A DNA stretch of 64,000 nucleotides from Williamsia serinedens (GTDB lineage: Bacteria > Actinomycetota > Actinomycetes > Mycobacteriales > Mycobacteriaceae): assembly GCF_024171725.1 (NCBI RefSeq), contig NZ_JAMTCG010000001.1, positions 310,001 to 374,000 on the forward strand, written 5' to 3'. The translations under genes were made by a program, and so were the position numbers. Within the stretch, counting starts at the first letter, position 1, and every line of letters starts with the position of its first letter. The notes under the pieces were generated by a model, which saw only the letters and a list, made by a program, of their open reading frames with translations, did not search any database and was not told the origin of the DNA. Shown piece after piece: positions 1 to 64,000 of this stretch.

Positions 1-124
1 ATCACTACCCGCACCGTGTCTGTGCTCCTCATCCGGTGGACGATCGCTCGTCGTGGGTCGGGTGTGCATCCCGCCACGTGCGGCGAACGCTACCGCCCGG
101 CGTCGACGATCGTGTGTCCGCGTC

Positions 125-130
125 TAAGGT
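125..130 (+). promoter_or_regulatory. -10 box of a probable leaderless promoter
   Basis: TAAGGT fits the actinobacterial TANNNT -10 consensus and ends six bases before the GTG at 137, so transcription would begin on the start codon. GTCGAC, 17 bases further upstream, is only a partial -35 match. Bases 1-136 hold no gene that I can support. Confidence 0.5.
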
Positions 131-136
131 TGCCTG

Positions 137-2173
137 GTGTCCACGGTGTCCACCGTCTCGGTCGCGGCCAAACGGCTGTTGCTGGGCCGTCCGTTCCGCA
201 GCGACAAGCTCGGGCACACGCTGCTGCCCAAGCGGATCGCCCTCCCCGTCTTCGCGTCCGACGCGATGTCCTCGGTGGCCTACGCGCCGCAGGAGATCTT
301 CCTGGTCCTCTCCGTCGCCGGTCTGTCGGCGTACGCGTACACGCCGTGGATCGGTCTCGCTGTCGCGATCGTCATGGCCGTGGTCGTCGCCAGCTACCGG
401 CAGAACGTGCACGCCTACCCCTCGGGCGGCGGCGACTACGAGGTCGCCACCGTCAACCTGGGCCCGAAGGCCGGACTGACCGTCGGCAGCGCACTCCTCG
501 TCGACTACGTGCTGACGGTGGCGGTGTCGATCTCGTCGGCCGCGGAGAACATCGGGTCGGCGATCCCGTTCGTCGAGCAGCACCGCGTGCTGTTCTGTGT
601 CGCGGCGATCGTCCTGCTCACCAGCGTGAACCTGCGCGGCATCCGGGAGTCCGGCACCGCGTTCGCCATCCCCACCTACGCGTTCATCGGCGGGATGGTG
701 GTGATGTTGATCTGGGGGTTCGTGCAGATCTTCGCCCTCGGCGACTCGGTGCGGTCGGAGACCGCCGACTTCACGGTCAAGGCCGAGAACAGCCACCTCG
801 TCGGCATCGCGTTCGTGTTCCTGATCGCCCGCGCGTTCTCCTCCGGGTGTGCCGCGCTCACCGGTGTGGAGGCGATCAGCAACGGTGTCCCGGCGTTCCA
901 GAAGCCGAAGTCCCGCAACGCGGCGACGACACTGCTGCTGCTCGGCGGCATCGCGATCGTGTTGCTCATGGGCATCATCGTGCTGGCCCGCAGGATCGGC
1001 GCGAAGTACGTCGAGAACCCCTCGGCCGACCTCGTCGGCGCCCCCGACGGGTATCAGCAGAAGTCCCTGGTCGCGCAACTCGCGCACGCGGTCTTCGCCG
1101 ACTTCACGCCGGGCTTCTACTTCGTCACCACGGTGACCGCGCTGATCCTCGTGCTCGCGGCCAACACCGCGTTCAACGGGTTCCCCGTGCTCGGGTCGGT
1201 CCTCGCGCAGGACCGCTACCTCCCGCGTCAGCTGCACACCCGCGGCGACCGTCTCGCCTTCAGCAACGGCATCCTCTTCCTCGCCGTCGCGGCCATCGCG
1301 TTCGTGGTCGCGTTCGGCGCACAGGTGACCGCGCTGATCCAGCTGTACATCGTCGGTGTCTTCGTCTCGTTCACGCTGTCGCAGATCGGCATGGTGCGGC
1401 ACTGGACCCGCCACCTGCGGTCCGAGTCCGACCCGCAGGCCCGCGGTCGGATGCAGCGGTCGCGCGTGATCAACTCCATCGGCCTGTTGATGACGGGCAC
1501 CGTGCTGATCATCGTGCTCATCACCAAGTTCCTCGCCGGGGCCTGGATCGCGATCGTGGCGATGGTGGCGATCTTCGGGCTGATGCAGCTCATCCATCGG
1601 CACTACGCCTCCGTACAGCACGAACTCGACACCACCGACGAGGACGTCGTGTTGCCCAGCCGCACGCACTCGGTGGTGCTCGTGTCGAAGATCCACCTGC
1701 CGACCAAGCGTGCTCTGGCCTACGCCCGCGCCACGCGCCCGGACACGCTCGAGGCCATCACGGTCAACGTCGACGACCGCGACACCCGGCGCCTGGTCGC
1801 CGAGTGGGAGGCCAGCGACCTGACCGTGCCGCTCAAGGTCATCGCGTCGCCGTACCGCGAGGTGACCCGACCGGTCATCGACTACGTGCGCCGTATCCGA
1901 CGGGACTCGCCGCGCGACGTCATCACGGTGTTCATCCCCGAGTACGTCGTGGGGCACTGGTGGGAGCAGATCCTGCACAACCAGTCCGCGCTGCGCCTCA
2001 AGGGACGCCTGCTGTTCGAGCCCAACGTGATGGTCACCTCGGTGCCGTGGCAGCTGTCGTCGTCGGACCGGCGCAAGGACAACGACCGCGACTACAACGC
2101 CCCCGGCGACATGCGCCGCGGTGTGGTCGACATCCCGCCCGCGGCGATGTCCGCCGACGACCGCACCCCGTGA
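137..2173 (+). CDS. APC family permease
   Basis: A 678-residue integral membrane protein of the amino acid-polyamine-organocation (APC) superfamily, probably a proton- or sodium-coupled importer; the substrate cannot be read from the sequence. The first helix region carries the family-like stretch SDAMSSVAYAP near residue 35. About twelve hydrophobic segments follow to about residue 480, then a hydrophilic cytoplasmic tail of about 190 residues. The GTG at 137 is chosen because a -10 box lies six bases before it, which suits a leaderless message. It overlaps the next gene by four bases (GTGA). From memory the same pair occurs in M. tuberculosis as Rv2690c-Rv2689c. Confidence 0.88.
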   Translation: MSTVSTVSVAAKRLLLGRPFRSDKLGHTLLPKRIALPVFASDAMSSVAYAPQEIFLVLSVAGLSAYAYTPWIGLAVAIVMAVVVASYRQNVHAYPSGGGDYEVATVNLGPKAGLTVGSALLVDYVLTVAVSISSAAENIGSAIPFVEQHRVLFCVAAIVLLTSVNLRGIRESGTAFAIPTYAFIGGMVVMLIWGFVQIFALGDSVRSETADFTVKAENSHLVGIAFVFLIARAFSSGCAALTGVEAISNGVPAFQKPKSRNAATTLLLLGGIAIVLLMGIIVLARRIGAKYVENPSADLVGAPDGYQQKSLVAQLAHAVFADFTPGFYFVTTVTALILVLAANTAFNGFPVLGSVLAQDRYLPRQLHTRGDRLAFSNGILFLAVAAIAFVVAFGAQVTALIQLYIVGVFVSFTLSQIGMVRHWTRHLRSESDPQARGRMQRSRVINSIGLLMTGTVLIIVLITKFLAGAWIAIVAMVAIFGLMQLIHRHYASVQHELDTTDEDVVLPSRTHSVVLVSKIHLPTKRALAYARATRPDTLEAITVNVDDRDTRRLVAEWEASDLTVPLKVIASPYREVTRPVIDYVRRIRRDSPRDVITVFIPEYVVGHWWEQILHNQSALRLKGRLLFEPNVMVTSVPWQLSSSDRRKDNDRDYNAPGDMRRGVVDIPPAAMSADDRTP

Positions 2174-3444
2174 CGGCCGAGTCGGCCGGCCCGGGCGCCG
2201 GGGACCTCGTCGAGTTGTCCGGGCTCCGTGCCGGCAACGGCGGCGTCATGGTGGGCCGCCACGACGGCCGCGTCGTGTTCGTGCGTGGAGCGCTGCCCGG
2301 CGAACGGGTCCGCGTCCGCGTCGTCGACGACCGACGGTCGTCGTACCTGACCGCGACCGTCGTCGACGTGCTCGACGCCTCGCCGCACCGCGTCACCGAC
2401 CGCTGCCCGGCCGCCGCGGCGGGGGCGGGGTGTTGCGACCTCGCCCACGCCGACGACACCGTCGCGGCCGACATCCGGCTGACCGCCGTGCGGGACGTGC
2501 TGGCGCGGATCGGGAAACTGCCCGACGCGGTCGTCGCCGGCGTCCAGATGCAGGTCCTCGCGCCGACGTCGCACTACCGCACCCGGGTACGGATGCCGGT
2601 CGACGGCGCCGGGGTGGCCGGCGTGCACGTCCGCGCGGGCAGCGGCGTCGTCACCGACGCTCCCTGTGCGCAACCGGTCCCGGACCTCGTCGAGGCGGTG
2701 GGTCGGCGGTCGTGGACGCCGGGAGCGGAGGTCGTGGCGGTCCACGGTGACGACGGCGGGATCCACCTCGCCGAGCGCGCACCCGAGGCCGGTCGCCGAG
2801 GGTCGTCACGGGCGCGATCGCAGCGCGCCCGGTCGCGGAGACCGCGCCTGACGCCGCGGACGGTCGCAGGCGGCGACCACGTGACACGCCGCGTCGGGGG
2901 CCGCGAGTGGGCGGTGCCTGTCGCCGGCTTCTGGCAGGCGCACGTGCGTGGCGCCGACGCCTACAGCGCTCTCGTGGCGCAGATGGCCCGTGACGCCGCG
3001 CCGGATTCACGAAGCGCGTGGGACCTCTACGGCGGCGTCGGGGTGTTCGCGGGGTCTCTCGTCGACGCCCTGCCGTCGCTGGAGCACGTGACCGTGGTGG
3101 AATCCGACGCCGACGCCGTCGCCGCGGCGCGCGAGACCTTCGCCGGCGACGACCGCATCGCCTGCTACCGCGGGCCGGTGGGGCCCGCGCTGGGGTCGCT
3201 GCCCGGGCCGGACGTCGTCGTGACCGACCCACCGCGGTCCGGGCTCGGGGCCGACGTCGTGGCCGGGATCGTGTCGGCGCGACCGCGGGCGGTGGTGCAC
3301 GTCGGGTGCGACCCGGCCGCCGCGGCCCGTGACCTCGGTCTCCTCGTCCGGCAGGGCTACGAGGTGGAGCGCGTCGTCGCCGTCGACGCGTTCGGTCTGA
3401 CCCATCACGTCGAGGTGGTCGCCGCCCTCGTTTCCGTAGACTGA
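2170..3444 (+). CDS. TrmA/RlmD-like class I SAM-dependent RNA methyltransferase
   Basis: A 424-residue protein predicted to methylate a uridine in tRNA or rRNA with S-adenosylmethionine. The order is an N-terminal TRAM RNA-binding domain (about residues 10-75), a cysteine cluster (CP..GAGCCD, near residue 80) resembling the iron-sulfur site of RlmD, a linker, and a C-terminal Rossmann methyltransferase domain. The C-terminal part shows FWQAH, a DPPRSG motif and the catalytic cysteine in HVGCDP. A linker near residues 205-230 is an arginine/serine-rich insertion. The GTG start overlaps the permease stop by four bases; the reading frame stays open far upstream, but that part is antisense to nothing known and is rejected as coding. 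The exact target base is unknown. Confidence 0.85.
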   Translation: MTAESAGPGAGDLVELSGLRAGNGGVMVGRHDGRVVFVRGALPGERVRVRVVDDRRSSYLTATVVDVLDASPHRVTDRCPAAAAGAGCCDLAHADDTVAADIRLTAVRDVLARIGKLPDAVVAGVQMQVLAPTSHYRTRVRMPVDGAGVAGVHVRAGSGVVTDAPCAQPVPDLVEAVGRRSWTPGAEVVAVHGDDGGIHLAERAPEAGRRGSSRARSQRARSRRPRLTPRTVAGGDHVTRRVGGREWAVPVAGFWQAHVRGADAYSALVAQMARDAAPDSRSAWDLYGGVGVFAGSLVDALPSLEHVTVVESDADAVAAARETFAGDDRIACYRGPVGPALGSLPGPDVVVTDPPRSGLGADVVAGIVSARPRAVVHVGCDPAAAARDLGLLVRQGYEVERVVAVDAFGLTHHVEVVAALVSVD

Positions 3445-3498
3445 TCGACACGATGTGCCCGGGCGGACGCCCAGGCGCGGAAGGGAGCGTCGAGGACG

Positions 3499-5412
3499 AT
3501 GGGCGTGCTGGAACGTGTGGGGTCACCGCGGGACCTCCGGGACCTCACCGACGACGAGCTCGACGACCTCGCCTCGGAGATCCGCGCCTTCCTCATCGAC
3601 AAGGTGTCGGCCGTCGGCGGACACCTCGGCCCGAACCTGGGTGTCGTCGAGCTGACGCTCGCGGTGCACCGCGTGTTCGACTCCCCACACGACGCGGTCA
3701 TCTTCGACACCGGCCACCAGTCGTACGTGCACAAGATCGTCACCGGCCGCCGCGACGCCTTCGACACGCTTCGCCAGAAGGGTGGTCTCACCGGCTACCA
3801 GGAACGCGCGGAGAGCGAGCACGACTGGGTCGAGTCGTCCCATGCCTCGGCTGCGCTGTCGTACGCCGACGGGCTGAGCAAGGCCTTCGAACTCGACGAC
3901 CTCGACCGGCACGTCGTGGCGATCGTCGGTGACGGCGCACTCACCGGCGGCATGTGCTGGGAGGCGCTCAACAACATCACCGCCGGCGACCGTCCCGTCG
4001 TCGTGGTCGTCAACGACAACGGCCGCTCCTACGCGCCGACCATCGGCGGGTTCGCCAAGAACCTCGCCGCGCTCCGGCTGCAGCCCGGCTACGAGAAGGT
4101 CCTCGGTGAGGCGCGCAAGGTGCTCACCGGTGTGCCGATGGTCGGTTCGCTGGCGTACGCGATCCTGCACAGCATGAAGAGCGGCGTGAAGGACTTCCTC
4201 GCGCCCCAGGCGATGTTCACCGACCTCGGCATCAAGTACGTCGGCCCCGTCGACGGTCACGACCGTGGCGCGATGGAGAGCGCGCTGGCGCACGCGAAGG
4301 CGTTCGGCGGACCCGTGATCGTGCACGCGGTCACCCGCAAGGGGATGGGCTACGCGCCGGCCGAGAACGACGAGGCCGACCAGATGCACGGCATCGGCAT
4401 CATCGACCCGCGCACCGGTCGAGCGACGAGTGTGCCGCCGCAGGACTGGAGTTCGGTGTTCAGCTCCGCCCTCGTGGAGGCCGCGGCACGTCGGGAGGAC
4501 GTGGTGGCGGTGGTCGCCGCGATGGCCGGGCCCACCGGTCTCGCGCCGTTCGCGGAGCGGTTCCCGGACCGCTTGTTCGACGTCGGCATCGCCGAGCAGC
4601 ACGCCCTGACCTCCGCAGCGGGGCTCGCGCTCGGCGGCAAGCACCCCGTGGTCGCCATCTACTCGACCTTCCTCAACCGGGCGTTCGACCAGCTCCTGAT
4701 GGACGTGGCGCTGCTGAAGCAGCCCGTGACCCTCGTGCTGGACCGTGCCGGTGTCACCGGCCCGGACGGTCCGAGCCACCACGGGATGTGGGACCTGTCC
4801 CTGATGGCGATCGTCCCGGGGATGCGGGTCGCCGCCCCCCGCGATGCCCTGCGGTTGCGTGAGGAGCTCGGCGAGGCCCTCGACACCGACACCGGTCCGA
4901 CGGCGCTGCGCTACTCCAAGGGCGCTGTGCCCGAGGACATCCGGGCCGTCGAGCGTCTCGACGACGGCGTGGACGTGTTGCACCGGTCGTCCGGGTCCGA
5001 TCCCGCGGACGTCCTCATCGTCGGTGTGGGCGCGTTCTGTGCGCTCGCCGTCGACACCGCCGAGCGGCTGGCGAAGCAAGGCATCCGGGCGACCGTGGTG
5101 GATCCGCGGTGGGTGCTGCCCGTGCCCGACAGCGTCGTGATGCTGGCCCGGGAGCACCGGCTCGTGGTGACCCTCGAGGACTCCGGGGTGCACGGCGGTG
5201 TCGGGTCGGCCGTCGCCTCGCGGCTCCACGCCGAGAACGTCGACGTGACCATCCAGCAGCGGGGCATCCCACAGGAGTTCCTCGAGCACGCCTCGCGCGG
5301 GGAGTTGCTCGCCGAGATGGGCCTGACCGCACAGGATCTCGCCCGTGGGATCACGGCCACGGTCGCCACCATGCAGTCGACGCCCCTGACCGACGACATC
5401 ACCGCGCGCTGA
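3499..5412 (+). CDS. dxs: 1-deoxy-D-xylulose-5-phosphate synthase
   Basis: This enzyme makes 1-deoxy-D-xylulose 5-phosphate from pyruvate and glyceraldehyde 3-phosphate with thiamine diphosphate, the first step of the MEP isoprenoid pathway. The 637-residue length is normal. The thiamine diphosphate/magnesium motif GDGALTGG is at residues 144-151, the catalytic-glutamate region VGIAEQHA is near residue 365, and a transketolase C-terminal domain follows from about 490. The ATG is preceded by a purine-rich GGGAGCGTCGAGGA ribosome site. It is 54 bases after the methyltransferase gene, so it may be cotranscribed or have its own promoter. It converges with the RNase D-like gene. Confidence 0.97.
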
Positions 5413-5420
5413 GCGCGCGG
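5402..5420. terminator. Hairpin between convergent genes, dxs stop codon in the loop
   Basis: CCGCGCGC-TGA-GCGCGCGG is a perfect 8-bp stem with a three-base loop, and the loop is the dxs TGA itself. It lies between two convergent genes and has no T-tract, so it would be a non-canonical bidirectional terminator at best. Confidence 0.4.
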
Positions 5421-5425
5421 CGGTC

Positions 5426-6715
5426 TCAGTCCGCCGTCTCGGTCCCCGCCGTCCGCAGTGCCTCGGCGACGACCGGCCCGCAGGTCTGTGCCTGCCACGG
5501 CCGTGCGCCGAGTGAGCGCAGCCGCTCGGCGACCGCCTCGTCGGTTGCGGGTTCCACACCGTCCCAACAGATCTGACGCAGGATGTCCGGCTGGAGGAGG
5601 TTCTCCACCGGCGTCGAGACCTGCTCCGACAGTGCGGCCATCGCCGGCCGGGCGGCGCCGATCCGCGCGGCGGCGGCCGGGTTGCGGTTCGACCACCGGT
5701 TGACCGCGGGCAGGCCCACGCTGCGGGCGGTGCGGGGTGGGAGCTCGGAGTCGGGCAGACGCCGCGCGCGGTCCAGTGCGTCGAACCACCGCCGTGCGGA
5801 ACGACGTTGGCGGTGACCGCCGAAGACCGGGAGCGACGTGAGCTCCTCGACCGAGGTCGGCGCGGCGGTCGCCGCGGCGACGATCGCGGAGTCGGGCAGG
5901 ACGCGACCGGGGGCGATGTCGCGCTGCTCGGCGACCTGTTCGCGGGCGGTCCACAGTTCGCGGACCGCGGCGAGCACGCGCGGGGACTTGACCGTGTGCA
6001 GCCCCGAGGTCCGTCGCCATCGGTCCGGTCGGGGTGCGGGCTCGGGCTTGGTGCGGACGTGGTCGAACTCCTGTGCCGCCCAGTCGGCCTTGCCGGCCTC
6101 GTCGAGCGCGGTGGCGACGGCGTCCCGCAGCTCGACGAGGACCTCGACGTCGAGCGCGGCGTAGTTCAGCCAGTCGTCGGGGAGGGGTCGCCGCGACCAG
6201 TCGGCGGCGCCGTGTCCCTTGGCCAGACCCATGCCGAGGAAGTGCGCCACCATCGCCGCCAGGTTCACGCGGGGCAGTCCGAGCAGCCGACCGCCCAGCT
6301 CGGTGTCGAACAGGTCGGCGCAGACGAAGTCGAGGTCACGCAGGCACGGTAGGTCCTGGTCGGCCGCGTGCAGCACCCACTGCGGCCCGTCGAGGGCCGC
6401 GATCAGCGGTGCGAGTGCGTCGGGGTGGTCGATCGGGTCGATGAGGAAAGACCCGGCGCCGCGGCGGCGGATCTGGATCAGGTACGCGCGGTTGGAATAG
6501 CGGAACCCCGACGCACGCTCGGTGTCGAGGGCGATCGGTCCCTCGCCCTCGGCGATGCGTCGCGCCGCGTCGGCGAACTCCTCGGGCAGCGACAGCACCG
6601 GCGGCACACCCTCGGCCGGGTGCTCCAGCGCCACGACGGTCGGCTCGTCGACCGCGGTGGGATCGTCGGCGGCGGTGTCGGTCCCCGAGGGATCACCGCC
6701 GGTGGGAGTGGTCAT
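5426..6715 (-). CDS. RNase D-like 3'-5' exoribonuclease with HRDC domain
   Basis: A 429-residue DEDD-family exonuclease expected to trim the 3' ends of stable RNAs. After a low-complexity N-terminus of about 40 residues, the exonuclease core shows ALDTE (Exo I), HAADQDLPCL (Exo II) and NYAALDVEVL (Exo III, DEDDy type), so all four acidic residues are present. A C-terminal HRDC-like nucleic-acid-binding domain spans about residues 215-300. The ATG at 6715 is the best start; the frame continues upstream without support. It follows the DUF3000 gene by five bases on the same strand, so the two form an operon. From memory these match Rv2681 and Rv2680. Confidence 0.87.
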   Translation of the reverse strand: MTTPTGGDPSGTDTAADDPTAVDEPTVVALEHPAEGVPPVLSLPEEFADAARRIAEGEGPIALDTERASGFRYSNRAYLIQIRRRGAGSFLIDPIDHPDALAPLIAALDGPQWVLHAADQDLPCLRDLDFVCADLFDTELGGRLLGLPRVNLAAMVAHFLGMGLAKGHGAADWSRRPLPDDWLNYAALDVEVLVELRDAVATALDEAGKADWAAQEFDHVRTKPEPAPRPDRWRRTSGLHTVKSPRVLAAVRELWTAREQVAEQRDIAPGRVLPDSAIVAAATAAPTSVEELTSLPVFGGHRQRRSARRWFDALDRARRLPDSELPPRTARSVGLPAVNRWSNRNPAAAARIGAARPAMAALSEQVSTPVENLLQPDILRQICWDGVEPATDEAVAERLRSLGARPWQAQTCGPVVAEALRTAGTETAD

Positions 6716-6720
6716 CCGCG

Positions 6721-7332
6721 TCAGGTGACGCGGTCGCCGACACCGAGTGTCGTCACACCGCTCGGCGGCAGACCCGCGGCCAGGGACAGGACGTCGCAGA
6801 ACGCCTCGACGTGGGCGGCCAGATCCACCGACAACGCCGTCCACGACGCACGCAGCTCCAGCTGGTGGGCGCGCGGCGGTCCGGCGATGTCGCCGTAGCG
6901 GACCGACGTCGTCGAGGTCACCGTGCCGCCGAGCGCGGTGACGCTGTCCTCCGACAGCGGCCCACCGGACAGGGCGTCGACGAGCCAGCTCCACGCGACC
7001 TCCGGGAGCAGGGGATCGGTGGCCAGGGCGGCCTCCACCTCGGCCTGGATGAACGCGACGAGGCGCATCGTGCCGTTCCAGGCGTCCTGACCCTCGGGGT
7101 CGTAGAGGAGGATCAGTCGACCGAAGGCGCTGCCCTCGGAATCGGTGGGGATCTGCGCGGAGTCGGGGTCGATGGTGCGGACCTCCGCCCCGATCGCGTG
7201 GCTGAAGGGCGCGAGTCGCTGGGGCGGACGAATGCTGCCGACCTCGATGTCGGGGCGGATACGCGCAGCGTGCATCGAGTCGACGGCGCTACGGAAGTCG
7301 TCGGGCTCCGTGCGAGCCCCGGATGAGGTCAC
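6721..7332 (-). CDS. DUF3000 domain-containing protein
   Basis: A 203-residue soluble protein that resembles the actinobacterial DUF3000 family, whose function is not known to me. It has no signal peptide or membrane segment. Recognisable parts are an [10 protein letters not shown]-like region near residue 45 and a [17 protein letters not shown] region near residue 85. The GTG at 7332 is used; another in-frame GTG lies at 7341. It is transcribed away from hemE and sits directly upstream of the RNase D-like gene, suggesting a link to RNA metabolism that is only inference. Confidence 0.75.
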
Positions 7333-7416
7333 GTGAGGCACGGTAGGCCGAGCGACCCCCTGTGCGCAGGAGGCGCGCCGGGCGGGGACCTGCGGGCGCC
7401 GTGGGACCATGGGTGC

Positions 7417-8478
7417 GTGAAGACGCAGCAGACGCCGGGCAGTGTGCGCCGTATGCCCCTGATCGCGGCCGCGACCGGCGCCACCCCGTCCCGTCGTCCC
7501 ATCTGGTTCATGCGTCAGGCCGGGCGGTCGCTGCCGGAGTACCGCGCCATCCGAGCCGACCGGGGGATGCTCGAGTCGTGCTTCGACGCCGACCTGCTCG
7601 CCGAGATCACCCTGCAGCCCGTTCGCCGTCACGGCGTCGACGCCGCCATCCTCTTCTCCGACATCGTCGTCCCGCTGCGTGCAGCGGGCATCGACCTCGA
7701 CATCGTCGCCGGCACCGGTCCGGTGATCGCGTCGCCGGTTCGCGACCGGGGCGCGGTCGAGGCGATCCCGCGTCTGATCCCCGGCGAGGTCGGTTCGATC
7801 GCGACGGGCATCGGCACCATCCTCGGCGAGCTGCCCGAGGACACCGCACTCATCGGCTTCGCGGGTGCCCCGTTCACCCTCGCGTCCTACCTGGTGGAGG
7901 GCGGCCCGAGCCGCACCTACGAGCGCACGAAGGCGCTCATGCACGGGGATCCGCAGATCTGGGAGCGACTGCTCGCCGCCCTGGCCGACATCACCATCAC
8001 CTTCCTGCGCGTCCAGCTCGACGCCGGTGTGCACGCGGTGCAGCTGTTCGACTCGTGGGCGGGTGCGCTGTCGCTGGCCGACTATCGCCGGTTCGTCGCG
8101 CCGCAGACCCGTCGTGTCCTCGCGGAGGTCGCCGAGTACGGGCGTCCCCGCATCCACTTCGGCGTCGGCACGGGGGAGTTGCTGCACGAGATGGGTGCCG
8201 TGGGCGCCGACGTCGTGGGCGTCGACTGGCGGATCCCGCTCGACGACGCCGCGCGGCGCGTCGGACCGGGGAAGGCGCTGCAGGGCAACATCGACCCGTC
8301 GATCCTGTCCGCGCCGTGGGAGGTCGTCGAGGCGGAGGTCCGCCGCGTGCTGGCCGAGGGCGAGGCCGCGGTCGCGGCGGGTGCCACCGGACACATCGTC
8401 AACCTCGGACACGGCGTGCTGCCGTCCACCGACCCCGACGTGCTGACCCGGATCGTCGAGCTCGTCCACACGGCATGA
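7417..8478 (+). CDS. hemE: Uroporphyrinogen decarboxylase
   Basis: This enzyme decarboxylates the four acetate groups of uroporphyrinogen III to give coproporphyrinogen III in heme synthesis. The 353-residue protein shows the signature [11 protein letters not shown] from residue 33 and the FSDIVVP motif with the substrate-binding aspartate at residue 82. The GTG at 7417 gives a normal-length N-terminus; the upstream in-frame ATG at 7333 would add about 28 uncharacteristic residues. The stop overlaps the cgoX ATG (ATGA). It begins a three-gene heme operon diverging from the DUF3000 gene. Confidence 0.95.
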
Positions 8479-9890
8479 GCGACGGTCCCCGCGTCGCCGT
8501 CGTCGGTGCGGGCATCTCGGGACTGGCGGCCGCGCTCGCGCTGCGTGACGCGCTCGGGTCGACGGCCCGCATCGACGTCCTGGAGGGGTCGTCGCGGCCC
8601 GGAGGCCTGCTGACGTCGCGCTCCGTCGCGGGCGTCGACGTCGACGCGGGCGCGGAGTCGTTCATCGTCCGGCGTCCCGAGGCGGTGCGGCTGATCGAGC
8701 GGCTCGGGCTGTCGGGGCATGTCGTCACGCCGACGACCCGCCGCCCCGCCGTCCTCGCGCGCGGCGCCCTGCAGCCGCTGCCGCGTCCGACCGTGATGGG
8801 TATACCGGCCACGCCCGAGGCGGTGGCCGCGGTCGCCGACGCCGACGACCTCGCGACGATGGCATCCGAGCCGGACCGCCCGTGGTCGTGGACGCCGGGG
8901 GACGACGTCGCGATCGGCGAGCTCGTCGCCGACCGCTTCGGTCGCTCGGTCGTCGACCGCAGCGTCGACCCGATGCTGTCGGGGGTGTACTCCGCCCGCG
9001 CCGACGACATCGGACTGCGCGCGGCGTTGCCACAGATCGCCGCCCGCCTCGATGCCGGGGCGCCCAGCCTCACCGCGGCGGTGTCCGCCGTTCTGCCCCC
9101 ACCGTCGGACGCGCCGGTCTTCGGCGCACTCGACGGCGGGTACCGCACGCTGATCGACGCTCTCGTCGACGCCGCCGGAGTCGAACCGCGCTACGACACG
9201 CCGGTCACCGCGATGACCCGGGACGGGAACGGGTGGGCGGTGTCGGTCGAGGGGGAGCCCGACCTCACCTGCGACGCCGTCGTGCTGGCGGTCCCGGCGC
9301 CCGCCGCGGCCGCTCTGCTCGATCCCGATGCGACGCAGTCTGTGTCGGCCCTGTCCCGGGTGCAGGTCGCCGGGTCTGCGCTGGTCGTGCTGGCGCTCGA
9401 CGAGGCGACGACGCTGCCGGACCACTCGGGTGTCCTCGTGGCGACGGGGGAGGCGACGACCGCGAAGGCGATCACCCTGTCGTCGCAGAAGTGGCCGCAT
9501 CTCGGCATTGGGCCGCGGTTGGTCCGGGTGTCGTTCGGACGCCTCGGCGACCCGGTCGATGCCGTCGCCGACGACGAGCTGATCGGCGCGGCCGTCACCG
9601 ACCTCGGGCTCGTGTGCACCCTCGCCGGCGGGAGTGCGCCGCGACCGGACGAGGTGCTCGACGCCGTCGTGCAGCGGTGGCCGGTCGGGTTGCCGCGCTA
9701 CGGGCCCGGGCATCTCGCCCTCGTCGCGGAGGCCGACGCCGCACTGCCGGACGGTGTCGCCACCTGCGGTGCCACCTACGCGGGCGTCGGCGTCCCCGCC
9801 TGCATCGCCCGCGCACAGGTCGCGGCGGCGCGCATCGTCACGCATCTCACGGCCGACGCCCCCGGCGCCGGTGGCACGATGGGCACATGA
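8475..9890 (+). CDS. cgoX: Coproporphyrinogen III oxidase (HemY/HemG-type)
   Basis: A 471-residue FAD-dependent oxidase of the HemY type. Because hemQ is the next gene, the likely substrate is coproporphyrinogen III rather than protoporphyrinogen IX, placing it in the coproporphyrin-dependent branch used by Actinobacteria. The N-terminus is a Rossmann dinucleotide fold, [12 protein letters not shown] (residues 9-20), followed by the amine-oxidase-like core. The C-terminus has a FAD-contact region, [10 protein letters not shown]. It overlaps both neighbours by four bases. Older annotations would call this hemG or hemY. Confidence 0.92.
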
Positions 9891-10582
9891 GCCGTCTCGA
9901 CTACGCCGCGCTGAACTCCACCGTCCGCTACCTGATGTTCTCGGTGTTCGCGGTCCGTCCCGGTGAGCTCCCCGACGATCGCGCCGACGTCATCGCCGAG
10001 ACGCGCGAGTTCGTCGACAAGCTCGAGACCAGCGGCGTCGTGGTCCGCGGTCTCTACGACGTCGCGGGGATGCGCGCCGACGCCGATTTCATGATCTGGT
10101 GGCACGCCGAACACATCGAGGACCTGCAGCGCGCCTACGCCGACTTCCGACGGTCGACGACCCTGGGGCGCGCGTGCACCGCGGTGTGGAGCAATGCGGC
10201 GCTCCACCGCCCGGCGGAGTTCAACAAGAGCCACGTTCCGGCGTTCCTCGCCGGGGAGGAGCCGGGTGCGTACATCTGCGTCTACCCGTTCGTCCGCAGC
10301 TACGAGTGGTACCTCCTGCCCGACGCCGAGCGGCGGAAGATGCTCGCCGACCACGGCAAGGCGGCCCGGGAGTACAAGGACGTCCGAGCGAACACCGTCG
10401 CGTCGTTCGCCCTGGGCGACTACGAGTGGATCCTCGCCTTCGAGGCCGCTGAACTGCACCGCATCGTCGACCTCATGCGCGACCTGCGTGCCACCGAGGC
10501 GCGGCTGCACGTCCGCGAGGAGATCCCGTTCTACACCGGCCCCCGCGTCGAGGTGGACCAGCTGGTCGCCGCGCTGCCCTGA
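9887..10582 (+). CDS. hemQ: Coproheme decarboxylase, chlorite-dismutase family
   Basis: HemQ/ChdC converts iron-coproporphyrin (coproheme) to heme b using peroxide, the last step of the coproporphyrin-dependent pathway. The 231-residue length fits the actinobacterial form. The catalytic tyrosine is expected at Tyr142 in EWYLLP and the proximal heme ligand at His156 in ADHGKAA, by analogy with characterised HemQ proteins. It overlaps cgoX by four bases and ends convergently with msrB. The ferrochelatase gene (cpfC) needed between these steps is not in the window. Confidence 0.94.
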
Positions 10583-10591
10583 CGGTGGGGC

Positions 10592-11017
10592 TCAGGCCTC
10601 CTCCAGGCGCATCGAGATGGAATTGATGCAGTAGCGCAGGTCGGTCGGGGTGTCGTAGCCCTCGCCGGAGAACACGTGCCCGAGGTGGCTGCCGCAGTTC
10701 GCGCAGAGGACCTCGACGCGCAACATCCCCATCGACCGGTCCTCGCGCTCGATGATCGCGTCACCGGCGAGGGGGCTGAAGAACGACGGCCAGCCGCAGT
10801 GCGAGTCGAACTTCTGCTCGCTGCGGAAGAGCTCGGCGTCGCAGGCGCGGCAGCGGTAGACGCCCACGGTCTTGGTGTCGGTGTACTCACCGACGAAGGG
10901 CGCCTCGGTGCCTGCCTGCCGCAGCACCCGGTACTCCTCGGGGGTGAGCTGGGCGCGCCATTCCTCGTCGGATTTCTGGACGGGGGGAGTGATGCTGCTG
11001 GTGCGGTCGACGCTCAT
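10592..11017 (-). CDS. msrB: Peptide-methionine (R)-S-oxide reductase
   Basis: This 141-residue cytosolic repair enzyme reduces the R epimer of methionine sulfoxide. It has the two zinc CxxC pairs (Cys56/Cys59 and Cys105/Cys108), the catalytic Cys130 in RYCINS, and Cys74 in HCGWPSF at the place of the usual resolving cysteine. The ATG at 11017 overlaps the aftC stop by four bases, so translation is probably coupled to the arabinosyltransferase. From memory the same pair is Rv2673-Rv2674. Confidence 0.95.
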   Translation of the reverse strand: MSVDRTSSITPPVQKSDEEWRAQLTPEEYRVLRQAGTEAPFVGEYTDTKTVGVYRCRACDAELFRSEQKFDSHCGWPSFFSPLAGDAIIEREDRSMGMLRVEVLCANCGSHLGHVFSGEGYDTPTDLRYCINSISMRLEEA

Positions 11018-12249
11018 GCGTCCACGGTAGCGCGCGGGCTGTCGACCGCCGGGGTGTCGCGCTGGGCGCGGAGGTCCAACCAGCGGAACAGCAACACACA
11101 GAAGATGGCGATGAGCAGCAGTGACCATCCCCAGGTCACCTTGTTGTACTCGAGCATGCGGCCGAAGGCCGCGAACCGTTTCGAGATGAACGAGTCGAAC
11201 GTCATGCACCCGACGACGCCCAGCCACGCGGGCCAGTTGCGCATCACCGACCCGGGCCGGACGACGGTCATCAACAGGGGGAACAGCATCATCGAGTAGT
11301 AGCCCTGGCCCAGCGAGGACACGAGGAACGAGGTGGCCAGGAGGACACCGCTCGAGGTGGCCGCCCACAGCAGCTCGTCGGTGCGGCGGTACTGCGTGTA
11401 GAGGAACCACAGGCAGAAGATCGCCATCAGCACGAACGCGATGCGGAGCACGTAGAGCAGCCACGACTGGACGCCGAAGTACGCGCCGTTGCCCGCGATC
11501 GAGCTGTTGTAGTAGTCCCGCGCCTCGCCGAGATACGGCACGGTGCGCTTGATGAAGTCGACCGGGTCGGCCGAGATCGGCCAGGCGAGGGCGGTGAGGA
11601 CCAGCGGGATCCCGACGGCGCCGGCGAACACCCGCCACTGCCGGTTCAGCAGCGGCAGCAGGAGCAGCGGTGCGAGCACCGGCTTGACGGCCAGGGTGAT
11701 GCCGATGGGGACCCCGGCCCACCAGTCGCGCCGCTTCAGCATCAGCATCAGGAACGCCACCTCGCCGAGCAGCACGAACGAGTTGAAGTTCGTGAAGATC
11801 AGTGTGTGCGCGACGGTCTCGGTGCAGAAGAAGAAGAACAGCACCACCGGGAAGGCGACCGAGCGGGCGTCGAAGCCGAACATCCGGATCAGCAGGTAGG
11901 CCGACGCGATGAGGGCGACCACGGACACAGCGATGAAGATCCAGCGGGCGCGTTCGGGATCGATGTAGGCCATCGGGGACATCAGCAGCGTGCCCGACGG
12001 CGGGTACAGGTAGTGCGGGTCGACGGTGTCGTAGTTCTCGCCGTACACCGCGCGCCCGTTGAGGAAGGCCAACGCCGCGTCGTAGACGGGGCGGAAGTCG
12101 TCGGTGCGATCGCCGTTGACGCCCATGATGATCGACCGCTGCAGGATGATCACGACGGTGATCGGCCACAGGATCAGCGCGACGATCCGCTGGGTGGACA
12201 TCGAGGGGAACAGACGGGCATCGCTGCGCGCAGAGAGGTCAAGCGGCAC
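11014..12249 (-). CDS. aftC: GT87 (DUF2029) polyprenol-dependent arabinofuranosyltransferase, AftC-like
   Basis: A 411-residue polytopic membrane glycosyltransferase of the GT-C fold. In mycobacteria AftC adds alpha-1,3 branches to the arabinan of arabinogalactan and lipoarabinomannan using decaprenyl-phospho-arabinose. About ten hydrophobic helices are visible. The first extracytoplasmic loop, after helix one (about residues 20-40), contains the acidic stretch DRTDDFRPVYDA expected to hold the catalytic aspartate. The GTG at 12249 is used; the ATG at 12201 is a shorter alternative. The AftC call rests on family plus conserved position beside msrB; another GT87 enzyme remains possible. Confidence 0.8.
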   Translation of the reverse strand: MPLDLSARSDARLFPSMSTQRIVALILWPITVVIILQRSIIMGVNGDRTDDFRPVYDAALAFLNGRAVYGENYDTVDPHYLYPPSGTLLMSPMAYIDPERARWIFIAVSVVALIASAYLLIRMFGFDARSVAFPVVLFFFFCTETVAHTLIFTNFNSFVLLGEVAFLMLMLKRRDWWAGVPIGITLAVKPVLAPLLLLPLLNRQWRVFAGAVGIPLVLTALAWPISADPVDFIKRTVPYLGEARDYYNSSIAGNGAYFGVQSWLLYVLRIAFVLMAIFCLWFLYTQYRRTDELLWAATSSGVLLATSFLVSSLGQGYYSMMLFPLLMTVVRPGSVMRNWPAWLGVVGCMTFDSFISKRFAAFGRMLEYNKVTWGWSLLLIAIFCVLLFRWLDLRAQRDTPAVDSPRATVDA

Positions 12250-12296
12250 CCGCGCACCGTACTACGACTCGCGCCGGCGTTCCCTGAGGCGGCGGG

Positions 12297-13880
12297 TCAG
12301 GACGGGCACGCGCCGGACGGCGGTACGTCGCCCGACCGTGCGTAGCGGTTCACGATGTCCGCGGCGCAGTCGGAGTGGGCGGTCACGCCGAAACCGGGCC
12401 CGTCGTAGGTGATGGTCGACGCGGTGCCACCGGCGGTGATGATCAGCGGGGTGAGGGCGCCCGCACCTGTGCCGCCGTTGATGGTGTCGAAGCCGCTGGT
12501 GAGCACCAGGAGGGGGACGTCAAAGCCGAGTGGGCGCGGCGCGGCGGGTCCGGCGGGCCACCCGGAGCACCGCAGCAGCGAGAGCGCCGTGTCGGACCCG
12601 GTGTAGGGGTACCGGCTCTGCCACGCCTGCTGCAGCGCGCTCACGTCGGAGCGACCGATCGAACTGCTCGCGTCGTTGCAGCGCGACAGGAGCTGGCCGT
12701 CGGTGCCGCGCAGTGCCCGTGCGCGGTCCACGGCGGCCGCGAATGCGGGTGACGCCGGCTCGGCCAGCAGCCCTGCGACGCGGGTGATCGTCGAAGCGCG
12801 GTCGGTGGTGGTCAGCGCGATCTCGGTGGACAGCGCTGCGAGCACGTCGCTGTCGGTGAGGTCGCCGAGACCCCCCTGCGCACCTCGCTGCACCAGCGAG
12901 CGGATCGCGGCACCCGGATCCGACCCGAGGGGGCAGCCCTGCGAGGCGCAGTCGGACGCGAACCCGGCGACGGCCGCGTCGGTGCCCGCGGCGACCTGTT
13001 GCGCGCGATCACGCACCGACGCCCCGTAGGCGGTGGGGGTGTCGAGGATCAGTCGCCCCACGCGATCGCGGTAGAGCCCGGCGTAGGCCAGCGCGACGTC
13101 GGCCCCCGAGCCCACGCCGAGGATGCCGATGCGGTCGACACCCCAGGTGCGGCGCAACTGCTCGAGGTCGCCCGCGGCGTTGGCGGAGGTGAACGCGAGT
13201 TGATAGGGGCTGATCGTCTCGGTGCAGGCGTCGGCGGCCTCACCGGCGGTGGTGGCGAGCAGGTCGCCCCGGGCCTGCGCGTCGCGGGTCGACGGGGTCA
13301 GGCCGTTGGCGAGGACCACCGACCGTTCCTGGCTGGTGAAGCAGTCCAGCGGACCGCTCGAGCCGGTCCCGCGTCGGTCGACGGCGACGAGCGGGTGGTC
13401 GGCGAGCAGCGCACGTCCCGGTCCGTCGGCCAGGAGCAGGCCGGCCACCGCCGACGGCATGTCGGTGCCGGAGGTGACGACGAGCGGCGCCCCGGACGCC
13501 GGGGTGGAGGTCAGTCGGAACCGGACGGCGGCCACGCTGACGGTGTCGCGTGTCGCGACGCCCGGGGTGACGGTCGCCTCGAATGTCGCGCAATCGACCC
13601 GGACGTCGCCGCCGGGCGCGGGCAGCCCGAACCGGGATGCCAGGTTCGTGGGACAGGTTCGCCACGCCAGATCGCTGCGCGGTGCCGACAGCGTCGGCGG
13701 TCGCGGGGGAGTGGACGTGGCGCCGGCCCCGGCGCCGCCGCCGTCCTGGACGATCAGCGGAGGGCCGGTGTCCGGACCGACGGCGCAGCCCGCCATGGTG
13801 ATCGCAGCCAGCACCAGACAGAGCGCACCGAGGAGGCGACGGCGCGGTCGACGGGTCCGCGGCGTCGTGGTCGGGCGCAT
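12297..13880 (-). CDS. Lipoprotein alpha/beta hydrolase (tripeptidyl-peptidase-like)
   Basis: A 527-residue exported hydrolase. The N-terminus has a twin-basic stretch, a hydrophobic helix and the lipobox TMAGC with the lipid-modified cysteine at residue 32. A linker rich in Gly, Thr and Pro precedes an alpha/beta-hydrolase fold with an AVDRRGTG oxyanion-type segment and the nucleophile Ser258 in GVGSGAD. The C-terminal segment resembles TAP-like peptidases, with candidate triad residues Asp in TSGFDT and His in TAHSD. It is probably a cell-surface peptidase; from memory the M. tuberculosis relative is Rv2672. The ATG at 13880 gives the complete signal peptide. It lies 47 bases upstream of aftC on the same strand. 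Confidence 0.85.
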   Translation of the reverse strand: MRPTTTPRTRRPRRRLLGALCLVLAAITMAGCAVGPDTGPPLIVQDGGGAGAGATSTPPRPPTLSAPRSDLAWRTCPTNLASRFGLPAPGGDVRVDCATFEATVTPGVATRDTVSVAAVRFRLTSTPASGAPLVVTSGTDMPSAVAGLLLADGPGRALLADHPLVAVDRRGTGSSGPLDCFTSQERSVVLANGLTPSTRDAQARGDLLATTAGEAADACTETISPYQLAFTSANAAGDLEQLRRTWGVDRIGILGVGSGADVALAYAGLYRDRVGRLILDTPTAYGASVRDRAQQVAAGTDAAVAGFASDCASQGCPLGSDPGAAIRSLVQRGAQGGLGDLTDSDVLAALSTEIALTTTDRASTITRVAGLLAEPASPAFAAAVDRARALRGTDGQLLSRCNDASSSIGRSDVSALQQAWQSRYPYTGSDTALSLLRCSGWPAGPAAPRPLGFDVPLLVLTSGFDTINGGTGAGALTPLIITAGGTASTITYDGPGFGVTAHSDCAADIVNRYARSGDVPPSGACPS

Positions 13881-13927
13881 GTCGGCGACTGTAGTCACGT
13901 GGGCGTGGCGGCCCGCCTCGTCGCGGG

Positions 13928-14677
13928 TCAGCGGTCGTCGGTGGCCCGGGACCACCGTGTGAACAGGAACCCCTCGTCGTCGGCGAGGACGTGGTCGCGG
14001 GTCATCGTGCGGGGGTCGATCTCGTCGTCGCCGTGTGCGATACGCCCGGCGGACCCGGCGAGCATCGTGGGGCCGATGGTCAGGCACAGCTCGTCGACGA
14101 GGTCGGCGGCCGCGAGCCGGCCGAGCAGTCCGGGCCCGCCCTCGCTGAGCACACGCCACCGGCCGCGGGACGCGAGATGGGCGAGCGCGCGGGGCAACTC
14201 GACGTTGTCGCCCCCGCAGTCGACGAGGGTGGCCCCGGCGTCGACGAGGCGTCGCCGACGGTCCTCGGGCGCCGACGAGCAGGTGAGCACGGTGGTCTGC
14301 GGGGCGCGGACGGCCTCGGAGTCGGGGTCGAGGCTGAGCGAGCCGGACACGATCGCGAGCGTCGGCAGCGTCGGGTCGGATGGGTCGGCGTCGATCGGGC
14401 CGTAGCCCTCGCCGGTGACCGTGCCGGAGCCGACGAGGACGACGTCGGCGAGATCGCGCAGGACGCCGAAGATCCGCTTGTCCCCGTCGCCGCCGAGCCC
14501 GGCCGACGCGCCGTCGCGGTTCGCGGCACCGTCGAGGGAGGAGACCATGTTCACGCGCACGTGACACCGCGGATCGGGATGCTCGGGATCGGGGTACGCG
14601 TACAGCCGACGCAGCTCGGCGTCGTCGACTGTGACCTGGGTCGCCTTCTGGACGAGGTACATCCGTTCATTGTCCAT
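13928..14677 (-). CDS. RibD C-terminal-domain pyrimidine reductase-like protein
   Basis: A 249-residue protein with the dihydrofolate-reductase-like fold of the RibD reductase domain. It matches the reductase that converts diamino-hydroxy-ribosylamino-pyrimidine phosphate to the ribityl form in riboflavin synthesis, but has no deaminase domain. Visible motifs are VNMVSSLDGAA near residue 43, DVVLVGSGTV near residue 76 and a glycine-rich LSEGGPGLLG NADPH-binding segment near residue 178. Standalone relatives (from memory Rv2671) have been discussed as dihydrofolate-reductase-like bypass enzymes, so the true substrate is uncertain. The ATG at 14677 is used. It diverges from the ZapE-like gene. 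Confidence 0.82.
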   Translation of the reverse strand: MDNERMYLVQKATQVTVDDAELRRLYAYPDPEHPDPRCHVRVNMVSSLDGAANRDGASAGLGGDGDKRIFGVLRDLADVVLVGSGTVTGEGYGPIDADPSDPTLPTLAIVSGSLSLDPDSEAVRAPQTTVLTCSSAPEDRRRRLVDAGATLVDCGGDNVELPRALAHLASRGRWRVLSEGGPGLLGRLAAADLVDELCLTIGPTMLAGSAGRIAHGDDEIDPRTMTRDHVLADDEGFLFTRWSRATDDR

Positions 14678-14685
14678 GTCGTCGC

Positions 14686-14691
14686 TACTGT
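14686..14691 (+). promoter_or_regulatory. -10 box of a probable leaderless promoter for the ZapE-like gene
   Basis: TACTGT fits TANNNT and is followed by exactly six bases before the ATG at 14698. No clear -35 box is seen. The layout suits a leaderless transcript. Confidence 0.5.
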
Positions 14692-14697
14692 CAGCGG

Positions 14698-15711
14698 ATG
14701 ACCGCACGTCTTGTCGACCGCACGCCGCAGGTGTCGCCGGAGGACCTGGTGCACCAGATGGTGCCGCCGCCGATGTTCGACGACGTGAGTTTCGACTCCT
14801 ACATCCCGGACCCGGACGAGCCGTCGCAGGCGGCGGCGGTCGAGGCAGGTCGCGAGTTCGTCGAGAAGGCGCAGAAGGCGCGGGCGGGCAAGAAGAGCCT
14901 TTTCGGCAAGCGCACACCGGGCCAGGGCGTCGGCCTCTACCTCGACGGCGGGTTCGGCGTCGGCAAGACCCACCTGCTCGCGTCGATCTTCCACCAGATG
15001 CCCGAGCCGAAGGCGTTCGCGACGTTCGTCGAGCTGACCCACGTCGTCGGTGCGCTGGGTTTCACCGCGTCGGTCGAACGGCTGTCGCAGCACAGCGTCA
15101 TCTGCATCGACGAGTTCGAACTCGACGATCCCGGTGACACGATGCTCGTCTCCCGACTGCTCACCGAGCTGACCGCAAAGGGTGTCTCGATCGCCGCGAC
15201 GTCGAACACGCTCCCGGGACAGCTGGGCGAGGGGCGGTTCGCCGCCCAGGACTTCCTGCGCGAGATCCGCAAGCTCGCCGGCGTCTTCGACACCGTGCGC
15301 GTCGACGGCCCCGACTACCGCCACCGCGACCTGCCACCCGCGCCCGAGCCCCACTCCGACGCCGAGCTCGCCGAGCTTGCCGACCGCACCGAGGGCGCCA
15401 CGCTCGACGAGTTCGACGCGCTGTGCAAGCACCTGGGGACCCTGCACCCGTCGAAGTACAAAGCGCTGGTCGAGGGCGTCACGCTGGCCTGCGTATCCGG
15501 TGTGCACGCCGCCCCGGATCAGACCGTCGCGCTGCGGCTCGTCGTCCTCGCCGACCGCCTCTACGACGCGAACATCCCGCTGATGGTGTCGGGCGGCAAG
15601 CTCGACGAGCTGTTCACCGAGGAGATGCTCGCCGGCGGATACCGCAAGAAGTACCTGCGCGCGACGTCCCGCCTTCTCGCGCTGTCGCGGTTCGCCGAGT
15701 CGAAGAACTAG
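14698..15711 (+). CDS. zapE: AFG1/ZapE-family P-loop ATPase
   Basis: A 337-residue AAA-type ATPase of the AFG1/ZapE family. ZapE binds the division ring in proteobacteria and AFG1 acts in protein quality control in mitochondria; the actinobacterial role is not established. Walker A is GGFGVGKTH near residue 83 and Walker B is ICIDEFELDD near residue 136. A helical C-terminal part follows the ATPase core. There is no Shine-Dalgarno site before the ATG, but a -10 box sits six bases upstream. It converges with the GNAT gene; a 12-bp palindrome, CCGACTAGTCGG, lies at 15719-15730 across the shared end. Confidence 0.85.
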   Translation: MTARLVDRTPQVSPEDLVHQMVPPPMFDDVSFDSYIPDPDEPSQAAAVEAGREFVEKAQKARAGKKSLFGKRTPGQGVGLYLDGGFGVGKTHLLASIFHQMPEPKAFATFVELTHVVGALGFTASVERLSQHSVICIDEFELDDPGDTMLVSRLLTELTAKGVSIAATSNTLPGQLGEGRFAAQDFLREIRKLAGVFDTVRVDGPDYRHRDLPPAPEPHSDAELAELADRTEGATLDEFDALCKHLGTLHPSKYKALVEGVTLACVSGVHAAPDQTVALRLVVLADRLYDANIPLMVSGGKLDELFTEEMLAGGYRKKYLRATSRLLALSRFAESKN

Positions 15712-15722
15712 GCCGGGACCGA

Positions 15723-16286
15723 CTAGTCGGGACGCGGGTCTGCGAGGTCGCGGACCATCACATAGTCGCGTTCCTCGATCCCGCCGAGCCAGAACGACTT
15801 CCGGCCGGCGATGCGGAAACCGGTCTTGGTGTAGAAGCGCTGGGCGCGGACGTTGACATTGCTCACACCGAGCCAGGCGGCGACGCTGCCGCGGTCGACG
15901 GCGCGGTCCAGCGACGCCGCGACGAGCGCCTGCGCGGTCCCCGTCCCGTGCGCGGCCGCCACGACGTAGACCTTCGAGATCTCGCTGACCGGTCGCATCG
16001 GGACCGCCTCGCGTACTTCGGGATCCGACGGGTCGGCGTGCACGACGAGGGTGTACCCGACGATGGCCCCGCCGGCGTCGCGGGCGATCAGCACATCACG
16101 GTCGGGTGCGGCGATGTGCTCGGCGAAGTGGGCGGGCGTGAGGTTCGCCGCGACGAACGCGTCGGTCGACTCGCTCGTCGTCCCGGGTGGACACGCGAGC
16201 GGGAACGTCACCGCCGCAACGGATGCCACGGCCGCGGAGTCGTCGACGTCGGTCACGGTCTCGATCTGCGGGGACGCCATGGGCAC
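15723..16286 (-). CDS. GNAT family N-acetyltransferase
   Basis: A 187-residue acyl-CoA-dependent N-acetyltransferase. The conserved acetyl-CoA region reads AHGTGTAQALVAA (about residues 104-116), followed by the usual beta strand and NVRAQRFYTKTGF (about residues 145-160), a strong GNAT C-terminal signature. The substrate is unknown. The ATG at 16286 is used; a second ATG lies six bases inside. From memory it sits where Rv2669 sits in M. tuberculosis. Confidence 0.85.
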   Translation of the reverse strand: MPMASPQIETVTDVDDSAAVASVAAVTFPLACPPGTTSESTDAFVAANLTPAHFAEHIAAPDRDVLIARDAGGAIVGYTLVVHADPSDPEVREAVPMRPVSEISKVYVVAAAHGTGTAQALVAASLDRAVDRGSVAAWLGVSNVNVRAQRFYTKTGFRIAGRKSFWLGGIEERDYVMVRDLADPRPD

Positions 16287-16401
16287 ATCTCAGCACAGGA
16301 GACCGCGTCCGCGACGCGGCGGTCAAGACGCCCGTCCACACCCTCGCCGCCTGTGGACAGACCGATTGGCCGACGGCGGTGAGAACGTCATGGTTCCGTG
16401 C

Positions 16402-16850
16402 ATGGACATCGACGACCCGATCCCGCCTCTCGAGACCGCCGAGGACCCGTTCACGTCTCCGGAGGAGCTCCGGCAGCGTTGGCGCGCCCTGATGGGACCG
16501 CTCGGCTTCTCGGAACCGCTCGTGTGGGTGGCGCCCGTGCATCCCGATCGCACGCTGCACAAGGCGCTGATCCAGGTGGAGCGGACTCTCGTGCCGAACC
16601 GTGTCTCGCCGACCTGCTCATGCTGCGGTTGTCGGAGCTGCTCGACGGTAGGGAGGACCACGTCTGTGGGTTCGCGCTGCTGCTGACACGACCTGGGCGC
16701 AACGGCGTCTCCCCGTGGGACCGCGGGTGGACCCGTCTGCTCGCGAATGCGGCCGGAGCCGTCGACGTGCCCCTCGAGCCGGTCTTCCGCGCGAATGCCC
16801 GGGACGGACGAGAGGTCCCCCTCGTCGTCGACGAGCGCCCCGCTGCATGA
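16402..16850 (+). pseudogene. Conserved hypothetical gene interrupted by a frameshift
   Basis: Two overlapping reading frames look like halves of one protein. From the ATG at 16402 the frame encodes about 68 sensible residues ending LIQVERTLVPNR (near 16602). It then becomes cysteine/serine-rich nonsense to 16686. In the frame one base back, sensible sequence resumes at ADLLMLRLSELL (16608) and runs to the stop at 16850. Adding one base near 16600-16607 would give one protein of about 149 residues. I see no slippery heptamer, so a decayed gene or a sequencing error is more likely than programmed frameshifting. The family looks like an actinobacterial hypothetical; function unknown. Confidence 0.6.
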
Positions 16851-16921
16851 GCGACGCGGCGAACCAGTTGCGACGAGCCGAAACTTTGATGAATCGGATC
16901 AGATCTTCGCGATACGACACC

Positions 16922-16927
16922 TACGGT
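16922..16927 (+). promoter_or_regulatory. -10 box, first peptide gene
   Basis: TACGGT fits TANNNT, 46 bases before the GTG at 16974. It occupies exactly the same offset as TACCGT before the second peptide gene, which supports both as -10 elements. No convincing -35 box is seen. Confidence 0.45.
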
Positions 16928-16973
16928 CGCGGTGCGGACGCCGTGGGGCATCCCGTTCGGGAAAGGATCGATC

Positions 16974-17108
16974 GTGGGCTCTCTGGAGAACATCAACGCA
17001 CTGCTCACCCTGTGGAACAGTCTCGGCGGCGCCCCCAGCGCCGGCGTCGGCGGGTTGGGCCTCGCTCAGCTGCTCGGCGGCCTGTTCGGCGGCCTCCTGG
17101 GAGGCTGA
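16974..17108 (+). CDS. Small hydrophobic acidic peptide, copy 1 (44 residues)
   Basis: A 44-residue peptide beginning MGSLENINALL and ending in a glycine/leucine-rich helix (GLAQLLGGLFGGLLGG). It has one acidic residue, no lysine, arginine, histidine or cysteine, and no cleavable signal peptide. The start is set by the strong GGGAAAGGA ribosome site ending eight bases upstream. A second gene 124 bases downstream encodes a related peptide with the same leader. Size, acidity and the lack of a signal resemble the PorA/PorH pore-forming peptides of corynebacteria, but I see no clear sequence match to them. A membrane-active or structural peptide is the safest description. Confidence 0.6.
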   Translation: MGSLENINALLTLWNSLGGAPSAGVGGLGLAQLLGGLFGGLLGG

Positions 17109-17139
17109 CCGCGTAGCTCGAACCACCCGCAACATCCGA

Positions 17140-17167
17140 AAAGTTTGTTAAATCGGACACAAACTTT
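17140..17167. promoter_or_regulatory. Inverted repeat upstream of peptide gene 2, possible operator
   Basis: AAAGTTTG (17140-17147) and CAAACTTT (17160-17167) form a perfect inverted repeat with a 12-base spacer, just upstream of the -10 box at 17181. A single AAACTTTG half (16881-16888) lies at the matching place before peptide gene 1. This AT-rich stretch stands out from the surrounding GC-rich sequence. Confidence 0.4.
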
Positions 17168-17180
17168 GTCATTTGACATT

Positions 17181-17186
17181 TACCGT
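17181..17186 (+). promoter_or_regulatory. -10 box, second peptide gene
   Basis: TACCGT fits TANNNT at the same 46-base distance from the start codon as the matching box of copy 1, within an ungapped 82-base alignment of the two leaders. Confidence 0.45.
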
Positions 17187-17232
17187 CACGGGACGGACGC
17201 ACCGCCGCGTCCGATTCGGGAAAGGATCGACC

Positions 17233-17358
17233 ATGGGTTCTTCAGACCTCGCCGCACTGCTCGGACTGCTGTCGTCGGGGAGCGCGGGTGGTGGCGACAC
17301 CGAGCCGACCACCGGCCTCGGCGGTCTGCTGAGTGGCCTCCTCGGCCTGTTCGGCTGA
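17233..17358 (+). CDS. Small hydrophobic acidic peptide, copy 2 (41 residues)
   Basis: A 41-residue peptide starting MGSSDLAALLGLL and ending GLGGLLSGLLGLFG. Like copy 1 it has only acidic charges (Asp, Asp, Glu), no basic residues or cysteine, two glycine/leucine helices around a GGGDTEPTTG turn, and no signal peptide. The ATG is preceded by the same GGGAAAGGATCGA ribosome-site block as copy 1; an ATG at 17173 would add 20 residues but skips that site. It is followed nine bases later by a strong terminator. A porin-like or other amphipathic membrane peptide is possible; function unknown. Confidence 0.6.
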   Translation: MGSSDLAALLGLLSSGSAGGGDTEPTTGLGGLLSGLLGLFG

Positions 17359-17366
17359 CCCTTCGA

Positions 17367-17410
17367 CACGACGACGCCCCCGGAGCAGTGGCTCCGGGGG
17401 CGTCGTCGTG
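17367..17410. terminator. Strong 20-bp hairpin terminator
   Basis: A perfect 20-bp stem (17367-17386 with 17391-17410) around an AGTG loop, with a CCCCCGGAGC/GCTCCGGGGG core. It lies between the second peptide gene on plus and the end of the tRNA-Val(GAC) gene on minus, so it probably serves both directions. Confidence 0.85.
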
Positions 17411-17416
17411 TTCTGG

Positions 17417-17488
17417 TGCGCGATACTGGGATTGAACCAGTGACCTCTTCCGTGTCAGGGAAGCGCTCTCCCACTGAGCTAATCGCGC
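17417..17488 (-). tRNA. tRNA-Val (anticodon GAC)
   Basis: The cloverleaf folds with the 7-bp acceptor GCGCGAT/ATCGCGC, a D arm with GCTC..GAGC, the anticodon stem CTTCC/GGAAG with loop CTGACAC (anticodon GAC), a TTCAATC T-loop and discriminator A. CCA is not encoded. It is the last gene of the minus-strand Gly-Cys-Val tRNA cluster. Confidence 0.95.
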
Positions 17489-17510
17489 GGGTATTGAGTT
17501 GACGATCTGG

Positions 17511-17581
17511 AGGCGGCGACGGGAATCGAACCCGTGTGCACGGCTTTGCAGGCCGTTGCCTCACCACTCGGCCACACCGCC
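17511..17581 (-). tRNA. tRNA-Cys (anticodon GCA)
   Basis: The acceptor stem GGCGGTG/CGCCGCC contains one G-T pair, and the discriminator base is T, typical of tRNA-Cys. The anticodon loop CTGCAAA gives GCA and the T-loop is TTCGATT. It is the middle gene of the minus-strand tRNA cluster. Confidence 0.95.
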
Positions 17582-17602
17582 ACGGTGAAAATTCATCCTC
17601 CG

Positions 17603-17675
17603 AGCGGATGACGGGATTCGAACCCGCGACCCTCACCTTGGCAAGGTGATGCGCTACCAGCTGCGCTACATCCGC
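17603..17675 (-). tRNA. tRNA-Gly (anticodon GCC)
   Basis: The acceptor stem is GCGGATG/CATCCGC with discriminator T. The anticodon stem TCACC/GGTGA holds loop TTGCCAA (anticodon GCC), and the T-loop is TTCGAAT. It is the first gene of the minus-strand tRNA cluster, about 34 bases after the predicted transcription start. Confidence 0.95.
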
Positions 17676-17715
17676 GTGCCCGCGCTGCCTTGTGGGCCTC
17701 GCGGTGCGAAAGGGA

Positions 17716-17744
17716 ACACTATCCGAGGCCCGGACCGCTTACAA
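17716..17744 (-). promoter_or_regulatory. Promoter of the tRNA Gly-Cys-Val cluster
   Basis: Reading the minus strand: TTGTAA (17744-17739), a 17-base spacer, then TAGTGT (17721-17716). Both boxes fit the housekeeping sigma consensus well, and the predicted start is about 34 bases upstream of tRNA-Gly. Confidence 0.7.
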
Positions 17745-17830
17745 ATCGCCTGGTGAGCGTCATTTCGCCGATCGGGTCCGGGTGGTGCGGGCGACAGGCC
17801 GGCGATGCGGGGGCACCGGAATCACCGTGA

Positions 17831-17836
17831 TAGTGT
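17831..17836 (+). promoter_or_regulatory. -10 box of tRNA-Val (CAC)
   Basis: TAGTGT within GATAGTGTTC, about 35 bases before the mature tRNA 5' end. The same GATAGTGTTC core is used by the divergent tRNA cluster promoter. No clear -35 box. Confidence 0.5.
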
Positions 17837-17870
17837 TCTGCACCTGTCGGAGCGCATCGCCGCTCCACGC

Positions 17871-17942
17871 GGTCCCGTGGCTCAGTGGAAGAGCGTCCCG
17901 TTCACACCGGGGAGGTCGCTGGTTCGAACCCAGCCGGGACCA
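17871..17942 (+). tRNA. tRNA-Val (anticodon CAC)
   Basis: The acceptor stem GGTCCCG/CGGGACC with discriminator A is followed by a D arm (GCTC..GAGC), an anticodon stem TCCCG/CGGGG with loop TTCACAC (anticodon CAC), and T-loop TTCGAAC. It stands alone on the plus strand, divergent from the other three tRNAs. Confidence 0.95.
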
Positions 17943-18041
17943 CCCACCTCGCCCCAACACCCACCTTTCGGCTGTACCGCCGCCGGTGTCCGATTCCGTA
18001 CTCTGTGAGGCGACCCTGTCGCCGACGCGAGGACGCCTGAG

Positions 18042-18509
18042 ATGACCGAGCAGACCGACGCCGCGGTGTCCCGTCCCCGCGCGGCCGACGACGTCGACGA
18101 GCCCGGCAGCCTGCTTCCCGACAGCCTGCAGCGCCGGCGACAGAAGCTCGCGGAGAAGCCGGCGCTGGATCTCGCCTACCGGATCGGTGTCGGTGTCGTC
18201 GGCACCGCGGTGCTGATCGTCGGAGTCGTGCTGATCCCGTATCCCGGGCCGGGCTGGCTGATCGTGTTCGCGGGCCTCGGGATCCTCGCGACCGAGTTCA
18301 GCTGGGCGCACCGCCTTCTCCGGTTCGCCCGCGCCAAGTACGACGCCTTCGCCGAGTGGCTCAAGGTGCAGCACTGGTCGGTGCAGCTGCTGTTCGGGCT
18401 CTTCACGTTCGCCGTGGTCGTCGCGACCCTGTGGATCCTGGGCGCGCTGAAGCTGGCCGCGGGGTGGGTCGGCATCGAGTGGTCCTGGCTGGCCAGCCCA
18501 CTGTTCTGA
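18042..18509 (+). CDS. TIGR02611 / PGPGW family membrane protein
   Basis: A 155-residue membrane protein with the family signature PYPGPGWLIVFAGLGILA (about residues 65-82) between hydrophobic segments. Two closely spaced helices lie at about 48-85 and one or two at about 118-150, with a hydrophilic cytoplasmic N-terminus of about 40 residues. The function of the family is not known to me. It lies 111 bases upstream of thrS with a separate -10 box between them, so it is probably not in the thrS operon. Confidence 0.8.
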   Translation: MTEQTDAAVSRPRAADDVDEPGSLLPDSLQRRRQKLAEKPALDLAYRIGVGVVGTAVLIVGVVLIPYPGPGWLIVFAGLGILATEFSWAHRLLRFARAKYDAFAEWLKVQHWSVQLLFGLFTFAVVVATLWILGALKLAAGWVGIEWSWLASPLF

Positions 18510-18553
18510 CGCACCGCCGCCCGACGGCTCCGAGGCCGGCCCCGCGCGGCCGA

Positions 18554-18559
18554 TACGAT
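18554..18559 (+). promoter_or_regulatory. -10 box of thrS operon
   Basis: TACGAT fits TANNNT about 60 bases before the thrS GTG; the GAGGAG ribosome site lies about a dozen bases before that start. No T-box leader is visible. Confidence 0.4.
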
Positions 18560-18620
18560 CTACCCGGCCGCCACCGGTGCCTGGTGACGGCTGCCCCGTC
18601 ACCTGCGAGGAGTCACCACC

Positions 18621-20675
18621 GTGCCCGAGAACGTCCTGCCCGCATCCGTCCGCGTGTCGGCCGGGACCACTGCGGGCACCGCTCTGCGGGACGCGGGTGC
18701 GCCCAACAAGGGACCCGACGCCATCGTCGTCGTGCGTGACCCCGACGGCGCTCTGCACGACCTGTCGTGGGCGCCGGAAGCCGACGTCGACGTCGAACCG
18801 GTTCGCGCCGACTCCGAGGCCGGTCGCTCGGTCATCCGGCACTCGACCGCCCACGTGCTGGCCCAGGCCGTGCAGGAGCTGTTCCCCGACGCGAAGCTCG
18901 GCATCGGCCCGCCGATCACTGACGGCTTCTACTACGACTTCGACGTCGCCGAGCCCTTCACGCCCGAGGACCTCACGGCCCTCGAGAAGAAGATGAAGCA
19001 GATCATCAAGAGCGGCCAGCGGTTCTCGCGCCGGGTCTACGCGTCGCCGGAGGAGGCCAAGGCCGAACTCGCCGGCGAGCCGTACAAGCTCGAGCTCGTC
19101 GACGACAAGGGGTCGGCCGACGACCCCGAGGTGATGGAGGTCGGTGGGGGGGAGCTCACCGCCTACGACAACCTCAATCCGCGGACGGGTGAGCGCATCT
19201 GGGGCGACCTGTGTCGCGGCCCGCACGTGCCGACCACCAAGTACATCCCCGCCTTCAAGGTCACCCGTAGCTCGGCGGCGTACTGGCGTGGTGACCAGTC
19301 GAAGGCCGGCCTGCAGCGCATCTACGGCACCGCCTGGGAGTCGCAGGAGGCCCTCGACACCCACCTGGAGCGCCTGGCGGAGGCCGAGCGTCGCGACCAT
19401 CGCCGCCTCGGCGCCGAGCTCGACCTGTTCAGCTTCCCCGACGAGATCGGTTCGGGGCTCCCGGTGTTCCATCCCCGGGGCGGGATCATCCGCAAGGAGC
19501 TCGAAGACTACTCGCGACTGCGCCACGCACAGGCCGGCTACGAGTTCGTCTACTCACCGCACGCCACGAAGGGCTCGCTGTTCGAGCTGTCCGGGCACCT
19601 CGACTGGTACGCGGAGGGCATGTATCCGCCCATGCAGCTCGACGAGGAGCGCAACGCCGACGGCACCATCCGGAAGCCCTCGGTGGACTACTACCTCAAG
19701 CCGATGAACTGCCCGATGCACAACCTGATCTACCGGTCGCGTGGGCGGTCGTACCGTGAGCTGCCGCTGCGGCTGTTCGAGTTCGGCACCGTCTACCGCT
19801 ACGAGAAGTCGGGTGTCGTGCACGGTCTGACCCGTGCCCGCGGGTTCACCCAGGACGACGCCCACATCTACTGCACCCGCGAACAGATGGGCGACGAGGT
19901 GCGCTCGCTGCTGCAGTTCGTCCTCGACCTGCTGCGCGACTACGGCCTCGACGACTTCTACCTCGAGCTGTCCACGCGCAACCCGGAGAAGTCCATCGGT
20001 TCCGACGAGGCATGGGCCGAGGCGACCGAGGTGCTGCGCGACGCGGCGTCGAGCTTCGGTCTCGACCTCGTCGACGACCCCGGCGGCGCGGCGTTCTACG
20101 CGCCGAAGATCTCGGTGCAGGCCCGCGACGCGATCGGGCGCACCTGGCAGATGTCGACCATCCAGGTCGACCTGATGCTGCCCGACCGCTTCGAGCTGGA
20201 GTACACGGGCACCGACGGCGCCAAGCACCGTCCGGTGATGATCCACCGGGCGCTGTTCGGGTCGATCGAGCGCTTCTTCGGTGTCCTCACCGAGCACTAC
20301 GCGGGGGCGTTCCCGGCGTGGTTGTCGCCGGTGCAGGTGGTCGGCATCCCGGTCGCCGAGGACTACGTACCGCACCTGCAGTCGGTGGTCGACGCCCTGC
20401 GCGAGCACGGGATCCGCGCCGAGGTCGACGCCTCGGAGGACCGGATGCAGAAGAAGATCCGCAACCACACCACGGGTAAGGTCCCGTTCATGATGCTCGC
20501 CGGCGACCGCGACCAGCAGGCCGGCGCCGTCAGCTTCCGGTTCCGCGACGGTACGCAGGTCAACGGCGTGCCGGTGGCCACCGCGGTCGACGCGATCGTC
20601 GACTGGGTGCGCACGCGCCGGAACGCGTCGCCGACGGAGGCGTTGTTCGAGAACCTGGTCCCGGGGTCGGCGTGA
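18621..20675 (+). CDS. thrS: Threonyl-tRNA synthetase
   Basis: A 684-residue class II synthetase that charges tRNA-Thr. The order is an N-terminal TGS domain (about 1-75), an editing domain with HSTAH near residue 74, a catalytic core and an anticodon-binding domain from about 560. The core shows MNCPMHN with the zinc-binding cysteine near residue 363 and motif 2 at [11 protein letters not shown]. The GTG start follows a GAGGAGTCACC leader. It leads the operon continuing into the HIT phosphorylase and PIM genes, overlapping the next gene by four bases. Confidence 0.97.
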
Positions 20676-21229
20676 GTGACGACTCGATCCGCGACGAGGG
20701 GGCCGGTGAACCCGACCGGTTGACCCGACTGTGGAGTCCGCACCGGATGTCCTACATCACGGGGTCCATCAAGGCGCCCGCGGGCGGTTCCGCGGGCTCG
20801 AGCCATCCTTTCATCGACATCCCGCTCATGTCCGACGAGGACGGCCTCGTCGTCGCCCGCGGCGAGAGCGTCTACTGCGTGCTGAACCTGTACCCGTACA
20901 ACCCGGGCCACTCGATGATCGTGCCGTACCGGCAGGTCGCCGACCTCGAGGACCTCACCCAGGCCGAGAGCACCGAGTTGATGGCCTTCACGCAGCGACT
21001 GATCCGCGCGATCAAGTCGGTGTCGCGGCCGCACGCCTTCAACGTCGGCCTCAATCTCGGTGCCGCGGCGGGTGGCTCGCTGGCCGAGCACCTGCACATG
21101 CACGTGGTGCCCCGGTGGGGTGGCGACGCCAACTTCATCACGGTCATCGGCGAGACCAAGGTGATGCCGCAGCTGCTCCGCGACACCCGCTCCCTGCTCG
21201 CGCAGGCGTGGATCGACGTCGAGGCCTGA
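20672..21229 (+). CDS. HIT-family AP4A phosphorylase-like protein
   Basis: A 185-residue histidine-triad protein with His140, His142 and His144 in HLHMHVV. The relative in M. tuberculosis at this position (from memory Rv2613c) is an AP4A phosphorylase that splits diadenosine tetraphosphate to ATP and ADP. A role clearing dinucleotides made by aminoacyl-tRNA synthetases would suit its coupling to thrS, which is inference. The GTG start overlaps the thrS stop by four bases. Confidence 0.88.
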
Positions 21230-21230
21230 G

Positions 21231-21905
21231 ATGGCCCGTTTCCTGAGCATCCGTGGCCGCGCCGGCATGGGCCGCATCAACGAGCCCATCGCCCGGGCGC
21301 TGCTGCGGGTGGGTCTCACGCCCGACTCCATGACCATCATCGGGACGGTCGCATCGGTCGCGTCGGCGATCGCGCTGTTCCCGACCGGTCACCTGCTCAT
21401 CGGGGCGCTGCTCATCTGGTTGTTCGTCATGTTCGACATGCTCGACGGCACCATGGCCCGCGCCCGCGGCGGCGGCACCCGCTACGGCGCCGTCCTCGAC
21501 GCCACCTGTGATCGCATCGCCGACGGTGCGATCTTCGCCGCGCTCGGCTGGTGGTCGGTGGTGCACACCGATCACCCGGTCTTGTTCGTCGGTCTGATGA
21601 TCTGCCTGGTCACCTCGCAGGTCATCTCCTACGCGAAGGCCCGCGCCGAGGCCAGCGGGCTGAACGGCAACGGTGGTCTCATCGAGCGCCCCGAACGCCT
21701 GATCATCATCCTGGTCGGCGCGGGCTTCACGGGGATGGGTCTGCCGTGGGCCGTCCACGTCGCGACGTGGGTGCTCGCCGTCGGCAGCGTCGTCACCGTC
21801 GGCCAGCGGATGCTGTCGATCTCACGATCCCCGGGTGCGCGCGACCTCCTCCCGCTGGGCACCCCGGCGCCCTCGCAGACCGGAGAGCAGGACCCGACCC
21901 GGTGA
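21231..21905 (+). CDS. pgsA: Phosphatidylinositol phosphate synthase (CDP-alcohol phosphatidyltransferase)
   Basis: A 224-residue membrane enzyme that joins CDP-diacylglycerol to inositol phosphate, the entry step to phosphatidylinositol and PIMs. The complete family motif is present: Asp69, Asp72-Gly73, Ala76-Arg77, Gly86, Asp90 and Asp94 (within DMLDGTMARARG and LDATCDR). About six helices are visible. It begins one base after the HIT gene and overlaps patA by four bases. The product call relies on the adjacent patA-pimA genes; other CDP-alcohol transferases share the motif. Confidence 0.92.
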   Translation: MARFLSIRGRAGMGRINEPIARALLRVGLTPDSMTIIGTVASVASAIALFPTGHLLIGALLIWLFVMFDMLDGTMARARGGGTRYGAVLDATCDRIADGAIFAALGWWSVVHTDHPVLFVGLMICLVTSQVISYAKARAEASGLNGNGGLIERPERLIIILVGAGFTGMGLPWAVHVATWVLAVGSVVTVGQRMLSISRSPGARDLLPLGTPAPSQTGEQDPTR

Positions 21906-22825
21906 GTCTCGCCGAGCGCGCCGCCGACCTCGGCTACGGCGCGGGATGGTCCGTGGTCCGACGCCTGCCCGAGCCCTGGGTGCGCGCGGTCTTCGACGCC
22001 GCGGGCGGCCGAGCCGGGGCCAAGGGTGGCCCGGAACAGCTGCGGCGCAACCTCTCCCGTGTGCTCGGTGTCGACGCCGCAGAGGTCCCCGACGACCTCA
22101 TGCGGGCCGCGACGCGGTCCTATACGCGGTACTGGCGCGAGGCGTTCCGCCTGCCCTCGATGGACTTCGCGCAGGCCGCGTCCCGCGTCCACGTCGCGCC
22201 GCAGGACCTCGCGAACTTCGAGGAGGCGTACGCCCGGGGCAAGGGCGTCGTGTTCGCGCTGCCACACAGCGGCAACTGGGACATGGCGGGCGTGTGGCTG
22301 GTGAACCGCATCGGCGGGTTCTCCACCGTCGCCGAGCGACTCAAGCCCGAGTCGCTGTTCGAACGGTTCGTCGCCTACCGCGAGAGCCTCGGATTCGAGA
22401 TCTTCCCGCTGTCCGGCGGCGAGCAGCCGCCGTTCGGACAGCTCGCAGAGCGCCTCCGGGCAGGCAGGGTGGTGTGCCTGCTCGCCGAGCGCGATCTCGC
22501 CGAACACGGTGTGCCGGTGACGTTCTTCGGTGAGCCCACGCGCATGCCGGCCGGTCCCGCCAAGCTCGCCATCGAGACCGGGGCCGCGCTGCTCCCGGTC
22601 CACCACTGGTTCACCGACACCCACGGTTCGCAGATCTCGTGCGACCCGCCGGTCGACGTCTCGGGCGGGTTGCAGGCGGCGACACAGGCGATGGCCGACG
22701 TGTTCGCCCGCAACATCGCCGCGCACCCCCAGGACTGGCACATGCTGCAGCCGCTGTGGGAGGCCGACTGGTCCCGGGGTCGCCGCGAGCGACTCGGTGT
22801 GACGGGCGAGGATGGCGCGCCATGA
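21902..22825 (+). CDS. patA: Phosphatidylinositol mannoside acyltransferase
   Basis: A 307-residue LpxL/HtrB-type acyltransferase that in mycobacteria adds a palmitoyl chain to the mannose of PIM1/PIM2 at the inner face of the membrane. The HX4D catalytic motif is His122 and Asp127 in HSGNWD, and a second acidic motif appears in LLAERDLAE near residue 198. The GTG start overlaps pgsA and the stop overlaps pimA, each by four bases, so three PIM enzymes are translated from one message. Confidence 0.92.
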   Translation: MSLAERAADLGYGAGWSVVRRLPEPWVRAVFDAAGGRAGAKGGPEQLRRNLSRVLGVDAAEVPDDLMRAATRSYTRYWREAFRLPSMDFAQAASRVHVAPQDLANFEEAYARGKGVVFALPHSGNWDMAGVWLVNRIGGFSTVAERLKPESLFERFVAYRESLGFEIFPLSGGEQPPFGQLAERLRAGRVVCLLAERDLAEHGVPVTFFGEPTRMPAGPAKLAIETGAALLPVHHWFTDTHGSQISCDPPVDVSGGLQAATQAMADVFARNIAAHPQDWHMLQPLWEADWSRGRRERLGVTGEDGAP

Positions 22826-23946
22826 GGATCGGCATGATCTGCCCGTACGCCTTCGACACCCCCGGCGGTGTCCAGGCGCACGTCGTCGAGCTCGCGCAGG
22901 TGTTCATCGAGCGCGGCCACACCGTCAGCGTCCTCGCGCCCGCCGGGGACGACGTCGCCCTGCCCGACTACGTCGTGTCCGTCGGTCCGGCGCTGGCCAT
23001 CCCGTACAACGGCTCGGTCTCGCGGGTGAACTTCGGCCCCGAGGCCTACCGCCGTCTGCGGACGTGGTTGCGCGACGGGCAGTTCGACGTGTTGCACGTC
23101 CACGAGCCGAACGCGCCGAGCATCTCGATGTTGTCGCTCATGGTGGCGCAGGGCCCGATCGTCACCACGTTCCACACGTCGACGACGAAATCGTTGTGGC
23201 TGAGCATCTTCCAGGGCATCCTGCGGCCCTACCACGAGCGGATCGTCGGCAAGATCGCCGTGTCCGAGCTCGCCCGACGGTGGCAGATGGAGTCCCTCGG
23301 ATCCGACGCGGTCGAGATCCCCAACGGCATCCACGTCGCGGCGTTCGCCGACGCCCAGCCACTCGACGGTCATGCCCGACGGGGCCGCACCATCCTGTTC
23401 CTCGGGCGCTACGACGAGCCCCGCAAGGGCATCGACGTCCTCATGCGCGCGCTGCCGTCGATCGTCTCGGCGATCCCGGACGTGCGCGTCCTGGTCGTCG
23501 GCACCGGGCACGAACGCGCGCTGCGTCGTCGCGCCGGCGCACTGTCCGACCACCTCGAGTTCCTGGGCCAGGTCGACGACGCGACCAAGGCCCGCGCCCT
23601 GGCGTCGGCCGACGTCTACGTCGCCCCCAACCTCGGTGGCGAGAGCTTCGGGATCGTGCTCGTCGAGGCGATGGCCTCGGGCGCGGCCGTGGTAGCCAGC
23701 GACCTCGACGCGTTCCGCCGTGTGCTCGACGACGGCCGAGCCGGCCGCCTGGTGCGGGCGGGGGAGCCGGCGGCGCTCTCGTCCGCCGTCGTCGACCTGC
23801 TCCGTGACGACGACGCCCGCGCGGCGCTCGTCGCCACCGCCCACGAGGTGGCCCTGCGCTACGACTGGTCGCGCATCGCCGACCGCATCCTGCAGGTCTA
23901 CGAGACCGTGGTGGTCGGTGCGGACCCCGTGTTCGTCAGCGACTGA
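22822..23946 (+). CDS. pimA: Phosphatidylinositol alpha-mannosyltransferase
   Basis: PimA transfers the first mannose from GDP-mannose to position 2 of phosphatidylinositol. The 374-residue GT4 enzyme has a GT-B fold: an N-terminal acceptor domain starting MRIGMICPYAFDTPGGVQ with the glycine-rich loop, and a C-terminal nucleotide-sugar domain with FLGRYDEPRKG and the EX7E motif in GGESFGIVLVEAMASG near residue 275. The ATG overlaps the patA stop. Confidence 0.95.
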   Translation: MRIGMICPYAFDTPGGVQAHVVELAQVFIERGHTVSVLAPAGDDVALPDYVVSVGPALAIPYNGSVSRVNFGPEAYRRLRTWLRDGQFDVLHVHEPNAPSISMLSLMVAQGPIVTTFHTSTTKSLWLSIFQGILRPYHERIVGKIAVSELARRWQMESLGSDAVEIPNGIHVAAFADAQPLDGHARRGRTILFLGRYDEPRKGIDVLMRALPSIVSAIPDVRVLVVGTGHERALRRRAGALSDHLEFLGQVDDATKARALASADVYVAPNLGGESFGIVLVEAMASGAAVVASDLDAFRRVLDDGRAGRLVRAGEPAALSSAVVDLLRDDDARAALVATAHEVALRYDWSRIADRILQVYETVVVGADPVFVSD

Positions 23947-23976
23947 GCCCGTGACCCCGACCAGGAGAACCCGCCC

Positions 23977-24477
23977 ATGACGGTGTCCGCACTGACCATC
24001 CTCGTGACCGCGATCGTGGTGGTCGTCGTCGGCGTCGGGGTGGGGTGGGTCTACAAGACGGCGAACCGTCTGGACCGACTGCACGTCCGGGTCGACCTCG
24101 CCTGGCAGGCTCTGGACGCCGCCCTGGCGCGGCGCGCGGTCGTGGCGCGCGCGATCGGAGCCGGGCTCGGTCCCGACGGTCGCGAGCTGATCGCCTCGGC
24201 CGACCGGGCCGAGCGTGCGGACCGCGAGGACCGGGAGGTCGCGGAGAACACGGTGTCGGCGCAGCTCTCCCAGGTCGACCACTCGACGCTCCGGGCGCAA
24301 CTGGTGTCCGAACTCGCCGACGCCGAGACCCGCGTGATGATCTCGCGGCGCTTCTACAACGACGCGGTCCGCGACACCCTCGCGCTGCGGCGGCGCCGAC
24401 CGGTCCGCTGGCTGCAGCTCGGCGGGACCGCCCCCGAGCCGCGCTACCTGGAGATCGTCGAGCGCGTCTCCTCCTGA
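23977..24477 (+). CDS. LemA-like membrane protein
   Basis: A 166-residue protein with one N-terminal membrane helix (about residues 7-26, rich in valine and glycine) and a helical cytoplasmic or exported domain. The pattern VRVDLAWQALDAALARRA near residue 42 and ARRFYNDAV-like SRRFYNDAVRDT near residue 125 are typical of the LemA family. Function is unknown. The ATG follows an AGGAG site and is 30 bases after pimA, so it likely ends the thrS-pimA operon. Confidence 0.72.
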   Translation: MTVSALTILVTAIVVVVVGVGVGWVYKTANRLDRLHVRVDLAWQALDAALARRAVVARAIGAGLGPDGRELIASADRAERADREDREVAENTVSAQLSQVDHSTLRAQLVSELADAETRVMISRRFYNDAVRDTLALRRRRPVRWLQLGGTAPEPRYLEIVERVSS

Positions 24478-24545
24478 ACAGTTCGTTCGACATCTCACCT
24501 GTGAGCCCCCGCACTCCGCGTGGGTGAGGCCGGTGGGCGTACGCC

Positions 24546-24551
24546 TAAACT
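24546..24551 (+). promoter_or_regulatory. -10 box of pdxS
   Basis: TAAACT fits TANNNT about 70 bases before the pdxS ATG; a GAGACGAGAAGACG purine-rich site precedes the start. No clear -35 or PdxR-type operator could be identified. Confidence 0.45.
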
Positions 24552-24620
24552 CTCGGTGGACACCAGCTGTACGCACTCGATGGTGCGCCGGATCGGCGCA
24601 CGTCAGGAGACGAGAAGACG

Positions 24621-25553
24621 ATGACCACCGTCAACGGACACGGGCCCGACGCGACCGAGGGCACCGCACCGACGGGAGCGGGCACCGCGCGCGTCAAGCG
24701 CGGCATGGCCGAGATGCTCAAGGGCGGCGTGATCATGGACGTCGTCACCCCCGAGCAGGCGAAGATCGCCGAGGACGCCGGTGCGGTCGCCGTCATGGCG
24801 CTCGAGCGAGTCCCCGCCGACATCCGTGCCGAGGGCGGCGTGTCGCGCATGAGCGACCCCGACATGATCGACGGCATCATCGCGGCCGTCTCGATCCCGG
24901 TGATGGCCAAGGCGCGCATCGGCCACTTCGTCGAGGCGCAGATCCTGCAGAGCCTCGGCGTCGACTACATCGACGAGTCCGAGGTGCTCACCCCGGCCGA
25001 CTACACCCACCACATCGACAAGTTCGCCTTCACCGTCCCGTTCGTCTGCGGCGCGACCAACCTGGGCGAGGCGCTGCGGCGCATCACCGAGGGTGCGGCG
25101 ATGATCCGGTCGAAGGGTGAGGCCGGCACCGGCGACGTCTCGAACGCGACGACCCACATGCGCACCATCGGCGGGGAAATCCGTCGTCTCACGTCGCTGC
25201 AGTCCGAGGAGCTCTACCGGGCGGCCAAGGACCTGCAGGCGCCGTACGAGCTCGTTGCCGAGGTCGCCCGCCTCGGGCGCCTGCCGGTCACGATGTTCAC
25301 TGCCGGTGGCATCGCCACCCCGGCCGACGCCGCGATGATGATGCAGCTCGGCGCGGACGGCGTGTTCGTCGGCTCCGGCATCTTCAAGTCGGGCAACCCG
25401 GCCGAGCGTGCCGCGGCGATCGTGCAGGCCACCACCTTCCACGATGACCCCGACGTGCTGGCCAAGGTGTCGCGCGGCCTCGGCGAGGCGATGGTCGGCA
25501 TCAACGTCGAGCAGCTGCCGCAGCCGCACCGGCTCGCCGAGCGCGGCTGGTAG
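24621..25553 (+). CDS. pdxS: Pyridoxal 5'-phosphate synthase, synthase subunit
   Basis: PdxS condenses ribose 5-phosphate, glyceraldehyde 3-phosphate and ammonia to pyridoxal 5'-phosphate, with ammonia delivered by PdxT. The 310-residue beta/alpha barrel shows [15 protein letters not shown] near residue 60 and the catalytic-lysine region [11 protein letters not shown] near residue 95. The N-terminal 25 residues are a variable extension. Its partner pdxT lies about 1.8 kb downstream, separated by a PP2C phosphatase and tesB. Confidence 0.97.
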
Positions 25554-25615
25554 GCACCGCACATGGGTCGGGGGACCACACGCGCACCGAGGTCGCCTCG
25601 TCCGGGGTCGGCGCG

Positions 25616-26401
25616 GTGAGCGCCGCGCCGATCCGCGACGCGACCGTCGCCGGTGTCCATCACCGCGGCGACCTCGAGTTGCTGTGGTCGGCGGTCAGCG
25701 ACGTCGGGCTGGTCCGCGAGACCAACGAGGACGCCGCGCTGGTGTCAGAGGGTCGGTTCCTGCTCGCCGACGGCATGGGCGGACACGATCGCGGTGAGGT
25801 GGCCAGCGAGAGTGCGCTGAGCGCGCTCGGCGAGGTCGAACTCGCCGACATGGCGACCACCCGCGACGGCGTGGTCGCCGCCCTGGACTCCGCGCAGGAG
25901 ACGATCGCGGGGATCTCGTCACGCAACGGCCGCCGGGCCGGCACCACCGTCACCGGCGCGGTCCTGGTCACCTACGACGACGCCGACCAGTGGTTGGTGC
26001 TCAACATCGGCGACTCGCGGACCTACCGCTGGTCCGACGGCACCCTCGAGCAGGTCACCGCCGACCACTCGCAGGTCCAGGAACTCGTCGACGCCGGATA
26101 CCTCACCCCCGAGCAGGCCCGGGTCGACCCCCGGCGCAACGTCATCACCCGCGCGCTGGGTGCCGGCATGGACGCCGAGGCCGACTTCTTCCTGTTCCCG
26201 GTGGTGCGCGGGGACGTCCTGCTGGTGTGCTCCGACGGCCTGACCGGCGAACTCCCGGACGGTGAGATCGCCGCGATCGTCGCCGAGCACGCGACGACCG
26301 AGAACCCCGACCCCCAGGCGCTGGCCACCGAACTCGTCCAGGCGACGCTGTCGCTCGGCGCGCGGGACAACGTCACCGTCGTCGTCGTGATGGTGCGCTG
26401 A
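25616..26401 (+). CDS. PP2C-family serine/threonine protein phosphatase
   Basis: A 261-residue metal-dependent phosphatase with no membrane segment. All main PP2C motifs are intact: ETNEDAAL near residue 37, ADGMGGHDRGE near 53, NIGDSRTYRW near 129, CSDGLTGEL near 204 and ARDNVTVVVV near the end, with the metal-binding aspartates present. No serine/threonine kinase gene is nearby. It sits between pdxS and tesB, where I do not recall a counterpart in M. tuberculosis. The GTG start is 62 bases after pdxS; a hairpin follows the stop. Confidence 0.88.
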   Translation: MSAAPIRDATVAGVHHRGDLELLWSAVSDVGLVRETNEDAALVSEGRFLLADGMGGHDRGEVASESALSALGEVELADMATTRDGVVAALDSAQETIAGISSRNGRRAGTTVTGAVLVTYDDADQWLVLNIGDSRTYRWSDGTLEQVTADHSQVQELVDAGYLTPEQARVDPRRNVITRALGAGMDAEADFFLFPVVRGDVLLVCSDGLTGELPDGEIAAIVAEHATTENPDPQALATELVQATLSLGARDNVTVVVVMVR

Positions 26402-26427
26402 CCCACATCCGACGACGCGGATGCGGG
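26402..26427 (+). terminator. Hairpin after PP2C gene
   Basis: CCCACATCCG (26402-26411) pairs with CGGATGCGGG (26418-26427) with one mismatch around a six-base loop. No T-tract follows, so termination is uncertain. Confidence 0.35.
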
Positions 26428-26492
26428 ATCGCGCCGCGCCAGGTGAGAAGATCGTCCACCGTGACGAACGATCCCCGGGCGGTGCAGGGCTG

Positions 26493-27353
26493 ATGGCGAC
26501 CATCGAAGAGATCCTCGAACTCGAGCGCATCGACGCCGACATCTACCGCGGCAAGGCGTACACCAGCCAGCTGCAGCGCACGTTCGGCGGACAGGTCGCC
26601 GGTCAGGCTCTGGTGTCGGCGACGCACACCGTCGCCGACGAGTACCGCGTCCACTCGCTGCACGGCTACTTCCTGCGGCCCGGCAACCCCGACGCCCCCA
26701 CCGTCTTCCTGGTCGACCGCATCCGGGACGGTCGCTCGTTCTGCACCCGCCGGGTCACCGGCGTGCAGGAGGGTGAGGCGATCTTCACGATGTCGGCGTC
26801 CTTCGGCAAGCCGTCGGAGGGCCTGGTCCACCAGGACACGATGCCCCAGGCACCCGACCCGGAGGGCCTGCCGGACGAGTCGACGACGATGACCGAGGCG
26901 CAGCGGTCGGTGTTCCGCGAGTGGGAGAACTTCGACCTGCGGATCGTGCCCCGCGACCAGCTGGTCACCCACCCGAACTTCGCTGCCCAGCAACGGGTCT
27001 GGTTCAAGTACCGGCACCCGCTGCCCGACGACCAGGTGTTCCACGTGTGCACCCTGGCCTACATGAGCGACATGACTCTGCTCGGCTCCGCCAAGGCCGC
27101 CCACCCCGGCGAGAACCCGCAGAGCGCCTCGCTCGACCACGCGATGTGGTTCCTGCGTCCGTTCCGTGCCGACGACTGGTTGCTGTACGACCAGACGTCG
27201 CCGTCGGCCGAGGACGGCCGCGCCCTCACCCAGGGCCGCATCTTCGACCGCGAGGGTCGGATGGTCGCCGCGGTCACGCAGGAGGGTCTCGCGCGCACCG
27301 GACGACCCATGCCCGTCGACCAGCACGCCAGACGCGCCGGTCAGGACGCGTGA
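26493..27353 (+). CDS. tesB: Acyl-CoA thioesterase II
   Basis: A 286-residue double hot-dog thioesterase that hydrolyses medium- and long-chain acyl-CoA. The N-terminal hot-dog has [12 protein letters not shown] near residue 30 and [11 protein letters not shown]; the C-terminal one has [22 protein letters not shown], with the aspartate, threonine and glutamine of the usual catalytic set in this region. The ATG at 26493 gives the standard N-terminus; the frame stays open 24 codons further upstream. The stop overlaps the pdxT GTG by four bases, the same arrangement as I recall for Rv2605c-Rv2604c. Confidence 0.92.
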
Positions 27354-27952
27354 CGCCCCGCGTCGGGGTCCTCGCGCTGCAGGGCGACGTCCGCGAACAC
27401 GTCTGGGCGCTCGCCGACGCGGGCGCGTCCGCGGTGGCCGTCCGACGGCCCGAGGAACTCGCCGACCTCGACGGCATCGTGCTGCCGGGTGGGGAGTCGA
27501 CCACGATGAGCCGGCTGCTCGGCGTCGTCGGGTTGTTCGAGCCCCTGCGCGACGCGATCGCCGGCGGGCTGCCCGCGTACGGTTCGTGCGCCGGGATGAT
27601 CCTGCTCGCGTCGGAGGTCCTCGACACCCGACCCGACGCCCGTCACCTCGACGCACTCGACATCACCGTGCGGCGCAACGCCTTCGGTCGGCAGGTGCAG
27701 TCCTTCGAGACCGACCTCCCGCTCGCCGGGCTCGACGACGGTCCCGTGCGCGCGGTGTTCATCCGCGCCCCGTGGGTGGAGGCGACAGGCCCGGACGTCG
27801 AGGTGCTCGCCCGGGTCCCGGACGGACCCGCGGCCGGTCGGGTGGTGGCCGTCCGACAGGGCCGGGTGCTCGCGACGTCGTTCCATCCCGAGGTCACCGG
27901 TGACCACCGGGTGCACCGTCTCTTCGTCGACATGGTCTCGGCGACCGTCTGA
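27350..27952 (+). CDS. pdxT: Pyridoxal 5'-phosphate synthase, glutaminase subunit
   Basis: PdxT is the class I glutamine amidotransferase that feeds ammonia to PdxS. The 200-residue protein has the VLALQGDV start, PGGESTT near residue 47, the catalytic cysteine in GSCAGM near residue 80, and the His/Glu pair in FHPEV near residue 180. The GTG start overlaps tesB. Confidence 0.96.
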
Positions 27953-27970
27953 GGGCCGATGACGTGCGGG

Positions 27971-27976
27971 TAGACT
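27971..27976 (+). promoter_or_regulatory. -10 box upstream of the YebC-family gene
   Basis: TAGACT fits TANNNT about 93 bases before the ATG at 28069. The intervening leader has no gene; a GGAAAGGGG ribosome site precedes the start. Confidence 0.4.
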
Positions 27977-28068
27977 CGGCCCGCTGAGGACGAGCGTGCA
28001 CGCACCCCGGGTCGGCGGACGTCAGGTCCGGTGACGTCGCGGCGGGTGCGAGGAAAGGGGCATGTGCG

Positions 28069-28821
28069 ATGAGCGGCCACTCCAAATGGGCCACCACCAA
28101 GCACAAGAAGGCGGTGATCGACGCCAAGCGCGGGAAGATGTTCGCCAAGCTGATCAAGAACATCGAGGTCGCGGCGCGCACCGGTGGCAGCGACCCCGCG
28201 GGCAACCCCACGCTCTACGACGCCATCCAGAAGGCGAAGAAGTCGTCGGTGCCCAACGACAACATCGAGCGTGCGCGCAAGCGCGGCGGTGGGGAAGAGG
28301 GCGGTGGCGCCGACTGGCAGACCATCACCTACGAGGGGTACGGCCCGAACGGTGTCGCGATCCTCATCGAGTGCCTGACCGACAACCGCAACCGCGCCGC
28401 CGGCGAGGTCCGCACCGCGATGACCCGCAACGGCGGGACCATGGCCGACCCCGGGTCGGTCGCCTACCTGTTCACCCGCAAGGGCGTGGTGACGCTGGAG
28501 AAGAACGGGCAGAGCGAGGACGACGTCCTGATGGCCGTGCTCGACGCCGGCGCCGAGGAGATCACCGATCTCGGTGACGCGTTCGAGATCCTCTCCGAGC
28601 CCACCGATCTCGTCGGCGTCCGCAGCGCGCTGCAGGAGGCCGGCATCGACTACGACTCGGCCGAGGCCAGCTTCCGCGCATCGGTCGACGTCCCCGTCGA
28701 CGCCGAGGGTGCCCGCAAGGTGTTCAAGCTCATCGACGCCCTCGAGGACTGCGACGACGTCCAGGAGGTCTACTCCAACGTCGACGTCTCCGACGACGTG
28801 CTCGCCGAGATCGACGCCTGA
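28069..28821 (+). CDS. YebC/PmpR family transcriptional regulator
   Basis: A 250-residue member of the YebC/TACO1 family, variously described as DNA-binding regulators and, more recently, as translation factors for difficult peptide stretches. It starts with the signature [18 protein letters not shown] and continues with the conserved [13 protein letters not shown] segment and an acidic C-terminal domain. In many bacteria it neighbours ruvCAB, as here. It converges with the kinase-like gene, with only seven bases between stops. Confidence 0.93.
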
Positions 28822-28828
28822 CCCGACC

Positions 28829-29434
28829 TCACGCCACCCGGACCGCCGGGCGGTCGGGGTGGTCCCATCGCACCTCGATGTCGGCGGGTCCCGTCTCGTC
28901 GGCCTGCTCGAGCAGCGGTGCGATCGTCCAGTGCTCCGCCTCCGGCGTGCGCCGTCGCAGCGCCCCCTCGGTCATGCGCAGCGCCACCGTCAGATCGACG
29001 TCCAGGCCGCTCCCGACGAGCATCGGGCCCGCGAGCACGATCACCTGATCGGGGCCTGCAGGACTCGGTTCGTCCCGGAACGAGCGGTCGCGCTCCGGAT
29101 CCCACAGCCGCGGCAGCCATTCCCCGCGCGACCGCAGTGCGTCGATCACCTCCCGCCCGATCGCGGCGAGGTCGAACCAGGCGGTGCGATAGCTCTCCGC
29201 GTCGGTGTGTCCCCACTCCATCCGCGTCGAGGCGGGCCGCAGCCAGTGGTGGAGGTCGACGACGTCGGCGGCGCGCCCGGTGGCGCGCAGTCGGCGGGCG
29301 AGCGCGTCGGCGAGGGTGGCGGGCTCCGCGGCGTCGGCACCGTCGACCGCGACAACCCGCCGGCCCGGCAGGTCCGCGATCGCCGCGACACACTCGTCGA
29401 CGAGACCGTCGGGGCTCAGAGGTCGGTAGCGCAT
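28829..29434 (-). CDS. Uridine kinase-like protein with degenerate P-loop
   Basis: A 201-residue protein that aligns by pattern with actinobacterial uridine-kinase-like P-loop proteins: an N-terminal strand-loop (VVAVDGAD near residue 30), a VDLHHWLRP segment, and a basic WDPERDRSFR lid-like region. The loop that should read GxxxxGKT instead reads GADAAEPAT, so the glycine and lysine that bind ATP phosphates are gone. Catalysis as a kinase is unlikely unless the fold is used differently. The ATG at 29434 diverges from ruvC. Confidence 0.6.
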   Translation of the reverse strand: MRYRPLSPDGLVDECVAAIADLPGRRVVAVDGADAAEPATLADALARRLRATGRAADVVDLHHWLRPASTRMEWGHTDAESYRTAWFDLAAIGREVIDALRSRGEWLPRLWDPERDRSFRDEPSPAGPDQVIVLAGPMLVGSGLDVDLTVALRMTEGALRRRTPEAEHWTIAPLLEQADETGPADIEVRWDHPDRPAVRVA

Positions 29435-29516
29435 CGCCGTCCATCCTCCCGTGACGTGTCGGCGGGACGCGGGGGCCCCGGCCGTGTCGGTACCGGGCTG
29501 AGACGGACCCGCTGGA

Positions 29517-29522
29517 TAGGAT
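29517..29522 (+). promoter_or_regulatory. -10 box of ruvC
   Basis: TAGGAT fits TANNNT and ends one base before the LexA box, so a bound repressor would cover the predicted start point near 29529. Confidence 0.5.
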
Positions 29523-29523
29523 C

Positions 29524-29539
29524 TCGAACAACTGTTCGT
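29524..29539 (+). promoter_or_regulatory. LexA (SOS) box of the ruvCAB operon
   Basis: TCGAAC-AACT-GTTCGT matches the mycobacterial/Gram-positive SOS consensus TCGAAC-N4-GTTCGA at 11 of 12 fixed positions. It lies directly after a -10 box and 24 bases before the ruvC start, the right place for repression. Confidence 0.85.
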
Positions 29540-29562
29540 CTCGTCGGGAGCGGAGGTCGGGT

Positions 29563-30108
29563 GTGCGTGTGATGGGTGTCGACCCCGGACTGACCCGGTG
29601 CGGTATCGCGCTGGTCGAGTCCGGGGCGGGTCGCGCGGTCACCGCCCTCGACGTCGACGTGGTCCGCACGCCCACCTCGATGGATCTGGCCGAGCGGCTC
29701 CTCGCCGTGCACACCGCGGCCTGTCACTGGCTCGACACCCATCACCCCGACGTGGTCGCGGTCGAGCGGGTGTTCGCGCAGAACCAGGTGAGCACCGCGA
29801 TGGGCACGGCGCAGGCCGGCGGGGTCATCGCGCTCGCGGCCGCGCAGCGCGGGATCCCCGTCCGCTTCCACACCCCCAGTGAGGTGAAGGCCGCGGTCAC
29901 CGGGAGTGGTCGTGCGGACAAGGCCCAGGTGACGGCGATGGTGACGCGGATCCTCGGCATGCAGACGAAGCCGAAGCCCGCCGACGCGGCCGACGCGCTG
30001 GCGCTCGCCATCTGCCACTGCTGGCGCGGACCGATGGCCGAGCGCCTGGCCGCGGCGCAGGCACGGGCGGTCGGTGCGGGCACACGGAACTCGTGGGTGC
30101 AGCGGTGA
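29563..30108 (+). CDS. ruvC: Holliday junction resolvase RuvC
   Basis: RuvC cuts four-way DNA junctions after RuvAB branch migration. The 181-residue protein has the RNase H-like active site: Asp7 in VMGVDPGL, glutamates in VAVERVF near residue 66, and the aspartates of PADAADALA near residue 145. The GTG start follows a GGGAGCGGAGG site. It overlaps ruvA by four bases and lies behind an SOS box. Confidence 0.97.
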
Positions 30109-30710
30109 TCGCGTCGTTGCGGGGGCCGGTCGTCCACGTCGCCCTCGACCACCTCGTCATCGAGTGCGCCGGCGTCGGCTACCGCGTGCTCGCCACCCCG
30201 TCGACGCTCGCGAGCGTGCAGCGCGGCGCCGAGACGACGCTGCTCACCGCGATGATCGTCCGCGAGGACTCGATGACCCTGTACGGGTTCACCGAACCCG
30301 ACGCGCGCGACCTGTTCGCGCTGCTGCAGACGGTCACCGGTGTCGGACCGCGTCTGGCGATGGCGACCCTGGCGGTGCTCGAGCCGTCGGCGCTGCGCGC
30401 GGCTCTCGCAGACTCTGACGTGAAGGCTTTGTGCACCGTGCCCGGGGTGGGGAAGCGCGTCGCCGAACGGCTCGTCGTCGAACTGCGCGACAAGGTCGAC
30501 CGTCCGCAGTCCGGTGCGGCGGATCCCGCCGGGATCGGCCTCGCCGCGTCGATGAGCGTGCGCGACCAGGTGGTCGAGGCACTGGCCGGACTCGGGTTTC
30601 CCGTGCCGGCCGCGGAGAAGGCGGTCACCGCGGTCCTCGCCGACGACCCCGACGCCGACTCCGCCCGGGCGCTGCGCGCCGGGCTCGCGCTGCTGGGGAA
30701 GACCCGATGA
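30105..30710 (+). CDS. ruvA: Holliday junction DNA helicase subunit RuvA
   Basis: RuvA binds the Holliday junction and loads RuvB. The 201-residue protein starts IASLRGPVV, the usual N-terminal OB-fold sequence. It has helix-hairpin-helix motifs ([14 protein letters not shown] near 72 and [14 protein letters not shown] near 107) and a C-terminal RuvB-contacting domain. The GTG at 30105 overlaps the ruvC stop and gives the family N-terminus; a GTG at 30093 is less likely. Confidence 0.96.
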
Positions 30711-31810
30711 GCGACGGGTACGACCCCACGGCGGGCGACGACGACCGGACGGTGAGCCCGTTCACCGTCGCATCCGACGGCGACCTCGACGCCGGTCTGC
30801 GACCGAAGTCGTTGGCGGACTTCATCGGTCAGCCGCGGGTGTGTGAGCAGCTGGAGCTGGTGCTCGCCGGCGCGCGCGGCCGTGGCGGTACCCCCGACCA
30901 CATCCTGCTGTCGGGACCGCCGGGCCTGGGCAAGACGTCGCTGGCCATGATCATCGCCGGAGAGATGGGGTCGGCGATCCGCGTGACGTCGGGTCCGGCC
31001 CTCGAGCGCGCCGGTGACCTCGCCGCGATGCTGTCGAACCTCATCGAGGGCGACGTGCTGTTCATCGACGAGATCCACCGCATCGCGCGGCCGGCCGAGG
31101 AGATGCTCTACCTGGCGATGGAGGACTACCGCGTCGACGTCGTGGTGGGGAAGGGGCCGGGTGCGACGTCCATCCCACTCGACGTCGCACCGTTCACCCT
31201 CGTGGGCGCGACCACCCGGTCGGGGTCGCTGACCGGACCGCTGCGGGACCGGTTCGGGTTCACCGCGCACATGGAGTTCTACGAGCCGTCGGAGCTGGTC
31301 CGGGTCCTCGACCGGTCCGCCGGGATCCTGGGTGTCCGGATGGTCCCCGACGCCGCCGCCGAGATCGCGGGCCGCTCGCGGGGGACGCCGCGGATCGCGA
31401 ACCGTCTGCTGCGACGCGTGCGCGACTACGCCGAGGTCCGGGGCGACGGGACCGTCACGCTCGCGGTCGCCCGCGCCGCGTTGGCGGTCTACGACGTCGA
31501 CGAGCTCGGCTTCGACCGTCTCGACCGGGCCGTGCTCGACGCCCTGGTGCGCGGATTCGGGGGCGGGCCGGTCGGTGTCTCGACGCTGGCGGTGGCGGTC
31601 GGGGAGGAGCCCACGACCGTCGAGGAGGTGTGCGAGCCGTTCCTCGTCCGGGCCGGGATGATCGCACGGACCCCGCGCGGCCGGGTCGCGACCGCAGCGG
31701 CGTGGCACCACCTCGACCTGACCCCGCCTGCGGGGGCGATGACCGGCGCCTACGGGGTCCGGACCCGCGATCTGCAGAGCGAGGCCCTGTTCGACCCCGA
31801 CGCCGGCTGA
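30707..31810 (+). CDS. ruvB: Holliday junction branch migration ATPase RuvB
   Basis: RuvB is the hexameric motor of branch migration. The 367-residue AAA+ protein has Walker [10 protein letters not shown] near residue 68, Walker B FIDEIHR near 120, sensor 1 ATTRSG near 170, the arginine finger in GPLRDRFG, and a C-terminal winged helix (TPRGRVAT). An acidic N-terminal extension of about 25 residues is typical of actinobacteria. The ATG overlaps the ruvA stop. Confidence 0.97.
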
Positions 31811-31932
31811 CCGGGGAGTACCGCGATCTCGCGCCCGGAACGTCCGATTCTTGCGTGGGGTGGCACACTGGAGCGGTCCCGGCACGCCGTCGTGCGTCGC
31901 CCACCCGAGTTCGTCACGAGGTTCGTCACCCC

Positions 31933-32301
31933 ATGGAATTCCTGTTCCCGGTCATCCTGCTCGTCCTGGTCGGCTTCATGCTGCTCACCGCCCGCCGCCA
32001 GAAGAAGGTGCAGGCGCAGACCCAGCAGATGCAGGACTCGCTGACCATCGGCGACCGCGTGCAGACCACCTCCGGCGTGTACGGCACCGTGACCGGCGTC
32101 GACGACGGTGTCGTCGACCTCGAGCTCGCCACCGGCTACGTCACCCGCTGGAACCGTCTGGCGGTCCGAGAGGTCGTGCACGAGGACGACCTGGCCGCGT
32201 CCTACCCTGGTGCGCCGACCTCGGTCGCGCCCTCCGACGACACCGAGGGCGGCGACGACCGCCCGGTCGCGCTCGAGAAGGACTCCGAGCGGGAGCGCTG
32301 A
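31933..32301 (+). CDS. yajC: Preprotein translocase accessory subunit YajC
   Basis: A 122-residue single-span membrane protein that associates with SecDF and SecYEG. The N-terminal helix is residues 2-20 (FLFPVILLVLVGFMLL). The conserved cytoplasmic part shows the RQKK motif, SLTIGDRVQTTSGVYGTV and VVDLELATGYVTRWNR. The C-terminal 35 residues are acidic and low complexity. Gene order yajC-secD-secF is conserved. Confidence 0.92.
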   Translation: MEFLFPVILLVLVGFMLLTARRQKKVQAQTQQMQDSLTIGDRVQTTSGVYGTVTGVDDGVVDLELATGYVTRWNRLAVREVVHEDDLAASYPGAPTSVAPSDDTEGGDDRPVALEKDSERER

Positions 32302-32378
32302 CCGGCACACCGCGCCTCCTGCGCACGTCGGCGGTCGCCTCGGGGCGACGGCCGATGATGTCGCGTGTAGGCGCCACG

Positions 32379-32384
32379 TAGCCT
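32379..32384 (+). promoter_or_regulatory. -10 box upstream of secD
   Basis: TAGCCT fits TANNNT about 60 bases before the secD GTG. The -35 is not clear. It suggests secDF may also be transcribed apart from yajC. Confidence 0.35.
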
Positions 32385-32445
32385 GTCTGCGGACCGTCGG
32401 CACCCCGACGGCGTCCCCCCGCTTCACCGAGGAGTCGTTGCACTC

Positions 32446-33996
32446 GTGGCACCGTCCAAACGCGAGACCCCGCCCCTGGTCATCGTGGGCGCATTCCTGC
32501 TGCTCATGGTCATCGTCTACGTCCTCGTGTTCTTCACGGGCGGGGGCGGGACCAAGCCCAAGCTCGGCATCGACCTGCAGGGCGGCACCCGGGTCACGCT
32601 GACCGCGCGCACCCCGGACAACACGGCCCCGGCCAAGGACCAGCTCGACCGCGCCAAGCAGATCATCGAGCAGCGCGTCAACGGTCTCGGTGTGTCGGGC
32701 TCCGAGGTCATCATCGACGGCAACAACCTGGTCATCACCGTGCCCGGTACCGACGGTCGTCAGGCCCGCACCCTCGGCCAGACGGCTCGTCTCTACGTGC
32801 GACCCGTCGTCGACGTGAAGGCCGCGACGCCGATGCAGGCGGTGCAGCAGCCGGCGGGGGAGACGAACGCGCAGGCGATCGCGGCGGCGAAGGCCGCCCG
32901 CCAGGCCCCGGCGAACGCGAACACGACGCAGCTCGAGGCGCAGATGGCGAAGACGAACTGCAACCCCGGGAGCGCGGACCCGTTGCAGGGCAACGACGAC
33001 CCGAACCAGTACCTGGTCGCCTGCTCGCAGGACGGCGCGCAGGTCTACCTGCTCGGCCCGGAGATCATCGACGGCCGCGACATCGCGAGCGCCACCGCCA
33101 CCACCACGCAGCAGAGCGGCGCGTGGATCGTGCAGGTCGGCTTCAAGGGGGCGGCACAGAGCTTCTGGCCGAAGTACACCGGTGAGAACGTCGGCAAGCA
33201 GACCGCGTTCACCCTGGACTCGAAGGTGGTCAGCGCGCCGCAGATCCAGGGTGCGATCACCTCGCCGACCACCGAGATCAGCGGCAACTTCAGCCAGACC
33301 ACGGCCACCGACCTGGCGAACGTCCTGAAGTACGGGTCGCTGCCGCTGTCGTTCAAGTCGTCCGACGCCGAGACCGTCTCCGCCACACTCGGTCTCGCGT
33401 CGCTGCGGGCGGGTCTGATCGCCGGTGCGATCGGTCTCGTCGCGGTGCTGGTGTACGCGCTCCTCTACTACCGCATGCTCGGCTTCCTCACGATGCTGTC
33501 GCTCATCGCCTCCGGTGTGATGGTGTACGGGATCCTCGTGCTGCTCGGACGGTGGATCAACTTCACCCTCGACCTGTCGGGCATCGCCGGCCTCATCATC
33601 GGCATCGGCATGACCGCCGACTCGTTCGTCGTGTACTTCGAACGGATCAAGGACGAGATGCGGGAGGGCAGGAGTTTCCGGTCCGCGGTGCCACGCGGTT
33701 GGGCACGCGCCCGGCGGACCATCTGGTCGGGCAACGCGGTCAGCTTCATCGCGGCCGCCGCGATCTACTTCCTCGCGATCGGCGAGGTCCGCGGGTTCGC
33801 GTTCACCCTGGGGCTCACGACGATCCTCGACATCGTGGTCGTGTTCCTGGTCACCCACCCGCTGGTCGTGCTGGCCAGCCGGTCGTCGTTCCTGTCGAAG
33901 CCGTCGGTCAACGGGCTCGGGGCCGTCACGCAGGTCGCCCGTGAGCGGCGTGCCGCGGCCACGGGTGCGACGAAGAAGGAGGAGGCGGTCCGATGA
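32446..33996 (+). CDS. secD: Protein translocase subunit SecD
   Basis: SecD, with SecF, uses the proton gradient to help complete export of Sec substrates. The 516-residue protein has an N-terminal helix (about residues 9-27), the family start [14 protein letters not shown] near residue 38, a large extracytoplasmic P1 domain, and five C-terminal helices from about 320. The P1 domain carries an Ala/Gln-rich insertion near residues 130-170. GTG start with an upstream AGGAG. It overlaps secF by four bases. Confidence 0.96.
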
Positions 33997-35183
33997 GCAA
34001 GGACACCGACACCCGCCGCGACACCGACATCGTCATCGAGGACGACGCCACCGAGGCGCGGAACCGGACCGTCGCGCAGAAGCACTCGCTGTTGTCCCGG
34101 CTCTACACCGGCACCGGTGCGTTCGAGATCGTCGGCAAGCGGCGGATGTGGTTCTCCATCACCGCCGGCATCGTCGCGATCTGCCTGCTGTCCATCGTGT
34201 TCCGCGGCTTCACCCTCGGCATCGACTTCGAGGGCGGCACCCAGATCTCGTTCAAGGACACCGCTCAGACGTCGACGTCGGCGGTGGAGTCGGTCTTCTC
34301 CGAGACCCTGGGTCGCGATGCCGAGTCGGTGCAGACCGCCGGGTCGGGATCGAGCGCCACCGTGCAGGTCCGTACGTCGACGCTGTCGCAGGCGGAGACC
34401 GAGAAGATCACCGCGGCGCTCGCGCAACGCTTCGGTCCGGCGTTGACCGCGGACGACATCAACTCCTCCGACGTGAGTTCGACGTGGGGTGGCGAGGTCA
34501 CCCAGAAGGCCTTGATCGCACTGGCGGTGTTCCTCGCGATCGTGCTCGTCTACATCGCGGTGCGGTTCGACAAGGAGATGTCGGCGGCGGCGATGGCCAC
34601 CATGATCTTCGACATCGTCGTCACCGCCGGCGTCTACTCGATCGTCGGCTTCGAGGTCACCCCGGCCACCGTGATCGGCCTGCTCACGATCCTCGGCTTC
34701 TCGCTCTACGACACCGTCGTCGTGTTCGACAAGGTGGAGGAGAACGTCCGAGGGGTTCTGCACACGACCCGTCGCACGTACGCCGAGCAGGCGAACCTCG
34801 CCGTGAACCAGACCCTCATGCGGTCGATCAACACGACGGTCATCTCCGTGCTGCCGATCATCGCGCTCATGGTGATCGCCGTGTGGTTGCTCGGCGTCGG
34901 CACGCTCAAGGACCTCGGTCTGATCCAGCTCGTCGGCGTCGTGGTGGGCACCTTCTCGTCGGTGGCGTTCGCGACGCCGCTGCTGGTCACGCTCAAGGAG
35001 CGCCGCAAGGACATCCGTGAGCACACGCAGCGGGTGCTGTCGCGCCGCGCCGGTGCCGATGCCCCGGCGGACGCCGCGACGGCGTCGGCGGGCGCGCGGA
35101 CGTCGCTGTCGAAGGCCACGGCCACGGCCACGCCCCCCGCCGCGGGCGACCGCCCGTCGGGCAAGCGAAACCGTCGCCGGTGA
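33993..35183 (+). CDS. secF: Protein translocase subunit SecF
   Basis: The partner of SecD in protein export. The 396-residue protein has a hydrophilic N-terminus of about 45 residues, a first helix at about 52-70, the conserved [10 protein letters not shown] segment, and five further helices with the [12 protein letters not shown] and [12 protein letters not shown] signatures. The C-terminal 55 residues are a basic, alanine-rich tail. Overlaps of four bases with secD and apt. Confidence 0.96.
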
Positions 35184-35743
35184 CCGCGTCCCAGACCGGC
35201 GACGCGCTCGCCCGGGCACGTCAGGCCATTGCCACCCACACGCGTCTCGTGCCGGACTTCCCGGAGCCGGGCATCCAGTTCAAGGACCTCACCCCGGTCC
35301 TCGCCGATCCCGAGGGCCTCGCCGCGGTGACCGCGGCACTGGCCGAGGCGGCCGGCGACGCCGACCTCGTCGCCGGGATCGACGCCCGCGGGTTCCTGCT
35401 CGGCGGGGCGATCGCGCTGCACCTCGGTGTCGGCGTCGTGGCGGTCCGCAAGGCCGGCAAGCTGCCCCCGCCGGTGCACGCCGAACGCTACGACCTCGAG
35501 TACGGCTCGGCCTGCCTGGAGATCCCGGCGGACGGCGTGTCGCTGGCCGGGCGGCGGGTGTTCGTCGTCGACGACGTCCTCGCGACCGGCGGGACGCTCA
35601 ACGCGGCGATCGCCCTGCTGAGCGCGGCCGGTGCCCGCGTCGACGCCGCGGCCGTCGTGATGGAGATCGAGGGCCTCCCGGGCCGCGAGGCGGTCCGCAC
35701 CGCACACCCCGACCTCGTGCTGACCGGTCTCACCACCGGGTGA
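35180..35743 (+). CDS. apt: Adenine phosphoribosyltransferase
   Basis: Salvages adenine to AMP using PRPP. The 187-residue protein shows the N-terminal [18 protein letters not shown] and the PRPP-binding motif [13 protein letters not shown] near residue 130, with a flexible loop [18 protein letters not shown]. The GTG overlaps secF. It precedes rel, the ppGpp synthetase, as in mycobacteria, linking purine salvage with the stringent response only by position. Confidence 0.95.
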
Positions 35744-35747
35744 GGAC

Positions 35748-35753
35748 TACCAT
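35748..35753 (+). promoter_or_regulatory. -10 box of rel
   Basis: TACCAT fits TANNNT about 20 bases before the rel ATG; a GAGGAGG ribosome site lies between. The short leader leaves about a dozen transcribed bases. Confidence 0.4.
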
Positions 35754-35772
35754 CGCCTCCGAGGAGGTGTAG

Positions 35773-38214
35773 ATGGCCGACGACACCACCGCGGGTCCGC
35801 GCGACGCGTCCACCGACGTCGCCCCCGACACCGGTGTGTCCGAACCCGCCTCGCGCACCACCGCGACGGACGTCACGGCCACCGCCCCGGTCGTCCCCGA
35901 GCCCGCACCGACGGCGCCGATGCCCACCGCCGCCGAGTCCGTCGCCCAGACGTCGGGGTCGTCGGCGTCGCGCAGGGTCCGTGCCCGCCTCGCCCGCCGG
36001 ATGACGGCGACGCGCAACCCGATCCGGCCCGTCCTCGAGCCGCTCGTCGCCCTGCATCGGGAGCTGTACCCCAAGGCCGACGTCGCACTGCTCCAGCGCG
36101 CCTACGACGTCGCCGAGCGCCACCACGACGGTCAGTTCCGCAAGTCCGGGGACCCGTACATCACCCACCCGCTCGCCGTCGCCACCATCCTCGCCGACCT
36201 CGGGATGGACACGACGACGCTCGTCGCCGCGCTCCTGCACGACACCGTCGAGGACACCGGGTACAGCCTGGACGCGCTCGCGACCGACTTCGGCGACGAG
36301 GTCGCCCACCTCGTCGACGGCGTCACCAAGCTCGACAAGGTCGCCCTCGGCCACGCCGCCGAGGCGGAGACCATCCGCAAGATGATCATCGCGATGGCCC
36401 GCGACCCCCGTGTGCTGGTCATCAAGGTCGCCGACCGCCTGCACAACATGCGCACCATGCGATTCCTGCCGCCGGAGAAGCAGGCACGCAAGGCCCGCGA
36501 GACGCTCGAGGTGATCGCCCCGCTCGCGCATCGCCTCGGCATGGCCACCGTGAAGTGGGAACTCGAGGACCTGGCGTTCGCGATCCTGCACCCCAAGCGG
36601 TACGAGGAGATCGTGCGGCTCGTCGCCGACCGCGCACCCTCTCGCGACACCTACCTCGCGAAGGTTCGCACCGAGATCACCGCGTCGCTGAACGCCGCGC
36701 GGATCACCGCGACCGTCGAGGGTCGCCCGAAGCACTACTGGTCGATCTACCAGAAGATGATCGTCAAGGGCCGCGAGTTCGACGACATCCACGACCTCGT
36801 CGGCATGCGCATCCTGTGCGACCAGATCCGCGACTGTTACGCGGCGGTCGGCGTCGTGCACTCGCTGTGGCAGCCGATGGCCGGCCGGTTCAAGGACTAC
36901 ATCGCGCAGCCGAGATTCGGTGTGTACCAGTCTCTCCACACGACGGTGGTCGGGCCCGAGGGCAAGCCGCTGGAGGTGCAGATCCGCACCCGCGACATGC
37001 ACCGGACGGCCGAGTTCGGCATCGCCGCGCACTGGCGCTACAAGGAGACCCGTGGCCGCAACGGGGCCAAGGGCGACGACGCGGCCGAGATCGACGACAT
37101 GGCGTGGATGCGTCAGCTGCTCGACTGGCAGCGGGAGGCCGCCGACCCGGGTGAGTTCCTGGAGTCGCTGCGCTACGACCTGGCGGTCAAGGAGATCTTC
37201 GTCTTCACCCCCAAGGGCGACGTGATCACCCTGCCCGCGGGGTCGACGCCGGTCGACTTCGCCTACGCGGTGCACACCGAGGTGGGTCACCGTTGCATCG
37301 GCGCCCGGGTGAACGGCCGCCTCGTCGCGCTCGAGCGCACGCTCGAGAACGGTGAGGTCGTCGAGGTGTTCACCTCGAAGGCGCCCAACGCCGGGCCGTC
37401 GCGGGACTGGCAGGGGTTCGTGGTGTCGCCGCGGGCCAAGGCCAAGATCCGGCAGTGGTTCGCGAAGGAGCGCCGCGAGGAGGCGCTCGAGGCGGGCAAG
37501 GACGCCATCGCAAAGGAGGTCCGCCGGGGCGGACTGCCGTTGCAGCGCCTGATGAACGCCGAGTCGATGGGCGCCATCGCCGCCGAGCTCCGCTACGCCG
37601 ACGTCTCCGCGTTGTACACCGCAGTCGGGGAGGGGCACGTGTCCGCCCGTCACGTGGTGGGCCGCCTGGTCACCGCCCTCGGTGGAATGGACGACGCCGA
37701 GGAGGAGCTGGCCGAACGGTCGACGCCGTCGACGATGCCGTCGCGGCCCCGGCAGACGGGCGACGCCGGCGTCGTCGTACCCGGTGCCGACGGGGTGCTC
37801 GCGAAGCTCGCCAAGTGCTGCACGCCGGTGCCCGGCGACGAGATCATGGGCTTCGTCACGCGCGGTGGCGGCATCAGCGTCCATCGCACCGACTGCACGA
37901 ACGCCGATGCGCTGCAACAACAGTCGGAACGCATCATCGAGGTCAAGTGGGCGCCGTCCCCGTCGTCGGTGTTCCTCGTCGCCATTCAGGTGGAGGCGCT
38001 CGACCGCTCACGGCTGCTGTCGGACGTGACCCGCGTGCTCGCCGACGAGCGCGTCAACATCCTGTCGGCGTCGGTGAACACCAGCCGCGACCGGGTGGCC
38101 ATCAGCAAGTTCACTTTCGAGATGGGCGACCCCAAACACCTCGGTCACGTGCTCAACGTGGTCCGCAACGTCGAGGGCGTCTACGACGTCTACCGGGTGA
38201 CGTCGGCCTCCTGA
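35773..38214 (+). CDS. rel: Bifunctional (p)ppGpp synthetase/hydrolase Rel
   Basis: The stringent-response enzyme. The 813-residue protein has a disordered Thr/Ala/Pro-rich extension (about 1-75) and an HD hydrolase domain with HDTVEDT near residue 156, so degradation of ppGpp is predicted. The synthetase domain shows [17 protein letters not shown] near residue 332 and YQSLHTTV near 385. A TGS domain ([13 protein letters not shown] near 475), helical/zinc-finger part (KCCTPVPGD near 680) and C-terminal ACT domain follow. Both catalytic halves look intact, as in the single actinobacterial Rel. Confidence 0.96.
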
Positions 38215-38347
38215 GGCACACGCCCCGACGAGACCTCGCCGAGCGTGCACCAGATCCGCGCCAGCGTGCACTTCTGACGCCACTCGACGCGACGACTGCA
38301 CGACCGGCGCGATCTGATGCCCGGTCGACGGGATCTACTGCACGGTC

Positions 38348-38422
38348 GGGGAGTTCGCGCCGGGCGCGCCCTGGGGAGTTCGCGCCGGGCGCGCCCCGGG
38401 GAATTCGCGCCGGGCGCGCCCC
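38348..38422. repeat. Three tandem 25-bp GC-rich repeats
   Basis: Three contiguous 25-base units (starting 38348, 38373 and 38398) that differ at two positions, with a partial fourth ending near 38428. Each unit contains the near-palindromes CGCGCC-G-GGCGCG and GGGCGCGCCC. They lie between the convergent rel and cyclophilin genes. The rest of 38215-38444 holds only scattered GCGTGCAC/ACTGCACG words and no gene. Confidence 0.9.
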
Positions 38423-38444
38423 GGGGAGTCGACGAGCGGCCAGG

Positions 38445-39485
38445 TCAGCTGACGGTGGCCTTCTCGATCGTCGTGGTGAGCTTCGGGGTGCCGTCGCCCG
38501 GGGTGGGGGCGTAGGTGACCGCGCCGGTGTTGGGGTCCTGCTGCGGGCGGATCGACGGGTTGATCCCGCCCTTCGAGATCTTGTCGAGAACCGACAGGCC
38601 GGCCTGGTCGACCGAGCCGACGACACTGTAGTTCGGCGGCAACTGGCTGTCGTTGATGACGATGAAAAGCTGCGACGACCCGGTGTTCGCGCCCTGCGTC
38701 TGACCGCCGGCGCCCGCCTGGTATTGGTTCGCGATGGCCACCGTGCCGCGCGGGTACACAGCGGTGGCCGGCACGCCGAGCGCGGCCAGCTGCGGGTCCT
38801 GGGGGACTGTCTTGAGGTTCGTCGGGAACTCGTCCGGGCTCGACCACCCGGGCCCGCCGGCGCCGGTGGCGGTGGGGTCACCGCACTGCAGCACGGCCAC
38901 CTTGCCCGCCCCGCCCTCGGTGAGGCGGTGGCACGTCGTGTCGTTGTAGTAGCCCTCGGTGATCAGCGACGCGATCGCGCCGACGTTGCACGGCGCCTCG
39001 GCTCGCTTCAGCGTCATCGGGATGGTGCCCTGCGTCGTGTCGAACGTGGCCTGCAGGTCACCCTTCTTGAGCTGGCGGTCGGCGGGCAGCGGCGCCTTGC
39101 GCTGCTTGTCCTTGCCGGCGGCGATCTCGTTCCGGTACTGCTCGGCCAGGGTGCGCTGCTCCGGCGACAGGTTCGGCGGGATCTGCGGCAGGTTGGCGAA
39201 CGGGTCCTGCCCGGCGGGCTCGGGCGTGTACTGGCACGCGGTGTAGCGGGCCCGCTCGCGGTCGTCGAGGACCTTCTTGGTGATCAGGGTGGCGCCGGTC
39301 GCGACCACGACAACCGCCACGACGATCGAGGTGGTCACGATGATGCGCTTTCGGCGACGCGCGGCCGCCTCCTGAGCGCCGAGCTTCTCCTCGAGCTTCC
39401 GCTTGGCCTCGGCACGTCGCTGTTCGTTGGTGAGCTGGTCGCCGCCGTCCGGGATGTCCTCGCCGGGATTCTCGGTGTTCGGCAC
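38445..39485 (-). CDS. ppiB: Membrane-anchored cyclophilin-type peptidyl-prolyl isomerase
   Basis: A 346-residue protein with a charged cytoplasmic N-terminus of about 50 residues (EEKLGAQEAAARRRKR), one membrane helix (about residues 52-72) and an extracytoplasmic cyclophilin domain from about residue 160. The domain retains the shape of the fold (YYNDTTCHRLTEGG, QCGDPTATGAGGPGW, GSSQLFIVINDS) but departs from classical active-site residues, as do actinobacterial relatives such as Rv2582. It probably folds exported proteins. The GTG at 39485 has a fine AGGAGAG ribosome site seven bases upstream. Confidence 0.87.
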   Translation of the reverse strand: MPNTENPGEDIPDGGDQLTNEQRRAEAKRKLEEKLGAQEAAARRRKRIIVTTSIVVAVVVVATGATLITKKVLDDRERARYTACQYTPEPAGQDPFANLPQIPPNLSPEQRTLAEQYRNEIAAGKDKQRKAPLPADRQLKKGDLQATFDTTQGTIPMTLKRAEAPCNVGAIASLITEGYYNDTTCHRLTEGGAGKVAVLQCGDPTATGAGGPGWSSPDEFPTNLKTVPQDPQLAALGVPATAVYPRGTVAIANQYQAGAGGQTQGANTGSSQLFIVINDSQLPPNYSVVGSVDQAGLSVLDKISKGGINPSIRPQQDPNTGAVTYAPTPGDGTPKLTTTIEKATVS

Positions 39486-39708
39486 AGCTCTCCTGACCTC
39501 GATCGATGACTCCTGGCCCGACGGGTGGTCGGGGCCCACGCAGGGGGCGCGGGGCGCGGTCGGCGGCCTGCCGACGGGCATCGCCCGGGCTGGGTCGCCG
39601 GTGTGAGTGTGCCAGCCCTCCCTGTGAATCGTCCCGACCGGGTCTCGGCGACGACGGCCTCCATCGCCGGTTTGCCATGATGGAGGTTCCGACCACGACG
39701 GGAGACGC

Positions 39709-40431
39709 ATGCTGATCACCGGGTTCGCCGCGGGTGTGTTCGCGACGAACTGCTATGTCGTCGCCGATCGACCGGGTGCGGATGCGGTGATCATCGACCC
39801 CGGACAGGACGCGGCGCCCGCGGTGACCGAGCTGCTCACCGAGCACGGTCTCACCCCGGTCGCCGTACTGCTCACCCACGGCCACCTGGACCACACGTGG
39901 AACGCGGCCACGCTGTGCGAGCAGTTCGGGATCCCCGCCTACATCCACCCCGCCGACCGCCCGATGCTGGCCGATCCCGCGGCGGGCATCGGTCCGGCGT
40001 TGTCGTCGCTCATCGGTGACCTGACGTTCGCCGAGCCGGACAAGGTCGTCGAGTTCGTCGACGGCCAGGCTGTGGAACTCGCCGGCATCCGGTTCGACGT
40101 GGCGGAGGCGCCCGGCCACACGCAGGGGTCGGTGTTGCTCACCGTGACCGCGCCGACCGACGACGCCGAGGTACCGGTGTGCTTCTCCGGCGACGTACTC
40201 TTTGCGGGTTCCATCGGCCGGACGGACCTGCCGGGCGGCGACCACCAGCAGCTGCTGGGCAGCATCGCCGCCACGCTGCTCACCCGCTCCGACGACACCC
40301 AGGTGCTGCCCGGCCACGGGCCGCAGACGTCGGTGGGACGCGAGCGCGCCACCAACCCGTTCCTCGCCGATCTGCCGGGGGCCGGGCGCGACGCCGCCGC
40401 GCACCCCCGGAAAGGACGACACGGACTGTGA
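39709..40431 (+). CDS. Metallo-beta-lactamase fold hydrolase (glyoxalase II-like)
   Basis: A 240-residue zinc hydrolase. The binuclear metal motif is [10 protein letters not shown] near residue 65, with further ligands in APGHTQGS near residue 135, FSGDVLF near 160 and LPGHGPQT near 205. The relative in M. tuberculosis at this place (Rv2581c, from memory) is annotated as a glyoxalase II, but short relatives have mixed thioesterase activities, so the substrate is uncertain. It overlaps hisS by four bases. Confidence 0.85.
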
Positions 40432-41732
40432 GCGCAGACGCGCCCGGCACGACCCCCACCACCGCGACCCCGTCGGCGTTCCAGGCGCCCCGCGGCGTCC
40501 CCGACTACCTCCCGCCGACGTCGGCGACCTTCCTCGCGGTGCGCGACACGCTGAGCCAGGCGGGACGCCTCGCCGGTTACTCCCATGTCGAGCTGCCGGT
40601 GTTCGAGGACACCGCGCTCTTCGCCCGCGGTGTCGGCGAGTCCACCGACGTGGTGTCGAAGGAGATGTACACCTTCGCCGACCGCGGCGAACGGTCGGTG
40701 ACCCTGCGCCCGGAGGGCACGGCCGGCGTCATGCGCGCGGTGATCCAGCACGGTCTCGACCGCGGTCAGCTGCCGGTCAAGCTCACCTACCACGGCCCCT
40801 TCTTCCGGTACGAGAAGCCCCAGACCGGTCGCTACCGCCAGCTGCAGCAGGTCGGCGTCGAGGCCATCGGCGTCGACGACCCCGCGCTCGACGCGGAGGT
40901 GATCGCCATCGCCGACGAGGGCTACCGCAGGCTCGGGCTGACGGGCTACCGCCTGGAACTGACATCGCTCGGCGACGACACCTGCCGCCCGCAGTACCGG
41001 GAGGCATTGCAGCAGTTCCTGTTCGGCCTCGATCTCGACGAGGAGACCCGGCGGCGTGCGGAGATCAACCCGCTGCGCGTCCTCGACGACAAGCGGCCGG
41101 AGATCCGCGCCGCGACGGCCGACGCGCCGCTCATGCTGGACCATCTGTCGGAGTCGGTCGCCGAGCACTTCGCCGCGGTGCGACGGCATCTCGACGCCCT
41201 CGGGGTCCGCTACGAGATCAACCCGCGCCTGGTGCGCGGCCTCGACTACTACACGAAGACCACGTTCGAGTTCGTCCACGACGGGCTCGGGGCCCAGTCC
41301 GGCATCGGTGGCGGCGGTCGCTACGACGGGCTCATGCGGCACCTCGGCGGCAAGCAGGAGCTGTCGGGCATCGGCTATGGGCTCGGCGTCGACCGCACGG
41401 TGCTGGCGTTGGAGGCCGAGCAGCTGACCGCGACGACGGGCGGTCGGTGCACGGTGTTCGGCGTCCCGATGGGCGACGCCGCCCGTGATCGCATGGTCGC
41501 GCTCGCCGGCGAGTTCCGCGCCCGCGGCGTCGCGGTCGACATCGCCTACGGCGGACGGGGACTCAAGGGCGCGATGAAGGCCGCCGACCGCTCCGGTGCG
41601 CGCTGGGCGCTCGTGCTCGGCGACCGTGAGCTCGAGGCCGGACAGGTGGAGGTCAAGGACCTTTCCGACGGGTCGCAGCGCACGACGTCGCTCGACGCGG
41701 TCGTCGGCGAGATCGCCGCGCCTCAGGCCTGA
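40428..41732 (+). CDS. hisS: Histidyl-tRNA synthetase
   Basis: A 434-residue class II synthetase. The N-terminal core shows PRGVPDYLP near residue 20, motif 2 ([18 protein letters not shown] near 118), the histidine A region [15 protein letters not shown] near 265, [11 protein letters not shown] (HisA) near 288, and a C-terminal anticodon-binding domain with [14 protein letters not shown]. The GTG start overlaps the metallo-hydrolase stop. It converges with the ABC-F gene. Confidence 0.96.
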
Positions 41733-41750
41733 CCTGCCGTCCAGCGACGC

Positions 41751-43394
41751 TCAGACCAGCCGGTCGTCGAGCCGTCCTGCGTCCATCGTCCAGCGACGCG
41801 TGGCCCGGACGGTGTCGAGCATGCGGCGGTCGTGGGTGACCAGCAGCAGGGTGCCGTCGAACGTGTCCAGTGCGGACTCGAGCTGCTCGATGGCGGGCAG
41901 GTCGAGGTGGTTGGTCGGTTCGTCGAGGACCAGCAGGTTCACCCCACGGGCCTGAAGCAGGGCCAGGGCCGCGCGTGTGCGCTCGCCGGGGGAGAGGTCG
42001 GCGGCCGGTCGGAGCGCGTCGTCGCCGCGGAGCCCGAACTTCGCGAGGAGGGTGCGGACGTCGGCCTCCGTCTCGTCGGGAACCCGGTCGCGGAACGCCT
42101 CGGTGAGCGACTGCGGCCCGGTGAACGCCGCCCGCGCCTGGTCGATCTCGCCGAGCTCCACACCCGAGCCGGTCGAGACGGTGCCGCGATCCGGCGGGGT
42201 GCGTCCGAGGATCACCGACAGCAGCGTCGATTTCCCGGACCCGTTGCGGCCGGTCACCAGGATCCGGTCGCCCGCGTCGATGCTCGTCGAGATCGGTCCC
42301 AGGGTGAAGTCCCCGCGCTCGACGACGACGTCGTGCAGGGTCGCGACCACGCCGCCGCCGCGGGGCGCGCGGGCGATCTCCATGCGCAGCTCCCACTCCT
42401 TGCGGGGCTCCTCCACGACGTCGAGGCGCTCGATGCGCCGCTGGGTCTGCCGCGCCTTCGCGGCCTGCTTCTCCGTCGACTCCGCGCGGTGCTTCCGGGT
42501 GATGGTGTCGTTGTCGGTCGCCTTGCGGCGGGCGTTGCGGACCCCGTGTTCGAGCCAGTTGCGTTGCGTGCGTGCGCGTTCCTCGAGCCCCGCCTTGGTG
42601 TCGGCGTACTCCTCGTACCGCTCGCGGGCGTGCCGGCGCGCGATCTCGCGCTCGGCGAGGTACGCCTCGTACCCGCCGGAGTACGCCGCCACGGTGTTCT
42701 GCCCGCGGTCGAGCTCGACGATGCCGGTCGCGGTGCGCGCCAGGAACTCCCGGTCGTGGCTGACGAGCATCATCGCCGCGGGCGCCTCGGCGACGAAGCG
42801 TTCGAGCCGCGCGAGCCCGGCCAGGTCGAGGTCGTTGGTCGGCTCGTCGAGGAGCAGCACGTCGTGTCGCGACAACAGGATCGCGGCGAGACCGGCGCGG
42901 GCGGCCTGCCCGCCGGACAGTGCGGTCATCGCCGTGCCGGGGTCCACGTCGAGCCCGACGTCGGTGAGGACGCCCGCAACCCGGTCGTCGAGGTCGGCCC
43001 CGCCCAGGGCGAGCCAGCGCTCGAGCGCCGGGGTGTACGGGTCGTCGTCACCGACGGCGTCGGCGAGCGCCGCCGCCGCGTCGTCCATGGCCTGCTGTGC
43101 GTCGGTCACGCCGGTGCGTCGCGCGAGGAACGCGTGCACGGACTCGCCGGGTCGGCGGTCGACCTCCTGGGTCAGCAGCCCGACGGTCGCGTCGGGCGGT
43201 GTGACCGTGACCGCTCCGGTGTGGTCGGCGTCGGTGTTGCCCGCGATCACCCCGAGCAGCGTCGACTTCCCGGCACCGTTCGCGCCGACGAGGCCGACGA
43301 CGTCGCCCGGTGCCACGACGAGGTCCAGACCCTCGAAGAGGACGCGGTTGCCCCGGGACGCCCCGACGTCGTCGAGGTGCAGGACCGCGCTCAC
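41751..43394 (-). CDS. ABC-F family ATPase
   Basis: A 547-residue soluble protein with two ABC cassettes and no membrane domain, a ribosome-associated ABC-F factor. Cassette 1: Walker A GANGAGKST near residue 37, signature LSGGQAARAGL near 158, Walker B LLLDEPTNDLD near 180. A basic helical linker (about 245-325) is the usual interdomain P-site arm. Cassette 2: Walker A GRNGSGKST near 365, signature LSPGERTRAAL near 455, Walker B LVLDEPTNHLD near 477. It could be a housekeeping translation factor or a ribosome-protection resistance factor. The GTG overlaps the DUF885 stop. Confidence 0.92.
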   Translation of the reverse strand: MSAVLHLDDVGASRGNRVLFEGLDLVVAPGDVVGLVGANGAGKSTLLGVIAGNTDADHTGAVTVTPPDATVGLLTQEVDRRPGESVHAFLARRTGVTDAQQAMDDAAAALADAVGDDDPYTPALERWLALGGADLDDRVAGVLTDVGLDVDPGTAMTALSGGQAARAGLAAILLSRHDVLLLDEPTNDLDLAGLARLERFVAEAPAAMMLVSHDREFLARTATGIVELDRGQNTVAAYSGGYEAYLAEREIARRHARERYEEYADTKAGLEERARTQRNWLEHGVRNARRKATDNDTITRKHRAESTEKQAAKARQTQRRIERLDVVEEPRKEWELRMEIARAPRGGGVVATLHDVVVERGDFTLGPISTSIDAGDRILVTGRNGSGKSTLLSVILGRTPPDRGTVSTGSGVELGEIDQARAAFTGPQSLTEAFRDRVPDETEADVRTLLAKFGLRGDDALRPAADLSPGERTRAALALLQARGVNLLVLDEPTNHLDLPAIEQLESALDTFDGTLLLVTHDRRMLDTVRATRRWTMDAGRLDDRLV

Positions 43395-45046
43395 GCCCCG
43401 ATCAGTTCCGAGCGCAGCACGTCGAGGGTCACGCCACCGAGACGCAGTGCGCGCGTGTGGAACTCCTTGAGCGTCCCGTCGGGATGGGTGGCCCGGAACT
43501 CGTCGCGGGCCTGCTCCCACACGCGTTGGCCGAGTGCGTACGACGGCGCCTGACCGGGCCAACCGAGGTACCGGTTGCGCTCGAACATGAGGACCGTCCG
43601 GTCCATCGCGACGGCCTGCGACAGGAACGTCCACACCTTGTCGGCGTCCCACGTCCCGCCACCGACCGACTCGGGCGCGTCGAGGCCGCAGTGCAGGCCG
43701 ATGTCCACGACGACGCGCGCCGCGCGCAGGCGCTGGGAGTCGAGCATGCCCATCCGGTCTCCGTCGTCGTCGAGCCAGCCGAGATCGGCCATGAGTCGCT
43801 CGGCGTAGAGGGCCCAGCCCTCGCCGTGGCCGGAGGTGAACGAGGCGAGCTTGCGCCAGCGGTTCAGTTCGGGGCTGACCATCGCCGACCCGATCTGCAG
43901 GTGGTGACCGGGCACGCCCTCGTGGAAGACGGTGGTCGTCTCCTGCCAGGTGTGGAACACGTCCTGTTCCGGCGGCACCGACCACCACATCCGGCCCGGG
44001 CGACGCATGTCCTCGCTCGGGGCGGTGTAGTAGATGATCCCCGTCGCGGACGGTGCGAGCATGCACTGCAGCGCGGTGAGATCCGACGGGATCTCGAAGT
44101 GCGTGTCGCGCACCGCGTCCAGGGACCGGTCCGACAGGTCCTGCATCCAGGCGACGAACGCGTCGCGGTCGGTGACGCGGTAGCGGGGGTCGTCGTCGAG
44201 GGCGGCGAGCGCGCCCGCCACCCCTGCTCCGGGGGCGATGCGTTCGGCCAGCACCTCCTGTTCGGCGACGATCCCCGCGAGGTGGTCCAGACCCCAGGCG
44301 TAGGCCTCGTCGGGATCGATCTCGGTGCCGACGAACTCGGCCGAGTGCAGTCGGTAGCGGTCCCGACCGACCGCGTCGGCGGGGTCCGCGCGGTCGGCGA
44401 CGGACTCCCGCAGGTGCCGTTGCAGCCGCTCGAACGCCTCGCCGGCGGCGGCGTGGGCGAGGTCGAGGTGACGCTGCATCGACGCGTCCTGCGCCACGAC
44501 GCGGTCGACGGTGGCCCGGACGGCGTCGGCGGCGGTGCCGCACTGGTCGGCGACGAGCCCGACCTGGCGGCGCGCGATGGGGGGACCCGAGGCCAGTCGG
44601 TGCTCAAGTCCGGCGATCACCGTGTCCACCGCGGTGGGGATCGCGGTGACACGCGCGAGCACGGCTCCGCGGTCGGCCTCGTCGTCGACGGGCATCAGGT
44701 CGAACACGTCCCGGATCGCCTGCAGCGGTGAGGCGATGACGTTGATCTCCCCGACGCGCAGGCCCGCGTCGTCGACGGCCACGGCACGCGACAGCTGGTC
44801 GGTCATGGTCGCGATCGTCACGCGGTCGACGTCGTCGGCGGGGGTCACCGCGGCCAGGCGCCGCAGGGTGTCGCGGAGGATGTCGGTCCGGTCGGCGACG
44901 GCGGCGGGGGAGAAGTCGGTGAGCCGGCTCTCGTGGCCCCCGACACCCAGATCGGTGGCGGCGATCGGATCGGCGGCGCACACGCGCGCGAGGTGGTCCT
45001 CGGCGATCGCGTCGACCTCGGTGGGTGTGCGGGCGGTCGTGCTCAC
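43391..45046 (-). CDS. DUF885 family protein, putative metallopeptidase
   Basis: A 551-residue protein of the DUF885 family, whose HEGxPGHH zinc motif is complete here (HEGVPGHHLQ near residue 380). A second conserved block, GHGEGWALYAERLM near residue 412, fits the glutamate ligand. There is no signal peptide, so it is cytosolic. The substrate is not known; some relatives act on peptides or modified amino acids. The GTG at 45046 follows a strong GAGGAGG site, and the gene is coupled to ABC-F by a four-base overlap. Confidence 0.82.
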   Translation of the reverse strand: MSTTARTPTEVDAIAEDHLARVCAADPIAATDLGVGGHESRLTDFSPAAVADRTDILRDTLRRLAAVTPADDVDRVTIATMTDQLSRAVAVDDAGLRVGEINVIASPLQAIRDVFDLMPVDDEADRGAVLARVTAIPTAVDTVIAGLEHRLASGPPIARRQVGLVADQCGTAADAVRATVDRVVAQDASMQRHLDLAHAAAGEAFERLQRHLRESVADRADPADAVGRDRYRLHSAEFVGTEIDPDEAYAWGLDHLAGIVAEQEVLAERIAPGAGVAGALAALDDDPRYRVTDRDAFVAWMQDLSDRSLDAVRDTHFEIPSDLTALQCMLAPSATGIIYYTAPSEDMRRPGRMWWSVPPEQDVFHTWQETTTVFHEGVPGHHLQIGSAMVSPELNRWRKLASFTSGHGEGWALYAERLMADLGWLDDDGDRMGMLDSQRLRAARVVVDIGLHCGLDAPESVGGGTWDADKVWTFLSQAVAMDRTVLMFERNRYLGWPGQAPSYALGQRVWEQARDEFRATHPDGTLKEFHTRALRLGGVTLDVLRSELIGA

Positions 45047-45080
45047 GGACGGGTCCTCCTCGGGTCGGTGACGGTCGTGT

Positions 45081-45944
45081 CTACAGGCTGCGCGCCGAGA
45101 AGGTGTCGCACGACGCCGGGTCACCGGTGCGGTAGCCCGTCTGGAACCACCGCACACGTTGGGCCGAGGACCCGTGGGTCCAGCCCTCGGAGTCGTTCCT
45201 GCCGGACAACGTGTCGTCGCCGATGGCCTTCGCGGTCTGGATCACCTCGGAGATCTGCTCCTGCGAGATCGGCGCGAGCATCGCGTCGGGACCCTTGTCG
45301 GCGTGCTCGGCCCACACCCCGGCGTAGCAGTCGGCCTGCAGCTCGAGCCGTACCGAACCCGAGGTGGCGCCGCGTGATCCGAGGCGCTGCGCCTCCTCCA
45401 TCGTGCCCATCAGGTTCTGGACGTGGTGGCCGAACTCGTGCGCGACCACGTACTCCTGGGCGAGCGGGCCGTTGCTCCCGCCGAGCTGGTCGGACAGCGT
45501 GGTGAAGAAGGTCGGGTCGAAGTAGGCGGTGCGGTCACCGGGGCAGTAGAACGGTCCGACCGACGACGTCGCCGAGCCGCATCCCCCGGTGCTCACCGCG
45601 TCGGAGAAGATCACGGTCTTCGGCTTCGTGTAGCCCTGCATCAGGGTCGGCCACACCTCGTCGAGGCTGTTGGTGGTGGCCACGATCCGACAGATCGTGT
45701 CGGTGTTGGCCTTCGCGATCGTGCAGCTGTCGATCTGCTGCTGGATGGCCTGGTTCGACGTGCCCTGCGGCGCCGCGGTCCCGCCGTCGCCGCCGAGGAT
45801 GTCCCCGGGGTTCACGCCGAACAGCACCGCGACGATCGCGACGATGAGCCCGGCGCCGCCACCGAGGGCGATGCGCCCGCGCCCACCGCCCCCACCACCG
45901 GACACGCCACTGGTGTCGAGCGGTCCGTCTCCCTGGAACGTCAT
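45081..45944 (-). CDS. Membrane-anchored neutral zinc metallopeptidase (YpfJ-like)
   Basis: A 287-residue protein with a glycine-rich N-terminus, one membrane helix (about residues 27-47, [20 protein letters not shown]) and an extracytoplasmic peptidase domain. The zinc site is HEFGHH near residue 172, with a third ligand in [12 protein letters not shown] near 200. Four cysteines suggest disulfides outside the membrane. The ATG at 45944 is used because AGGGAGGGTGGC lies just before it. It diverges from aspS and lies 34 bases upstream of the DUF885 gene. Confidence 0.87.
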
Positions 45945-45999
45945 GCCACCCTCCCGTGCGCGCCGCCGACGGCCGTCGAGTCGGACATCTGATCGTACG

Positions 46000-46005
46000 T
46001 AGGAT
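46000..46005 (+). promoter_or_regulatory. -10 box of aspS
   Basis: TAGGAT fits TANNNT about 53 bases before the aspS GTG. The region is shared with the divergent metallopeptidase gene, whose own promoter is not clear. Confidence 0.45.
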
Positions 46006-46057
46006 GAGCGGCGCCGTGGGGCCGACCGTCCCGCCCACCCGTCTCGAGAGGACACCA

Positions 46058-47851
<1,794 letters not shown>

Positions 47852-47861
47852 CCCCCGCCGC

Positions 47862-48791
47862 ATGCTGCACCTGCGGGTGATCGTGCCGGCCGACGAGTCC
47901 GCCGAGATCGTCGACCATCTGCGGGACGCGGTCGGGGTCACGCACCTCGTCGTCAGCCCCGGTGCCGCGATCGAGCCCGCCGGGGACCTCGTGCAGGCCG
48001 ACGTCACGCGCGAGGCGGCCGACGCGGTCCTCGACGCCCTGACCGCCCGGGGCCTGCAGCGCCGCGGCGCGATCACGATGGAGCCGCTGGACACGGTCCT
48101 GTCCGACGCCGCGGTGCGCGCCGAGAAGGAGGCGCCCGGCGACCCCGACGACGCGATCGTGTGGCACGAACTCACCGGCCGCACCCGCGACGACGCCACC
48201 CTCAGCGTCACGTTCCTCGCGTTCCTGACCATCGCGTGTCTGCTCGCGGCCGTCGGTGTCATCACCGATTCCCCGGTCACAGTGGTCGGCGCGATGGTGG
48301 TCGGACCCGAGTTCGGGCCCCTCGCCGGCATCGCCGTCGGGTTGGTGGCGCGTCGTGCCGACCTGGCGCGCCGGTCGCTGATCGCCCTGATGATCGGGTT
48401 CCCGCTCGCGATGGTCGTCACCGGACTGGCCGCGCTGCTCGGGGAGGTCAGCGGGCTGATCGAGCTGAGCGACGTCACCGCCGCCGACCAGGTCGACTTC
48501 ATCTACCAGGTGGGCGTGTTCTCCTTCGTCGTCGCGGTGCTCGCCGGCGCGGCCGGGATGCTGTCGCTGGTGTCGGCGAAGTCCGCGGCCCTGGTCGGGG
48601 TGTTCATCTCGGTGACGACGGTGCCCGCGGCCGGGTACGCGGTGGTCGCGGCGACGCTCGGGCAGTGGGCGGTCGCCGCGGAGTCGGCCGCGCAGCTGGC
48701 GGTCAACATGGTCGGCATCGTGCTGGCCGGGGTGGGTGTTCTGTGGGCGCACCGAGCGGTCGGGCGACGGCGGTCGGCGCGCGTGGGCTGA
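47862..48791 (+). CDS. DUF389 domain membrane protein
   Basis: A 309-residue protein with a soluble N-terminal domain of about 110 residues and a DUF389 membrane domain with about six helices. The family stretch VGAMVVGPEFGPLAGIAVGLVARR is near residue 142 and SLVSAKSAALVGVFISVTTVPAAGY near residue 233. The function is unknown; a transport role has been suggested for the family. It starts ten bases after aspS, so it is probably cotranscribed. Confidence 0.82.
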   Translation: MLHLRVIVPADESAEIVDHLRDAVGVTHLVVSPGAAIEPAGDLVQADVTREAADAVLDALTARGLQRRGAITMEPLDTVLSDAAVRAEKEAPGDPDDAIVWHELTGRTRDDATLSVTFLAFLTIACLLAAVGVITDSPVTVVGAMVVGPEFGPLAGIAVGLVARRADLARRSLIALMIGFPLAMVVTGLAALLGEVSGLIELSDVTAADQVDFIYQVGVFSFVVAVLAGAAGMLSLVSAKSAALVGVFISVTTVPAAGYAVVAATLGQWAVAAESAAQLAVNMVGIVLAGVGVLWAHRAVGRRRSARVG

Positions 48792-48933
48792 CGCGAAACC
48801 TCGTGGGCGAGCGGCCCGCCCGACGAGCGACGTCACACCTGCTCGTGCGGTGGACCGCGCGCGGGTGTGGTGGGATCGAGGGCACCGCCGGACACGGATC
48901 ACTGGATGCCGGCGCCGGGAAGGACTCTCCGCC

Positions 48934-51900
48934 GTGACGATCAAGGTCGCCCTCGAGCACCGGACGAGCTACGCCTTCGACCGCCCCGTCACCATCCACC
49001 CGCACGTGGTCCGGTTGCGTCCGGCACCGCACTCGCGGACGCCGATCGAGGCGTACTCGCTGCGGGTGGAGCCCGACGGCCACTTCGTGAACTGGCAGCA
49101 GGACGCGTTCAGCAACTACCAGGCGCGCCTCGTGTTCCCGACCCCGGCGACCTCGCTGACGATCACCGTCGACCTCGTCGCCGACCTGACCGCGGTCAAC
49201 CCGTTCGACTTCTTCGTCGAGGAGGCCGCGCAGGAGATCGGGTTCACCTACACCGACGATCTCCGGGCCGACTTGGAGCCGTACCTGCGTGATGTCACCC
49301 CGACCGGTCGGCACGCGGAACGGTCCGCGGGCGCGGACGGTCCCGCACCCCTGCTCGACGAGTGGGTGGCCGCGCACCGCCCGACACCGGGCACCGGGAC
49401 CATCGACCACCTCGTCGCCGTCAACCAGGCGCTGCGCGACGACATCGGCTACACCGTGCGTCTCGAGGCCGGCGTGCAGACCCCCGAGCACACGCTGTCG
49501 ACGGCGATCGGCTCGTGCCGCGACTCGGCCTGGCTGCTCGTCGCGATCCTGCGCCGCATGGGCCTCGCCGCGCGCTTCGTGTCGGGCTATCTCGTACAGC
49601 TCACCTCGGACGTCAAGGCCGTCGACGGCCCGTCGGGCCCGTCCGCGGACTTCACCGACCTGCACGCCTGGACCGAGGTGTACCTGCCCGGCGCCGGCTG
49701 GGTCGGCATGGATCCCACGTCGGGCCTGTTCGCGGGTGAGGGCCACATCCCGCTCGCCGCGACACCGGCGCCCGGCGGTGCCGCGCCGATCACCGGGGCA
49801 ACCGGCCCGTGTCACGCCACGATGGACTTCTCGAACACCGTCACGCGGTTCCACGAGGACCCGCGGGTCACGTTGCCCTACACCGACGACCAGTGGCAGC
49901 GCGTCGTGGACCTCGGAGCCCACGTCGACGAGCTGATGACGACCCACGCGGTCGACCTGACCATGGGCGGCGAACCGACCTTCGTCTCCGTCGACGACCA
50001 GACCGCACCGGAGTGGACGACCGCGGCCGACGGCCCGCACAAGCGACGCCGCGCATCGGTGCTCGCGGAGAGCCTGCGCGAGAAGTACGCGCCGCGGGGA
50101 CTCGTCCAGCGCAGCCAGGGCAAGTGGTACCCGGGGGAGCCGTTGCCGCGCTGGCAGATCGCGCTGATGTGGCGCACCGACGGCGAACCGCTGTGGACCC
50201 GGCCCGAACTGCTCGCCGACCCCTGGCCCGACGACGACGCCGCCCGCCGCTCCATGTCGGGCGAGGCCTCGACACCCACCGCCGCGTCGTCGGCGCGGTC
50301 GCGGGCGTTCACCGAGGCCATCGCCGCCGCACTGCACCTGCCCACGACGACCGTTCAGCCCGCCTACGAGGACCCGCTCGTCGCACTGGCGGAGTCGCTG
50401 CGTCGACCCGCGGGGACCCCGACACCCCCGGCGTCGGACACCGACGGCGGGGACACGCCCGATCTCGGACCCCACGTCGACTCCCCGGATCGACGGGCGG
50501 AGCTGCTCGCGGCCCTCGACGGCCCCGTCGTCGACGCCACCGCCCATGTGCTGCCGATCAGCCGCACCGAGGACGACGTGACGTGGGAGTCCATCCCGTG
50601 GGCGACGCGCCGCGAGCGGCTCGTGTTGACCGCCGGGACGTCCCCGGCCGGACTGCGGCTGCCGCTGGACTCGCTGTCGTGGTCGGCGCCGCCGGTGCTG
50701 CCCGACACCGACCCGACCGCACCGGCCCCGGCGCTGCGCGCGCCCGGGCCGCCGCCGGAGGTGACCATCGTGACGCCGGGGGCCACACCGCCGCCGCCGG
50801 CGCAGGACCCCGCCGACCGTCCGTTGCCGCGGACCGCGGTCGTCGTCGAGGTCCGTGACGACGTCCTGTACGCGTTCCTCCCGCCCACCCAGTCCCTCGA
50901 CCACTTCGTCGACCTGGTGTCGGCGGTGGAGGAGGCCGCCGCCCGCACCGGAGACCCCGTCGTGGTGGAGGGATACGGCCCGCCCGCCGACGCGCGGCTC
51001 CAGTCGCTCTCGGTGACACCGGATCCCGGGGTCATCGAGGTCAACGTCCAGCCCACGGCCTCGTTCGCCGAGCAGTCGGAACTGTTGGGCGAGTTGTACT
51101 CCCAGGCGCGACTGGCCCGTCTGGGCACCGAGTCGTTCGACCTCGACGGCTCGCACGGGGGGACCGGCGGCGGCAACCACATCACGCTGGGCGGCGTCAC
51201 CCCGGCGCGCTCGCCGCTCCTGCGTCGCCCCGACCTGCTGGTCTCGATGATCGCCTACTGGCAGCGGCACCCGTCGCTGTCCTACCTGTTCTCGGGCCGC
51301 TTCGTCGGGACGACGTCGCAGGCACCGCGGGTCGACGAGGGGCGGGAGGACGCCCTCTACGAACTCGAGATCGCGTTCGCCGAGATCGACCGTCTCGCCG
51401 GTGCCGGGCACACAGCGCCGTGGACCGTCGACCGTGCGCTGCGACATCTGCTCACCGACATCACCGGCAACACCCACCGGGCCGAGTTCTGCATCGACAA
51501 GCTCTACAGCCCGGACTCGGCGCGTGGCCGCCTGGGCCTGCTGGAGCTCCGCGCGTTCGAGATGCCGCCGCACCACCGGATGGCGATGGTGCAGTCGCTG
51601 CTGGTGCGGTGCCTGGTGATCTGGTTCTGGCAGCACCCGTTCCGTGGTCGCCTCATCCGGCACGGCGCGGAACTGCACGGCCGACACCTGTTGCCGCACC
51701 ACGTGATCGCCGACATCGCCGCGGTCGCCGCCGACCTGCGCGACGCCGGGCTCGAGTTCGACACCGCCTGGCTCGACCCCTTCACCGAGTTCCGCTTCCC
51801 GCGGTTGGGGACCGTCGCGATCCGCAACCACGAGATCGAGCTGCGCGGTGCGATCGAGCCGTGGAACACGTTGGGGGAGGAGTCGACCGGCACCGGCACC

Positions 51901-52371
51901 GCGCGCTACGTCGACTCGTCCGTGGAGCGGGTGCAGGTGCGTGTCACCGGCAGCGACGACGACCGGTTCGTGCTCACGTGCAACGGGATCCCCGTCCCGC
52001 TGGCCGCCACCGAGCGTCCCGGGGAGCGGGTCGCCGGGATCCGGTTCCGTGCGTGGCAGCCGCCGAGCGCGCTGCACCCGACGATCACCGTCGACTCGCC
52101 GCTCGTGTTCGACCTCGTCGACACCGTCGCCGGCCGGTCGGTCGGCGGCGCGACCTACCACGTCGTGCACCCGGGCGGGCGCGCCTACGAACGTCCCCCG
52201 GTCAACGCGGTGGAGGCCGAGTCCCGGCGCAACGGTCGGTTCGAGGCGATCGGGCACACACCGGGGCCGGTCGACGTGGCCGCGATCCGGGAGATGCGGG
52301 CCCGCCTCGCCGTCGACCTCGGAGTGCCGGGGATCCTCGACCTCCGGCGAGCACGTACGGTCCTGAGGTGA
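48934..52371 (+). CDS. Transglutaminase-like/DUF2126 protein
   Basis: A 1145-residue protein with a transglutaminase N-terminal beta domain and core (about 1-290) and a C-terminal DUF2126 domain. The triad looks intact: Cys195 in GSCRDSAW, His244 in LHAWTEV and Asp260 in GMDPTSG. The DUF2126 part includes MGGEPTFVSVDD near residue 343, GGTGGGNHITLGG near 748 and RGRLGLLELRAFEMPPHHRM near 865. A Pro/Thr-rich linker sits at about 610-645. In comparative work on amidoligases this family travels with ATP-grasp/alpha-E genes and is predicted to act on peptide or isopeptide bonds. It overlaps the ATP-grasp gene by four bases. From memory similar to Rv2566. Confidence 0.88.
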   Translation: MTIKVALEHRTSYAFDRPVTIHPHVVRLRPAPHSRTPIEAYSLRVEPDGHFVNWQQDAFSNYQARLVFPTPATSLTITVDLVADLTAVNPFDFFVEEAAQEIGFTYTDDLRADLEPYLRDVTPTGRHAERSAGADGPAPLLDEWVAAHRPTPGTGTIDHLVAVNQALRDDIGYTVRLEAGVQTPEHTLSTAIGSCRDSAWLLVAILRRMGLAARFVSGYLVQLTSDVKAVDGPSGPSADFTDLHAWTEVYLPGAGWVGMDPTSGLFAGEGHIPLAATPAPGGAAPITGATGPCHATMDFSNTVTRFHEDPRVTLPYTDDQWQRVVDLGAHVDELMTTHAVDLTMGGEPTFVSVDDQTAPEWTTAADGPHKRRRASVLAESLREKYAPRGLVQRSQGKWYPGEPLPRWQIALMWRTDGEPLWTRPELLADPWPDDDAARRSMSGEASTPTAASSARSRAFTEAIAAALHLPTTTVQPAYEDPLVALAESLRRPAGTPTPPASDTDGGDTPDLGPHVDSPDRRAELLAALDGPVVDATAHVLPISRTEDDVTWESIPWATRRERLVLTAGTSPAGLRLPLDSLSWSAPPVLPDTDPTAPAPALRAPGPPPEVTIVTPGATPPPPAQDPADRPLPRTAVVVEVRDDVLYAFLPPTQSLDHFVDLVSAVEEAAARTGDPVVVEGYGPPADARLQSLSVTPDPGVIEVNVQPTASFAEQSELLGELYSQARLARLGTESFDLDGSHGGTGGGNHITLGGVTPARSPLLRRPDLLVSMIAYWQRHPSLSYLFSGRFVGTTSQAPRVDEGREDALYELEIAFAEIDRLAGAGHTAPWTVDRALRHLLTDITGNTHRAEFCIDKLYSPDSARGRLGLLELRAFEMPPHHRMAMVQSLLVRCLVIWFWQHPFRGRLIRHGAELHGRHLLPHHVIADIAAVAADLRDAGLEFDTAWLDPFTEFRFPRLGTVAIRNHEIELRGAIEPWNTLGEESTGTGTARYVDSSVERVQVRVTGSDDDRFVLTCNGIPVPLAATERPGERVAGIRFRAWQPPSALHPTITVDSPLVFDLVDTVAGRSVGGATYHVVHPGGRAYERPPVNAVEAESRRNGRFEAIGHTPGPVDVAAIREMRARLAVDLGVPGILDLRRARTVLR

Positions 52372-55016
52372 CATCGGCCCGGACACCCGTCGGCGCGACG
52401 TCGGCCCCGGTCGACGACACACAGGCCGCCGGCATCGTCGAGACCTATCGCGCCGACCGCTTCGGCCTGTTCGACGCCCGCGACCCCCGGCATCTGGGCG
52501 CGACCGGCCTGCCCCACGACGAGTTCGTCGACGCCGACGGCGGCATCCGCCCGCAGTGGTCGGAACTCGTCGACGCCTACGCCCGGGCCGGTGAACCCGG
52601 GCTGACGCGCACCGACGCACGGTTGGCCGCGATGGTCGCCGACGAGGGCATCACCTACACGCCGGTCGGCGACGGCATGGAGCTGCCGACGTCGCCGGTC
52701 CCGTGGCAGCTCGACAGCGTGCCCCTCGTCCTCGACGGCGAGACCTGGGCGACCGTGGAAGCCGGTGTGGCGCAACGGTGTCGGCTCCTCGACGCGCTGC
52801 TCGCCGACCTGTACGGCCCGCAGCGGACCCTCGAGGAGGGCATCGTCGCCCCGGAGATGGTGTTCGGCCACCCCGGCTGGATCGCCAAGGTGGGTGCCGG
52901 CGCGTCGGCCGGTGTCCGGTCGCTGGTGCTGCACGCCGCCGACCTCGGACGCCTGCCCGACGGGTCCGTCGCGGTGTGGGGTGACTACACCGGTGCGCCG
53001 TCGGGCATCGGGTACGCGATGGCCGACCGTCGGATCGTCTCCCGGGTGCTCGCCGGGCCGTTCGGACGCGCCGTACCCCGTCCGATCACGTCGTTCGCGG
53101 CAGCGCTGCGGGTCGCCCTCGTCGACGCCGCCCCGAGCGGTGTCGACGACCCCACGATCGTCGTGCTCAGCCCCGGATCCCTGTCGGAGACGTACTTCGA
53201 CCAGGTCACCGTCGCGACCCACCTCGGCGTCCCGCTCGTCGAGGGCTCCGACCTGCTGGTCCGCAACGGTGCCGTCTACATGCGCTCGCTCGGCAGCTTC
53301 AAGCGCGTCGACGTCGTCCTGCGGCGCGTCGACGCCGCCTGGTGCGACCCCCTGGACCTGCGCACCGACTCCCGTCTCGGTGTCGCCGGGCTCGTCGAGG
53401 CGGTCGCGCGCGGCGCGGTCACCGTGGTGAACACCCTGGGCAGCGGCGTCGCGGAGAACCCCGCGCTGCACACCGTCGCCGACGCGCTCGCGCGGACCCT
53501 GCTCGACGAGGAGCTGATCCTGCGGCCCGTCGACTCCTGGTGGGCCGGGGATCCCACGGGCGCCGCCGAGGTCCGGCGACGGGCGGCCGACCTCGTCCTC
53601 GACAACGTGCGCACCGGTGAGCGGGTGATCGGCCCGGAACTCGACGCCGCCGCGCTCGACGCGACGCGCGACCGCGTCGAGGCACAGCCGTGGCAGTGGG
53701 TCGGACGCTCCTGCCCGGCGTTCTCGGTGAGCCCGAGCGCCGTGCGGTCCCCGGGCGGGACGTCGCGGCTGCGCCCGGCATCGGTGACCCTGCGCACCTT
53801 CGCGGTCGCGCACGGCACCGGCTACACGGTCATGCCGGGTGGTCTCGGACAGGTCCTCGCCGACGGCCCGGCGGGCGCGGGACTGCGGTCGGTGGCCGCC
53901 AAGGACGTGTGGGTGGTGGCGCCCGAGCCCGCCGGCGACGCCCGCGTCACCGAGACCTCGGTGGCCATGTCGGTGCCGAGCACCGGTGCCGCCATCGACC
54001 GGTCGGCGTTGTCGCCACGCGTCCTGGCCGACCTGTTCTGGCTCGGCCGCTACGGGGAGCGGACCGAGGCGACGGTCCGCATGGTGCGTGTGGCCTCCGA
54101 GCGCCACCAGGCGCAGCGGTACCGCCCCCGCGCCGACGACACCGCCGTCGTGGCCCGCTATCTCGCGGGTGTCGGTGCGGCCACCGGGACCGGTCACCTC
54201 ATCGACGACGACGCCACGGACCTCACCGCCACGCTCGCGGCGATGACGACGGCGCGGACCGTCCCGGGGACCGTCGCGCACGCCCTCGACCGCCTCGCCT
54301 CGTCGGCCCGCGCGGTCCGTGACCAGATGTCGACGAGCACGTGGATGGTGCTGGGCACCGTCGAACGGGCCATGGCCGAACTCCGTGGCGGGGGACCGCC
54401 GGATCTCGGCGACCTCGCCCGCGGTCACGAGCAGATGCTGCACGGGATGCTCGCCCTGTCCGGTCTGCAGGCCGACTCGATGGTCCACGACCCCGGGTGG
54501 CTGTTCATGGACGCCGGGCGTCGGCTCGAGCGGATCATCCTGGTCGCCGAGCTGCTCCGCGGGATCGCCGCCCGGCGGTCGGACCCGGTCGTCGAGCAGG
54601 GCCTGCTCGAGGCGTTCCTCGTCGCCAACGAGTCCGCGGTCATCTACCGCCGGCGGAACCGCGCGGTCATGGGTCTGCGATCGGTCATCATGTTGTCCGT
54701 GCTCGACGAGACCAACCCGCGGTCGGTGATCTACCAGCTGGACGCGCTGCGCGACGACTGGGACGCGATGCCCGACGAGGTGCGTTCGGCGTCGGTGGAG
54801 CGCACCGTGGCCGACATGGTCGCCGACGTCCGGCGTGTGGAGATCGGCGACCTCGTCGCGACCGACGACACCGGTGTCCGCCGCGACCTGGACCGGCTGA
54901 CGGCGGGACTCGCGGAGGGGGCACGGTCGGTGTCGGACCAGCTCGGCCGCACCCGTTTCGCGCCACCGCGTGACCTGCAGCCGCTGTGGGGCGGCGCGCG
55001 CGCCCTGGTCCCGTGA
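52368..55016 (+). CDS. Circularly permuted ATP-grasp/alpha-E fusion protein
   Basis: An 882-residue fusion. The N-terminal part (about 20-500) is a circularly permuted type 2 ATP-grasp domain (DUF404/DUF407-like): VFGHPGWIAKVGAGASAGVRSL near residue 165, DPTIVVLSPGSLSETYFDQ near 262, RNGAVYMRSL near 300 and VVNTLGSGVAENPAL near 355. The C-terminal part (about 550-870) is the all-helical alpha-E domain, opening LADLFWLGRYGERTEATVRM. ATP-grasp enzymes form amide or peptide-like bonds; the partner transglutaminases may cut or exchange them. Substrates are unknown. In many bacteria the two domains are separate genes. Overlaps both neighbours by four bases. Confidence 0.88.
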   Translation: MTSARTPVGATSAPVDDTQAAGIVETYRADRFGLFDARDPRHLGATGLPHDEFVDADGGIRPQWSELVDAYARAGEPGLTRTDARLAAMVADEGITYTPVGDGMELPTSPVPWQLDSVPLVLDGETWATVEAGVAQRCRLLDALLADLYGPQRTLEEGIVAPEMVFGHPGWIAKVGAGASAGVRSLVLHAADLGRLPDGSVAVWGDYTGAPSGIGYAMADRRIVSRVLAGPFGRAVPRPITSFAAALRVALVDAAPSGVDDPTIVVLSPGSLSETYFDQVTVATHLGVPLVEGSDLLVRNGAVYMRSLGSFKRVDVVLRRVDAAWCDPLDLRTDSRLGVAGLVEAVARGAVTVVNTLGSGVAENPALHTVADALARTLLDEELILRPVDSWWAGDPTGAAEVRRRAADLVLDNVRTGERVIGPELDAAALDATRDRVEAQPWQWVGRSCPAFSVSPSAVRSPGGTSRLRPASVTLRTFAVAHGTGYTVMPGGLGQVLADGPAGAGLRSVAAKDVWVVAPEPAGDARVTETSVAMSVPSTGAAIDRSALSPRVLADLFWLGRYGERTEATVRMVRVASERHQAQRYRPRADDTAVVARYLAGVGAATGTGHLIDDDATDLTATLAAMTTARTVPGTVAHALDRLASSARAVRDQMSTSTWMVLGTVERAMAELRGGGPPDLGDLARGHEQMLHGMLALSGLQADSMVHDPGWLFMDAGRRLERIILVAELLRGIAARRSDPVVEQGLLEAFLVANESAVIYRRRNRAVMGLRSVIMLSVLDETNPRSVIYQLDALRDDWDAMPDEVRSASVERTVADMVADVRRVEIGDLVATDDTGVRRDLDRLTAGLAEGARSVSDQLGRTRFAPPRDLQPLWGGARALVP

Positions 55017-56020
55017 CGCCGGGGTCCGCCACGGTGGACGCTGTCGCGGCGGGCACCCGTCGCTACGCCGTCACCCACCGCACCACCTACTCCTACGACG
55101 ACGTCGTGAGCTCGTCGTTCGGTCGCTGTCATCTCCTGCCGCGTGACCTGCCGGGCCAGCGGGTTCTCGAGGCGGCCGTCGCCGTCGACCCCGAACCGGC
55201 CGACCGGTCCACCGGCACCGACGTGTTCGGCAACGCCGACACCTACTTCCACGTGCGCACCCCGCACCGGCGACTCGAGGTCACCGGCACCTCGATCGTC
55301 GACGTCGACCCGATCGCTTCCGACATCGTCGAGCGGGGTCCCGCCCTCGACGCGTGGGAGTCGCACCGGCCCGGCCGGGACCGACATCCCCGGTCGGTGG
55401 CGTTCGTCCTCGATCTCGACCCGCCGGAGATCACACCGGCCGTGCACGACTACGCCGCGCAGGTCCTCGTCCCCGGCCGGCCGCTGATCGACGTCGTCGT
55501 CGACCTCACGTCCCGGATCCACGCCGACTTCACCTACCGGTCCGGTTCGACGGCGGTGAGCACCCGTGTCGCGACGGTGATGCAGCGGCGCGAGGGGGTG
55601 TGTCAGGACTTCGCGCGTGTGGCCGTGGCCTGCCTGCGGAGTCACGGGCTGGCCGCGCGGTACGTGTCGGGGTATCTGGCGACCGAACCGCCACCCGGTC
55701 GCGACCGCGTCGTCGGCGCCGACGCCAGCCACGCGTGGGCGGCCGTCGGCACCTCCGACGGCCGCTGGATCGCGTTCGACCCGACCAACGACACGCTCGT
55801 GGGTGAGAGGCACGTCACAGTCGCCGTCGGACGGGACTATGATGACGTACCGCCCCTGCGGGGCGTGATCTACACCGACGCGACATCGAGCTCCATCGAG
55901 GTCTCCGTCGACGTCGCCCCGCAGCCGCCGACGCCCGAGAACCGGGCGGACACCCGCGCGCAAGCAGCGACGCCCGGGTCACCGCACACGACTACTGCGA
56001 ACGGACCCGACACCGTGTGA
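55013..56020 (+). CDS. Transglutaminase family protein
   Basis: A 335-residue transglutaminase-like cysteine peptidase with no signal peptide. An N-terminal beta domain (RRYAVTHRTTYSYDD) precedes the core, where Cys197 (GVCQDFARV), His240 (SHAWAAV) and Asp256 (AFDPTND) form a full triad. The C-terminal 45 residues are Thr/Pro-rich and disordered. The GTG overlaps the ATP-grasp gene, so the three proteins are made together. From memory similar to Rv2569c. Confidence 0.88.
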   Translation: MTPGSATVDAVAAGTRRYAVTHRTTYSYDDVVSSSFGRCHLLPRDLPGQRVLEAAVAVDPEPADRSTGTDVFGNADTYFHVRTPHRRLEVTGTSIVDVDPIASDIVERGPALDAWESHRPGRDRHPRSVAFVLDLDPPEITPAVHDYAAQVLVPGRPLIDVVVDLTSRIHADFTYRSGSTAVSTRVATVMQRREGVCQDFARVAVACLRSHGLAARYVSGYLATEPPPGRDRVVGADASHAWAAVGTSDGRWIAFDPTNDTLVGERHVTVAVGRDYDDVPPLRGVIYTDATSSSIEVSVDVAPQPPTPENRADTRAQAATPGSPHTTTANGPDTV

Positions 56021-56047
56021 GCGGATGGGCGTGTCCGTCGCGTTGGG

Positions 56048-56053
56048 TAGGTT
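56048..56053 (+). promoter_or_regulatory. -10 box before the phosphotransferase-fold gene
   Basis: TAGGTT fits TANNNT and ends eight bases before the ATG at 56062, giving a leader of at most a couple of bases. No -35 match. Confidence 0.4.
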
Positions 56054-56061
56054 GAACGGCG

Positions 56062-57195
56062 ATGACCGTGATCAGCGAGACGCGCCTGTCGGGGGCCGTC
56101 CGGACCGCCGAGCGTGTCCTGAGTTCCCGTGCCGGGGTGCAGGTGGATCTCACCGACCCCGTCGATCTCGGGGGCAGCGGTCGCACCGACGTCGTCCGTG
56201 TCCGCGTCGCACCGAACCCGGTGACGATGGACCGCACGCTGGTGGTCAAGGTCTGGCCCGTCGACGAGCCGGGCGACGCCTTCGCCCGCGAGCTCGCCTC
56301 GTACAAGTACGCGACGGCCCTGCCGACGCCGTCGCGGCCGGGACCGCACCTCATCGCCTTCGACCACCGCGCCCGGGTCATCGTCCTCAGCGACCTCGGG
56401 CACGGACGGTCGATGGCCGAGATGCTCGCCGCGACCGACGTCGACGCCGCCCATCGCGCGGTGAGCGCCTGGGGGCAGGCCCTGGGCCGGATGCACGCGG
56501 CCACCGTCGGCGGCGAGCAGGACTTCGCCGCGCTGCTGCGCCACGGTCCGGACCGCAGCACCGCCGAGTCGCTCGCCGTCCACCTCGACACCGGGGTGGC
56601 GTTGGCGCCGGAGGTGCTCGCCGACGACCTCGGGGTGGGCGACGCGCCGGAGTTCGTGGAGGTGCTGCGCCGCGGGGCCGGGTTGGTCCGCGAGGGCGAC
56701 CACCGCGCGTTCAGCCCGTCGGACGTCGGGCCGCCGAACATCCTCCTCAACGACGACGGCGTGCAGTTCATGGACTACGAGTGGGGCGGCTTCCGGGACG
56801 CCACGCTCGACATCGCCTACGCGTGTCTGACCTGCACCAGTGCGGTGGCGCCGTCGCTGGCCGCGCACCGCGACGAGCTCGTGACCGCCATGATCGACGC
56901 GTGGCGCTCGGAGGTGCAGTCGATCTGGCCGTCGCTCGGACACGACGGCGAGATGAACCGCAAGATGCTCGTCGCCCGCACCCTGTGGGTGTGGATGTCG
57001 ACCCTGTGGATGCTGCCGGTGGACCTCGGCGACGACAGCCACGCCCGCGGCCTCGCGCTGCGCACGGGCGACCCGACCGTCGTCGTCGGCCGGTGGCGCG
57101 ATCTCGCCGAGGCCGGTCGTCGTGTCGGCGTGCCCGAGGTGGCGGACTGCTCGGCGGCGATCGCCGAGGCGCTGGACGCCGCCTGGCTGCGGTGA
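56062..57195 (+). CDS. Aminoglycoside phosphotransferase-fold kinase
   Basis: A 377-residue protein with the APH/choline-kinase fold. The N-lobe has the lysine in TLVVKVWP near residue 55. The catalytic loop reads [16 protein letters not shown] near 217, where the usual HxD is changed to SxSD with the aspartate kept, and the metal-binding aspartate is in FMDYEWGG near 236. The substrate is unknown; the antibiotic-resistance label should not be assumed. It lies 41 bases after the transglutaminase gene with its own -10 box, and 16 bases before rarA. Confidence 0.7.
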
Positions 57196-57211
57196 GCCCT
57201 CGGGACGTCCC

Positions 57212-58612
57212 GTGACCGACACGGGGGAGAGGGGTCTGTTCGACCCTCCCGCGCCCGACCTCGACGAGGGCACCGGACCCCTCCTGATCGACACCTCGGG
57301 CCCACTCGCGGTACGCATGCGCCCGCGATCGCTCGACGAGGTCGTCGGGCAGGACCACCTGCTCGGCACCGGCTCCCCGCTCCGGCGGCTCGTCGAGGGC
57401 TCCGGGGCGGCGTCGGTGCTGCTCTACGGGCCGCCGGGGACCGGCAAGACCACGATGGCCTCGCTCATCTCGACGGCGACCGGCCGCCGGTTCGTGGCCC
57501 TGTCCGCGCTGTCGGCCGGTGTGAAGGAGGTCCGCGCGGTCATCGAGACCGCCCGGCGCGCGCTCGTCGCCGGTGAGCAGACGGTCCTGTTCATCGACGA
57601 GGTCCACCGCTTCTCGAAGACCCAGCAGGACGCCCTCCTCGACGCCGTCGAGAACCGCATCGTGCTGCTCGTCGCGGCCACCACCGAGAACCCGTCGTTC
57701 TCCGTCGTCGCCCCGCTGCTGTCGCGGTCGCTGGTCCTGCAGCTGAACCCCCTCGACGACGAGGCCGTGCGGACCGTCCTGCTGCGCGCCGTCGACGATC
57801 CGCGGGGCCTCGGGGGACGGGTCGTCGTCGCCGACGACGCGCTCGAGCACATCGTCGCGCTCGCCGGAGGGGACGCGCGTCGAGGTCTGACCGCGTTGGA
57901 GGTGGCCGCCGGCGCGGTGCAGGAGGGACCGCAGAACGGCCACGACGGACCACCGACGGTGGACCTCGCCGACGTCGAGGCCGCGATGGACCGGGCCGCG
58001 GTCCGCTACGACCGGGACGGCGACCAGCACTACGACGTCATCAGCGCGTTCATCAAGTCCATCCGTGGATCCGACGTGGACGCGGCCGTGCACTATCTGG
58101 CCCGGATGATCAGCGCGGGGGAGGACCCGCGGTTCATCGCGCGGCGGTTGATGATCCACGCCAGCGAGGACATCGGCATGGCCGACCCGACCGCGATCCA
58201 GGTCGCCGTCGCGGCGGCGCAGGTCGTCGCGCTCGTCGGCATGCCCGAGGCGCGCCTGGCCCTCACCCAGGCGACCATCCACCTGGCGACCGCACCCAAG
58301 TCGGGCGCGGTGGTCTCGGCGATCGGGGCGGCCATGTCCGACGTGGCCGCCGGGAAGGCGGGGGCCGTGCCCCCGCACCTGCGCGACGGGCACTACGCGG
58401 GCGCCGCGGCACTCGGCAACGCCCAGGGGTACCGCTACCCCCACGACGACCCCGACGGCGTCGTACGCCAGCAGTACCCCCCGGACCAGCTCGTCGGGAC
58501 CGATTACTACGTGCCGACCGACCACGGCAACGAGCGCGGCCTGCGGTCGCGGGTGGAGCGGCTGCGCGCGATCGTCCGGGGCGGGCGGGACAGGAGAGCC
58601 GGGACGGACTGA
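57212..58612 (+). CDS. rarA: Replication-associated recombination AAA+ ATPase RarA (MgsA)
   Basis: A 466-residue AAA+ protein related to clamp loaders that acts at stalled replication forks. It shows [17 protein letters not shown] near residue 36, Walker [10 protein letters not shown] near 72, Walker [19 protein letters not shown] near 127, sensor ATTENPSF near 155, and the C-terminal tetramerisation part with [14 protein letters not shown] and [11 protein letters not shown]. The GTG at 57212 gives a normal N-terminus. Confidence 0.93.
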
Positions 58613-58620
58613 CCCCCCCG

Positions 58621-58740
58621 GGTGGGCGGGTTGGGTGGGCGGGCTCCCCCGGTAGGCGGGCTGGGTGGGCGGGCTCCCCCGGTAGGCGGGCTGGGTGGGC
58701 GGGCTCCCCCGGTAGGCGGGTTGGGTGGGCGGGCTCCCCC
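58621..58740. repeat. Four tandem 30-bp G-rich repeats upstream of alaS
   Basis: Four head-to-tail 30-base units (58621, 58651, 58681 and 58711). Units 2 and 3 are identical, and units 1 and 4 differ by one or two bases. Each carries runs of four or five GGG with one- or two-base loops followed by CTCCCCC. A partial unit follows to about 58747. The plus strand therefore has four potential G-quadruplex motifs. The stretch is in frame with alaS and could encode a 10-residue [10 protein letters not shown] repeat, but I do not regard it as translated. Confidence 0.9.
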
Positions 58741-58742
58741 GG

Positions 58743-58748
58743 TAGGGT
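58743..58748 (+). promoter_or_regulatory. Possible -10 box of alaS made from the last partial repeat
   Basis: TAGGGT fits TANNNT; TTGGGT lies 16 bases upstream (58721-58726) inside the last full repeat. The predicted leader to the alaS GTG is about 90 bases, with no T-box visible. Confidence 0.35.
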
Positions 58749-58846
58749 GGACACGCTCTCCCGGGCCCCTGTCGGCGGTCCGGTGCCACCGTGCGGCGTC
58801 GTCGGATCGACGACACCCACACCCCGACCGCAGAGGACGACGTCAG

Positions 58847-61512
<2,666 letters not shown>

Positions 61513-61516
<4 letters not shown>

Positions 61517-62007
61517 CGGTCGCCGACGGGGAGCCCTCTCCGGCACGCCCGCGCGGACGTCGACTCGCCGTCGACGTGGGGAGTGTGCGCATCGGCGTCG
61601 CCGCATGTGATCCTGACGGGATGCTGGCGACACCGGTCGAGACCGTGCCCCGGGTCGGCGACGGACGCGACCTCGCCCGGATCGCGGCGCTCGTCGACGA
61701 ATACGACGCCGTCGAGGTCATCGTCGGGCTGCCCACCACCCTGCGGGGTGACCACGGGCCGGCCGCCCAGACCGCCACGTCCTTCGCCGAGGCACTGCGT
61801 CGCCGCGTCGGCGACGTCCCGGTCACCCTCCACGACGAACGGATGACGACCGCACTGGCGAGTCGGTCCCTGCGCGCCGGGGGTCGGTCGTCCAAGCAGC
61901 AGCGCGCGATCATCGACCAGGCCGCCGCCGTCGAGATCCTGCAGTCGTGGCTCGATCGCCACCTGCGGCGTCCGGTCGTCGGCGACCCCGGGGCGGCCGA
62001 CCGGTGA
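61513..62007 (+). CDS. ruvX: Holliday junction resolvase-like YqgF/RuvX
   Basis: A 164-residue RNase H-fold nuclease of the YqgF family, needed for 16S rRNA 5' end maturation in some bacteria and proposed as a junction resolvase. It has [13 protein letters not shown] near residue 18, [17 protein letters not shown] near 70, the EXXXT-like LHDERMTT near 108 and [13 protein letters not shown] near 136. The first 15 residues are a variable extension. It overlaps alaS and mltG by four bases each. Confidence 0.93.
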
Positions 62008-63713
62008 GCGACGAGAACCGGCATCGGCGCCGGGCCGACGACGGCACACCGAGCGAGCGGTTCCGTCTTCCCGCGGACGCCGGCCACCAGCCGCGGGCGC
62101 ATCGTCGCGCACGGACGGCCGACGACACCGTGGACCCGCGCCTGCGCGGGCCGGTCCGTCCGGGGCCCGTCCGGCGCGAGTCCCCGGTCGACCCGACGGC
62201 GTCGGGCTGGACCGAACCGCGTCGTGCCCGACCCGAGGCGATCCCGCCCCGAGGACCGGCTGGAGCCCGGCCCGCCCGCGACCCCGGGTGGGAACGCCCG
62301 CTTCGCCGTCCGGCGCCGGACGGGTACGACCGTCCGACGGAGCGCGACGTCCGTCCGACCGCGGCGCCGCGCGACCCCGGTCGGCCCGTCGACGGTGAGC
62401 GTCCCCGGTCGTACGCCCCACGCGACGAGACCCCGCCCACCACCTCGTACGCCGATCCGCCCCGCGTCGACGACGGTGTCACCGACGTCGACGCGGCCAC
62501 GGTGCCCACACGCGTCGTCGACGGTCGCCGACCGTCCCCGGCCCGCCCCCGGCGGCGCGGCACCACCGCGACCGTGCGACGACGTCGCCGCGTCGCGCTC
62601 GTCGGTGTCCTCGTGGTGATGGCGGTGCTGGTGTGCGGTGTCACCTACGCCGGACTGCGGCTCACCGGCTTCTTCGTCGACGACAAGGACTTCAGCGGCA
62701 GCACGGGCACCGGCGACGTGCTGGTGCAGATCCCCGACAATGCCCCGCTGAGCCAGTTCGGCCAGATCCTGACCGACCGCGGCGTCGTGGCGAGCGTCCG
62801 CGCCTTCACCGACGCCGCCGACGGCAAACCCATCTCCGCCGGGTTCTACAAGCTCCGCACCCGCATCTCGGCGGCGTCGGCGGTGTCCATGCTCGACGGT
62901 GACGACAACCGCGTGGGCCGGGTGGTCATCCCCGCCGGACGGCAGCTCGACACCAAGCAGTCCGCCGACGGGTCGGCCACCACCGGGATCTTCGCGATGG
63001 TCGCGCAGGCGACCACGGTCACCATCGACGGCACACGCCGCGGGGTCACCGCCGAACAGCTCGCGCAGGCAGCCGCCACGGCCACGCCCCAACAGCTCGG
63101 GGTGCCGTCGTGGGCGACGTCACGGGTGCAGGCCCTGACCGGCGACCACCGTCGGATCGAGGGCCTCATCGCGCCGGTCGCCTGGGAGGCGATCGACCCG
63201 TCGCTGTCCCCGGTCGACATGCTGCGCTACCTGATCTCGACCAGCGCGGGCTACTTCGAGCGCTGGGGACTGACGCGGGAGGGCAGCAGCGGGCTCAGCC
63301 CGTACGACACCCTCGTGGCCGCGTCGGTGGTCGAGAAGGAGGTCGCGAACCCCGACGACTACGGCAAGGTCGCCCGCGTCATCGTCAACCGGCTCGCGAA
63401 GAACCAGAAGCTCGAGATGGACTCGACCGCCAACTACACCGCCGCGGTGGTCAACATCGACGTGTCGGGGGACGCCTACACCGCCGACACGAAGTGGAAC
63501 ACCTACCAGGTGACGGGGCTGCCGGCGACGCCGATCGGGTCGGTGGGCGAGAACGTCGTCGCCCCCACGGTCGACCCGCCGGCGGGCAACTGGCTGTACT
63601 TCGTCGCGGTCGACTCGAAGGGCACCACGGACTTCACCGACGACTACCAGCAGCACCTGCGCAACCGACAGTTGGCGTGCGACAACAAGGTCCTCTCGGT
63701 CGGGTGTCGGTGA
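62004..63713 (+). CDS. mltG: Endolytic murein transglycosylase MltG (YceG)
   Basis: MltG cuts nascent glycan strands and so sets their length. The 569-residue protein has a disordered cytoplasmic N-terminus of about 190 residues rich in Arg, Pro, Asp and Thr, one membrane helix (about residues 197-218), a LysM-like part (DVLVQIPDNAPLSQFGQIL near 238) and the YceG catalytic domain. The catalytic glutamate is Glu444 in SVVEKEV, followed by VARVIVNRL and the C-terminal PIGSVGENVV and YFVAVDSKGT signatures. The long N-terminus is typical of mycobacteriales and a plausible regulatory site. Overlaps ruvX and aroE. Confidence 0.94.
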   Translation: MSDENRHRRRADDGTPSERFRLPADAGHQPRAHRRARTADDTVDPRLRGPVRPGPVRRESPVDPTASGWTEPRRARPEAIPPRGPAGARPARDPGWERPLRRPAPDGYDRPTERDVRPTAAPRDPGRPVDGERPRSYAPRDETPPTTSYADPPRVDDGVTDVDAATVPTRVVDGRRPSPARPRRRGTTATVRRRRRVALVGVLVVMAVLVCGVTYAGLRLTGFFVDDKDFSGSTGTGDVLVQIPDNAPLSQFGQILTDRGVVASVRAFTDAADGKPISAGFYKLRTRISAASAVSMLDGDDNRVGRVVIPAGRQLDTKQSADGSATTGIFAMVAQATTVTIDGTRRGVTAEQLAQAAATATPQQLGVPSWATSRVQALTGDHRRIEGLIAPVAWEAIDPSLSPVDMLRYLISTSAGYFERWGLTREGSSGLSPYDTLVAASVVEKEVANPDDYGKVARVIVNRLAKNQKLEMDSTANYTAAVVNIDVSGDAYTADTKWNTYQVTGLPATPIGSVGENVVAPTVDPPAGNWLYFVAVDSKGTTDFTDDYQQHLRNRQLACDNKVLSVGCR

Positions 63714-64000
63714 CCGGTCCGGTCGGGGGAGTGCGGCACGCCGCGGTCCTGGGCCACCCCGTCGACCACTCACGCTCGCCCGACCTGCACCTGGCCGCCT
63801 ATCGGGCCCTCGGGCTCGACGGCTGGACCTACGAGCGGATCGACTGCACCGCGGAGACGCTGCCCGGCCTGGTCGCAGGGCTCGACGAGTCGTGGGTCGG
63901 CCTGTCGGTGACGATGCCCGCCAAGGCCGCCGCCCTGGACTTCGCCGACACGGTCACCGACCGCGCCCGCCGCGTCGGATCCGCCAACACGCTGGTCCGG
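63710..64000 (+). CDS. aroE: Shikimate dehydrogenase, 5' part only
   Basis: The first 97 codons of an NADP-dependent shikimate dehydrogenase, cut by the window end. It shows the shikimate-binding serines in DHSRSPDLH (Ser21 and Ser23), the catalytic lysine at residue 72 in VTMPAK, and SANTLVR at residues 91-97. The GTG overlaps the mltG stop. The order ruvX-mltG-aroE is conserved in actinobacteria. Confidence 0.93.
   Translation, partial: MTGPVGGVRHAAVLGHPVDHSRSPDLHLAAYRALGLDGWTYERIDCTAETLPGLVAGLDESWVGLSVTMPAKAAALDFADTVTDRARRVGSANTLVR

What the first reader, a model, noticed from the sequence alone, without database searches (positions are those of the whole stretch)
16878..17410. Tandem pair of tiny acidic hydrophobic peptide genes, possible PorA/PorH-like membrane peptides
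Two consecutive genes encode 44- and 41-residue peptides that start with MGS, end in glycine/leucine helices, and contain no basic residue or cysteine. Each has a strong ribosome site, and the pair ends in a perfect 20-bp hairpin. Size, acidity and lack of a signal peptide recall the small pore-forming peptides PorA and PorH of corynebacteria, which are hard to detect by similarity. This organism probably also has a mycolate outer membrane. Genes this short are usually missed in annotation.
Basis: partly seen in the sequence, partly recalled or inferred. Interest (0 to 1): 0.8.

Follow-up and report, generated by a model that had tools for sequence, protein, structure and literature searches.

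The report
Tandem genes for tiny envelope peptides
Two tiny, conserved genes in a Williamsia genome encode short acidic helix-forming peptides of a fast-changing family also found in related mycolic-acid bacteria; they may act like the small pore peptides of corynebacteria, but that is untested.

Summary
In detail: 16974-17108 (GTG, 44 aa) and 17233-17358 (ATG, 41 aa) encode MGS-starting, K/R/H/C-free peptides, each with a GGGAAAGGA ribosome site and a -10-like box 52 nt upstream; a perfect 21-bp hairpin follows, probably shared with the convergent tRNA-Val. The pair occurs at the same locus in 2 of 7 other Williamsia genomes (one has three copies), with dN/dS 0.21-0.48. Profiles plus synteny revealed relatives of 19-44 aa: in a second genus (probably Gordonia, recalled) beside phoH in 14 of the 30 loci read, with a 15th having a pair further off, and, less firmly, a tandem pair in a third genus. 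Common traits: few or no basic residues, predicted or likely helix, often MGS start, no signal peptide by inspection, -10 box. AlphaFold gives helix-linker-helix with Ser/Thr in the linker, as published for PorA. The genome encodes Cmt1-like enzymes, but also four MspA-family proteins. Membership in PorA/PorH is not shown: no family hit, different locus. Best reading: PorA/PorH-like, possibly O-mycoloylated mycomembrane peptides (about 0.45). Pore formation, export and acylation are untested.

The parts
16922..16927 (+). -10-like box TACGGT, 52 nt before the peptide 1 start
   Evidence: TANNNT within -82..-46 in 25 of 25 upstream regions of the family; shuffles mean 6.6, max 14 of 25; interval chosen after inspection, relatives not independent
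16959..16967 (+). ribosome site GGGAAAGGA of peptide 1
   Evidence: sequence; GGGAAAGGA also before the five copies in the two Williamsia relatives
16974..17108 (+). peptide 1 gene, 44 aa, MGSLENINALLTLWNSLGGAPSAGVGGLGLAQLLGGLFGGLLGG (GTG start)
   Evidence: orthologues 90% and 93% identical in two Williamsia genomes; dN/dS 0.21-0.30; predicted helices 3-18 and 26-43
17181..17186 (+). -10-like box TACCGT of peptide 2, 52 nt before its start
   Evidence: same caveats
17218..17226 (+). ribosome site GGGAAAGGA of peptide 2
17233..17358 (+). peptide 2 gene, 41 aa, MGSSDLAALLGLLSSGSAGGGDTEPTTGLGGLLSGLLGLFG
   Evidence: orthologues 90% and 70% identical; dN/dS 0.28-0.48; predicted helices 3-18 and 25-40
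17366..17411 (.). perfect 21-bp hairpin without T-run; likely shared terminator with the convergent tRNA-Val
   Evidence: a like hairpin is visible after the last copy in G007

Best explanation
The two genes are tandem duplicates of a fast-evolving family of signal-less mini-peptides, poor in basic residues and helix-forming, of mycolic-acid bacteria. Supported by computation: conserved genes, each with a ribosome site and a -10-like box, coding-type substitution, a modestly amphipathic helix in peptide 1, predicted helix-linker-helix in both, relatives in a second genus and less firmly in a third, tandem copies at several loci, and Cmt1-like enzymes in the same genome. Inferred: the peptides leave the cell by the unknown route used by PorA/PorH, are esterified with mycolic acid on a Ser/Thr of the flexible linker by a Cmt1-like enzyme, and assemble as (hetero-)oligomers in the mycomembrane as small channels or structural peptides.
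For: Pair conserved at the same place in 2 of 7 other Williamsia genomes, one with three copies; dN/dS 0.21-0.48, Fisher p 0.011, 0.017, 0.045, 0.065 for the four comparisons with the window. Similar peptides in genus g9 beside phoH and a tandem pair in g16; dN/dS 0-0.23 in ten comparisons among five g9 members. A -10-like box in 25 of 25 upstream regions. Helix-linker-helix models with S22 (peptide 1) or T23 (peptide 2) in the linker, mean pLDDT 74.4 each, as described for PorA with its modified Ser15 in the linker between two helices (PMC11927696, passages). O-mycoloylation sites lie among Ser, Gly and Ala in flexible stretches (PMC11066868, passages). [quoted passage not shown] Best solved-structure match is Cmt1 for 3 of 4 mycoloyltransferase-like proteins tested of this genome, strongest 235 bits versus 158 for PS1 and 103 for Ag85A.
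Against: No sequence homology to PorA/PorH shown: no Pfam or NCBIfam hit, no PDB profile hit, no Foldseek match for peptide 1, different genomic location. Four MspA-family matches in the genome. Sparse: 3 of 8 Williamsia genomes, so not essential in the genus. The second helices are Gly/Leu-rich and nearly without charge, unlike a lining for a wide water-filled pore; many relatives are 19-31 aa, room for one helix only. In peptide 2 the best helical moment lies in the very hydrophobic second helix. Three MGSLENIE-type relatives show no significant synonymous excess (dN/dS 0.33, 0.57, 1.86). AlphaFold models rest on 3 sequences each, pTM 0.37. No expression data.
Confidence: 0.45

Rival explanations
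1. Inner-membrane mini-proteins: regulators of a membrane complex, or type I toxin peptides that depolarise the membrane when expressed.
For: Short hydrophobic peptides in tandem copies with their own promoter-like boxes; no secretion signal by inspection; a Gly/Leu second helix fits a membrane helix.
Against: No sigma-70-like site on either strand of 16600-17800 in the consensus scan, a weak test that also missed the -10-like boxes proposed here, so no sign of an antisense RNA; no basic residues in the window's two peptides; best helices of several relatives are acidic and amphipathic.
Confidence: 0.2
2. Secreted surfactant or aggregating peptides that work like phenol-soluble modulins: small amphipathic helices without signal peptide, exported by a dedicated ABC transporter, changing surface wetting, foaming or biofilm.
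For: Size, tandem genes, amphipathic helix in several members, fast sequence turnover.
Against: No Pfam family hit; no transporter was recognised among the neighbours looked at, but none was searched for systematically; no basic residues in the window's peptides.
Confidence: 0.15
3. Not functional as peptides: regulatory leaders or chance ORFs in a GC-rich intergenic stretch.
For: Very short; present in only 3 of 8 Williamsia genomes; three MGSLENIE-type relatives in g9 show no significant synonymous excess (dN/dS 0.33, 0.57, 1.86).
Against: Orthologue conservation with synonymous excess, conserved ribosome sites, no gene to regulate directly downstream (next come three tRNAs on the other strand), recurrence in another genus; a scan for such ORFs in six Williamsia stretches finds the five known copies in two of them and only unrelated-looking ORFs in the other four.
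Confidence: 0.05

Closest known systems
PorA/PorH of Corynebacterium glutamicum, and PorACj / PorACur of C. jeikeium / C. urealyticum
   Same: 37-57 aa, start Met only, no signal sequence, helical, tandem or single genes (jk0268 closed by a stem-loop), poorly conserved in sequence even among themselves (PMC3792995, PMC5944148, PMC12632848, passages read)
   Different: Locus is not groEL2-ppk2; no detectable sequence relation; relatives go down to 19 aa; the host has MspA-family proteins; channel activity and acylation unknown
ProtX and other O-mycoloylated mycomembrane proteins
   Same: ProtX lacks a signal sequence; O-mycoloylation favours Ser/Gly/Ala-rich flexible stretches (PMC11066868, PMC12632848, passages)
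   Different: No sequence comparison with ProtX was made; modification unknown
Phenol-soluble modulins
   Same: Size, tandem genes, amphipathic helix, no signal peptide (recalled)
   Different: No Pfam hit; no basic residues in the window's peptides; different lineage
MspA-family porins
   Same: Cell-wall channels of related genera (PMC9233653, passages)
   Different: Much larger subunits with signal peptide; four matches are present separately in this genome

Membership tests
PorA/PorH porins | 37-57 aa polypeptide without signal sequence | tested here: met
   44 and 41 aa, no basic n-region by inspection; no signal-peptide predictor was run
PorA/PorH porins | located between groEL2 and ppk2 | tested here: not met
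   neighbours are an AFG1 ATPase, a GNAT and a PGPGW protein, tRNA-Val/Cys/Gly/Val, and an ORF recognised as thrS
PorA/PorH porins | sequence similarity to PorA or PorH | tested here: inconclusive
   no Pfam or NCBIfam hit, but whether these libraries hold a PorA/PorH model was not checked; the family profile gave only rejected matches in genus g3; no PorA/PorH sequence was aligned; PorACj itself shares only 11-14% conserved residues with PorA and PorH
PorA/PorH porins | two helices with the acylated Ser in the linker (PorA) | tested here: inconclusive
   AlphaFold helix-linker-helix, linker S22 or T23, pLDDT 74 from 3 sequences each; acylation unknown
PorA/PorH porins | O-mycoloylation by Cmt1/MytC | not testable with these tools
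   only the enzyme class was checked: Cmt1 is the best PDB match of 3 of 4 proteins tested
PorA/PorH porins | channel formation in lipid bilayers | not testable with these tools
   needs experiment
phenol-soluble modulins | match to a curated family of such peptides | tested here: inconclusive
   no Pfam family at E<=10 for any of 6 peptides; which modulin models Pfam holds was not checked, and so short a query is a weak test

The most novel reading that the evidence does not exclude
A hypervariable class of signal-less mini-peptides (19-44 aa), found here in two and probably three mycolata genera other than Corynebacterium, is exported by the unknown PorA/PorH route, anchored by O-mycoloylation, and forms peptide-only channels or scaffolds of the mycomembrane beside MspA porins.
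Probability: 0.35. Interest if true: 0.82.

Novelty: new variant of a known kind. Interest (0 to 1): 0.6.

Why it matters
In the passages read here, PorA/PorH-type peptides are described only from Corynebacterium, and how such signal-less peptides cross the membrane is said to be unclear (PMC12632848). A second set of tiny genes in Williamsia, whose genome also carries Cmt1-like enzymes, and in related genera would let the export route and the substrate rule of protein O-mycoloylation be tested by comparison. It also shows that genes of 19-45 codons in mycolata can be found by combining ribosome site, composition and synteny where profile searches alone miss them.

Tried and rejected
Profile A3: 13 of 401 genomes, 3 Williamsia and 10 others at E 0.006-0.048; at E<=0.05 about 20 chance matches are expected over 401 genomes. 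Three of the ten (G118, G359, G363) proved to be start-aligned tiny genes with ribosome sites; seven were not accepted. Profile A5: 16 of 401, 12 start-aligned, 4 in frames of 258-1611 aa and not accepted (G153, G232, G237, G340). Profile A6 in genus g9: 11 of 59, 9 intact, one partial with an apparently interrupted frame (G309), one in a 578-aa frame not accepted (G161). Profile A7: 25 of 401, 18 with start-aligned tiny genes, 7 dropped (G011, G128, G161, G224, G237, G327, G337); G224 and G337 were read, the other five were judged by frame length 344-1611. These later profiles contain the g9 peptides, so their strong E-values there are partly by construction. The g16 hit (G066) has E 2.8e-4, about 0.1 chance matches expected over 401 genomes; its 19-aa neighbour rests on the ORF scan alone. 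L029 (g22): signal-peptide-like protein with GSAESLAPLLELLATGSAGE repeats resembles peptide 2, but E 0.006 is not significant. PDB profile search, Foldseek (peptide 1 only), phage and plasmid tblastn (one peptide each): nothing. Syntenic stretches of G003, G004 and G006: no such peptide by MGS scan or by composition scan; the G002 stretch has neither the tRNAs nor the GNAT and AFG1 genes; the G005 contig begins at the anchor gene, so its upstream side is unknown. The phoH loci of the 8 Williamsia genomes held none. Leaderless start at GTG 16932 for peptide 1: thought unlikely because the peptide 2 copies and the third copy have no start codon there.

The name Gordonia for genus g9 and the 8.4-kDa Rhodococcus erythropolis channel protein (Lichtinger 2000: not held; only citations seen) rest on recall. 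phoH, thrS, the L,D-transpeptidase-like, lipoprotein-like and TetR-like genes are named by recognition; no family search was run on them.

Full report
Observation. Peptide 1 (16974-17108, GTG, 44 aa) and peptide 2 (17233-17358, ATG, 41 aa) are as described: MGS start, no K/R/H/C, net charge -1 and -3, GGGAAAGGA before each. The hairpin is a perfect 21-bp stem (17366-17411), z -8.8, no T-run, next to the 3' end of a convergent tRNA-Val. In the 64-kb window three ORFs of 20-60 aa with ATG or GTG start combine a purine-rich ribosome site with absence of K/R/H/C; two are these.

Source and conservation. Two record titles name relatives as Williamsia (uncultured isolate 235-3Z and W. deligens DSM 44902). 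Eight genomes of the genus were searched, the window's own included. Peptide 2 has start-aligned matches in two other genomes (E 2.4e-11 and 0.0013), peptide 1 in the same two (E 1.6e-16 and 8.1e-16). Both lie before the same tRNA cluster, with the GNAT and AFG1 genes beyond them. One of the two (G007) has a third, 26-aa copy between them. The syntenic stretches of G003, G004 and G006 hold no such peptide; the G002 stretch has another gene order and the G005 contig ends too early. A composition scan of six stretches finds exactly the five known copies in the two relatives and five unrelated-looking ORFs in the other four. dN/dS is 0.21-0.30 for peptide 1 and 0.28-0.48 for peptide 2; Fisher p 0.011, 0.017, 0.045 and 0.065 for the four comparisons with the window. 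The copies share a conserved upstream block.

A wider family. A profile of the Williamsia peptides gave weak hits in a second genus, g9; three of them turned out to be 26-28 aa genes beginning MGSLENIE with AAGGAG ribosome sites, between a gene recognised as L,D-transpeptidase-like and one recognised as phoH (the flanks of two of the three were read). A profile with these matched 16 of 401 family genomes, 12 of them start-aligned tiny genes, and, extended, 11 of 59 genomes of g9 at E<=0.01, 9 of them intact; the g9 peptides are in these profiles, so the strong E-values there are partly by construction. Synteny went further: all 59 g9 genomes have the phoH-like gene; the 30 loci returned, those nearest the query and so a biased sample, were read, and 14 of 30 carry a tiny gene convergent with it: four MGSLENIE-type, five MTSLENVE-type, and five of a different type (such as MGSFDTITALWATLAELIAAGIPLGSS) that the first profiles missed. 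A fifteenth (G304) has a tandem pair further off: MNFFELWAALAELIAAGIPLGSS and MGSAESLDLLTSLLTLLNTLSSSAPAA. In a sixteenth (L093, G309) the frame appears interrupted. The phoH-like loci of the 8 Williamsia genomes have none. The final profile matched 25 of 401 genomes, of which 18 have start-aligned tiny genes. New was G066 (g16, E 2.8e-4): MGSIEDLDVLTTLLEFLQALGGSGSASS, followed by MDFGFLTTLLSLLASGSAA found by ORF scan alone. Most members have no basic residue; exceptions are H in G395, R in G367 and G293, and K in the third copy of G007. Among five MTSLENVE members dN/dS is 0-0.23; among three MGSLENIE members it is 0.33, 0.57 and 1.86, which does not show constraint.

Promoter. A TANNNT box lies in -82..-46 of 25 of 25 upstream regions (shuffles: mean 6.6, maximum 14); the interval was chosen after inspection and relatives are not independent. 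In Williamsia it sits at -52 or -53 in 7 of 7 copies. A sigma-70 consensus scan found nothing in 16600-17800.

Structure. AlphaFold from three sequences each gives helices 3-18 and 26-43 (peptide 1) and 3-18 and 25-40 (peptide 2), mean pLDDT 74.4, pTM 0.37; no PDB fold match for peptide 1. Best 14-residue helical moments are 0.26-0.50 for ten peptides; shuffles of the same 14 residues reach the value in 0-73 of 2000, but the best window was chosen per peptide, which biases this. In peptide 1 it lies in helix 1 (71 of 2000), in peptide 2 in the very hydrophobic helix 2.

Envelope context. Four MspA-family matches occur in this genome and 4-7 in each of the 8 genus members. Seventeen PF00756 matches occur, 15 over the cut-off. 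Of four mature mycoloyltransferase-like proteins tested (of 11 loci from which a frame was extracted), three have Cmt1 as best solved relative (181, 202 and 235 bits) and one has PS1. Cmt1 is the protein O-mycoloyltransferase of C. glutamicum (PMC11066868, PMC9671496, passages).

Reading. In the papers seen (passages only) PorA/PorH-type peptides are signal-less, 37-57 aa, helical, and barely conserved; PorACj and PorACur were found by gene position (PMC3792995, PMC5944148). PorA carries its mycolate on Ser15 between two helices (PMC11927696), and sites lie among Ser, Gly and Ala (PMC11066868). The window's peptides match that description in form: no signal peptide by inspection, two predicted helices, a linker rich in small residues with a Ser or Thr. 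They do not share locus or demonstrable sequence, so they are not filed as PorA/PorH. The most likely mechanism is that they work like them, at about 0.45. Inner-membrane regulators or toxins (0.2) and secreted surfactant-like peptides (0.15) remain open.

Literature. Searches for Williamsia with porin, mycomembrane and small proteins, for Gordonia and Rhodococcus with PorA/PorH, for the R. erythropolis channel protein, and for Gordonia small ORFs listed no paper that by title or start of abstract describes these peptides; listings were capped (12 of 366, 10 of 435) and only open-licence papers are held.

Noticed in passing
window 16390-16850: Between GNAT and peptide 1 lies a coding-looking stretch (MDIDDPIPPLETAEDP... 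then ...LADLLMLRLSELLDGRED...) split over two frames: a broken or misread gene; no Pfam hit for the ORF 16398-16850.
   Followed up: partly
L029:1141-1575 and 2509-2931: In genus g22 two neighbouring signal-peptide-like proteins consist of repeats (GSAESLAPLLELLATGSAGE; GSSNFATGLSNLLTSGSGG) resembling peptide 2 in composition; the match is not significant (E 0.006 in one of 401 genomes).
   Followed up: partly
L140:1498-1584 and 1798-1857: Tandem pair of 28 and 19 aa K/R-free peptides in genus g16, near a lipoprotein-like gene and a TetR-like gene (names by recognition only).
   Followed up: partly
L020:1543-5270: In G007 about 3.7 kb separates GNAT from the peptide genes, versus about 0.7 kb in the window and 0.2 kb in L021: an insertion-prone spot next to the tRNA cluster.
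   Followed up: no
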